This document shows positions 1 to 37,834 of a DNA stretch of 37,834 bases, in pieces. The translations under genes and the position numbers were made by a program. This stretch comes from an uncultured Veillonellaceae bacterium (GTDB lineage: Bacteria > Bacillota > Negativicutes > Selenomonadales > Selenomonadaceae): assembly GCA_902766015.1 (NCBI GenBank), contig CACXCC010000010.1, forward strand, positions 1-37,834, in the 5' to 3' direction. The notes beneath the pieces are model-generated. The model was given only the letters and a program-made list of their open reading frames with translations, was not told the DNA's origin and did not search any database. Positions within the stretch are counted from its first letter, which is position 1, and every line of letters begins with the position of its first letter.

Positions 1-281
1 CGAACGCCCGGCAGGTCCTTAACACGACCGCCGCGGATCAGAACAACACTATGCTCCTGAAGATTATGACCAATACCTGGGATGTATGCAGTAACCTCGA
101 TACCGTTCGTTAAACGGACACGGGCAACTTTACGCAGTGCCGAGTTCGGCTTTTTCGGCGTCGACGTGTAAACACGAGTGCAAACGCCGCGTTTCTGTGG
201 GCAATTTTTGAGTGCCGGTGCTTTAGATTTCTCCTGCATGCTCTGTCTGCTCTTACGAACTAACTGGTTAATAGTAGGCAT
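1..281 (-). CDS. rpsL: 30S ribosomal protein S12 (3' end outside window)
   Basis: Decoding-centre protein of the small ribosomal subunit. Reading the minus strand from ATG at 281 gives [12 protein letters not shown], then the conserved core with [18 protein letters not shown] and [10 protein letters not shown]. About 93 of the usual 124 residues are present; the rest lies beyond position 1. An AAGGAGGT site (288-295) sits at good spacing. The L7Ae-like gene lies 70 bp upstream in the same direction, the usual start of a str operon (rpsL-rpsG-fusA-tuf), so rpsG is expected just outside the window. PNSALRK is the region where streptomycin-resistance substitutions are known; the lysines there look wild type. 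Confidence 0.98.
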
Positions 282-351
282 ACATGCACCTCCTTCCTTC
301 ATATTGAGAATTTATTATTTATTAAAACTCCGAAGCTGTGCTTCAAAGTTT

Positions 352-609
352 TTAACAAATCGACGACCTGAGGACCGCTGCTGCCGCCGCGCCGACTTCA
401 ATGGCGCAGGCCTCGCCGATTTCTTTCATCGACGCCCCCTCCTCTACCGGAACATCCTGCTCGTGGCAGAGTTCTTTGAGCGGTTCCAGGACACGCGGAT
501 CGGCGTCGGCAGCGAGAAAAACCCGTTCTGCCTGCGACCGCTTGACAGCTTTGGTAACCTGTTTGATACCAATCACCCGATTGGCACGTTTCAGTGCATC
601 CAGCTTCAT
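352..609 (-). CDS. L7Ae/YbxF-family K-turn RNA-binding protein
   Basis: Small ribosomal-protein-L7Ae-like protein of 85 residues, a family that binds kink-turn RNA and in Firmicutes usually sits between rpoC and rpsL. The sequence has the fold's core: RVIGIKQVTKAV near the N-terminus (G-x-KQ RNA-contact motif), VFLAADADP, and a C-terminal IEVGAAAAAVL. ATG at 609 is preferred because GGGGAG lies about 9 nt upstream; a GTG three codons earlier (618) would directly abut that site. It is the first gene after a consensus promoter and is followed by rpsL. rpoC is not next to it here; a LysR gene occupies that side. Confidence 0.9.
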   Translation of the reverse strand: MKLDALKRANRVIGIKQVTKAVKRSQAERVFLAADADPRVLEPLKELCHEQDVPVEEGASMKEIGEACAIEVGAAAAAVLRSSIC

Positions 610-662
610 TGCTTTCACTCCCCTGTATCACTAAATCGCGCGCCCCGATCAGGCACTTCTAT

Positions 663-691
663 ATATTAGCACCCCCTAAAACCGATGTCAA
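663..691 (-). promoter_or_regulatory. Consensus promoter for L7Ae-rpsL operon
   Basis: On the minus strand, TTGACA (686-691) and TAATAT (663-668) are separated by exactly 17 bp and lie about 55 bp upstream of the L7Ae-like start codon. The near-perfect hexamers fit a strong ribosomal-protein promoter. Confidence 0.8.
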
Positions 692-750
692 CACCTATTT
701 TATAAAGTTTTTTATGTACACGTCATCGTGTGTGTCATATCAATAAATCA

Positions 751-773
751 GGCATCAAAACAATTTTGATGCC
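751..773 (-). terminator. Hairpin after LysR gene, possible weak terminator
   Basis: Perfect inverted repeat GGCATCAAAA / TTTTGATGCC around a 3-nt loop, 12 bp after the stop of the LysR gene. On the minus strand it is followed by TGATTTATTG rather than a clean T-run, so termination may be inefficient. Confidence 0.5.
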
Positions 774-784
774 GTGGATAGTTG

Positions 785-1678
785 TTATAGTGTCTCGTCC
801 TGCGACTGAAATTCCGTCTGCAGGAAACGAATGAGTTTTTTCTCGTCTTCGTAAAGCTGACGTCCTTTTTTCGTAACGATACAGCCGTGCAGAATGACAG
901 ACGGCGTGATCGGAATCAGGCAGATCTGATTGTCATCGGCCATACGTGCATTCGCTGACATGATCGCACAGCAGGTTCCCGTATGAACGAGGTTCCACAT
1001 CGTTGACATGTGCGGTGTATAATGAAGGACATTCGGCTCAATGTGGCGTGCATCGATTTTCTTCATTAAATAGCGCGTCGTGACATAAGCCTGCTGCAAC
1101 AGGACAAGCGGTTGACGCACAGCTTCTTCGAGGGTGACGGTTTCCCGATCTGCCAGCGGATGTTTGACATTGACAGCAAGACAGAGAGGCCAATCCGCCA
1201 GTTTGCGATACGTAAGGCCTTCCGTATCTTCGACGAGATGATGAAAGATCGTCAGGTCAACTTCTTCGCGACGCACCATTTCAACAACGCGCATGCCGCT
1301 CTCTTCGATGATTTCAAGGTCAATATCGGGATGCTGCTCACGGAACCTGCCGAGCAGCAGCGGCATGACGGGAACGGCGATCTGCGACGGCATGCCGATA
1401 CGGATGTAGTTTCTCTGATGTGACATTTCCTTGACTTCATCATCAAACCGGTCGATACTCATGAGCAGGCGATTGACTTTTTCGAGCAGATGCTCTCCGT
1501 CTTTAGTCAGCACGATATTGCGGCCGACGCGACGGAACAGGTTCAGGTTTGTTTCTTCTTCCAGTGCGTGCATAGCAATGCTCAGAGTCGGCTGAGCAAT
1601 ATGAAGCTGTTCGGCTGCCTTTGTAATATTTTGAAACCGCCCGACTTCGGCAAAGTAGCGCATTTGCTGTATATTCAT
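785..1678 (-). CDS. LysR-family transcriptional regulator
   Basis: DNA-binding regulator of 297 residues, the normal LysR length. Residues 1-60 form the winged helix-turn-helix (MNIQQMRYFAEVGRFQNITK, AAEQLHIAQPTLSIAMHALE); the rest is the periplasmic-binding-protein-like effector domain (RIGMPSQIAVPVMPLLLGRF from about residue 93). ATG at 1678 has AAGGAGG upstream. It is transcribed away from the TauE/SafE-family exporter gene at 1883; such pairs are often regulator and target, so an anionic sulfur or organic-acid ligand is possible, but the ligand cannot be read from the sequence. A T-N11-A dyad lies in the intergenic region. Confidence 0.95.
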   Translation of the reverse strand: MNIQQMRYFAEVGRFQNITKAAEQLHIAQPTLSIAMHALEEETNLNLFRRVGRNIVLTKDGEHLLEKVNRLLMSIDRFDDEVKEMSHQRNYIRIGMPSQIAVPVMPLLLGRFREQHPDIDLEIIEESGMRVVEMVRREEVDLTIFHHLVEDTEGLTYRKLADWPLCLAVNVKHPLADRETVTLEEAVRQPLVLLQQAYVTTRYLMKKIDARHIEPNVLHYTPHMSTMWNLVHTGTCCAIMSANARMADDNQICLIPITPSVILHGCIVTKKGRQLYEDEKKLIRFLQTEFQSQDETL

Positions 1679-1722
1679 CCGAATTCCTCCTTGTAAGCAG
1701 GTGTCTTCTTTTCCATAGTAGC

Positions 1723-1737
1723 ATAGAATCCTGCTAT
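1723..1737. promoter_or_regulatory. Candidate LysR-type operator (T-N11-A dyad)
   Basis: ATAGAATCCTGCTAT is a dyad ATAG-N7-CTAT with the T-N11-A spacing typical of LysR-type sites, located 45 bp upstream of the LysR start between the divergent genes. It is a pattern match only. Confidence 0.4.
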
Positions 1738-1828
1738 CATTGTCATTTTATAGAATATATGTCAGTTTTGCAAGAAGAAGACGTTGGTGAATGAAATTTT
1801 CCTTCTACCCGTCGTTATGCTTTTGTAG

Positions 1829-1834
1829 TATAAT
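1829..1834 (+). promoter_or_regulatory. Candidate -10 element for TauE/SafE gene
   Basis: A perfect TATAAT lies about 50 bp upstream of the ATG at 1883. No good -35 hexamer is present at 17 bp, which would fit an activator-dependent promoter in this LysR-divergent arrangement. Confidence 0.45.
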
Positions 1835-1882
1835 AGAAAACAAATTTTTTGAAAGAAGGGATGGCGCCCGGCGCCGTTATAT

Positions 1883-2638
1883 ATGGAAACCTATCTCGCA
1901 GGACTGGGTACACATATCCTGCCGATTCTCTGCATTTTCCTCGCCGCATTTTTGCAATCCGTCACGGGATTCGGACTCGTCATTGTTGCCGCACCGCTTT
2001 TGATGTTGTTCTATGATCCGAAGCTCACCGTTCCGATTATGCTTCTTCTCGCCTGCTGCGGTAATTTTGCGCAGGGTATCTGGTACCGGCGTGATGCGAA
2101 TTTCCGCCTTATCGCCTGCCTCTACATCGGCGTCCTGCTCGGTATGCCTGCCGGATTCGCCGTTTTCTCGCAGGTTCCCGGCGATGTGCTGAAGCTCCTG
2201 ATTAACGGCATGATCCTCTTTTCCCTGATTCTCATGCAGATCTCGCATAAAGATATCCGTCAATGCCGACGTAACACCGTCATTACCGGCTTCTTCTCCG
2301 GATTCGCGTCAATCACAACCGGCATGGGCGGCCCGCCGTTCCTCATCTATCTCGCCAAGACAACGATGACACTGCAGGCATTCCGCGCTACGTGCTTCGT
2401 TTTCTTCTTTACCTGCAATGCGACATCACTGATCATGTATCTTTGCGGCGGCCTGCCGCTCGCTCCTGCCGCACATGAATTCATTTACCTGCTGCCTGCG
2501 CTTGCACTCGGTATTGCAGCCGGGCATCTAATCTATCGGCACATTCCGATTGCCCTGCTTCGCCGGCTCATCTTCTTTATCCTGTATGCCGCTTCAATCT
2601 ATACGATTATCCGTGTTCTGCTTAAATACATCGCCTGA
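1883..2638 (+). CDS. TauE/SafE-family (DUF81) membrane exporter
   Basis: Integral membrane protein of 251 residues with about eight hydrophobic segments. The family's two internal repeats are visible: one near residue 25 (SVTGFGLVIVAAPLLMLFYDP) and one near residue 140 (TTGMGGPPFLIYLAKTTM). Members export sulfite, sulfoacetate or related organic anions; the substrate here is unknown. The ATG at 1883 is the only usable start in frame after the upstream stop at 1850. Its Shine-Dalgarno (GAAGGG, 1855-1860) is 22 nt away, with a small perfect hairpin (GGCGC/GCGCC, 1863-1875) between; folding would shorten the gap to about 9 nt. It is divergent from a LysR gene, its likely regulator. Confidence 0.88.
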   Translation: METYLAGLGTHILPILCIFLAAFLQSVTGFGLVIVAAPLLMLFYDPKLTVPIMLLLACCGNFAQGIWYRRDANFRLIACLYIGVLLGMPAGFAVFSQVPGDVLKLLINGMILFSLILMQISHKDIRQCRRNTVITGFFSGFASITTGMGGPPFLIYLAKTTMTLQAFRATCFVFFFTCNATSLIMYLCGGLPLAPAAHEFIYLLPALALGIAAGHLIYRHIPIALLRRLIFFILYAASIYTIIRVLLKYIA

Positions 2639-2659
2639 CTTTTGATTTCGGGCATACAA

Positions 2660-2685
2660 AAAGCCACCCGCAAATGGGTGGCTTT
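2660..2685. terminator. Bidirectional terminator between TauE gene and tkt
   Basis: Ten-bp perfect stem AAAGCCACCC / GGGTGGCTTT with a 6-nt loop between two convergent genes. The A and T ends of the stem give a short U-tract in both directions. Confidence 0.85.
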
Positions 2686-2709
2686 CATTATGGGAAAAAC
2701 GTTCCCGGA

Positions 2710-4716
2710 TTAACCTTCGTTTTTGAGGATGGTCTGACGCATTACTGCTGCGACATTCTCTTTCGTGAAGCCGAACTTCTTAAAGAGCGTAGCCGCCGGA
2801 GCCGAAGCACCGAACGACTTCATGGCAACGATGGCGCCGTCAAGGCCCGTGTAACGTTCCCAACCGTACGAGCTGAGCGCTTCAACGGCAACGCGGGCGC
2901 GGATGTTGTGCGGCAGAATCGTTTCTTTGTACTCGTCACTCTGCTGCTCGAAGATATCGGCACACGGCATCGAAACGACGCGGACACTCGAACCTTCGGC
3001 CTCAAGCTGTTTCTGCGCTTCGATGGCAAGCGAAACTTCGGAACCCGTTGCAATGTAAATGCCGTCAATGTGCTCCGGATCTTTTGCTTCCGAAACGACA
3101 TAAGCACCTTTGAGCGCTTCTTTACCGGAACCCGGAAGCTGCGGCAGTCCCTGACGCGTCAAAACAAGGGCAGTCGGCGTTTTTTCGGACGTAACGGCGA
3201 GATACCATGCGGCTGCCGTTTCCGTCGCGTCAGCCGGGCGGATGACATTGACATTCGGTACAGCGCGAAGCATGGCCATCTGTTCAATCGGCTCATGCGT
3301 CGGGCCGTCTTCTCCGACGCCGATGCTGTCATGCGTAAATACGTACGTGACCGGAAGTCCCATCAGTGCGGCCAGACGAATCATCGGTTTCATATAGTCA
3401 CTGAAAACGAAGAACGTTGCTGCATACGTACGCAGACCGCCGTGCAGGGCAATACCGTTGGAAATAGCGCCCATCGCCAGTTCACGGACACCGAAATGCA
3501 GATTGCGTCCCGCATAATCGCTGCGGCGGAAATCACCCGCGTCTTTCATATGCGTCTTGTTCGACGGAGCGAGGTCGGCACTGCCGCCGATCAGCTGCGG
3601 CAAACGATCTTTCAGACGGTTGATCATAACGCCCGAGAGATTACGCGTTGCCACGGATTTGTCTTCATAAGCCCAATAATCTTCGTCCGAAAGCAGCTTT
3701 TCTGCATTGACCGGGCCGCGGAATTCATCCCAGCGTGCTTTCATATCCGGATATTTCGTGCAGTATTCGGCGAACATTTTGTCCCAAGCCGCTTCTTTTT
3801 CGGCGCCGGCTGCTGCAAGTTCCTGATAATGCGCATAAACTTCGTCCGGAATGTTGAACGTCTTGTCCGGTTCCGGCCAGCCGAGGTTCTCCTTCATCGC
3901 GCGAATGTTGTCCTCACCGAGTGGAGCGCCGTGCGCTGCGGCCGTACCCTGTTTGCCCGGGCAGCCGTAACCGATTTCCGTTTTGACCGTAATGAATGAC
4001 GGATGTTCCTTGTCGGCTTTGGCTTCTTCGATTGCCGCACCGATCGCTGCGAGGTCATTACCGTTTTCAACCGTAATCGTCTGGAAACCGAAAGCACGCA
4101 TGCGGACCTGAACATCTTCCGTGAAGGCGATATCCGTGCTGCCTTCAATCGAAATGCGGTTGCTGTCATAGAAAATGATCAGTTTATCAAGGCCGAGCGT
4201 ACCGGCGAGTGAAAATGCCTCAGAGGAAATACCTTCCATCATGCAGCCGTCACCGCCGAGCGCGTACGTGTAATGGTCAACAACCGGATAGCCCGGGCGG
4301 TTGAAAATCGCGGCAAGATGCGCTTCTGCCATGGCCATTCCGACAGCCATGCCCATTCCGGCACCGAGCGGACCCGTCGTGGCTTCGACACCCGTCGTAT
4401 GACCGTATTCCGGATGTCCCGGCGTCAAAGAACCGTCCTGACGGAACTGTTTCATGTCATCCATGGTCAGCCCGTAACCGAACAGGTGGAGCAGGGAATA
4501 AAGCATAGCGGAGCCGTGGCCCGCCGACAAAACGAAACGGTCACGGTTTGCCCACTGTGCGTTTTTCGGATTGTGATTCATGTGATGAGCCCAAAGCTCA
4601 TATGCGATCGGCGCACTGCCGAGCGGGAGGCCCGGATGGCCCGAATTCGCCTTCTGAATCGCATCTGCCGATAACACGCGGATCGCGTTGACACACGTCA
4701 TGTCCAGCTTACTCAA
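2710..4716 (-). CDS. tkt: Transketolase
   Basis: Thiamine-diphosphate enzyme of the non-oxidative pentose phosphate pathway, 668 residues, the full family length. Visible landmarks are the substrate-binding SGHPGLPLG (25-33), the ThDP motif starting GDGCMMEG and ending in the YDSN stretch (about 153-185), HGAPLG (about 263), and the pyrimidine-domain GVGEDGPTHEP (about 470). The frame begins at a TTG (4716), nine nt after AAGGAGA; the first in-frame ATG is five codons later and has no better site, so TTG is chosen. It is a single gene with terminators on both sides. Its leader contains two hairpins (4740-4760 and 4775-4790). Confidence 0.97.
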   Translation of the reverse strand: MSKLDMTCVNAIRVLSADAIQKANSGHPGLPLGSAPIAYELWAHHMNHNPKNAQWANRDRFVLSAGHGSAMLYSLLHLFGYGLTMDDMKQFRQDGSLTPGHPEYGHTTGVEATTGPLGAGMGMAVGMAMAEAHLAAIFNRPGYPVVDHYTYALGGDGCMMEGISSEAFSLAGTLGLDKLIIFYDSNRISIEGSTDIAFTEDVQVRMRAFGFQTITVENGNDLAAIGAAIEEAKADKEHPSFITVKTEIGYGCPGKQGTAAAHGAPLGEDNIRAMKENLGWPEPDKTFNIPDEVYAHYQELAAAGAEKEAAWDKMFAEYCTKYPDMKARWDEFRGPVNAEKLLSDEDYWAYEDKSVATRNLSGVMINRLKDRLPQLIGGSADLAPSNKTHMKDAGDFRRSDYAGRNLHFGVRELAMGAISNGIALHGGLRTYAATFFVFSDYMKPMIRLAALMGLPVTYVFTHDSIGVGEDGPTHEPIEQMAMLRAVPNVNVIRPADATETAAAWYLAVTSEKTPTALVLTRQGLPQLPGSGKEALKGAYVVSEAKDPEHIDGIYIATGSEVSLAIEAQKQLEAEGSSVRVVSMPCADIFEQQSDEYKETILPHNIRARVAVEALSSYGWERYTGLDGAIVAMKSFGASAPAATLFKKFGFTKENVAAVMRQTILKNEG

Positions 4717-4739
4717 AATTCATCTCTCCTTAATGCATA

Positions 4740-4790
4740 CCGGAAGCCCTCTCTTCCCGGACTTCTCTCTGAATGTTATTCGAAAATAAC
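4740..4790 (-). promoter_or_regulatory. tkt 5' leader with two stem-loops
   Basis: Two hairpins precede the tkt ribosome binding site: CCGGAAG / CTTCCCGG (4740-4760) and a perfect GTTATT / AATAAC stem (4775-4790) closed, in the minus-strand RNA, by a UUCG tetraloop. No known riboswitch is recognised. They may simply stabilise the message. Confidence 0.4.
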
Positions 4791-4835
4791 CCACCGCCTT
4801 TATTCTACATGATTGACGTCAAAAAGTACAGACAT

Positions 4836-4860
4836 AAAAAAAGATCCCCTGACGGGGACC
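4836..4860 (-). terminator. Terminator after aroH
   Basis: On the minus strand a GGTCCCC / GGGGATC stem with a 4-nt GTCA loop (one G-U pair) is followed by seven T, four bases after the aroH stop codon. Confidence 0.88.
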
Positions 4861-4863
4861 TCG

Positions 4864-5220
4864 TTACGGGAGATCCGGACGAAGCGCCGCGGCGCGTCCG
4901 AGATAAACATGTTGAATTTCCTGCTGCCCTTTTTTCGTGTCAACGAGGAGCAGCACACGGATACAATGGTCAAGGCTTCCCTCGATCGCACATTGACGTG
5001 CGTCAAACAGCGGCACGAGGTCAAATCCCGACAATTGACGAACACCCGCCGTCGGGAACGCCGCCGTTAAATCTTCTGTCGAGCTGAAAATCGCGGCTCC
5101 GATCATATCCGGCGTCACGCTGTTTCTGCGCAGGATTTCTTTTACCATCGTCTGGGCAGCCTGCCAGATTTCTTCTTTCGTATTCTGTTCAACCGTTACG
5201 GCTCCGCGGATTCCCCGCAT
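4864..5220 (-). CDS. aroH: Chorismate mutase, AroH type
   Basis: Converts chorismate to prephenate on the way to phenylalanine and tyrosine. The 118 residues match the small trimeric AroH fold. It starts MRGIRGAVTVE and ends HVYLGRAAALRPDLP. By alignment with the B. subtilis enzyme the substrate-binding arginines R7, R63, R90 and R116, plus F57 and Y108, correspond to R5, R61, R88, R114, F55 and Y106 here. Two active-site positions differ: C75 becomes D73 and E78 becomes Q76. The ATG at 5220 follows AGGGGGT and lies 12 bp after the UbiB-family gene stop, so it is probably the last gene of that transcript. Confidence 0.93.
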   Translation of the reverse strand: MRGIRGAVTVEQNTKEEIWQAAQTMVKEILRRNSVTPDMIGAAIFSSTEDLTAAFPTAGVRQLSGFDLVPLFDARQCAIEGSLDHCIRVLLLVDTKKGQQEIQHVYLGRAAALRPDLP

Positions 5221-5232
5221 GATAATACCCCC

Positions 5233-6852
5233 TCAGACGCCCTTGTGAATCTCCCAAATCAATCGAATGCTTAACACAAAGGCAATACTGTAGCCTAAAA
5301 AACCGAGCAGCGGAATTTCCATGATCTTCGGTGTCATGTTCGTCGTACAAATCGTACTCGAACCTAACAGCAGCGCCGCGCAAAGTACGGCAATGACAAC
5401 CTTGTTGATCATCCGGTCCATGCGCTTGAGCGGCTCTTCCGAGCCCGTGACGTCAAGATTGACTTTTGTCTGACCGCTCATGAGCATTTTCATGACATCC
5501 GAAATCTGCTCCGGCAGTTTGACGGACTTGCGCATCATGAGATAACCTTCGCGTTTTGCCTTATTGACCTCATCCTTCCAACTGAAGTTCTTTTTAAAGT
5601 CAACCGACATGCTCTTGGCGAAAATCTCGACGAAACTGACTTTCGGGCAGCAAAGACGCATGACGCCTTCGATCGTCATGACGCCGCGCGCAAACATCGA
5701 AAGTCCCTGCGGACACGCGATATGATGAACACGCAGAACGTTCATAATCTGATGGGAAAGCGTCCCCATCTGCAGACTGCTGAAGTCCAGCGAACTGTAC
5801 TGCGCCATGAGTGCGTCGACATCCTGATAGAGTGCCGCATGATTGATGCGGCCGTGCACAACGCCGAGTGACAAGACCGCCGCTTTCATCTCGAACGTGT
5901 CATGGTTCGCGAGGGCGAAAATCGCTTTGCGGATCGCCATACGGTCACGCGAACTGAGCCGCCCGACCATGCCGAGGTCAAGCCAAACGATCTTGCCGTT
6001 GCGGATCCAGATATTGCCCGGATGCGGATCGGCATGGAAATAACCGTCCTCGATGATCTGTTTGACGTAATTCTCCCCGAGTTTACGGCCGAGAGCCGTC
6101 ACGTCATAACCGGCTTTCTCGAGTTCATCGATATGATCGATCGGGATACCGTCAATGTACTCCATGACGAGGAGATGCGGCGTTGACAGATTGCGGTAGA
6201 TATTCGGACACGTCACATAGTCAATGTCCTGATTCAGATGCTCAAACTCCTCGATATGATCGGCTTCCATGAGGAAATCGAGTTCCTGCTTCGTAATCGA
6301 CCACATCTCGTCAAGTACCATATTGAAGTCAACGACATCCTGCGAACGGCTGACGACTTTGACGAGAGACGCCGCACGCTTCAGGAGCACGATGTCCTGA
6401 CTCATGACTTCATAAACACCGGGGCGCTGAACTTTGATGACGACCTCCTCGCCGGAAACGAGTACGGCGCGGTGAACCTGCGCGATACTCGCCGATCCTG
6501 ACGCGTGTTCGTCAATGGAACGGAACACTTTTGTCCAACGCTGATTGTATTCCTTTTCGATCGTCTTCAGGATAACCGGAAACGGCAGCGGTTTTGCGTC
6601 CGATTGCAGTTTCATGAGTTCTTCGCAGTATTCCGGCGGCAGAAAGTCCGGGCGCATACTCATGACCTGACCGAGCTTGACGAACGTCGGTCCGAGATCC
6701 TCGAGGATCAGACGCAGTTTGCCCGGCGTCAAGCCGCGAACAACGTCGCGTTTGCGCAGGACGGCGATCATTTCTTTCAGTCGGGCCGCCGAGCCCTCTT
6801 TTTTCTTTTTTCCGTCATCGTCTGACGGCACAGAAAGAAATTTATCCAACAT
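5233..6852 (-). CDS. ubiB: UbiB/AarF (ABC1) family atypical protein kinase-like ATPase
   Basis: Membrane-associated kinase-like ATPase whose family supports quinone biosynthesis or lipid trafficking; the exact role in Firmicutes is not established. In 539 residues the family signature KLGQ (59-62) is followed by RPDFLP, an alanine/serine-rich nucleotide loop GSASIAQVH (119-127), the invariant lysine VIKVQRPG (K140), the catalytic HADPHPGNIW and the metal-binding WLDLGMVG. The C-terminus (about 485-535) has two hydrophobic segments typical of the family. ATG at 6852 has GAGG about 11 nt upstream. It lies 39 bp after the ABC-F gene and 12 bp before aroH, suggesting cotranscription. Confidence 0.92.
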   Translation of the reverse strand: MLDKFLSVPSDDDGKKKKEGSAARLKEMIAVLRKRDVVRGLTPGKLRLILEDLGPTFVKLGQVMSMRPDFLPPEYCEELMKLQSDAKPLPFPVILKTIEKEYNQRWTKVFRSIDEHASGSASIAQVHRAVLVSGEEVVIKVQRPGVYEVMSQDIVLLKRAASLVKVVSRSQDVVDFNMVLDEMWSITKQELDFLMEADHIEEFEHLNQDIDYVTCPNIYRNLSTPHLLVMEYIDGIPIDHIDELEKAGYDVTALGRKLGENYVKQIIEDGYFHADPHPGNIWIRNGKIVWLDLGMVGRLSSRDRMAIRKAIFALANHDTFEMKAAVLSLGVVHGRINHAALYQDVDALMAQYSSLDFSSLQMGTLSHQIMNVLRVHHIACPQGLSMFARGVMTIEGVMRLCCPKVSFVEIFAKSMSVDFKKNFSWKDEVNKAKREGYLMMRKSVKLPEQISDVMKMLMSGQTKVNLDVTGSEEPLKRMDRMINKVVIAVLCAALLLGSSTICTTNMTPKIMEIPLLGFLGYSIAFVLSIRLIWEIHKGV

Positions 6853-6891
6853 AATCGGTCAACCTCGGAATCGGAACTGGATCTGCTTGAA

Positions 6892-8517
6892 TTACTTGGC
6901 TTTTTTATACTTCTCGGCGATCTGCTGGCGTACGGCATCGTTTGCGAGGAATTCGTCATACGTCGTCATGCGGTCGACGACGCCTTCCGGTGTAATGTCA
7001 ATAATACGGTTTGCGATCGTCTGAACGAATTCATGGTCGTGTGACGCGAAAAGGAGCGTCCCTTTGAACGCGATGAGGCCGTTGTTGAGTGACGTGATGG
7101 ACTCGAGGTCAAGATGGTTCGTCGGCTCATCGAGGAGCAGCACGTTCGCACCCGAAAGCATCATACGCGAGAGCATGCAGCGGACGCGTTCACCGCCGGA
7201 GAGAACCTCGGCTTTTTTCTGACTTTCCTCACCGGAAAAGAGCATACGTCCGAGGAAACCGCGTACGAACGTCTCGTCCGGATCCTTCGAATACTGACGC
7301 AGCCAGTCGACGAGGTTCAGGTCAACACCGTCAAAATATGACGAGTTATCGGTCGGCAGATACGACTGCGTCGTCGTCACGCCCCATTTAAACGTGCCTT
7401 TATCCGCTTCTTCCTCGCCCATGAGGATCTTAAAGAGCATCGTCTTGCCGAGTGTATTCGGGCCGACAAATGCGACCTTGTCACCGCGACGCAACGTAAA
7501 GCTGACATTATTGAGAACTTGTACACCGTCGACGCTTTTGCTGATACCTTCGACCTGCAAAAGCTGGTTGCCGGCTTCGCGATCCGGTGTAAAAGCAATA
7601 TACGGATAACGGCGCGATGACGGCTGAATGTCATCGAGCGTGATCTTGTCGAGGAGTTTTTTACGCGACGTTGCCTGCTTGGACTTCGCGGCATTGGCCG
7701 CAAAGCGCGCAATAAACGTCTGCAGTTCCTTGATCTTCTCTTCTTTCTTTTTATTGGCGTCTTTGGCCATCTGGAGTGCGAGCTGACTGGACTGATACCA
7801 GAAATCGTAGTTGCCGGCGTAAAGTTTGATGCTGCCGAAGTCAACATCGCAGATATACGTGCAGACCTGATTCAGGAAATGACGGTCATGCGAAACAACA
7901 ATGACGGTGTTCGGGAAGTTCGCCAGGAAATTCTCCAGCCAGTTAATGGAGTCAACGTCAAGATGGTTCGTCGGCTCGTCGAGAAGCAGGATATCCGGAT
8001 TACCGAAGAGTGCCTGCGCGAGCAAAACGCGGACTTTTTCCTTCGCCGTCAGGTCAACCATCTTCATCGAATGTTTGTCATCGGAAATGCCGAGGCCGTT
8101 TAAGAGACGTGCTGCCTCCGACTCGGCGTCCCAACCGTTGAGCTCGGCAAATTCCGCCTCGAGCTCCGACGCCTTCATACCGTCCTCTTCGGAAAAATCC
8201 GGCTTTGCGTAAAGAGCGTCCTTCTCATCCATGATCTCGACGAGGCGTTTATGACCCATGATGACCGTGCGAAGCACTTCATAGGCATCGTAAGCGTAAT
8301 GATCCTGCTGCAGAACGGCGAGACGCTCACCCGGCGTAATCTCGATCGTACCCTCCGTCGGCTCAATTGCCCCGGAAAGCAGTTTCAAAAACGTCGACTT
8401 ACCGGCGCCGTTCGCGCCGATAATTCCGTAGCAGTTACCCGGAGTAAACTTCAGATTGACATCTTTATAAAGAACGCGTTTGCCGAACTGAAGCCCCAGA
8501 TTATTCGTTGTGATCAT
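6892..8517 (-). CDS. ABC-F family ATPase (YkpA/YbiT-like)
   Basis: Soluble tandem-ATPase of the ABC-F class, which acts on ribosomes, 541 residues, with no membrane domain. NBD1 has Walker A GANGAGKST (34-42) and LLLDEPTNHLD; the linker region (about 240-320) is lysine-rich and helical; NBD2 ends with LSGGERVR and LLLDEPTNHLDLES. The NBD1 signature is degenerate (DLTAKEKVRVLLAQ instead of LSGGE) and the NBD2 Walker A reads GPNTLGKT; both fit my memory of the YkpA/YbiT branch rather than decay. A drug-resistance role is not suggested. ATG at 8517 follows AAAGGA at slightly long spacing. Confidence 0.93.
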   Translation of the reverse strand: MITTNNLGLQFGKRVLYKDVNLKFTPGNCYGIIGANGAGKSTFLKLLSGAIEPTEGTIEITPGERLAVLQQDHYAYDAYEVLRTVIMGHKRLVEIMDEKDALYAKPDFSEEDGMKASELEAEFAELNGWDAESEAARLLNGLGISDDKHSMKMVDLTAKEKVRVLLAQALFGNPDILLLDEPTNHLDVDSINWLENFLANFPNTVIVVSHDRHFLNQVCTYICDVDFGSIKLYAGNYDFWYQSSQLALQMAKDANKKKEEKIKELQTFIARFAANAAKSKQATSRKKLLDKITLDDIQPSSRRYPYIAFTPDREAGNQLLQVEGISKSVDGVQVLNNVSFTLRRGDKVAFVGPNTLGKTMLFKILMGEEEADKGTFKWGVTTTQSYLPTDNSSYFDGVDLNLVDWLRQYSKDPDETFVRGFLGRMLFSGEESQKKAEVLSGGERVRCMLSRMMLSGANVLLLDEPTNHLDLESITSLNNGLIAFKGTLLFASHDHEFVQTIANRIIDITPEGVVDRMTTYDEFLANDAVRQQIAEKYKKAK

Positions 8518-8579
8518 TCGTTGTATTCATCCTTTCCTGCCTCACGGCAGTGTGTTATTTTTTATTGTAACGGTTCGTG

Positions 8580-9437
8580 TCACTCGCGAAGCATCGCGCG
8601 GAACATCGAGAGAATGCTCTGTCCGTAAGAATTGCCCGGGACGGCCCAACGTCCGTTGAGATCTTCCCAGTTGCCGAGCGTACGCGTCCCGTAAGACGAA
8701 CGCACGAGATCGTAGCGCGGGTCAACGACCGTCTCAGTCGGGCGGCTCGTCGAACTGTACGCCAAAAGATGCTGGATATGCGCGCGGACGCCGAGGCGTG
8801 CCGACGGGAAATACGCGCCTTTGACTGTTGCGCTCGTCGTACCGAGGCCGCAGTAATTATTCTGATCCGGCGTCACCGTGCCGCCGTAACGGAAAAAGCC
8901 CGTTTCCTTGAGTGCCTGGGCAAACGCGACATCCGGACGAATCCCTTCGCGCGCGCCTTCTTCATAATAATAGGAAACCAGCTGCTGCGGAGAAACGCTG
9001 ATGCGCGGATTCGGGTTTATGCTGAGAAGATACCGCACACACTGTTCCTGACTCGCAAGAGCCGTGCCCGTGATCGCGTCATCGTATGCCGAAACCGTTG
9101 TCGGGACAACGCGGTGCGAAACGGACGTCGTATCTTCTTCCGGATGCAGGATTTTCTGCAGGCGGGTCCGGAGATCCGGCGTTCCCTGCTCCGCCATCGG
9201 CTGCTCGATATCGCTCAGGTTCGTGTCAACGCCCGGTTTGTTGATATGACGGGTGTTTTTTACTCCCGGCTGCATGATGACGATATTTGACGTGTCATTG
9301 ACCGTCTGAACTTCGCTCGCTACAGCCGGTGTATTAGCACGGTGATGACGCGCTTCACCCGTCCCCGAAAGGGAAACGAGCATAACTCCGGCGAGCGTGC
9401 AGGCTAAAAATGCTTTTTGACAGGATTCCAATTTCAC
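8580..9437 (-). CDS. Secreted glucosaminidase-domain peptidoglycan hydrolase
   Basis: Predicted exported wall hydrolase of 285 residues. An N-terminal signal peptide (hydrophobic residues about 9-25, then GEARHH) leads to a low-complexity linker (about 30-135) and a C-terminal glucosaminidase domain of the LytG/FlgJ type: PQQLVSYYYEEGAREGIRPD, then the catalytic-glutamate segment FAQALKETGFFRYGG, then NNYCGLG and a final tract with SYGTRTLGNWEDLNGRW. GTG at 9437 is chosen since AAGAGGTG lies 8 nt upstream. It is downstream of the permease and upstream of the ABC-F gene in the same direction. Confidence 0.88.
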   Translation of the reverse strand: MKLESCQKAFLACTLAGVMLVSLSGTGEARHHRANTPAVASEVQTVNDTSNIVIMQPGVKNTRHINKPGVDTNLSDIEQPMAEQGTPDLRTRLQKILHPEEDTTSVSHRVVPTTVSAYDDAITGTALASQEQCVRYLLSINPNPRISVSPQQLVSYYYEEGAREGIRPDVAFAQALKETGFFRYGGTVTPDQNNYCGLGTTSATVKGAYFPSARLGVRAHIQHLLAYSSTSRPTETVVDPRYDLVRSSYGTRTLGNWEDLNGRWAVPGNSYGQSILSMFRAMLRE

Positions 9438-9497
9438 GGATCGAACACCTCTTATTTACAATGAATCATTTCTTCAAAATTATCCAATTCTTCAAGA

Positions 9498-10784
9498 TCA
9501 AACCGCGGCGAACAGAAAATACGCGAGAAAAACCGCCGCGAGGAACTGCTGCGCGCGCGTGACTTTGACTTTGCCGCCGGCAAACGGCTGCAGAATCACC
9601 CAACTGATGACGCCTGCGCCGATTCCCGCCGTAAGATTCCACGAAAGGGCCGGCAAAAGCAGGACGCAAACTGCCGAAAACAGGTCCGGCCACGCGGCAT
9701 CTCGCCACGAACCGTCAAGCGATTGACGCAGACACAATATGCCGCTCCCGACAAGTACGGGAACCATCAAAGCCGGGAATTCGCCGAGCGCTTTTATAAA
9801 AGGCTCCGCAAAGCAGGCTAGGACGAGGAAAACCGCGGCCGTAAACGCCGCCGTGCGCCCTTTCCCGCCCGCAAACTTTGACGTCAACGAAAGCGGAGAA
9901 AGTGAAAGCGGAACGCTCCCCAAAAGGGCGCCGAAACAGCTGACACCGAAGAGCTCCGACAGCAGACGGTTTCGTTTTGACGCGTCACCGTCCGGAACGG
10001 CCGCAGCGAGCGTCCCCCATGACTCGATGAGGAGCACGAGAAGCAGTGTCAACGCCGTACCGAGCGCAAGCAGCGCTGTTTTTCCGTCCGTCAGGATCGT
10101 ACCGAAATCCGCCATAAAAGCCGTCCGGTCAAGTCCCTCAGGCTCGAAAAACGGTGCATCCGGCACAGCCCAGAACCCCTCGGCAAGCGAAAGGATCGCA
10201 ACGGCGATCATACTCCAAAATAGTGCCGTCCGGATACGCATCGCAAGCAGAACCGCCATAATGACAATACCCAGAAATCCGTAAAAGGCCAAGGGATCCG
10301 AAAAATCCCCGAGCATCGTCAGCGACCATGTCGATCCCGTCAAAATACGCGATTCCCCCAGCCCGTAGACGACGAGCATGAGTCCGAGGCCTCCCGGAAG
10401 CATGCGTCTGACAGGATACGGTACGGCTTCGAGTAATTTTTCCGCCGTTCCCGATAGCAGGAGCACAAAACCCGCGATTGCGGTGACGACAAAAACCATG
10501 AGAAGCTGCTGCCAACCGAGTCCCTTGGCGAGTATGACGACGTAGACCAGCCACGCCGATACAGCCGCCGAAGGACAAGCGACAAGCGGCAGACGATGCG
10601 CTGCGAGGACGAGTGTCCCCAAAAGCGCCGTGATTCCATAAGCAAGGCAGGCTCCCATAAAATTCATTCCCGCTTCAAACAACAGCGAAGGAACGACGAG
10701 GAATCCCGCCAAAAGGGGCGCAGCTGCCGCCGCGCCGGCCGCGATTTCGGCTCCGTCAAACGATTTTTTCTGCCAGAACGTCAT
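9498..10784 (-). CDS. NCS2/AzgA-like purine/xanthine permease family protein
   Basis: Polytopic membrane protein of 428 residues with about 12-14 hydrophobic segments. The layout and the patches PLLAGFLVVPSLLFEAGM, PYPVRRMLPGGLGLMLVVYGLG and KFAGGKGRTAAFTAAVFL recall the AzgA/PbuG branch of NCS2 nucleobase transporters, where the equivalent of the last patch is EAGGRTG. It is shorter and more alanine-rich than typical members and lacks a clear Q/N/E-rich substrate motif, so the substrate is uncertain. ATG at 10784 follows AAAGGTG. It is probably the first gene of the minus-strand run down to aroH. Confidence 0.72.
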   Translation of the reverse strand: MTFWQKKSFDGAEIAAGAAAAAPLLAGFLVVPSLLFEAGMNFMGACLAYGITALLGTLVLAAHRLPLVACPSAAVSAWLVYVVILAKGLGWQQLLMVFVVTAIAGFVLLLSGTAEKLLEAVPYPVRRMLPGGLGLMLVVYGLGESRILTGSTWSLTMLGDFSDPLAFYGFLGIVIMAVLLAMRIRTALFWSMIAVAILSLAEGFWAVPDAPFFEPEGLDRTAFMADFGTILTDGKTALLALGTALTLLLVLLIESWGTLAAAVPDGDASKRNRLLSELFGVSCFGALLGSVPLSLSPLSLTSKFAGGKGRTAAFTAAVFLVLACFAEPFIKALGEFPALMVPVLVGSGILCLRQSLDGSWRDAAWPDLFSAVCVLLLPALSWNLTAGIGAGVISWVILQPFAGGKVKVTRAQQFLAAVFLAYFLFAAV

Positions 10785-10821
10785 GAACGGCTCACCTTTC
10801 TGTCAAATAGATATCGGTTTT

Positions 10822-10851
10822 ATTTTACCACAATATACCCATTTCTCACAA
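10822..10851 (-). promoter_or_regulatory. Candidate promoter for the NCS2-like permease
   Basis: Minus-strand TTGTGA (10846-10851) and TAAAAT (10822-10827) with an 18 bp spacer and a TGG immediately before the -10, about 38 bp upstream of the start codon. Confidence 0.5.
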
Positions 10852-10906
10852 GTAATAAGCTTTTTATTCGGCACGTTCTCTTTTTCATTTTTTCTCCCCG
10901 TTTTGA

Positions 10907-10915
10907 TGCTATAAT
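10907..10915 (+). promoter_or_regulatory. Extended -10 promoter (TGCTATAAT) for TVP38 gene
   Basis: TGC-TATAAT lies 50 bp upstream of the GTG at 10967. No -35 hexamer is visible, as expected for an extended -10 promoter. The same nonamer recurs before phoA, trxA and uppP. Confidence 0.65.
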
Positions 10916-10966
10916 AAGAAAATGCCGGTGAACCGGTATGTGTGTGTACGTTAGGAGGAACCCGCC

Positions 10967-11755
10967 GTGAAAATACATGCGTCAATGGGAATGGTCAAAT
11001 TGGGCGCCGCGTTTGCGATTGTCCTGTTATTTGTCATCATCCACCTGCTCGATCCGGAATTTCTGCCGCATCTCGTCGCGCTGCTCTCACGCGGTGACAT
11101 CATGGAGACGGCCGAATATATTCAGTCGTTCGGGCCGTGGGCCATCCTCTTCAGCGTTTTGCTTACGGTTTTTGTCAACGCGATCGGTTTCCCGCCCGCG
11201 ATTATTTTCTCGACGGCCAACACGTTGATTTTCGGCATCATCCCGGGTATCGTCATTTCCTGCGTTGCCGAAACGATCGGCGTCACGATCAGCTTTTTAC
11301 TGCTGCGGTTTTTCTTCCGCGACGCCGCCGAAAAAATCATCGCCAAAAGCAAACTACTTTCGAATATCGACAAATACAGCGGCAAACGCGGCTTTGTCGT
11401 CATGCTCATCGCACGTATGGTTCCGTATTTCCCGAGTGCCGCGCTTAACGCGATCGGTGCCCTTTCCGCAATGAGTCTGCGTGACTACGTCGTTTCGTCC
11501 TTCATCGGCAAGTTCCCGTCAACGGGCATCGAAGCCATTATCGGACATGACACGATCACGCATCAGGAAGATCCGACGCGGCTTATCGTCGTGATTGCCG
11601 CCGCCGTTGTCCTCATTGTCGGCGCATACATTTATGAAAAACGGGAAATGAAGAAACAGGCTGCTGCCGAAGCTGCCGCAAAAGCCGACGATGACAGTGA
11701 CAGTCACCCGGAACGGCTCACGCTCAAGGAATCCGCCGGCGAATCGACGCGCTGA
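10967..11755 (+). CDS. TVP38/TMEM64 (DedA-like) membrane protein
   Basis: Integral membrane protein of 262 residues from the SNARE-associated/DedA superfamily, thought to move or scramble lipids and sustain membrane energetics. Characteristic segments are the GPWAILFSVLLTVFVNAIGFPPAIIFSTANTLIFG-type re-entrant region (about 50-90) and RMVPYFPSAALNAIGALSAMSLRDYVVSSFIGKFP-type second half (about 150-185). The tail after residue 225 is charged and cytosolic-like (KREMKKQAAAEAAAKADDDSD). GTG at 10967 has AGGAGGAA six nt upstream. The phosphatase-like gene begins 20 bp after its stop, so the two form an operon. Confidence 0.88.
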   Translation: MKIHASMGMVKLGAAFAIVLLFVIIHLLDPEFLPHLVALLSRGDIMETAEYIQSFGPWAILFSVLLTVFVNAIGFPPAIIFSTANTLIFGIIPGIVISCVAETIGVTISFLLLRFFFRDAAEKIIAKSKLLSNIDKYSGKRGFVVMLIARMVPYFPSAALNAIGALSAMSLRDYVVSSFIGKFPSTGIEAIIGHDTITHQEDPTRLIVVIAAAVVLIVGAYIYEKREMKKQAAAEAAAKADDDSDSHPERLTLKESAGESTR

Positions 11756-11775
11756 CACGGTAAAGGAGGTCCGCC

Positions 11776-13044
11776 ATGAACCGCAGAGAATTTCTCGAAC
11801 TCATCCGCAATACCGCTCTCTTTTCCCTGATTTCGCCGCTTTTCCTGCGCCGGCAGGCCGAGGCGTCGCGAAGCGAAGCGGCCGAAGCGGATATCCCCGC
11901 CCGGTTTTTACGTCAGATCGTGACACACGATCCCGCGCGCAGCCGCACGATCATGTGGGAAAGTGACACGGAACTTACGAACTGCCGCGTCGAATACCGG
12001 ATGCGCGGGACGGCGCGCGTACCGCTCACGGTTGACGTCAGTTATACGTACTTCGAAGAGGACGGCGACGCCCTCTTTCTTTATACCGCGCATCTCGCGG
12101 GACTCACGCCCGGAACGGCTTATGAATACCGACTGCATTGGCAGAACCTTCGCGGTCCTTGGCACACGCTTTTGACACCGACGGAAAATGCGCCCTTTTC
12201 GGCACTCCTACTCACCGATACGCAGTGCGGAACGTCCTACGATCTCTTCCGTCAAAGTTGGGGTGCGGCATGGAACGCCGCTCCCGCGGCCGAGTGGTTC
12301 GCCGTTCTCGGCGATTTGACGGATAACGGTCAATCCTCGTGGCATTGGCGCGAGTTCCAACGCGCTCTCGGGAACCTTCCCGATGGGGTTATGATGACGC
12401 CGGTCATGGGCAACCACGAATGTTACAGCCTTGAATGGCAGTTCTGCGACCCGCGCCGCTATTTGACGCTGTATTCCCTGCCGTCAAACGGAACGTCATC
12501 ACACACGGGACTCTATTATTCGTTTGACTACGGCCCCGTTCACTTCATTGTACTCAACACGCAGGAGGAAGAACTCGGCGCGTTTTATCCCGATCTCACG
12601 GAGAAACAACTTGCCTGGCTGCGTCGTGACGTCATCCAATCGAAAAAGCCGTGGCGCATTGTTCTCATGCACAAGGATGTTCTCGCCTACGATGAGATCC
12701 AGCCGAAAACACAGACGTCGGGAGATTTCAGTGACACGGGCAATACGTTCTGCCCCGTTTTCGACGAACTCGGCATTGACCTCGTGCTTACGGGACATAT
12801 GCACACGTACCGCAGACGTCACCTTTTCCGTCAAAAATCGTCCGATCACGGTCCCGTCTACGTCATGAGCGGCCCCGCCGGCAACGAAACGTTCATCGTC
12901 CCGGACGATCCCCGCGACCTCAAAGCCTGCTCCCAGCCCACGCCGCCGAATTTCCTCATTCTGCAGGCTGATGCTGAGAATTTGACGCTGACATGTCAAA
13001 CCGCTGACAGAGATGTTCTCGATACTGTAAGCCTTCGTAAGTAA
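11776..13044 (+). CDS. Purple acid phosphatase-like metallophosphoesterase with Tat-like signal
   Basis: Predicted exported phosphohydrolase, 422 residues. The N-terminus NRREFLELIRN, then a hydrophobic stretch and QAEA, resembles a twin-arginine signal, though a Sec route is not excluded. Residues about 45-135 are a fibronectin-like purple acid phosphatase N-terminal domain (MWESD, LTPGTAYEYRL). The dimetal core follows: D148 (LLTDTQ), GDLTDNG (D180, D183), GNHE (N213, H214), LMHKD (H299) and TGHMHTYRR (H341, H343). The plant PAP signature tyrosine is not obvious, so a mononuclear Fe-Zn colour site is not claimed. A clean AAAGGAGGT precedes ATG 11776. Its transcript runs toward repeat element A. 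Confidence 0.88.
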   Translation: MNRREFLELIRNTALFSLISPLFLRRQAEASRSEAAEADIPARFLRQIVTHDPARSRTIMWESDTELTNCRVEYRMRGTARVPLTVDVSYTYFEEDGDALFLYTAHLAGLTPGTAYEYRLHWQNLRGPWHTLLTPTENAPFSALLLTDTQCGTSYDLFRQSWGAAWNAAPAAEWFAVLGDLTDNGQSSWHWREFQRALGNLPDGVMMTPVMGNHECYSLEWQFCDPRRYLTLYSLPSNGTSSHTGLYYSFDYGPVHFIVLNTQEEELGAFYPDLTEKQLAWLRRDVIQSKKPWRIVLMHKDVLAYDEIQPKTQTSGDFSDTGNTFCPVFDELGIDLVLTGHMHTYRRRHLFRQKSSDHGPVYVMSGPAGNETFIVPDDPRDLKACSQPTPPNFLILQADAENLTLTCQTADRDVLDTVSLRK

Positions 13045-13094
13045 GTCGGCGTGGCAACAGAATGATTGCGTCTTCTTAAATTACTGCAACGTAA

Positions 13095-13268
13095 GGGATC
13101 GTGGTGTGCGGTCAGATGCCATTGCTGTAAAGGCGTTAAGAAAAAATCCGTTTTCGCCGGGAGCCTTATACCTTTTAAGCGCAGCGGTTTGGTATAAGGC
13201 GACTGAATTAAGCGAAAACGGATTTTTTTAGCCGGCAGCTTAGGCATCTGACCGCACACCACGATCCC
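13095..13268. repeat. Nested palindromic element, copy A
   Basis: Triple nested hairpin filling the gap between two convergent genes. The outer arms (13095-13120 and 13243-13268) are a perfect 26 bp inverted repeat beginning GGGATCGTGG. The middle arms AAAAAATCCGTTTTCGC (13141-13157) and its complement (13212-13228) are perfect over 17 bp. The inner arms are GCCTTATACC / GGTATAAGGC (13163-13172 and 13191-13200), closing on the loop TTTTAAGCGCAGCGGTTT. The 5' linker (13121-13140) contains AAAGGCGTTAAG and the 3' linker contains AGCCGGCAGC; both recur in other copies. The A-run and T-run flanking the middle stem could make it a terminator in both directions. Confidence 0.92.
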
Positions 13269-13341
13269 GCCTTTCGTTAATAACATTGGAAGCCAAAGCC
13301 ATGCTTCTGCCCTGCCGGAATTCGATTAACTGACATCAAAA

Positions 13342-13362
13342 AAAGAGCCTTGACGGCTCTTT
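13342..13362 (-). terminator. Terminator of the corA operon
   Basis: Minus-strand AAAGAGCC / GGCTCTTT stem followed by T-run; its upstream arm overlaps the TAA stop codon of the Phd/YefM-like gene. Confidence 0.85.
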
Positions 13363-13558
13363 ATTTGTTTGCTTCGGAACTGTGCTTTGCGTAAAGCTCC
13401 CGCAGCATCCCATTATAATCATCCATCGACAGCATCACGATATTTTTGCCGTTCTTCCGCTGGATGATAAAGCGCTGCTTCTCATCGCAGGCTTTATTGG
13501 CAAGGATCGTAAACTCCTTCAGGAACGTTCCCGAAGGCACGGCTTCCATCGGTTTCAT
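13361..13558 (-). CDS. Phd/YefM-like small protein, orphan antitoxin-like
   Basis: A 65-residue protein whose middle (RFIIQRKNGKNIVMLSMDDYNGMLREL, from about residue 28 to 54; shown here only as a landmark) follows the Phd/YefM DNA-binding fold: a helix, then a beta-hairpin of the FIIQRKNGKN / IVMLSMDDYN type. It stops soon after that fold, so the disordered C-terminal tail that neutralises toxins in YefM is nearly absent. No RelE/YoeB/Doc toxin gene is next to it. GAGGTGA, overlapping the previous stop, precedes ATG 13558. It is third in the corA operon, so it could be a regulator rather than an antitoxin. Confidence 0.7.
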   Translation of the reverse strand: MKPMEAVPSGTFLKEFTILANKACDEKQRFIIQRKNGKNIVMLSMDDYNGMLRELYAKHSSEANK

Positions 13559-13567
13559 ACTCTCACC

Positions 13568-13792
13568 TCAACACGAACTCTCGCCGAGCAGCGGATGACG
13601 AACGCGCCGCAGACTGCGCACGCGGATCAGGCGCAGGGCTTCTTTGACGGTCACGTCTTCGCGGCTGCCGACATTTTCATACACGCAGATCGGATTCGTG
13701 ACGCCGATTTCGCTGCCCGGCATATAGACATATTCCATCGTTTCGGAGTCCCCGAAGATGAGGCCCCGTTTCAGTTCGGCTTCTATAACCAT
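13568..13792 (-). CDS. Small hypothetical protein in corA operon
   Basis: A 74-residue protein not recognised from any family I know. It has an acidic-to-neutral N-terminal half (MVIEAELKRGLIFGDSETME) and a basic arginine-rich C-terminal part (EALRLIRVRSLRRVRHPLLG). There is no membrane segment or signal. It is supported as a gene by a strong GAGGTGA site before ATG 13792, by its place 8 bp after corA, and by the same stop/Shine-Dalgarno overlap pattern (TGAGGTGA) at both of its ends. It precedes the Phd/YefM-like gene by 9 bp and might be that protein's partner. Confidence 0.6.
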   Translation of the reverse strand: MVIEAELKRGLIFGDSETMEYVYMPGSEIGVTNPICVYENVGSREDVTVKEALRLIRVRSLRRVRHPLLGESSC

Positions 13793-13800
13793 GTGTCACC

Positions 13801-14754
13801 TCAGAACATATCGCGCCGCCAGAGCAGCACGGCCGCAAGCGTCGCAAGGAATGTCGCGATCACGACAACGTAGAAAAATCCGTAACCGTTATCCGCCATC
13901 GGCACCGGCACGTTCATGCCGAAAAAGCTTGAGATCACCGTCGGAATGGCGAGGATAATCGTCACGGCGGCCAAGAATTTCATGACTAAGTTCTGGTTGT
14001 TCGAAATAATGGACGAGAACGTATCGGCGAGGCGGCCGAGGATTTTGCTGTACATCTCGACCATTTCGCGCGCCTGTTTGTTCTCGATAATAACATCTTC
14101 GAGCAGGTCCTCATCCTCTTCGTAAATTTTGAGAATCGGGCGCATGCTGTTGTTCGAACGCAGACGGAGAAGTTTGTCGAGGACTACACCGTCCGACCGC
14201 AGAGCCGCATTGAAATACGTCAAACCTTTCTGCAGTTGAAGCAGGCGCAGGATTTCGCTGTTTTTCATGTCATGGCGCAGACGATCCTCGATTTCGTCGG
14301 AGAGTTTGCTGATCTGACGCAGATAGCGCAGATAGAACGTTGCGGACTTGTACAGAATCTGGAACAGGAACCGCGTCTTTTTGTACGTACGGAACAATTT
14401 TGACGTACGCTGGTTGAATTCCGCCATGACGGGCGTTTCTTCGAGGCAGACGGTGATGATATAGTCTTCCGTCAAAATAACGGCCAGCGGCAGGGCGTCG
14501 TAGCTGTCATCACCGCGGCAGACCGGCACATTGGTCAGGACCATGATCGAGTTGTCCTCGACATCGGTATGCGAGCGCTCTTCATCGTCCAATGCGGAAC
14601 GCAGGAAGTCCGGCTCGACTTCCGTCAGATTACTGATGACTTTCAGTTCGTACGGCGTCGGGTCAACAATATTGATCCACGAGCCTTTTTCGAGCGTTTT
14701 CAGGGAAAGCTGCTGCAACGGGCCGCTTTCCGCCGACTTGTAAATTTCAAGCAT
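13801..14754 (-). CDS. corA: CorA-family magnesium/divalent cation transporter
   Basis: Pentameric cation channel of the CorA (2-TM-GxN) family, 317 residues. The large N-terminal cytosolic domain (to about 255) includes the long helix region LRQISKLSDEIEDRLRHDMKN; two C-terminal membrane helices follow, the first ending in the hallmark GMN (SSFFGMNVPVP, about 279) and the second near the C-terminus (FFYVVVIATFLATLAAVLLW). The tail RRDMF is basic, as in the family. GGGAG precedes ATG 14754. It is followed by two small genes with overlapping translation signals and by a terminator. About 150 nt of untranslated leader precedes it, but no M-box or other known riboswitch is evident. Confidence 0.92.
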   Translation of the reverse strand: MLEIYKSAESGPLQQLSLKTLEKGSWINIVDPTPYELKVISNLTEVEPDFLRSALDDEERSHTDVEDNSIMVLTNVPVCRGDDSYDALPLAVILTEDYIITVCLEETPVMAEFNQRTSKLFRTYKKTRFLFQILYKSATFYLRYLRQISKLSDEIEDRLRHDMKNSEILRLLQLQKGLTYFNAALRSDGVVLDKLLRLRSNNSMRPILKIYEEDEDLLEDVIIENKQAREMVEMYSKILGRLADTFSSIISNNQNLVMKFLAAVTIILAIPTVISSFFGMNVPVPMADNGYGFFYVVVIATFLATLAAVLLWRRDMF

Positions 14755-15060
14755 GGGTCATTCTCCCTTCCGTCGGGAAAACGCCAAAGCCTCATATGCC
14801 GCTGACGGCGAGGAAGCTGACGTCATTTCCCTGTTTCATTTTTTGAATCCGTATGTGATACACCGGACTGGGGTGATCGTCCATTATCCTCACCGTCCTT
14901 TGTCAATCGATTTTACATCCAACCTATTTTACTACCAATGACGCCCCATTGTCTACCGCTAATTCCCGCAGGCAGGGCGCTCTGACACAAACTTTACAAA
15001 ATATGACAACGCGCTGACGGTTCCTATCGAATGGGATCCGTTTTCGGGATAACATCACGC
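14755..15060 (-). promoter_or_regulatory. corA upstream region with candidate promoter and leader
   Basis: A gene-free stretch (with the terminator at 15061-15106 it covers 386 bp). Minus-strand TTGGTA (14933-14938) and TAAAAT (14910-14915) are 17 bp apart and would give a leader of about 150 nt containing a GGTGA/TCACC hairpin. I see no M-box, NiCo or yybP-ykoY consensus and nothing else between 14940 and 15060. Confidence 0.4.
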
Positions 15061-15106
15061 AAAAAAATCCCGGCTGTGCATCCTATGACTATGACACAGC
15101 CGGGAT
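15061..15106 (-). terminator. Terminator of the response regulator-kinase-HAD operon
   Basis: Perfect 12 bp stem ATCCCGGCTGTG / CACAGCCGGGAT (15067-15078 and 15095-15106). On the minus strand it is followed by a run of T, 35 bp after the HAD stop codon. Confidence 0.92.
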
Positions 15107-15140
15107 AATCATATTGTATTGTGCCCTGCCAAAATTCCTG

Positions 15141-15839
15141 TCAAAGAACCGTCCGAATATCCGTAAGACGGCGGATCACAACGTCCGCCGGCAGATCTCC
15201 GCCGTTTGCTTTTTTCCCGTTTTCGTCAAACAGGCACGTATGCATGCCGTACGCCCTGCCGCCCGCGATATCCGACGTCAGCGAATCGCCGATGATCATC
15301 GTCTCATCCGGTGCCAAGTCAGGGAACCCCGACTCATGCAGGGTACGGAAACAAAAATCAAAAAATGCGCGCCCCGGTTTATCCGTGCCGACCTGCTCGG
15401 AGATGAAGCAATGCGCAAAGTACGGTTTCATCCCAGCGATCTCGAGACGATGCATCTGTTGACCGTACGGGCCGTTGCTCGCGGCGACAAGCGTATATCG
15501 CGCGTGAAGATACTCGAGCATCTCAACCGCCCCCGGCACGATAACCGCGCTGTCAAAAAGCTGACGACGAAAATACCGCTCAAATGTCGGACCGTCAAAG
15601 TCAATGCCGAGCGCCGAAAATATCTTGTTCCAGCGCACTTTTTCGAGCTGCGGCAGTGTCATTCCGCCGCGCTCGATCGACTGCCAAAGGCCGGTATTGA
15701 TGCGTTCAAAAACGGGATACATGCCGGGCGTATACGGTTTCAGCCCGAACTTCCGAAAACCTTTCTCCATCGCTTCTTTGACATAGCCGGAAAAACTCAG
15801 AAGCGTATCGTCAACGTCAACGAAAATTACCTTGATCAT
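15141..15839 (-). CDS. HAD-superfamily hydrolase, YjjG-like nucleotidase
   Basis: Cytosolic phosphatase of HAD subfamily IA, 232 residues. Motif I is FVDVDDTLL (nucleophile D8, acid D10), motif II is the serine/asparagine in VAASNGP, motif III the lysine in TDKPGRAFF, and motif IV GDSLTSDI. The double-aspartate DVDDT form and overall length match YjjG/YfnB pyrimidine 5'-nucleotidases that clean up non-canonical nucleotides; a sugar-phosphate substrate is also possible. AAAGGA lies about 10 nt before ATG 15839, only 7 bp after the histidine kinase stop, so it is the third gene of that operon. Confidence 0.88.
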   Translation of the reverse strand: MIKVIFVDVDDTLLSFSGYVKEAMEKGFRKFGLKPYTPGMYPVFERINTGLWQSIERGGMTLPQLEKVRWNKIFSALGIDFDGPTFERYFRRQLFDSAVIVPGAVEMLEYLHARYTLVAASNGPYGQQMHRLEIAGMKPYFAHCFISEQVGTDKPGRAFFDFCFRTLHESGFPDLAPDETMIIGDSLTSDIAGGRAYGMHTCLFDENGKKANGGDLPADVVIRRLTDIRTVL

Positions 15840-15846
15840 ATACCGA

Positions 15847-17151
15847 TTATCCTTTCAATTTCGTCCGCAGATCGACATAGAACGTCGTGCCTTCTCCGAG
15901 TTCGCTCTTGATGGAAATACGGCCGCGGTGGAGATTAACGATTTCCTGCGCGATGGCGAGGCCGAGACCGTTGCCGCCCATTTCGCGGGAGCGGGCTTTA
16001 TCGACACGGTAGAAACGGTCGAAAATGCGTTCCTGATCTTCTTTGGCGATGCCGAGACCGGTGTCGGCGACGGCGAGACGGACGTGATTTTTGTCGGAAA
16101 CGGGGATCGAAACCGTGACGCGGCCGCCTTCCGGCGTGTACTTGACGGCATTATCGACAAGAATGAGCACAAGCTGGCGGATTTTTGCCTCATCAGCTTG
16201 GATTTCGGCTTTCGGCAGGCTTTCCGCGACGATTTTGATCTGTTTGCGTTCCGCGAGCGGCTGCATCATACGCACGGTCTGACCGATAATATTGGACAGA
16301 TTGAATCGCTGCGGTTTGAGTTTGAGTGCTTTATTGTCGCTGCGCGCAACAATCAGAAGGTCACTGACGAGTTTTGTCATCTTTTTGACTTCGTCACGCA
16401 CATCCTCGATAACCTGCTTCAAAAACGGCGACTGAATCGACGGATCGTTCTGCAACAGTTCCGCCGAAGCCATGACGACAGCAAGCGGCGTACGCAGTTC
16501 GTGTGATGCGTCAGCGGCAAATTGACGCTGTTTTTCATACGCCGTACGCAGCGGAATCATCGCGCGCCCTGCGAGCAAATGACCGACAACGGTGACGATG
16601 ATGAGCGCAAAACCGCCGAGAATCGCCAGTGCATAGGTCGCTTTTGTCATGCCGTTGTACATGGCCGTGACATCTTTGCCGACGTAAACAGTCTGAGCCG
16701 GCCCGCCGCTTGACGTGACGCGGCGTGCCGTCAGCATGAGTCGCGTGACACGTCCGTTTTCATCTTTTTTCGTAAAGACACTGACTTCGTCCTCCGGCAG
16801 GTTCCAATCGGAGATTGTGTCTAGAATAAACGGCTCGATACGGAACGACGCGCGCGAGAAATTCACGAGACGCCCGTCATCATCAAACACGTAGAAGAAC
16901 AGACGGTCATTCGTGTTTTTATAGGCAATGCTGTCATCGAGTGTCAGTTCCGGATGCTGATAAAAATACTCCTGTGACTCCGCAATATTGCCGGCCGTGT
17001 CTAACAGTTCGCGTGCCTGCTCCGACGTAATGGACCACGACATCGTTTTGTGCATCGCGAAAATCAGCACGATAAGAAACACCGTCATGACAATCGAATA
17101 CAGCAGCGTCAGATTGCGGCGGCTCTGCCCGAAAAGGTTTTCCTGTGTCAT
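15847..17151 (-). CDS. Sensor histidine kinase (two-TM, HisKA type)
   Basis: Membrane sensor of 434 residues. TM1 is about 15-34; an extracytoplasmic domain of about 135 residues follows; TM2 is about 172-194. The H-box FAADASHELRTPLAVV puts the phosphorylated histidine at H217. N-box (LVDNAVKYTPEGG), G1 (ADTGLGIA), F-box (FDRFYRVDKARS) and G2 (GGNGLGLAIA) are all intact. No PAS domain and only a minimal HAMP are seen. Its ATG overlaps the response regulator stop (ATGA at 17148-17151). The signal is unknown. Confidence 0.95.
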   Translation of the reverse strand: MTQENLFGQSRRNLTLLYSIVMTVFLIVLIFAMHKTMSWSITSEQARELLDTAGNIAESQEYFYQHPELTLDDSIAYKNTNDRLFFYVFDDDGRLVNFSRASFRIEPFILDTISDWNLPEDEVSVFTKKDENGRVTRLMLTARRVTSSGGPAQTVYVGKDVTAMYNGMTKATYALAILGGFALIIVTVVGHLLAGRAMIPLRTAYEKQRQFAADASHELRTPLAVVMASAELLQNDPSIQSPFLKQVIEDVRDEVKKMTKLVSDLLIVARSDNKALKLKPQRFNLSNIIGQTVRMMQPLAERKQIKIVAESLPKAEIQADEAKIRQLVLILVDNAVKYTPEGGRVTVSIPVSDKNHVRLAVADTGLGIAKEDQERIFDRFYRVDKARSREMGGNGLGLAIAQEIVNLHRGRISIKSELGEGTTFYVDLRTKLKG

Positions 17152-17825
17152 TGTTCCGCCTCGAGTTTGTAGCCGACGCCGCGAACCGTCTTGATCGCAA
17201 CGCCGCCGCTTGACAGATCGAGCTTGCGCCGCAGGATTTTCATGTACGAGTCAATGTTATTCGAACTGACGTCAGACTCGAGCCCCCAGATGCGGTCGAG
17301 GATGATTTCGCGCGGCACGACGATGCCGACATTCTGCACGAGCAAGTCGAAAATCTGGAACTCACGCGGCGAGAGCTGGACGATCTCATTCTTCTTTTTG
17401 AGAACTTTAGCCGTGCGGTTCAAGGTAAAATCGCCGACCTTAACGATGTCCTGCTGGATTTTCTGCGTACTGCGGCGGGCAAGGGCGCGCAGACGTGCGA
17501 GAAGTTCCGCGAACTCAAACGGCTTGACGAGATAATCGTCCGCACCGGCGTCAAGTCCTTTGACGCGGTCCTCAACGGAATCGCGCGCCGTCAAAATAAG
17601 GATCGCTTTTTCATAACCGTCATGGCGCAGGCGCCCGCACGCCTGAATCCCCGATTCACCCGGCATCATCCAGTCGAGTACCAGCACATCATAGTCCGTA
17701 TACATCGCATATTCGTAAATATCGGCGCCGTTCGTGATCCACTCTACCTGAATGTCATTCTGTTCGAGCATATACTGGATCAGTTTTCCGAGCCGTTTGT
17801 CATCTTCAGCCAGCAAAACGCGCAT
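17148..17825 (-). CDS. OmpR/PhoB-family response regulator
   Basis: DNA-binding response regulator of 225 residues. The receiver has acidic D8/D9, phosphoacceptor D51 (VLVLDWMMPGESG), T79 and K101; the C-terminal winged helix has LSPREFQIFDLLVQN and the recognition region SSNNIDSYMKILRRKLD, ending TVRGVGYKL. ATG 17825 is chosen over an upstream extension to 18143 because the receiver begins exactly there (MRVLLAEDD) and AAGGGGG lies 8 nt upstream. It shares a 4-bp overlap with its kinase and is divergent from gpsA. Confidence 0.96.
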   Translation of the reverse strand: MRVLLAEDDKRLGKLIQYMLEQNDIQVEWITNGADIYEYAMYTDYDVLVLDWMMPGESGIQACGRLRHDGYEKAILILTARDSVEDRVKGLDAGADDYLVKPFEFAELLARLRALARRSTQKIQQDIVKVGDFTLNRTAKVLKKKNEIVQLSPREFQIFDLLVQNVGIVVPREIILDRIWGLESDVSSNNIDSYMKILRRKLDLSSGGVAIKTVRGVGYKLEAEQ

Positions 17826-17894
17826 GGCAGATTCCCCCTTATTCTTAAAACACCGCGAAAGCAGCGGCGTAACGGTTTGACGTATTCTCTTTTT

Positions 17895-17900
17895 ATTATA
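17895..17900 (-). promoter_or_regulatory. Candidate -10 of the two-component operon
   Basis: A perfect TATAAT on the minus strand about 70 bp upstream of the response regulator start; the -35 region is weak (TGGAAA-like), leaving room for activator control. Confidence 0.5.
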
Positions 17901-17968
17901 TCTGCAAAGTCTGATGATTTCCAGTAAAACGGGCCGTTTCCCTTCGTTATGACGCGGCCGCCGCAATA

Positions 17969-17977
17969 TGGTATAAT
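17969..17977 (+). promoter_or_regulatory. Extended -10 promoter for gpsA
   Basis: TGG-TATAAT 35 bp before the gpsA ATG, with ATGACG (17949-17954) as a weak -35 at 17 bp spacing. Confidence 0.65.
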
Positions 17978-18011
17978 AGATAGCAAATCGGAAAAGGACG
18001 TGATTTACTTT

Positions 18012-18971
18012 ATGAATATCGCTGTTCTCGGCTGCGGCCGCTGGGGATCGTTCCATGCGTGGTACGCAGACCATATCGGACATTCCGTCCTGCTTTGGGG
18101 ACGTCCGGGATCGCATCATCTGCAGGAACTCGAGGAAACGCATAAAAATGAATATTTGGCATTGCCGGCGTCGATAAAACTGACGTCAGATCTCAAGGAA
18201 GCGCTGACGTTTGCGGATATCTGCGTCATCGCGATCGGCGCGCAGCAGCTCCGCTCGTTTGCGCGTGACCTCAAGGAAGCGGGAGTCCCGCTCACGAAAC
18301 CGTTCGTTCTCTGCATGAAGGGCCTCGAAATCGGCACGGGCAAACGGCTCACGACCGTCATGGAGGAAGAACTCGGCTCTGATGTCAAAACCGTCGTCTG
18401 GGTCGGCCCGGGCCATGTACAGGACTTTATCGGCGGCATGCCGAACTGCATGGTCATGGCGTCAAAAGACGAAGCGCTCACACGTCAGGTTGTTGACGTT
18501 TTCGCAAGCCCGCTCATCCGTTTTTATTACGGCAGCGATCTCATCGGTACGGAAATCGGCGCGGCGGCGAAAAATGTCGTCGGTATCGCAGCCGGGATGC
18601 TGGACGGCGAACATCTCACAAGTCTCAAAGGTGCACTCATGGCACGCGGCACCCACGAACTCTCCCGTCTCATCGAGGCGATGGGCGGCGATAAAATGAC
18701 CGTTTACGGACTGAGTCATCTCGGCGATTACGAAGCAACACTCTTTTCACCGCACAGCAATAACCGCCGGTTCGGCGAGGACTACATCCTCGGCAAACCG
18801 TTCAACAAACTCGCCGAAGGCGTCTATACGACGGAAGCCCTGCTCGATCTTTCGCGTCAATATCACGTCGAAATGCCGATCACCGAAACCGTCTACGCCA
18901 TCGTGCGCGAACATCAGGACCCGCTGACGATGCTCAAAAAGCTCTTTTTGCGGGCGATGAAATCGGAATAA
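18012..18971 (+). CDS. gpsA: Glycerol-3-phosphate dehydrogenase [NAD(P)+]
   Basis: Reduces dihydroxyacetone phosphate to sn-glycerol 3-phosphate for phospholipid synthesis; 319 residues. The nucleotide-binding N-terminus MNIAVLGCGRWGSFHA carries a GxGxxG motif, followed by CMKGLEIGTGKRL and WVGPGHVQDF, and the catalytic-lysine helix IGAAAKNVVGIAAGM (about 195). ATG 18012 gives exactly the Rossmann start; an open frame runs 21 codons further upstream but its residues are not family-like. AAGGA is about 13 nt before the ATG. The VGPGHVQ sequence differs from the more common SGPSFA, marking a divergent but complete GpsA. Confidence 0.9.
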   Translation: MNIAVLGCGRWGSFHAWYADHIGHSVLLWGRPGSHHLQELEETHKNEYLALPASIKLTSDLKEALTFADICVIAIGAQQLRSFARDLKEAGVPLTKPFVLCMKGLEIGTGKRLTTVMEEELGSDVKTVVWVGPGHVQDFIGGMPNCMVMASKDEALTRQVVDVFASPLIRFYYGSDLIGTEIGAAAKNVVGIAAGMLDGEHLTSLKGALMARGTHELSRLIEAMGGDKMTVYGLSHLGDYEATLFSPHSNNRRFGEDYILGKPFNKLAEGVYTTEALLDLSRQYHVEMPITETVYAIVREHQDPLTMLKKLFLRAMKSE

Positions 18972-18991
18972 CAAAACTTGACATGAAAAAG

Positions 18992-19038
18992 CGGCAGACC
19001 GCCGCAGGAAATACCATTCCTGTGCAGTCTGCCGTTTT
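18992..19038. terminator. Bidirectional terminator between gpsA and glyA
   Basis: CGGCAGAC (18992-18999) pairs with GTCTGCCG (19027-19034), with a second nested hairpin (GCAGGAA/TTCCTGTGC) inside. T-run on the plus side and A-run before the stem on the other side suit both convergent genes. Confidence 0.85.
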
Positions 19039-19072
19039 CTTACTTTCTTATGCCTGAATCGGCGTTTGTGTC

Positions 19073-20320
19073 TTATTCGTACAGCGGGTATTTTTCGCAA
19101 AGAGCCGCAACGCGTTTCTTTGCTTCTTCTTTTGCTGTCGCATCTTCCGGATGATCGAGAACGAGCGCGATGATGTCGGCGACTTCTTTCATGTCATCCT
19201 CTTTGAATCCGCGCGTCGTCAGAGCCGGGGAACCGAGGCGGATACCGCTCGTGACGAACGGGGAACGCGGTTCGAACGGGATCGTATTCCGATTGACCGT
19301 GATATTGACTTCGTCGAGCAGGTTCTGCGCTTCCTTACCCGTGAGGTTCTTGCTCGTGAGGTCAACGAGCATGAGGTGCGTGTCCGTGCCGCCCGTGACG
19401 ATACGGAACCCGTCTGACATGAGTTCGTCGGCGAGAACGGCCGCATTCTTGATGACCTGAGCCGCATATTCCTTGAACTCCGGCTTCAGCGCTTCGCCGA
19501 GTGCAACGGCTTTTGCCGCAATGACATGCATGAGCGGACCGCCCTGGATGCCCGGGAATACGGCTTTATTGAACTGTTTGCCGAACTCGGCATCTTTGCA
19601 GAGGATCATGCCGCCGCGAGGTCCGCGCAGCGTTTTATGCGTCGTCGTCGTGACAACATCGGCATACGGAACCGGGCTCGGATGAAGTCCGGCGGCAACG
19701 AGTCCCGCGATGTGGGCAATGTCAACCATGAGATATGCGCCGACACTGTGAGCGATGTTTGCCATGCGCTCGAAATCGAGGATACGCGCATAAGCTGAGG
19801 CACCGGCAACGATCAGTTTCGGTTTGCATTCTTTGGCGATGCGCTCGAATTCTTCGTAGTCAAGGCGTTCATCTTCTTTGCTGACGCCGTACGGAACGAT
19901 CTTGAAATATTTACCGCTCATGTTGACCGGGCTGCCGTGCGTCAAATGGCCGCCGTCCGTCAAATTCATACCCATAACGGTGTCACCCGGGGTAAGCAGA
20001 GCGAAGAAAACCGCCATATTAGCCTGTGCGCCGGAATGCGGCTGAACATTGGCGTATTCGGCACCGAAAAGTTCTTTCGCGCGGTCGATAGCGACCTGCT
20101 CAACGACGTCGACGTATTCGCAACCGCCGTAATAACGTTTGCGCGGATAACCCTCGGCGTATTTATTCGTCAGGACACTGCCCTGTGCTTCGAGCACTGC
20201 CTTCGAAACGATGTTTTCCGAGGCAATCAGTTCCAGCTTCGTGCGCTGACGATTCAGTTCTTCGTCAATCGCTTCGGCAATAACCGGATCACTCTGTTTG
20301 AGGTTGTTCATCAGGCTCAT
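19073..20320 (-). CDS. glyA: Serine hydroxymethyltransferase
   Basis: PLP enzyme interconverting serine and glycine with tetrahydrofolate, the main one-carbon source; 415 residues, full length. Recognisable blocks are [37 protein letters not shown], the PLP-lysine segment [17 protein letters not shown], and [12 protein letters not shown] near the end. ATG 20320 follows GGGAGGAAACCAT. It is a single gene with its own promoter and shares a terminator with gpsA. Confidence 0.98.
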
Positions 20321-20357
20321 ATGGTTTCCTCCCTAGAATATCTTTTCGTATTGTACT

Positions 20358-20387
20358 ATTGTATCATATTTGCAGGCAGGTTGTGAA
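20358..20387 (-). promoter_or_regulatory. Promoter for glyA
   Basis: Minus-strand TTCACA (20382-20387) and TACAAT (20358-20363), spacer 18 bp, about 40 bp before the glyA ATG. Confidence 0.65.
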
Positions 20388-20428
20388 GAGAAACTGTCGG
20401 TTATTGCATCTCCGCCGATCTGTCCTGT

Positions 20429-20713
20429 TCATTTCTTCTTCTTCGCTTGACTCTTGAGCAGCTGCTGCAGGATCTCGCCCATTTCTTCAATCTGTTTCTG
20501 CTGGTTTGCCGTGATCGCGCGGAGCTCTTGAATTTCCTGCTCCATGAGCGCCATGCCCCGCTGTTTCGCCGATTCACCGGTTTCGTTGTCCTGCTGTGCT
20601 TTTTCCAAAATCCCGCCTTCATCAATACGGCGGCTGAGTTCACTGATGATCTGATGCGATGCTTTCTCCGCGAGATCTTCGATCATCGAGTCAAAATCAT
20701 TTTTCTTTCCCAT
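20429..20713 (-). CDS. Small hypothetical coiled-coil protein
   Basis: A 94-residue, soluble, highly charged protein not assigned to a family. Residues about 50-90 are a predicted coiled coil (MALMEQEIQELRAITANQQK, then QIEEMGEILQQLL) and it ends in a lysine run. ATG 20713 (MGKKNDFDSMIEDL) is preferred over the 20-codon longer frame because AGAGGAAG sits upstream of it and the extra residues are unlike the rest. It lies between glyA (downstream, own promoter) and the divergent phoA. A structural or complex-assembly role is possible but not supported by context. Confidence 0.7.
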   Translation of the reverse strand: MGKKNDFDSMIEDLAEKASHQIISELSRRIDEGGILEKAQQDNETGESAKQRGMALMEQEIQELRAITANQQKQIEEMGEILQQLLKSQAKKKK

Positions 20714-20878
20714 GTGGCATCTTCCTCTCACGCGTGTCTCGATAACGTTTCTTTGTCTTATTGGATTCGACATGTCAACGCCGAATTCCTGTTTTTATCG
20801 CAATTCGACTGTTTCGTTTCACGTTAATTTCACAATCCTGTTGATTTCTTTACCGTTCCCCGCACGGTTTTGCGGAAT

Positions 20879-20934
20879 GTTTACGAAAGCTTACCGGTTT
20901 ACGCTTTTTTCCGACGTCGCAACGTTGCTATAAT
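20879..20934 (+). promoter_or_regulatory. phoA promoter region with TTTACG repeats
   Basis: Extended -10 TGCTATAAT (20926-20934) without a -35. Upstream, GTTTACG occurs at 20879-20885 and again at 20897-20903 with a related TTACCG between. This resembles the short direct repeats bound by Pho-type response regulators, an inference from the gene's function. Confidence 0.5.
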
Positions 20935-20983
20935 ATTTTTGACAACAAAACGATCTATACAAAATCCACAAGGAGGTCTCCCT

Positions 20984-22870
20984 ATGAACCACGGGAAGAA
21001 ACAAAACAAAAAATGGATGAAACGCCTCGCAGCCATGATGCTTGCCGGCGGCGCCGTTTTCAGCATGAGCCCGGACGCCCAAGCTGCCGATATCCGCATT
21101 CTGCCGGTTGACACGGCTAAATTCTGGTCCGGCTCGCACTTTGACTTTGACGTCGAAGTTGCCGACGCGAAAAACCTCGGTGACGTTTCGATTCAGGTCA
21201 ACGGTCAGGATGCCGAAAAGTTCTTCGGTAAGCCGCTTGAACGTAAAGACCTCGGCAACGGCGTTACGGCCTTCCGCGTCGATGACGTCACGTTCCCGAA
21301 AACGGGCGATTACAAAATCAGTGTCACGGCAAATGACGCGACGGGCATGTCAACCCGCACGGCCGGCTACACCGTTGTTCATGAAGTCGCTCCGAAAAAA
21401 GCAAAGAACGTCATCCTCTTCATCGGTGACGGCATGTCCCTGCAGGCCCGCGAAATCGCGCGCATCATGTCAAAAGGCATGACGAACGGTAAATATAACG
21501 ACCTCCTCGCAATGGAAAAACTGCCGCATAACTGCCTCATTACGACTAGCGGCTATGATTCCCTGACGACAGACAGCGCAAACTCCGCTTCTGCTTATGC
21601 AACGGGACATAAATCCGTCGTCAACGCTCTCGGTGTTTATGCAGACTCGACCAAGGATCCGTTCGACGATCCGAAAGTCGAAAACCTCTCCGAAATTCTC
21701 AAACGCACGCGCGGTATGTCCATCGGCGTTATCACGCAGGCCGAATCCACAGATGCAACTCCGGCTGCGATGATCGGCCATACGCGCCGCCGTGCCAATC
21801 AGGACTTCCTCGCCAAGAGTTATCTCGAACAGTATCATCGTCCCGATGTTATCATGGGCGGCGGACTTCAGCGCTACATTCCGCAGTCGGAAGCCGGCTC
21901 CAAGCGCAAAGACAACTTCAATGTCGTCGATGCGTTCAAAAACCTCGGTTATACGTACGCCACGAACTCCACGGAAATGATGGCTGCGCCGGATGACAAA
22001 CCGTTCCTCGGCCTCTACTATCCGAGCACAATGAACGTCTGGCTCGACCGCGAAATGTTCCGTGATCCGAAAGTCCTTAAAGGCCATATGGACCAACCGA
22101 ACCTCATCAACATGACGAAGAAATCTCTCGACATCCTCTCGAAGAATAAGAACGGCTTCTTCGCGATGATTGAGGGCGCCTCCATCGACAAACAGCTTCA
22201 CGCCATGGATTGGCAGCGTGCCGGTTACGATACGATCGAATTTGATAAAGCGATTGAATATGCCGTCGACTGGAATAAAAAACGCGGTGACGATACGCTC
22301 ATCATTGTCGTCGCCGACCATGCACACGGTGCTTCGATCACGGGCACGTATCATGAACGCGATGGTAAAAAAGGTACGGAAGCCGTTCGTACATACGCCA
22401 ATTCCATTTTCCCGACATTCGAAGATAAAAACGGCGACGGGTTCCCGGACAATCCGGATCCGGATGTTACGATCGCCGTTCAGTTTGCGAACCACCCGGC
22501 TTATTATGAGAACTACCATCTCATGAAGACCCCGACAGTGCCGACTGTCGCCGTTACGAAAGACGCGGCCGAAGCTGCAAAAGCCAGTGATAAAGCCGAG
22601 TTCCATCTCGGTACTGTCGGCAAAACGATGGCCAATCCGAAACGTATCCACGAAGGTGATCCGGTCCAGTTTGTCCCCGCGAATATTCCGGACGGCGCAA
22701 CGGATGAAGGTCATGCCGCCGACGATGTGCCGCTGAATGCGGGCGGTCCGGGCTCCGAGTATTTCAACGGCGTTCAGGACAATACGGAGGTTTACTTCGG
22801 TATTCTCCGCGCACTCGGCATTGACGGGAATAAGAACGTCAAAACCTTTACGAAGGATATTGACAAATAA
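20984..22870 (+). CDS. phoA: Secreted alkaline phosphatase (PhoA family)
   Basis: Exported phosphomonoesterase, 628 residues. Signal peptide 1-33 (basic GKKQNKKWMKR, hydrophobic core, cleavage near AQA-AD). Residues about 35-140 form an extra beta-rich, Ig-like N-terminal domain. The catalytic domain has FIGDGMS (metal ligand D149), TTDSANSASAYATGHK (nucleophile S198), MIEGASIDKQLHAMDW and VADHAHGAS (D445, H446). DKNGDGFPDNPDPD (about 481-494) is a calcium-binding-type loop inserted in the catalytic domain. ATG 20984 follows AAGGAGGT; an open frame extends upstream but lacks a start signal. A terminator follows. Phosphate starvation is the usual inducer. Confidence 0.93.
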   Translation: MNHGKKQNKKWMKRLAAMMLAGGAVFSMSPDAQAADIRILPVDTAKFWSGSHFDFDVEVADAKNLGDVSIQVNGQDAEKFFGKPLERKDLGNGVTAFRVDDVTFPKTGDYKISVTANDATGMSTRTAGYTVVHEVAPKKAKNVILFIGDGMSLQAREIARIMSKGMTNGKYNDLLAMEKLPHNCLITTSGYDSLTTDSANSASAYATGHKSVVNALGVYADSTKDPFDDPKVENLSEILKRTRGMSIGVITQAESTDATPAAMIGHTRRRANQDFLAKSYLEQYHRPDVIMGGGLQRYIPQSEAGSKRKDNFNVVDAFKNLGYTYATNSTEMMAAPDDKPFLGLYYPSTMNVWLDREMFRDPKVLKGHMDQPNLINMTKKSLDILSKNKNGFFAMIEGASIDKQLHAMDWQRAGYDTIEFDKAIEYAVDWNKKRGDDTLIIVVADHAHGASITGTYHERDGKKGTEAVRTYANSIFPTFEDKNGDGFPDNPDPDVTIAVQFANHPAYYENYHLMKTPTVPTVAVTKDAAEAAKASDKAEFHLGTVGKTMANPKRIHEGDPVQFVPANIPDGATDEGHAADDVPLNAGGPGSEYFNGVQDNTEVYFGILRALGIDGNKNVKTFTKDIDK

Positions 22871-22912
22871 GCTATCCTGATTCTTTACGATACACTTCCA
22901 CTTCATCTTTCG

Positions 22913-22949
22913 GCCGCAGCCCGACTCCTCAGGTTGCGGCTTCTTTTTG
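22913..22949 (+). terminator. Terminator of phoA
   Basis: GCCGCAGCC / GGTTGCGGC stem (one G-U pair) followed by TTCTTTTTG, 43 bp after the stop codon. Confidence 0.85.
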
Positions 22950-23153
22950 TCCATTGTTGTAAGGCGGGGGGCGGGGTGCGACGCATGCTCCTTACGCTTT
23001 TTCAGACCGGATTTGTGCTTCGCACTCTCCTCTCGATTCGGTCTTATTCCTGACTCACGTCAAAATTCCTTTACCGGAAATTGACTCCGTTTCCTCCCTG
23101 CCGAGAATATGATAAAATAAAAGAAACGTGTGTCATGATGAAAGGAGATATTT

Positions 23154-23786
23154 ATGAGCAAGGTTCTTTTTATTAACGGCAGCCCGAATCAATATGGCTG
23201 CACGTATACGGGTATGAAGGAAGTCGCCGATACGTTGTCGAAGGAAGGGATTGACTCGGAGTTCCTCTGGCTCGGCAAAAAGCCGGTGCAGGATTGCATT
23301 GCCTGCAACTTCTGTGTCAAAAACGGCCGCTGTGTCTTTAATGATGTTGTCAACGAAACGGCGGCGCGCCTGCCGGAGTTTGCGGGCATCGTCATCGGTT
23401 CGCCGGTTTATTACGGCGGTTATTCGGGCAACATTTCGAGTTTCCTTGATCGTTTCTGCTTCTCGTCGGGCGGTCCCGCCGGCGTTTTAAAGGGCAAAGT
23501 CGCCGCCGCCGTTGTCTCGTGCCGTCGCGGCGGTGCTACGGCCGCGTTTGACGCGCTGAACAATTATCTGCTCATGTGCAATACGATTGTCGCCGGCTCG
23601 CAGTACTGGAATATGGTTCACGGTTTTACGCCGGACGATGTCAAGCAGGATATCGAAGGTCTGCAGACGATGCGTACGCTCGGACGCAATATGGCATGGA
23701 TGATCAAGTGCATCGAGGCCGGCAAGAAGGCCGGAGTTGCCGATCCCGTGCAGGAAGATTGGACGCCGACGCATTTTATCCGCTGA
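23154..23786 (+). CDS. Flavodoxin-like NADPH-dependent FMN reductase / iron-sulfur flavoprotein
   Basis: Flavin-binding oxidoreductase of 210 residues. The FMN phosphate loop INGSPNQYGCTYTGM (about 7-21) and the flavin-contact GSPVYYGGYSGNISSFLDR are clear. Between them lies DCIACNFCVKNGRC, a cysteine cluster like that of the iron-sulfur flavoprotein branch, which suggests a 4Fe-4S or redox-active site. The substrate is unknown. AAAGGAG lies seven nt before ATG 23154. It stands alone between the phoA terminator and the repeat cassette B. Confidence 0.88.
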   Translation: MSKVLFINGSPNQYGCTYTGMKEVADTLSKEGIDSEFLWLGKKPVQDCIACNFCVKNGRCVFNDVVNETAARLPEFAGIVIGSPVYYGGYSGNISSFLDRFCFSSGGPAGVLKGKVAAAVVSCRRGGATAAFDALNNYLLMCNTIVAGSQYWNMVHGFTPDDVKQDIEGLQTMRTLGRNMAWMIKCIEAGKKAGVADPVQEDWTPTHFIR

Positions 23787-23804
23787 TGTTGACATACTAA
23801 GGCC

Positions 23805-23975
23805 GGGGGACGGGCATCGTTTCCGCCACCATGCTGCCGGCTAAAAAAATCCGTTTTCGCTTAATTGAGTCGCCTGAATCAAACCGCTACGCTTAAACAA
23901 TTCAGGCTCCGGGCGAAAACGGATTTTTTCTTTACGCCTTACGCAGCGAAGCGGCGGAAACGATGCCCATCCCCC
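23805..23975. repeat. Nested palindromic element, copy B1 (reverse orientation)
   Basis: Outer arms of 23 bp (23805-23827 and 23953-23975) with one mismatch, starting GGGGGACGGGCATCG. Middle arms AAAAAAATCCGTTTTCGC (23843-23860) and complement (23913-23929). Inner arms GCCTGAAT / ATTCAGGC (23872-23879, 23900-23907). The loop, read on the minus strand, is TTTAAGCGTAGCGGTTTG. Linkers GCTGCCGGCTA and TTTACGCCTTACGC match the other copies. Confidence 0.92.
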
Positions 23976-24002
23976 TCACTTTTTGTCTGAAAACGCAATG
24001 CA

Positions 24003-24196
24003 GGCGACAAAGGGCGGAGCGGGTCTGATCCGGCTGACTTTGCTGCGAAGAGGCGTACGCAAAAAAATCTCTTTCGCCCGGAGCCTGTTTCTTTTAAGCA
24101 CAGCGGTTTGAAACAGGCGACTCAATTAAGCGAAAGAGATTTTTTTGCAGCCGACAGCATGGAAGCAGGAGCAGGCCCGCCCCGTCCTTTGCCGCC
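24003..24196. repeat. Nested palindromic element, copy B2 (forward orientation)
   Basis: Outer arms 24003-24031 and 24168-24196 match at 24 of 29 positions, two differences being G-U compatible. Middle arms AAAAAAATCTCTTTCGC (24061-24077) and complement (24130-24146) are perfect and differ from copies A and B1 by compensated changes. Inner arms GCCTGTTTC / GAAACAGGC (24083-24091, 24110-24118); loop TTTTAAGCACAGCGGTTT. Confidence 0.92.
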
Positions 24197-24213
24197 GTCC
24201 TTAGTATGTAATT

Positions 24214-25455
24214 TTATTTCTCGACGTAATGGCTGAAGCTGCCGATGACGAGTTGGGGGAATTCTTCGTGGAGGGTCTGCAGGAACGTTTTCGTTCCGAC
24301 AGCCGTTTTCTGTTCCTGCGGCATGATGGCGAGGAACGCATCCGGGTCGATGTTGAGATTGCGGACCTGGATCATTTGAACCGGGAGCTCGCGGAAAAAT
24401 TCCTGCCAGGCGGCGAGTTCTTCGCCGCGGTCGTTGAAGCCCGGGAAATAAAGGAGATTCAGCGACACGTAAACGCCGTGATCGAGCGCATAGCGGATCG
24501 AATTTTTGACATCCGGCAAATGATAGCTTGCGCGGTAATACGCGTCATACGATTCTTCGCGCGCGCTGATAATCGACACGCGCAGAGAATCAAGGCCGGC
24601 GTCAACGATCTTTTTGACCCCGTCCGTCCAGCCGACATTCGAATTCATATTGATCTGGCCCTTCTTCGTGACGGCGCGGATCTTTTTGATACCTGCGGCG
24701 ATATTGTCGGCCGCGAGTGACGGTTCACCCTCGCATCCCTGACCGAAACTGACGATCCCGTCCGGGGCAACCTGCAGATGATAAATGCCGATCTCGGCGA
24801 TTTCTTCCGGCGTAGGACGGAATTTGATGCGCTGCTGCGGCGAAGGGCAGCATTCGGCCGGCTGCAGGGAGATGCATCCGAAACAGTTCGCATTACAAAC
24901 CGGCGAGGCCGGAATCCCGCATTCCCAACGGCGGTAAAAGAGATTCTGTGCTGTGCAGCAATGCCATTTCAGTGAACAATTTGCAAGCTGTTCGACAATG
25001 CGGTTGCCTTTGAGGTCCTTTTTCGTGCGCTTGACGAAGTTTTTGAGCTCCGGCGTATTGTAATGAACGGGATCCCATTTGTCATTTTCGTCCGTATAAA
25101 CGGCAGCGCAATAGAGTTCGTCCTGATAAACGACGACAGCCGTATACCCGTAAAGCGGCAAACGTTCGGCGTCTTCGGCGCGTTCGTACGCCGGCATATA
25201 GAGGCGCGTATATCCTGCCGGTAAAATCGCGGCGACCGCGAGCCCGCTGATCGGAAGCATTTCTCCGTCCGGTGTCAAGCCGACGGCCTGATGATCCGGG
25301 AGCAGCATGAGATCGGCGCTTTCCGGCAGTGGGATGAGATCATCCGGCGTCAGCGGGATATTCGTACTTCCCGTACGCCCCATGCCCTGCATGCCCGGCG
25401 CGTCAAGGATATTGCCGTCTTCGTCGGCGTAAACCGCCGTAATGACATCACTCAT
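24214..25455 (-). CDS. Radical SAM domain protein
   Basis: Radical SAM enzyme of 413 residues. The cluster motif is CNANCFGC (C187, C191, C194, a Cx3Cx2C pattern) within a TIM-barrel-like half containing GQGCEGEPS and LRVSIISAREESYDAYYRA. The first 185 residues are a separate domain with proline-rich loops (TPDDLIPLPESADLMLLPDH) and extra cysteines (C160, C166, C167, C179; then C202, C203), so auxiliary iron-sulfur binding is possible. Its substrate is not known. The start overlaps the pth stop (ATGA, 25452-25455), tying it to an operon with pth and uppP. Confidence 0.88.
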   Translation of the reverse strand: MSDVITAVYADEDGNILDAPGMQGMGRTGSTNIPLTPDDLIPLPESADLMLLPDHQAVGLTPDGEMLPISGLAVAAILPAGYTRLYMPAYERAEDAERLPLYGYTAVVVYQDELYCAAVYTDENDKWDPVHYNTPELKNFVKRTKKDLKGNRIVEQLANCSLKWHCCTAQNLFYRRWECGIPASPVCNANCFGCISLQPAECCPSPQQRIKFRPTPEEIAEIGIYHLQVAPDGIVSFGQGCEGEPSLAADNIAAGIKKIRAVTKKGQINMNSNVGWTDGVKKIVDAGLDSLRVSIISAREESYDAYYRASYHLPDVKNSIRYALDHGVYVSLNLLYFPGFNDRGEELAAWQEFFRELPVQMIQVRNLNIDPDAFLAIMPQEQKTAVGTKTFLQTLHEEFPQLVIGSFSHYVEK

Positions 25456-26060
25456 GCTTCGTTCTCTCCTTCCGTCTTCGCTTTCTTTTTCTTGGCTTTT
25501 TTCGGATTATACCGGTTCATCGCGACATCAACGCCGTCTGTCACCATACATTTGACGGCCGGGACGAGATATTTGACGGCTTCATTGACCTGCGCGTCTT
25601 CTTCGGCCGCAAACGGCGCGAGGACATGATTGACCACAGTCCAGCCCGCATGAGGACGGCCGATCCCGATGCGTACGCGCGCGAAATGTTCGTCGCCGAC
25701 ATGGGCAAGGATTGACTTGATGCCGTTATGTCCCCCCGCACTGCCTTTATGACGAAGGCGGATCGTCCCGACCGGGATATCCATGTCATCGTGCGCGACG
25801 ATGAGATCCTCCGCTCCGAGTTTATACCACGAAAGCAGCGGCCCTACGGCGCGCCCGCTTTCATTCATGTACGTCTGCGGTTTGACGAGCAGGACCTTTT
25901 CCGTGCCGATGCGCGTTTCTGCGACTTTCGCCTCGAATTTGTCGCGCCAATCCGTCACACCGAGATCGGACGCCAGCGCATCGACGAGTCGGAATCCGAC
26001 ATTATGCTTCGTTTTTTCGTATTCTTTGCCCGGGTTGCCCAGGCCGGCAATAACCTTCAC
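25452..26060 (-). CDS. pth: Peptidyl-tRNA hydrolase
   Basis: Releases tRNA from prematurely dropped peptidyl-tRNA; 202 residues. Family signatures are GLGNPGKEYEKTKHNVGF (catalytic H20, N10), KPQTYMNESGRAV, VAHDDMDIPVGTIRLRHKGS and GGHNGIKSI. The tail after about 185 is a lysine-rich extension (PKKAKKKKAKTEGENEA). GTG 26060 with GGAAGG upstream is the start. It lies 40 bp after uppP and overlaps the radical SAM gene by 4 bp. Confidence 0.97.
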   Translation of the reverse strand: MKVIAGLGNPGKEYEKTKHNVGFRLVDALASDLGVTDWRDKFEAKVAETRIGTEKVLLVKPQTYMNESGRAVGPLLSWYKLGAEDLIVAHDDMDIPVGTIRLRHKGSAGGHNGIKSILAHVGDEHFARVRIGIGRPHAGWTVVNHVLAPFAAEEDAQVNEAVKYLVPAVKCMVTDGVDVAMNRYNPKKAKKKKAKTEGENEA

Positions 26061-26100
26061 CGCAGAACCTTCCTTTCCTGTCGTGTCAATGACGTGTCAA

Positions 26101-26949
26101 TCAGTTGTTGGCCGTCGGGTCGCCGACGAGCCAGAGATATGCGACAACAATGATACCGAGGACAATACGGTACCAGCCGAATGCTTTGAAGTCATTCGTA
26201 CGGATATAGCGCAGCAGGAAACGGATCGACAGAATCGAAACGATGAATGCCGTCACCATGCCGACGACGAGGATAACAATCTCCGCGCCCGTATAATCCC
26301 AGCCGAACTTGACCATTTTGAGCAGGCTCGCGCCGAACATAACCGGGATGGCAAGGAAGAACGTGAACTCCGTTGCAACATAACGGCTCGTGCCGAGGAT
26401 AATACCGCCGAGGATCGTCGCACCGGAACGGCTCGTGCCCGGGACGAGCGACAATACCTGGAAAACGCCGATGAGGAACGCCGTCTTGTAGTCGAGACGT
26501 GCGAGATCCGTCACACGCGGCGTGCGATGTTTATTGTAGTTTTCGACGATGATAAAGAGAATACCGTAGAAAATAAGGGTCGTTGCGACAACCGGTGCCG
26601 TCATGAAATGTTCTTCCATATATTTGTTGAACATGAGGCCGATAACCGCAGCCGGCAGGCAGGCAACGATAACTTTGTACCAGAGCTGCATCGTCTCACG
26701 CTTCTCCGTACGCGATTTGCTCGGGGCGAACGGGTTGAGCTTATAAAAGTTCAAGACGACGACGGCGAGGATGGCGCCGAGCTGAATGACGACGAGGAAC
26801 ATATCCTTAAACTGCGTCGTGACGTCAAGCTGGATGAACTCGTCGACAAGGATCATATGACCCGTGCTCGAGATCGGCAGCCATTCCGTCAGACCCTCGA
26901 CGATACCGAGAATGACGGTTTTTACCAATTCCCACATACTTAAATCCAT
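26101..26949 (-). CDS. uppP: Undecaprenyl-diphosphatase UppP (BacA)
   Basis: Recycles undecaprenyl pyrophosphate to the monophosphate lipid carrier for peptidoglycan; known to give bacitracin tolerance. 282 residues with about eight membrane helices. The two active-site repeats are [18 protein letters not shown] (near residue 17) and [16 protein letters not shown] (near 170). ATG 26949 ([11 protein letters not shown]) is chosen because AGGAGGAGAAAA sits just upstream; the longer frame lacks support. First gene of the uppP-pth-radical SAM operon. Confidence 0.96.
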
Positions 26950-26997
26950 TTTTCTCCTCCTGATGTCTGCCGGGAATCCCCGGATTGAATTTTCTCC

Positions 26998-27095
26998 ATC
27001 ATAGCACGTCAACGTTCTTCGCCGGTAAAGCTCTCATAAACTTTCCATGAATGTTCCCCTGCTCCGACCCGTGCCAAAACAAGCCTATTATAGCA
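26998..27095 (-). promoter_or_regulatory. Two candidate extended -10 promoters for uppP
   Basis: Minus-strand TGCTATAAT (27087-27095) and a second, closer TGCTATGAT (26998-27006) precede the uppP start by about 140 and 50 bp. Neither has a clear -35. Confidence 0.45.
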
Positions 27096-27170
27096 CACGC
27101 GCGCCCTCTCTGCATGAAATTTTGCGGGTTGTTTCTCTGTGAGCCGGTCACGGAAAAGAACCATACCGCC

Positions 27171-27179
27171 TGCTATAAT
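27171..27179 (+). promoter_or_regulatory. Extended -10 promoter for trxA
   Basis: TGCTATAAT 41 bp upstream of the trxA ATG; no -35 hexamer. Confidence 0.6.
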
Positions 27180-27220
27180 AAAGTCAAAAGTTGAGTGAAA
27201 CAAAAAAGGAGTTGTACACT

Positions 27221-27526
27221 ATGGCAGTTACGATTACAGCAGAAAATTTCCGGAGCGAAGTCCTCGAGGCGAAAGGCACCGTCCTCATCGACTTCTGGGC
27301 TTCGTGGTGCGGACCGTGCCGTATGCTTTCCCCGATCGTCGACGCCGTCGCCGACGAGCATCCGGAAGTCAAAGTCGGCAAGGTAAACGTTGACGAGCAG
27401 CCGGCCCTTGCCCAGCAGTTTGACATCATGAGCATCCCGACGCTCATCACGTTCAAGGACGGTAAACCGCTGCATCAGTCCATCGGCCTGATTCCGAAAG
27501 AACAGGTCGAGGCTCTGCTTTCTTAA
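27221..27526 (+). CDS. trxA: Thioredoxin
   Basis: Small dithiol-disulfide oxidoreductase, 101 residues, cytosolic. The active site WASWCGPC holds C30 and C33; KVNVDEQPALAQQFDIMSIPTL gives the cis-proline loop and GKPLHQSIG the final strand. ATG 27221 follows AAGGAG at nine nt; an upstream in-frame ATG at 27191 would add ten residues that are not thioredoxin-like. Single gene with own promoter and terminator. Confidence 0.97.
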   Translation: MAVTITAENFRSEVLEAKGTVLIDFWASWCGPCRMLSPIVDAVADEHPEVKVGKVNVDEQPALAQQFDIMSIPTLITFKDGKPLHQSIGLIPKEQVEALLS

Positions 27527-27559
27527 ACCGAAACAAATCCGATTCTCATATCCCCTGCA

Positions 27560-27601
27560 ACGAGGGAAGGGACGCCGTACCGTCTCTTCCCTCGTTTTTT
27601 T
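27560..27601 (+). terminator. Terminator of trxA
   Basis: CGAGGGAAG-GGACG pairs with CGTCT-CTTCCCTCG in a long stem, followed by seven T. Confidence 0.9.
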
Positions 27602-27627
27602 GTCGCCTGCTGCTGACGTCAAAGCAC

Positions 27628-27661
27628 AAAAAAAGAAGCCGCCGAAGCAGCTTCTTTTTTT
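27628..27661 (-). terminator. Terminator of guaB (bidirectional in sequence)
   Basis: AAAAAAAGAAGC and GCTTCTTTTTTT flank a 10-nt loop, 15 bp after the guaB stop; U-tracts occur in both orientations. Confidence 0.85.
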
Positions 27662-27676
27662 GTATGGATCAGCCGA

Positions 27677-29182
27677 TCAGTCGCGGCCGAACTTGTCTTT
27701 GAGGATGACGTCGTGCGAACCGCCTTCGACGATACTCGTCGAGGATACGAGCGTCAATTTCGCTTTCTCGCGAAGTTCTGCGAGCGTCAGCGCGCCGCAG
27801 TTGCACATCGTCGAACGAACTTTGGCGAGCGTCGTGTGAACGTTGTCCTTGAGCGAACCGGCGTACGGAACGTACGAGTCAACACCTTCCTCGAAGGAAA
27901 GTTTGCGATCGCCGCCGAGATCGTAACGCTGCCAGTTGCGCGCACGATTCGAACCTTCACCCCAATACTCTTTGTAGTACGTGCCGTTGACTTTGACTTT
28001 GTTCGTCGGGCTCTCGTCGAAACGGGAGAAATAACGGCCGAGCATCAGGAAATCCGCGCCCATGGCGAGGGCCAGTGTCATATGATAGTCATGAACGAGG
28101 CCGCCGTCGGAGCAAACCGGGATATAAATGCCCGTCTCTTTATAGTATTCGTCACGAGCCTGGCAAACGTCAATCAGTGCCGTTGCCTGGCCGCGTCCGA
28201 TACCTTTCGTCTCACGCGTAATGCAGATCGAACCGCCGCCGATACCGACTTTGACGAAATCCGCACCCGCCTCGGCGAGGAAACGGAAACCGTCTGCGTC
28301 AACGACGTTGCCGGCGCCGACTTTGACTTCTTCACCGAAGTTTTCGTGGATGTAACGAAGCGTTTTGCGCTGCCACTCGGAGAAACCTTCCGAGGAGTCA
28401 ATGCAGAGAACATCCGCGCCTGCTTTTAAGAGAACCGGAACGCGTTCCGCGTAGTCGCGCGTATTGATACCGGCACCGACGATATACCGTTTGTTTTCGT
28501 CGATGAGCTCGAGGTTGTTTTCCTTATTGTCCGTGTAGTCTTTACGGAAGACCATGTAACGGAGACGCTGATTTTTGTCAACCAGCGGCAGCATGTTGAG
28601 TTTGTGCTCCCAGATGAGGTCGTTGGCTTTCGTCAGCGAAGTCGTGTCAGCGTCAGCATGAACAAGTTTCTCATACGGCGTCATGAACGTTCCGGCCTGC
28701 GTGTCAAGCGTCATGCGGGACAGACGATAGTCACGGCTCGTGACGATACCGAGGAGTTTGCCCGTCGGTGTTCCGTCTTCCGTAACAGCCATCGTCGAAT
28801 GGCCCGTTTTCTTGAGCAGTTCGAGGATCTCGCCGAGCGTCGTCGTCGGTTTGATGTTCGAGTCGCTGCTGACAAAACCGGATTTATAATTCTTTACATG
28901 GGAAACCATCGCTGCTTCCTGCTCCGGCGTCTGCGAGCCGTAGATGAAGGAAACGCCGCCTTCCTTAGCGAGGGCGATTGCCATGGTATCGTTCGAAACG
29001 GCCTGCATGATGGCAGACGTCATCGGGATATTCATGGTCAATTTCGGCTCTTCGCCTTTTTTGAATTTCACCAGCGGTGTTTTCAAGGAAACGTTTTTCG
29101 GAATGCACTGGTCCGAGGAATAGCCCGGGACGAGGAGGTATTCACCAAACGTATGAGATGGTTCTTTGTAATAGAATGCCAA
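27677..29182 (-). CDS. guaB: IMP dehydrogenase, divergent Tritrichomonas-like type
   Basis: Oxidises IMP to XMP, the committed step to GMP; 501 residues including paired CBS domains (about 105-225). The catalytic loop is [20 protein letters not shown] with C320, rather than the usual [20 protein letters not shown] of bacterial GuaB. The flap reads [14 protein letters not shown] (R419-Y420 dyad), followed by E431. These match, from memory, the unusual IMPDH of the protist Tritrichomonas foetus closely. TTG 29182 is the start, with AGAAGGG six nt upstream. A perfect promoter precedes it and a terminator follows. Confidence 0.95.
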
Positions 29183-29251
29183 CGAAAACCCTTCTTTCTG
29201 AAAGTCTACTGCCGTTCCGTATGGGACGGTCTTCCTATCTATTAACGACTA

Positions 29252-29280
29252 ATTATAGTGGTTCGCCCTGTCAGTGTCAA
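29252..29280 (-). promoter_or_regulatory. Consensus promoter for guaB
   Basis: Minus-strand TTGACA (29275-29280), 17 bp spacer, TATAAT (29252-29257), 70 bp upstream of the start. Confidence 0.88.
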
Positions 29281-29313
29281 GGAAAATAACTGAAAAATAT
29301 TCTCTTTTTCATG

Positions 29314-30456
29314 TCAGAGACGCATCTTAAAGTCTTCGTAGCCGAACTTGCGTACAATCTGCCATTTGCCGTCAACATCCGACGCGATGATCGCGGGGAG
29401 CGGCATGCCGTTGAACGTATTGTTTTTGACCATCGTGTAAATCGCCATGTCACCGAAAACAAGCCGGTCACCGGAATGGAGCGGCGCGTCAAACGAATAT
29501 TTGCCGATGATGTCACCCGCAAGGCACGTCGGCCCGCCGAGCGTATACGTATACGGTTTTTCATCCGGTTCCCCGCTGCCGAGGAGCGGCGGGCGATACG
29601 GCATTTCGATGACGTCAGGCATATGACAGGCCGCTGACGTGTCAAGGATCGCGATGCCGTTTTCCGCCTGCACGTCAAGCACCTGCGTGACAAGGAAACC
29701 GGCGTTTAACGCGACGGCTTCGCCCGGCTCGACATAGACGTCCAGTCCGTAACGGTCCTGCATGCGGCGGATACAGCGTTTGAGACGTTCGATATCGTAT
29801 CCCGGACGCGTGATATGATGGCCGCCGCCGAAGTTAATCCATTTCATTTTCCGCAGATAAACGCCGAAACGCATCTCAACGGCTTTAAGCGTGACGTCAA
29901 GTGCGTCGGCACCCTGCTCGCAGAGCGTATGGAAATGGAGTCCGTCCAGTCCGTCGAGTTTGTCATGCTGGAAATTCGCCAGCCGCACCCCGAGACGTGA
30001 TCCCGGCGCACACGGATCGTAAATCGCGTGTTCCTGCGTCGAACATTCCGGATTGACGCGAAGTCCGCACGAAACGCCGTGCGCTTTTGCCTGAGGACCG
30101 AAACGCTCCCATTGTTCAAACGAGTTAAAGATGATATGGTCGCAGAGCTCTGCGATCTGCGGGAATTCATCCGCCCGGTACGCCGGCGAGAAAATGTGGT
30201 TTTCCTTCCCCATTTCTTCCCGGCCGAGACGGGCTTCATAGAGTCCGCTTGCCGTCGTCCCCGAAAGGTACTCGGCAATCAGCGGATAAAAATGATACAT
30301 CGAAAAGCATTTCTGCGCCAGAAGGATCTTGGCGCCCGTTTCGTCCTGTACACGTTTGAGAATCTCGAGATTGCGCGTCAACAGATCCTTCGCGATGACA
30401 TAGGACGGCGTCGGCACTTCGAAGAACTCCGGGCGATACTGATCCGCGCGCGTCAT
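29314..30456 (-). CDS. nspC: Carboxynorspermidine/carboxyspermidine decarboxylase
   Basis: PLP-dependent alanine-racemase-fold decarboxylase that turns carboxyspermidine into spermidine; 380 residues. The PLP lysine is K49 (KILLAQKCFSMYHFYP); GGGHHITRPGYD and YVEPGEAVALNAG bind the cofactor phosphate; the conserved C-terminal cysteine region is GGPTCLAGDIIG. ATG 30456 overlaps the stop of the synthase gene (ATGA), which shows translational coupling and makes the 15-codon longer frame unlikely. It works directly after the synthase encoded upstream. Confidence 0.94.
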   Translation of the reverse strand: MTRADQYRPEFFEVPTPSYVIAKDLLTRNLEILKRVQDETGAKILLAQKCFSMYHFYPLIAEYLSGTTASGLYEARLGREEMGKENHIFSPAYRADEFPQIAELCDHIIFNSFEQWERFGPQAKAHGVSCGLRVNPECSTQEHAIYDPCAPGSRLGVRLANFQHDKLDGLDGLHFHTLCEQGADALDVTLKAVEMRFGVYLRKMKWINFGGGHHITRPGYDIERLKRCIRRMQDRYGLDVYVEPGEAVALNAGFLVTQVLDVQAENGIAILDTSAACHMPDVIEMPYRPPLLGSGEPDEKPYTYTLGGPTCLAGDIIGKYSFDAPLHSGDRLVFGDMAIYTMVKNNTFNGMPLPAIIASDVDGKWQIVRKFGYEDFKMRL

Positions 30457-31652
30457 TCCACGAGCTCCGGATTGTCGCTTTCCTGCCACGGCAGGCCCCA
30501 ACGATTCAGGGCATCCATGAACGGATCCGGGTCAAATTCTTCAATATTATTAACACCCGGACGTTTCCACGTGCCGTTCATGACGAGCATGGCGCCGATC
30601 ATCGCCGGCACACCCGTCGTGTAGGAAACGGCCTGCGATCCGACTTCTTTGTAGCATTCCTGATGGTCGCAGACGTTGTAAAGATAATAAGTACGGTCTT
30701 TCCCGTCTTTTTTGCCGCGGAAAATACAGCCGATATTCGTCTTGCCTTTCGTGCGCGGGCCGAGACTTGCCGGATCCGGCAGAACGGCTTTGAGGAACTG
30801 CAGCGGCACGATCTTCTTGCCTTCAAAGTCAATCGGCTCGATGGACGTCATGCCGACATTTTCGAGGCATTTAAGATGCGTCAGATAGCTCTGACCGAAT
30901 GTCATAAAGAAACGGATGCGTTTGATGCCCGGGAGGTTTTTACCGAGGGATTCGAGTTCTTCGTGATGGAGCAGGTACATATCTTTCGGACCGATTTCCG
31001 GGAAATTGTAGACGCGTTTGATTTCCATCGGTTTCGTCTCAACCCAATGGCCGTTTTCCCAATAGCTGCCGTTGGCGGAGACTTCGCGGATGTTGATTTC
31101 CGGGTTGAAGTTCGTCGCGAACGGATAACCGTGGTCGCCGGCGTTGCAGTCGAGAATATCGAGATATTCAATCGTGTCAAATTTGTGTTTGAGCGCGTAG
31201 GCACTGAAAACGCCCGTGACGCCCGGGTCAAATCCGGACCCTAAAAGCGCCGTGATGCCGGCATCTTTGAAGCGGTCATGGTACGCCCACTGCCATTTAT
31301 ATTCGAATTTCGCCGTGTCTTCCGGTTCGTAGTTGGCGGTGTCGACGTAGTCGGTTTTTGTCGCGAGACATGCATCCATGATGTGCAGATCCTGATACGG
31401 CAGGGCGAGGTTGAGGACGACGTCCGGTTTGAATTCGTTGATGAGGTTTGTCAGCTGTTCGACGTTGTCGGCGTCAACCTGAGCTGTTTGGATTTTGGTA
31501 CGGCCGCCGTCAAGTTTTGCCTTGAGAGCGTCGCATTTGCTTTTTGTGCGCGAGGCGATCATGATTTCATTAAAGGCGTCGGCGTTTTGGCAGCATTTGT
31601 GGATGGCAACGCTGGCCACGCCGCCTGCGCCGATGATCAGAGCTTTTCCCAT
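30453..31652 (-). CDS. Carboxynorspermidine/carboxyspermidine synthase (saccharopine dehydrogenase family)
   Basis: NADPH-dependent enzyme condensing putrescine (or diaminopropane) with aspartate semialdehyde; 399 residues. The N-terminal Rossmann motif is MGKALIIGAGGVASVAIHKC, followed by TDYVDTANYEPEDT and GSGFDPGVTGVFSAYALK, all typical of the Lys1-like CASDH branch. ATG 31652 is seven nt after AGGAGG; a TTG two codons earlier is too close to it. First gene of the two-gene operon with nspC, with its own promoter. Confidence 0.94.
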   Translation of the reverse strand: MGKALIIGAGGVASVAIHKCCQNADAFNEIMIASRTKSKCDALKAKLDGGRTKIQTAQVDADNVEQLTNLINEFKPDVVLNLALPYQDLHIMDACLATKTDYVDTANYEPEDTAKFEYKWQWAYHDRFKDAGITALLGSGFDPGVTGVFSAYALKHKFDTIEYLDILDCNAGDHGYPFATNFNPEINIREVSANGSYWENGHWVETKPMEIKRVYNFPEIGPKDMYLLHHEELESLGKNLPGIKRIRFFMTFGQSYLTHLKCLENVGMTSIEPIDFEGKKIVPLQFLKAVLPDPASLGPRTKGKTNIGCIFRGKKDGKDRTYYLYNVCDHQECYKEVGSQAVSYTTGVPAMIGAMLVMNGTWKRPGVNNIEEFDPDPFMDALNRWGLPWQESDNPELVE

Positions 31653-31691
31653 TTTCAAGCCTCCTGTTTGTTCTTGGTTTATCCTGTGTTA

Positions 31692-31700
31692 ATTATACCA
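31692..31700 (-). promoter_or_regulatory. Extended -10 promoter for the synthase-nspC operon
   Basis: Minus-strand TGGTATAAT about 40 bp upstream of the synthase ATG, with TTTACT 18 bp further up as a weak -35. Confidence 0.65.
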
Positions 31701-31727
31701 TCGGAATGGTGTGTGAGTAAATGTATT

Positions 31728-31789
31728 ATTTCTAAGGATAGATCGGTGTCAGCGCGGGCGGAGTGTGTCACTCCTTAAAAATTAGAAAT
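31728..31789. repeat. Small nested inverted repeat upstream of element C
   Basis: ATTTCTAA (31728-31735) and TTAGAAAT (31782-31789) enclose a perfect GGAGTG-TGT-CACTCC hairpin (31760-31774). It lies just upstream of the synthase promoter. Function unknown; it might be an operator or a degraded repeat. Confidence 0.5.
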
Positions 31790-31801
31790 CCGAGTTACTT
31801 C

Positions 31802-31992
31802 GGCGACAGGCGCACGGGGCATCGCAGCTCCTTTAAAAGCTGCCGGCTAAAATGGCATCACTTTCGCTTAATTTAGTCGCCTGAATCAAATCGCTACGCT
31901 TAAACAATTCAGGCTCCATGCGAAAGTGATGCCATTTCTTAACGCCTTGTTGCAGCAAATCAGTCGCTGCGATGCCCCGTGCGCCTGTCGCC
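31802..31992. repeat. Nested palindromic element, copy C (reverse orientation)
   Basis: Outer arms 31802-31827 and 31967-31992 are a perfect 26 bp inverted repeat (GGCGACAGGCGCACGGGGCA start). Middle arms AAATGGCATCACTTTCGC (31850-31867) and complement (31920-31937) are perfect over 18 bp but lack the long A/T runs of other copies. Inner arms GCCTGAAT / ATTCAGGC (31879-31886, 31907-31914). The loop and the GCTGCCGGCTA linker are conserved. It separates the two polyamine operons. Confidence 0.92.
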
Positions 31993-32062
31993 TTTTCTAT
32001 ACCCGAATCCATATCATTGTCCCTGCCCCCTGACGCCGGATTTCCTCGTTATGACAAATTGT

Positions 32063-32941
32063 TTAAATGGTTTCCGGTGCAATAAACGGCTTCTCCAAAC
32101 AAAGCACCATCTCTCTCCAGATTTTGAGTGCTGTTGCCGTAGACGCCCCGCTCGTATCCAGCGGCGGAGAGAGTTCGACGAGATCGCAGCCGACAATATT
32201 ACAGCCGCGGATGACGCGCAAAGCGGCATTAAGTAACTGATTAAACGTCACGCCTCCCGCTTCCGGCGTACCCGTTCCCGGGAAGCATGACGGATCGAGC
32301 ACGTCAAGGTCAATCGTAAAATAAACCGGCTTTCCCTTGAGTGACGCAATGACATCATCGAGACCGAAAAACGTAAACTTCTGCAAATGCGTATGATCCT
32401 TTGCCCAATACCACTCCGGACGATCCCCGCTGCGGATCCCGAACTGGAAAATACGGCCGTCGCCGAGCTCATCCCAGCAGCGCCGAATCACGGACGCATG
32501 GGAGAGTTTCGCGCCGAGATACTCATCGCGGAGATCCGTATGTGCGTCAAAATGAATGAGACAGAGATCCGGATACGCCGCATGGACGGCCTGTACGGCG
32601 GGAAGCGTCACGAGATGTTCGCCGCCGATAAGAAACGGCAGCTTATGATCGCGGACAATCCCCGCGGCAAAATCACGGATATCCGAAAGTGCCTGCTCCG
32701 TATCCCCGAAACAAAGCTCGAGATCGCCGCCGTCAAAGACCTTTGCATCCGTCAGGTCAAGATCCTGATACGGACTGTACGTCTCAAGACCATACGACTC
32801 CGCACGCATCGAACGGCTCGCAAAACGCGTGCCCGGACGATAGGACGTTGTCGAGTCAAACGGCGCGCCGTAAAGCACGACGCGGCTGTCCGCATATTCC
32901 GTTTCACAGCCGATAAACGTTTCTATATTACGGTTCAACAT
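32063..32941 (-). CDS. speB: Agmatinase (agmatine ureohydrolase)
   Basis: Manganese ureohydrolase converting agmatine to putrescine and urea, 292 residues. Arginase-family metal motifs are GGEHLVT, IHFDAHTDL and FTIDLDVLDPSCFPGTGTPEAGG; the last proline-glycine-rich segment is the SpeB signature. ATG 32941 (MLNRNIETF) overlaps the last 14 nt of speE and has AGGAG about ten nt upstream; the 14-codon longer frame lies inside speE and is not used. It is the last gene of speD-speA-speE-speB. Confidence 0.94.
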   Translation of the reverse strand: MLNRNIETFIGCETEYADSRVVLYGAPFDSTTSYRPGTRFASRSMRAESYGLETYSPYQDLDLTDAKVFDGGDLELCFGDTEQALSDIRDFAAGIVRDHKLPFLIGGEHLVTLPAVQAVHAAYPDLCLIHFDAHTDLRDEYLGAKLSHASVIRRCWDELGDGRIFQFGIRSGDRPEWYWAKDHTHLQKFTFFGLDDVIASLKGKPVYFTIDLDVLDPSCFPGTGTPEAGGVTFNQLLNAALRVIRGCNIVGCDLVELSPPLDTSGASTATALKIWREMVLCLEKPFIAPETI

Positions 32942-33782
32942 CTTCGAGCATCTCCTCCACATAATTCGGCAGCGCGAACGCACCGGCGTGCAACTGCGTA
33001 TTGTAGTACCGCGTCTTCAGTCCGAGCGCATTCCAGCGCACCCAATTGACGTCATGCACCGGATGGTATTTTTTTGACGCAAAACCGAACAGCCAGTGCC
33101 CCGACGGATACGTCGGAATATGTGCCTGATACACGCGGCTGATCGGGAACGAACCGACAATGCGTTTATGTGCGCGCTGCATCGCATACGCGTCCTGCGG
33201 ATAAAACGGACTTTCATGCTGATTGACCATAATGCCGTCCTCGTGCAGCGCCTTATAACAGTTGCCGTAAAACTCCTTCGTAAAGAGTCCCTCGCCCGGC
33301 CCGAACGGGTCCGTCGAGTCCACGATAATGAGATCGTACCGATCCTCCGCGTGACGCACAAATTTTAACCCGTCCTCATAATAAATATGAATGCGCGGAT
33401 CACCGAGGCAGCCCGCCGTCTGCGGCAGATATTTTTTGCAGACCTCGACAACGAGTTCGTCGATTTCGACAAGGTCAATACTTTCGATCGTCGGATAACG
33501 CAAGAGCTCGCGCACCGTACCGCCGTCACCGCCGCCGATGACGAGAACGTTTTTCGCGTCCGGATTGACGCACATCGGAACATGCGTGATCATCTCGTGG
33601 TAAATAAACTCGTCTTTTTCCGTCAGCATCATATAACCGTCAAGCGTCAGGAAGCGGCCGAATTCCTTCGAATCAAAAACGTCAATGCGCTGAAACTCAC
33701 TCTGACCCGAGTACAGCTGACGATCGACTTTGATCGAGAATTTGACGTTCGGCGTATGTTTCTCCGTGAACCATAATTCCAT
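32928..33782 (-). CDS. speE: Spermidine synthase (aminopropyltransferase)
   Basis: Transfers an aminopropyl group from decarboxylated SAM to putrescine; 284 residues. The SAM-like pocket is VLVIGGGDGGTVRELLRYP (about 80-98), the polyamine-site acid is in VDSTDPFGPGEGLFTKEFY, and the N-terminal beta domain opens MELWFTEKHTPNVKFSIKV. Catalytic aspartates of both motifs are present. It sits 24 bp after the decarboxylase gene. Confidence 0.97.
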   Translation of the reverse strand: MELWFTEKHTPNVKFSIKVDRQLYSGQSEFQRIDVFDSKEFGRFLTLDGYMMLTEKDEFIYHEMITHVPMCVNPDAKNVLVIGGGDGGTVRELLRYPTIESIDLVEIDELVVEVCKKYLPQTAGCLGDPRIHIYYEDGLKFVRHAEDRYDLIIVDSTDPFGPGEGLFTKEFYGNCYKALHEDGIMVNQHESPFYPQDAYAMQRAHKRIVGSFPISRVYQAHIPTYPSGHWLFGFASKKYHPVHDVNWVRWNALGLKTRYYNTQLHAGAFALPNYVEEMLEDVEP

Positions 33783-33806
33783 AACTCTTCTTCCTTTCGC
33801 GTGATG

Positions 33807-35291
33807 TTACATGAGACTCGGGAGCGATTTTGTGCCGTCGGAGCGCATGACGTTGAGATTGCGAATCGTCATATCCTCCGGGCCCGTCATCTGGCAGCCT
33901 TTCTTCTTCGCATAGCGGATATACGTCAAAATCTCCTCCGTAATGAGCTCGCCCGGCGCAAGAATCGGGATTCCCGGCGGATAACACATGACAAACTCAC
34001 TGCAGACGCGCCCCGCCGTTTTGTCAATCGGCAGAGACTCTTTCGGCGCGTAAAACGCCTGCTGCGGACTGCAGGCCACAATCGGGTCAATATACTCGGC
34101 CTTCAGAAGCTTCGACGAATCCTTGCGGTAATTGCGGCGGATCTCGGCGAGCGCCGCCACGAGACGCTCGATATCTTTCGGGCGGTCACCGACGGAAACG
34201 TACGCAAGAATATTTGCGATATCGCCGAACTCCGTCTGAATATCATATTCGTCGCGCAGAAGATCATAGACCTCAATGCCCGCCAGCCCGATCGGACGTG
34301 TAAAAATCGACAATTTCGTAACGTCAAAATCAAAAATTGAATCACCGTTGACGAGTTCGCGGCTGTACGCGTAATAATCGCCGATCGCATTGATCTCGTC
34401 ACGTGCGTACTCGACGAGATCGATCACATGCGAAAAAATCTCCTTGCCGTGCAGCGCGAGATTGCGGCGGCTGATGTCAAGGCTTGACAACAGCAGATAC
34501 GATCCGCTCGTCGTCTGCGTAATATTGATAATCTGATGGACATAACCGGCCTGAACATTCGGCCCGCAAAGCAGCATCGAACTCTGCGTCAGCGAACCGC
34601 CCGATTTATGCATACTGATTGCCGCCATGTCAGCCCCCGCATCCATCGCGGAAACAGGAAGATCGTCATGAAAATAAAAATGCGTCCCGTGCGCTTCGTC
34701 CGCGAGCACCATCATCCCGTGCTCATGCGCGAGCTTCGTGATCTCGCGCAGATTCGAGCAAATCCCGTAATACGTCGGATTATTGACGAGAACGGCCTTC
34801 GCGTCAGGGTGACGCCGAATCGCCTCTTTGACCTCCTCGACACGCATCCCGAGCGAAATGCCGAGATTGTGATCCATCTGCGGATTGACATAAACGGGAA
34901 CGGCGCCGCAGAGAATCAGCGCATTGATCGCACTGCGATGGACATTGCGCGGCATAATAATCTTGTCGCCGCGTCCCACAGCCGTCAATACCATCGCCTG
35001 TACCGCTGACGTCGTGCCTCCGACCATAAAAAACACATGCGCTGCGTGAAATGCCTGCGCCGCAAGTTCCTCCGCTTCCTTAATCACGGAGACCGGATGG
35101 CAGAGATTATCGAGCATCTTCATCGAATTGACGTCAACATCAAGGCAGCGCGACCCGAGAAAATCCCGCAGTTCGGGATTGCCGCGACCGCGTTTATGTC
35201 CCGGAACGTCAAACGGGACAAGGCGCGCCCGCTTCATCCGCTCGAGTGCCTCCATAATCGGCGCACGATCCTGCGAATAATAAAAATTCAT
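33807..35291 (-). CDS. speA: Orn/Lys/Arg decarboxylase, probably arginine decarboxylase
   Basis: PLP-dependent decarboxylase of the aspartate-aminotransferase fold, 494 residues, the compact Firmicute form without an N-terminal wing domain. Landmarks are FDVPGHKRGRG near the start, VGGTTSAVQAM, VLADEAHGTHFYFHDDLPVS and the PLP-lysine site AISMHKSGGSLTQSS (K229). Arginine is the likely substrate since agmatinase is in the same operon; lysine or ornithine cannot be excluded from sequence alone. It lies 15 bp after speD. Confidence 0.92.
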   Translation of the reverse strand: MNFYYSQDRAPIMEALERMKRARLVPFDVPGHKRGRGNPELRDFLGSRCLDVDVNSMKMLDNLCHPVSVIKEAEELAAQAFHAAHVFFMVGGTTSAVQAMVLTAVGRGDKIIMPRNVHRSAINALILCGAVPVYVNPQMDHNLGISLGMRVEEVKEAIRRHPDAKAVLVNNPTYYGICSNLREITKLAHEHGMMVLADEAHGTHFYFHDDLPVSAMDAGADMAAISMHKSGGSLTQSSMLLCGPNVQAGYVHQIINITQTTSGSYLLLSSLDISRRNLALHGKEIFSHVIDLVEYARDEINAIGDYYAYSRELVNGDSIFDFDVTKLSIFTRPIGLAGIEVYDLLRDEYDIQTEFGDIANILAYVSVGDRPKDIERLVAALAEIRRNYRKDSSKLLKAEYIDPIVACSPQQAFYAPKESLPIDKTAGRVCSEFVMCYPPGIPILAPGELITEEILTYIRYAKKKGCQMTGPEDMTIRNLNVMRSDGTKSLPSLM

Positions 35292-35306
35292 CTGCGTCCC
35301 CCCTTT

Positions 35307-36086
35307 TTACTTGTCGTAAATATTGCGCCCGCTGAAAATCTCAATCATCTCCCGGCGCAGACTCGTACTGATCTTCAGGCGCGTGAGTGGCGGGATCTCG
35401 TGAATATCCGTATTAAATAAATAATTCTGCAGCTGCGGTTCCTTAATCATCATACGCGTATGATAGAGATTCGCCTGATACAGATTGATGTCAACGGCGT
35501 CATAAGCCGCGAGCGTTCCCGCGTCAATAAAATCCTGAATCGACGCCATCTTCGTATCAAGGAAAATCTTCCGCCCGTGCAAATCACGCGTAAACCCGCG
35601 CACACGGTAATCCATCGTAATGACATCCGAATCAAAACAACTGATCAGATAATCGAGCGTTTTTAACGGCGTAATCTCCCCGCACGTCGCCACGTCAATG
35701 TCAACGCGAAACGTCGCCAGACTCGTTTCCGGATGATACTCCGGATACGTATGCACCGTCACATGACTCTTATCGAGATGCGCCAAAATCGTCTCCGACT
35801 GCGGCGCCTGCTTCCCGCGCGGACCCGTTTCCTCCGCAATCAGCATCGTCACACTCGCACCTTGCGGATCATAATCTTGCTTCGCGATATTCAGGATATT
35901 CGCGCCGATCATCTCCGCCACCCGCGACAAAATCTTCGTCAAGCGCTCCGAATTATACTGCTCGTCAATATACTGAATATACTCCCGCTGCTCCCGCTGC
36001 GACTTCGCATAACAGATATCATAAATATTAAAGCTCAGCGATTTAGTCAGGTTATTAAACCCGTATAAACGTAATTTCTCTCCCAA
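35307..36086 (-). CDS. speD: S-adenosylmethionine decarboxylase proenzyme (E. coli type)
   Basis: Pyruvoyl enzyme producing decarboxylated SAM, 259 residues, close to the 264 of E. coli SpeD. LRLYGFNNLTKSLSFNIYDICY matches the family's N-terminus (shown as a landmark), and self-cleavage is expected between K106 and S107 in LAHLDKSHVTVHTYPE. TIDYRVRGFTRDL-type and FSGRNI segments follow. The frame is open to an ATG at 36185, but family alignment places the start at TTG 36086, with AAGGCGG about ten nt upstream. First gene of the polyamine operon, behind a perfect promoter and a 110-nt leader. Confidence 0.93.
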   Translation of the reverse strand: MGEKLRLYGFNNLTKSLSFNIYDICYAKSQREQREYIQYIDEQYNSERLTKILSRVAEMIGANILNIAKQDYDPQGASVTMLIAEETGPRGKQAPQSETILAHLDKSHVTVHTYPEYHPETSLATFRVDIDVATCGEITPLKTLDYLISCFDSDVITMDYRVRGFTRDLHGRKIFLDTKMASIQDFIDAGTLAAYDAVDINLYQANLYHTRMMIKEPQLQNYLFNTDIHEIPPLTRLKISTSLRREMIEIFSGRNIYDK

Positions 36087-36198
36087 CGATCTCGTTCCGC
36101 CTTTCCTGACGAATGACCCAAAACACATACCGTACCCCGTTACAAGAAAAAGAGCCGCACTGTCCAAGCTGACAGGTGGCCTCATTCCCTCTTATTTC
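36087..36198 (-). promoter_or_regulatory. speD leader with terminator-like hairpin
   Basis: About 112 nt separate the predicted transcription start from the speD TTG. On the minus strand the leader holds CTGTC-AGCTTG-GACAG (with imperfect outer pairs, 36154-36183) followed by CTTTTTCTT, similar to an intrinsic terminator. This could be an attenuator for polyamine or SAM control. No known riboswitch class is recognised. Confidence 0.45.
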
Positions 36199-36205
36199 TA
36201 ATTCA

Positions 36206-36234
36206 ATTATATCGGCCGCGGCCTTTTGTGTCAA
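36206..36234 (-). promoter_or_regulatory. Consensus promoter for speD-speA-speE-speB
   Basis: Minus-strand TTGACA (36229-36234), 17 bp spacer, TATAAT (36206-36211): a perfect sigma-A-type consensus. Confidence 0.9.
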
Positions 36235-36274
36235 CGAAAGAGCGCATCGAGGAACCCTCGCAACCGAAAAGTAA

Positions 36275-36395
36275 GGGGCCGCGATGTCGGTTCGTATTCC
36301 ATTGCGGTTAAACGGCGTCAACAAAAAATACGCTTTCGCCCCGCTGCCTGTTTTGTTAAAGCGAAGCGATTTGAAAGCTCGTAAATGAAAGGCAA
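36275..36395. repeat. Half copy of the nested palindromic element (D1)
   Basis: Direct repeat of the left half of copy D2: GGGGCCGCGATGTCGGTTCG outer arm, TTGCGGTTAAACGGCGT linker, AAAAAATACGCTTTCGC middle arm, then GTTAAAGCGAAGCGATTTGAAA loop pieces. The complementary right arms are missing, so it cannot form the full hairpin. Confidence 0.8.
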
Positions 36396-36572
36396 GGGGC
36401 AGCGGCGTCGGCTCGGATTCCCTTGCGGTTAAACGGCGTAAAGAAAAAAATCCACTTTCGCCCCGCCGCCTGTTTTGCTTAAGCGAAGCGATTTGAAACA
36501 GGCGGCGTTAATTAAGCGAAAGTGGATTTTTTTTAGCCGTCAGCCGGGAATCCGAGCCGACGTCGCTGCCCC
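36396..36572. repeat. Nested palindromic element, copy D2 (forward orientation)
   Basis: Outer arms of 27 bp (36396-36422 and 36546-36572) with one mismatch, starting GGGGCAGCGGCGTCGGCTCG. Middle arms AAAAAAATCCACTTTCGC (36444-36461) and complement (36516-36533). Inner arms GCCGCCTGTTT / AAACAGGCGGC (36465-36475, 36496-36506); loop contains TTAAGCGAAGCGATTTG. It ends five bases before the small membrane protein's stop codon on the minus strand and may terminate that transcript. Confidence 0.92.
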
Positions 36573-36576
36573 GTCC

Positions 36577-36759
36577 TTAGAAACGGAAAATACCAAGGAA
36601 CACAACGAGCAGCGCCACTCCTAATCCGAACGAGATCCCGCAAAGCTTTTTCTCAATCGGCAGCAAATCAAACCACTCATCATCCTGAGCCGAAATCTCC
36701 GGATTCACATGATCTTCCTGATACTCAACAGCCAAACCGCTATTCTTCGTCATAATCAA
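36577..36759 (-). CDS. Small single-pass membrane protein
   Basis: A 60-residue protein, family not recognised. It has an acidic N-terminal half (EYQEDHVNPEISAQDDEWFDLLPIEKK) here given only as a composition note, and one C-terminal transmembrane helix (ISFGLGVALLVVFLGIF). AAAGGA lies eight nt before a TTG at 36759; an ATG two codons later (36753) is the alternative. It begins 15 bp after the stop of the YeiH-type gene, so it is probably cotranscribed and may be an accessory of that transporter. Confidence 0.65.
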   Translation of the reverse strand: MIMTKNSGLAVEYQEDHVNPEISAQDDEWFDLLPIEKKLCGISFGLGVALLVVFLGIFRF

Positions 36760-36774
36760 TCACCCAATCCTTTC

Positions 36775-37834
36775 TCAGCCGACAATCGGCGGCAAAATCC
36801 CGTGATAGAACAAATACGAAATACCGAGACCGACCCAAAGAATAAATCCGCCGAGCGCAACGGCATAAACACCGACAATGCGTCCGAGCCCTTCCTGCCA
36901 AAGCTTACGGACATTCGTAATCAGGCCGATCGAAAAGAAGCAGAGACCGAAGAACACACCGCGAAGAATATTCGCCTGTCCCGCACCGGCCGAAGCAGAC
37001 TTCACAATCGACGGATCCGCAAGGCCCCAGAGGAGGAGAATGAGGAACGTTGCGGCAAAACCGATAATGAACTTCGGGAAACGCTGACCGATCTCACGGA
37101 ACGAAACCTTCTTGGCACCTTCGCGGCGATTTCTCTGAATCGGGAACACCGACCAGACAACGGCGAGAATAAAGGCCCAGATACCGATAAACACGTCAAT
37201 GAACACTTTGGCCGTCGTCGTCGCCATGAGGCCCCAGCCTTCCTGATAATTGACACCGTAAAGGGCAAGCGCCTTGGCGCGAATAAGCGAATCCGTAATC
37301 GCGCCCGAGGCAACGGCGCCGCCGTCACTTTTCACGGCAAGTCCCATCCAGGCACCCGCAACGAGCGGATCATCCGGGAAAAACGTCGCAGCCACCCACG
37401 GCAAAACGAGCAGTTCAACGGCAACAAAAACAATAATAACGGAAGAGAGAATCGTCGGGACAATCGCGCGGGCGCGGATCGCACTGCCCGTGGCAATCGC
37501 AGCGGCAACACCGCAGATCGAAATACCCGAAGCCATCGGCGCCGCCCATTCCGGCGTGAACTTGAACACTTTACGTGAAAGAATATACACTACCGGCCAA
37601 TAAATGAGATACGCCTCGATAACCGCGCAGATGCCGCGGAAAATCACCGTGCCGGCCAATCCCATCGCACCGACCGTTTTGATGCCGATCGACATACCGA
37701 GGATAACAATACCGGTTTTAATGTACCATTCCGGCTTCGCGGCCGTAGAAAGATACGCCGTAGCGCGCGGGAAAAAGTTTCCGACAATAAGTCCCAATAC
37801 TAAGGCAACAACAAATCCGAGTTCGCCGAGACCG
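36775..37834 (-). CDS. YeiH-family putative sulfate exporter (5' end outside window)
   Basis: Polytopic membrane protein of the YeiH/PSE family (Cons_hypoth698), at least 353 residues; the frame is open to the window edge, so the N-terminus is missing. Family landmarks are KTGIVILGMSIGIKTVGAMG, SGISICGVAAAIATGSAIRA and LAVKSDGGAVASGAITDSL, then a cytosolic loop QRNRREGAKKVSFREIGQRFP and two final helices. Members are annotated as sulfate or sulfur-compound exporters, but evidence for the substrate is thin. The TTG at 37797 is not used because coding continues upstream in frame (GELGFVVALVLGLIVGN). Confidence 0.88.
   Translation of the reverse strand, partial: GLGELGFVVALVLGLIVGNFFPRATAYLSTAAKPEWYIKTGIVILGMSIGIKTVGAMGLAGTVIFRGICAVIEAYLIYWPVVYILSRKVFKFTPEWAAPMASGISICGVAAAIATGSAIRARAIVPTILSSVIIVFVAVELLVLPWVAATFFPDDPLVAGAWMGLAVKSDGGAVASGAITDSLIRAKALALYGVNYQEGWGLMATTTAKVFIDVFIGIWAFILAVVWSVFPIQRNRREGAKKVSFREIGQRFPKFIIGFAATFLILLLWGLADPSIVKSASAGAGQANILRGVFFGLCFFSIGLITNVRKLWQEGLGRIVGVYAVALGGFILWVGLGISYLFYHGILPPIVG

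Follow-up and report, generated by a model that had tools for sequence, protein, structure and literature searches.

An apparently undescribed family of large palindromic repeats with constant loops and covarying arms in a bacterial genome

Known palindromic repeats and hairpin-forming elements

ERIC/IRU elements are MITE-like repeats located between the genes of bacteria, and the double-hairpin elements of Allomyces are mobile hairpin repeats found in the genomes of organelles. A known mutational process, quasipalindrome correction by template switching, predicts perfect arms and two-sided changes that arise without selection on pairing; to our knowledge, it has not been described as keeping up a genome-wide repeat family. 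The stability of the d(GCGAAGC) mini-hairpin extends to GNA loops. The d(GCGAAGC) sequence itself is presented as an extraordinarily stable DNA mini-hairpin (PMC4686876), RU repeats as bacterial MITE-like intergenic repeats (PMC2759123), and the sponge RHE as a hairpin repeat of an organelle genome (PMC2800124). REP elements (GTAG/CGTC) are numerous in intergenic DNA close to the ends of genes, where the flanking genes are convergent or unidirectional; they are found mainly as head-to-head dimers with unequal members, and their stems and spacers are variable. The REP palindromes measure 20-40 bp and carry at their head an unpaired GTAG or CGTC tag, 5' of the stem (PMC3733652).

The repeat described here was analysed in a stretch of 37,834 nucleotides, hereafter referred to as the window. 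Like REP/BIME/REPIN elements, it is intergenic and positioned near gene ends, forms head-to-head dimers of unequal members, and has variable stems and spacers. Unlike the 20-40 bp REP elements, it comprises about 185 nt with three concentric stems; the conserved part is the loops in place of the REP tag, its layers are stackable, and several of its carriers lack a RAYT gene. With regard to the tag, the 5' end of the element reads AACGTAAGGG, and the CGTC present in many copies is located at the 3' end, where it overlaps the arm. The element works like a REP-type repeat, but it should not be classed as one, since it has neither the size nor the tag of a REP and several of its carriers have no RAYT gene.

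With the MITE-like repeats ERIC/IRU and RU (PMC2759123), the element shares a length of 100-200 bp, an imperfect palindromic sequence, an intergenic position and a presumed mobility in trans. These repeats have a roughly constant sequence that includes their ends, whereas in the family under study the ends and arms are hypervariable and the loops alone are constant. The organellar hairpin repeats of Allomyces and of sponges (RHE) are likewise mobile, hairpin-forming and inserted between the genes of compact genomes; unlike the present element they are organellar and shorter. Quasipalindrome correction, finally, is a process and not a family; its likeness to the element lies in the perfect arms and two-sided changes that it predicts.

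A search of the literature found no paper describing these repeats, which is not proof of absence; the large palindromic repeat family appears to be undescribed. Neither the window nor the elements in 18 loci matched Rfam at the gathering score, and the same search of the 18 loci did pick up two unrelated riboregulators and hence worked. A match to the molybdenum/tungsten cofactor riboswitch (RF01055) at L074:1228-1345 in genome G064 adjoins a head-to-head pair of the element, and a pan motif (RF01749) is present at L030:12017-12107.

Architecture of the element and its copies in the window

The three stems (inner, middle and outer) are parted by conserved internal loops, and a copy contains a median of 64 Watson-Crick pairs. 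Matches given below refer to a covariance model, R1, derived from 57 copies in the genome to which the window belongs (G000). The copy that has been dissected most closely, copy A, is composed as follows.

About 13088 to 13271, plus strand: copy A, a complete giant hairpin (R1 match at 13118-13243)
13095 to 13127, plus strand: outer stem, 5' arm, pairing with 13236-13268 (inverted repeat I6, 91% complementary)
13236 to 13268, plus strand: outer stem, 3' arm, partner of 13095-13127
13146 to 13157, plus strand: middle stem, 5' arm ATCCGTTTTCGC, complement at 13212-13223
13212 to 13223, plus strand: middle stem, 3' arm GCGAAAACGGAT, complement at 13146-13157
13163 to 13172, plus strand: inner stem, 5' arm GCCTTATACC, complement at 13191-13200
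13191 to 13200, plus strand: inner stem, 3' arm GGTATAAGGC, complement at 13163-13172
13173 to 13190, plus strand: apical loop TTTTAAGCGCAGCGGTTT with the GCGNAGC motif at 13179-13185, kept across copies and genera

All of the stem strings quoted in the first-pass annotation of this DNA are present together with their exact complements. The extent of 13141-13228 that it proposed takes in the inner two stems, whereas the third, outer stem (13095-13127/13236-13268) lies outside of it. Just downstream of copy A, a short classical terminator, AAAAAAAGAGCCTTGACGGCTCTTTATTT, is located at 13339-13362 and serves the minus-strand genes.

The remaining copies in the window are the following.

23797 to 23985, minus strand: copy B1, left partner in a head-to-head pair with B2 (R1 match at 23829-23953)
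24006 to 24187, plus strand: copy B2, right partner in the head-to-head pair with B1 (R1 match at 24036-24162)
31802 to 31992, minus strand: copy C (R1 match at 31835-31962)
About 36252 to 36376, plus strand: copy D1, the 5' half of an element without its 3' half (direct repeat D3; partial profile match at 36315-36376)
36389 to 36575, plus strand: copy D2, complete (R1 match at 36419-36548)

The window therefore holds five full copies (A, B1, B2, C and D2), whose folding energies are 10 to 14 standard deviations below those of mononucleotide shuffles, and D1 as a sixth, half copy. D1 consists of a 5' arm and loop only and is directly followed by the full copy D2, from whose arm its own unpaired arm has diverged (81% over 77 nt); it provides a natural control for the behaviour of an arm that has no partner.

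While the loops are nearly invariant, the arms differ almost freely from copy to copy, with complementarity kept; in 95 of 103 copies, no 3' outer arm complements the 5' outer arm better than that of the same copy. In G000, variability is highest in the outer arms. Common to the copies are the apical loop AGCGNAGCG and the internal loops GCGTTAAG / TTTAGC, and the cross-genus consensus comprises the apical AAGCGNAGCG, flanked by TTTs and GTTTs, a left internal loop GCGTTAAG and a right internal loop TTTAGC. The N in GCGNAGC is free, with GCA, GAA, GTA and GGA all occurring. A loop of this type fits a DNA hairpin, and it is also possible in RNA.

Several relatives carry additional structures around the hairpin. 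Some of the copies in genome G003 (L142-L149) possess an extra outermost inverted repeat, GGGGCTGTAACGAAATA / TATTTCGTTACAGCCCC, that others lack. In G083 (L081:3030-3345 and L080), a small extra hairpin, e.g., GGGTTTATTG...CAATAAACCC, stands 5' of the giant one, and its arms likewise vary from copy to copy. Five hairpin copies in G082 are embedded in a repeat of ~730 bp (L137:768-1492; also L136, L138, L139 and L140) which has no obvious protein gene and is 96-99% alike in four of the five cases.

Family size and distribution

In G000, a draft assembly of 2.04 Mb in 144 contigs (91% complete), R1 yields 113 matches, nearly all of them full length, and the family there amounts to about 110 long hairpins, a count in which copies at the ends of contigs are missed or cut due to the fragmentation of the assembly. 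With about 190 nt per copy, the family takes up roughly 1% of the genome by simple arithmetic. Gene content would place the lineage in the Negativicutes, probably among the Selenomonadaceae. A DNA query alone finds 43 places in G000, and a first DNA search of 59 other genomes returned no match. The covariance model does pick up diverged homologs within the same family of bacteria, and a second model built from these homologs (R2) has matches in 33 of 100 genomes (the E-values of these short-calibrated models are rough). R2 matches are strong in ten other genera of this bacterial family, and several of the R2-positive genomes contain about 30 or more copies each. The first-pass annotation had called the loops nearly constant on the basis of five copies and had allowed that no conserved loop might exist beyond these; the loops are in fact constant across the approximately 110 copies in G000 and recur in the homologs from ten other genera.

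The same apical loop, TTTGAGCGCAGCGAGTTTA, closes simple hairpins at L175:1264-1347 and L095:1533-1654, in genomes of other families within the class; these weak, short matches might be relatives or simpler hairpins. Beyond the lineage, 17 single matches to the pattern TTTAAGCGNAGCGRTTTGA were found in genome contigs (from a set that may omit near records of the window's genome) and one in viral contigs, none of which extends to an element. No DNA similar to the two copies that were queried was found in plasmids.

Covariation of the stems and the mismatch spectrum

Two-sided changes occur at 17 of the 28 consensus pairs in the alignment of 57 copies from the genome, amounting to 195 two-sided cells as compared to 44.1 +/- 5.4 in shuffles; the covariation score is 0.384 versus 0.112 in shuffles, and sliding the structure by 1-3 columns destroys the signal (score of 0.09 or less). 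The claim that the stems covary is thereby confirmed. In helix 1 of the same alignment, only two one-sided standard changes are present among 912 cells.

A rival reading of such a pattern is a structured RNA (a 3'-end stabiliser, an RNase III substrate or a cis-regulator), the fold of which is selected since the transcript requires the pairing; the strength of the stems, the constancy of the loops, a covariation that far exceeds that of shuffles and the sites downstream of genes all speak for it. The spectrum of mismatches bears directly on this reading. Starting from a pair, C-to-T or A-to-G changes lead to G-U, which RNA tolerates, while the reverse transitions lead to A-C, which it does not; DNA arms that are matched by copying should contain both in equal numbers. 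Isolated mismatches (at least four pairs flanking each side, in a Watson-Crick-only arm alignment) comprise, in distinct contexts, 23 G-U, 19 A-C and 20 transversions among 103 copies in G000 (raw counts 24, 19 and 20, respectively, in about 6,500 paired columns), and G-U and A-C do not differ (binomial p 0.64). Stems of 25 tRNAs from G000 have 34 G-U and 0 A-C in 533 pairs, a control that counts all stem positions whereas the element count is restricted to isolated mismatches, so that the two designs are not identical.

The spectrum in G000 is thus about what unselected mutation would give, and, with G-U about equal to A-C in the elements as compared to 34:0 in tRNA stems, the arms look as if their matching takes place in the DNA, without RNA selection of the kind that tolerates wobble pairs. 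An A-C mismatch reads as G-U on the opposite strand, so that neither strand reveals RNA selection. In relatives, 22 G-U stand against 9 A-C (p = 0.03, uncorrected), a mild excess that would be compatible with some weaker RNA-level constraint there. Intermediates of the kind left by RNA selection are missing from the stems, and the RNA-selection reading of their covariation is for this reason unsupported; copying or exchange of arms at the DNA level explains the stems at least as well as a selected RNA fold. Of the earlier proposal that structure is under selection, the covarying stems and constant loops stand, whereas the selected RNA fold does not. A structured RNA, moreover, does not predict the head-to-head pairs and empty sites dealt with below, and by inspection, single copies have no consistent orientation to the neighbouring gene. 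We therefore regard this explanation as unlikely.

Layers as two-arm modules

The layers reassort between copies as two-arm units. The commonest middle-stem allele, AATCCGTTT, is combined with six different inner alleles and with each of the five outer types, and the copies at L030:7059 and L030:11099 have an almost identical core within outer layers that are unrelated to each other but internally paired. Mutual information between layers is slightly, yet significantly, above that of shuffles (2.75 vs. 2.37, 1.47 vs. 1.24 and 0.92 vs. 0.78; numbers slightly blurred, some CCCCGTTG-type copies having been misread in the automatic allele calling), whereas the arms inside one layer are locked. Layers can also be stacked, as 21 of 102 copies are enclosed by one more paired layer beyond the element; the expectation from mismatched flanks is 1. 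The reassortment may result from swaps of central segments that begin and end in the conserved loops; alternatively, it could stem from saturated two-sided mutation.

Genomic placement

The elements are almost purely intergenic and avoid divergent promoter regions: the neighbouring genes of 93 classified copies, as judged by a simple ORF caller, are convergent in 43 cases, co-directional in 41 and divergent in 9. The only copy inside an ORF in G000, at L134:1466, seems to extend over the beginning of a predicted 171-amino-acid ORF.

Neighbouring copies within 700 bp of each other in G000 are arranged head-to-head (-+) in 25 of 31 cases, with four ++, two -- and no +- arrangements; in relatives, 18 of 19 are -+ and one is --, among the matches listed. 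Overall, 43 of 50 neighbours are head-to-head (the relatives' share again among the matches listed), and a tail-to-tail arrangement never occurs. Local duplication is not an obvious source of these pairs, since the partners are not especially alike in sequence. Some spacers between paired copies hold a separate classical terminator (L113, L038), and most do not; the idea that terminators serve as a general insertion target between paired copies was for this reason abandoned.

The enrichment between convergent genes (43 of 93) would suit duplicated copies of ordinary bidirectional transcription terminators, and two hairpin sites in G083 are occupied by ordinary terminators in the congener G066. 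By inspection, however, the A and T tracts are located within the middle stem and not after the base of the hairpin, and no U tract is present at most 3' ends (CCCGTC...). A terminator, in addition, needs neither conserved loops nor three layers nor head-to-head pairing, and the spacers at L113 and L038 hold separate classical terminators. We consider the terminator explanation quite improbable.

Filled and empty sites, and the search for a mobilising enzyme

Two head-to-head pairs in G064 lie in aligned gaps of 430 and 474 bp, for which the congener G014 has 19 and 8 bp, respectively; one of the two pairs occupies a short gap between co-directional genes. The comparison suggests that such pairs may be gained or lost as units. 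At the sites of two single G083 copies, G066 has 75 and 67 bp, and these contain the ordinary terminators. In these four comparisons (G064/G014 and G083/G066), whose flanks have diverged, no clear target-site duplication was detected, and filled and empty sites differ beyond the insertion itself. Copies in G003 that are 90-95% alike occupy unrelated positions, and the ends of several contigs fall within an element, as expected for a recent burst. Together, the filled and empty sites and the G003 copies support insertion, with loss or replacement possible site by site at this degree of divergence.

Mobilisation by a RAYT (Y1) transposase, as in a strict REP/REPIN family, would account for the intergenic position near gene ends and the head-to-head dimers of unequal members (cf. 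PMC3733652). The Y1_Tnp domain (PF01797), however, had no match in G000 (91% complete), G064, G083, G066 and G074, although control genomes matched, and the four relatives all carry the element. RAYT/Y1 mobilisation was therefore rejected, the element being, moreover, several times the size of a REP and devoid of a GTAG or CGTC tag 5' of the stem; a strict REP/REPIN family is highly improbable. Equally improbable is a MITE, i.e., a DNA transposon that has lost internal sequence, ends in terminal inverted repeats and is moved by a DDE transposase: the extra outermost repeat of G003 resembles a terminal inverted repeat, and the ~730-bp repeat of G082 contains the hairpin, but a constant outer repeat was seen in G003 only, G000 has none and its outer arms are the most variable part, target-site duplications are not clear at the empty sites with their diverged flanks, and the ends of MITEs do not vary with compensation. 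No mobilising transposase was identified.

Loss of SbcCD was considered as a reason for the survival of long palindromes and dismissed, as SbcD (the one subunit looked at) is present: the match in G000 scores 175 bits, over the cut-off, and nearly all relatives have one too.

A proposed mode of spread and upkeep

In our view, the element probably represents a multi-copy, non-coding and non-autonomous family of mobile DNA palindromes of the REP/BIME-like kind, the arms of which are kept complementary by DNA processes. Its spread would follow a DNA route in which a recombinase supplied in trans reads the conserved loop sequences, often on head-to-head dimers, and insertions downstream of genes would be tolerated, as is the case with REP/BIME elements. 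Complementarity of the arms would be maintained by hairpin-templated template switching from one arm to the other, and copies could swap whole central segments by exchanges that begin and end in the conserved loops. As such DNA processes would keep the arms complementary, the stems would covary without selection at the RNA level.

More tentatively, the copies may be self-correcting palindromes. Their layers would then act as interchangeable two-arm modules that diversify nearly freely, while arm copying and loop exchange would keep the copies near-perfect, and this in cells that encode SbcD.

Significance

Covariation is commonly read as proof of a selected RNA structure; in this family, strong covariation is accompanied by a mismatch spectrum that argues against such selection, and the family can serve both as a warning and as a control for covariation tests on repeat families. 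About 110 giant hairpins are tolerated in a genome that encodes SbcD, and together with the empty sites and recent bursts, they make the mobilisation and maintenance of long palindromes in bacteria testable. If the copies are indeed self-correcting, the family would stand for a way of repeat evolution that is new and that produces perfect covariation without selection on pairing.
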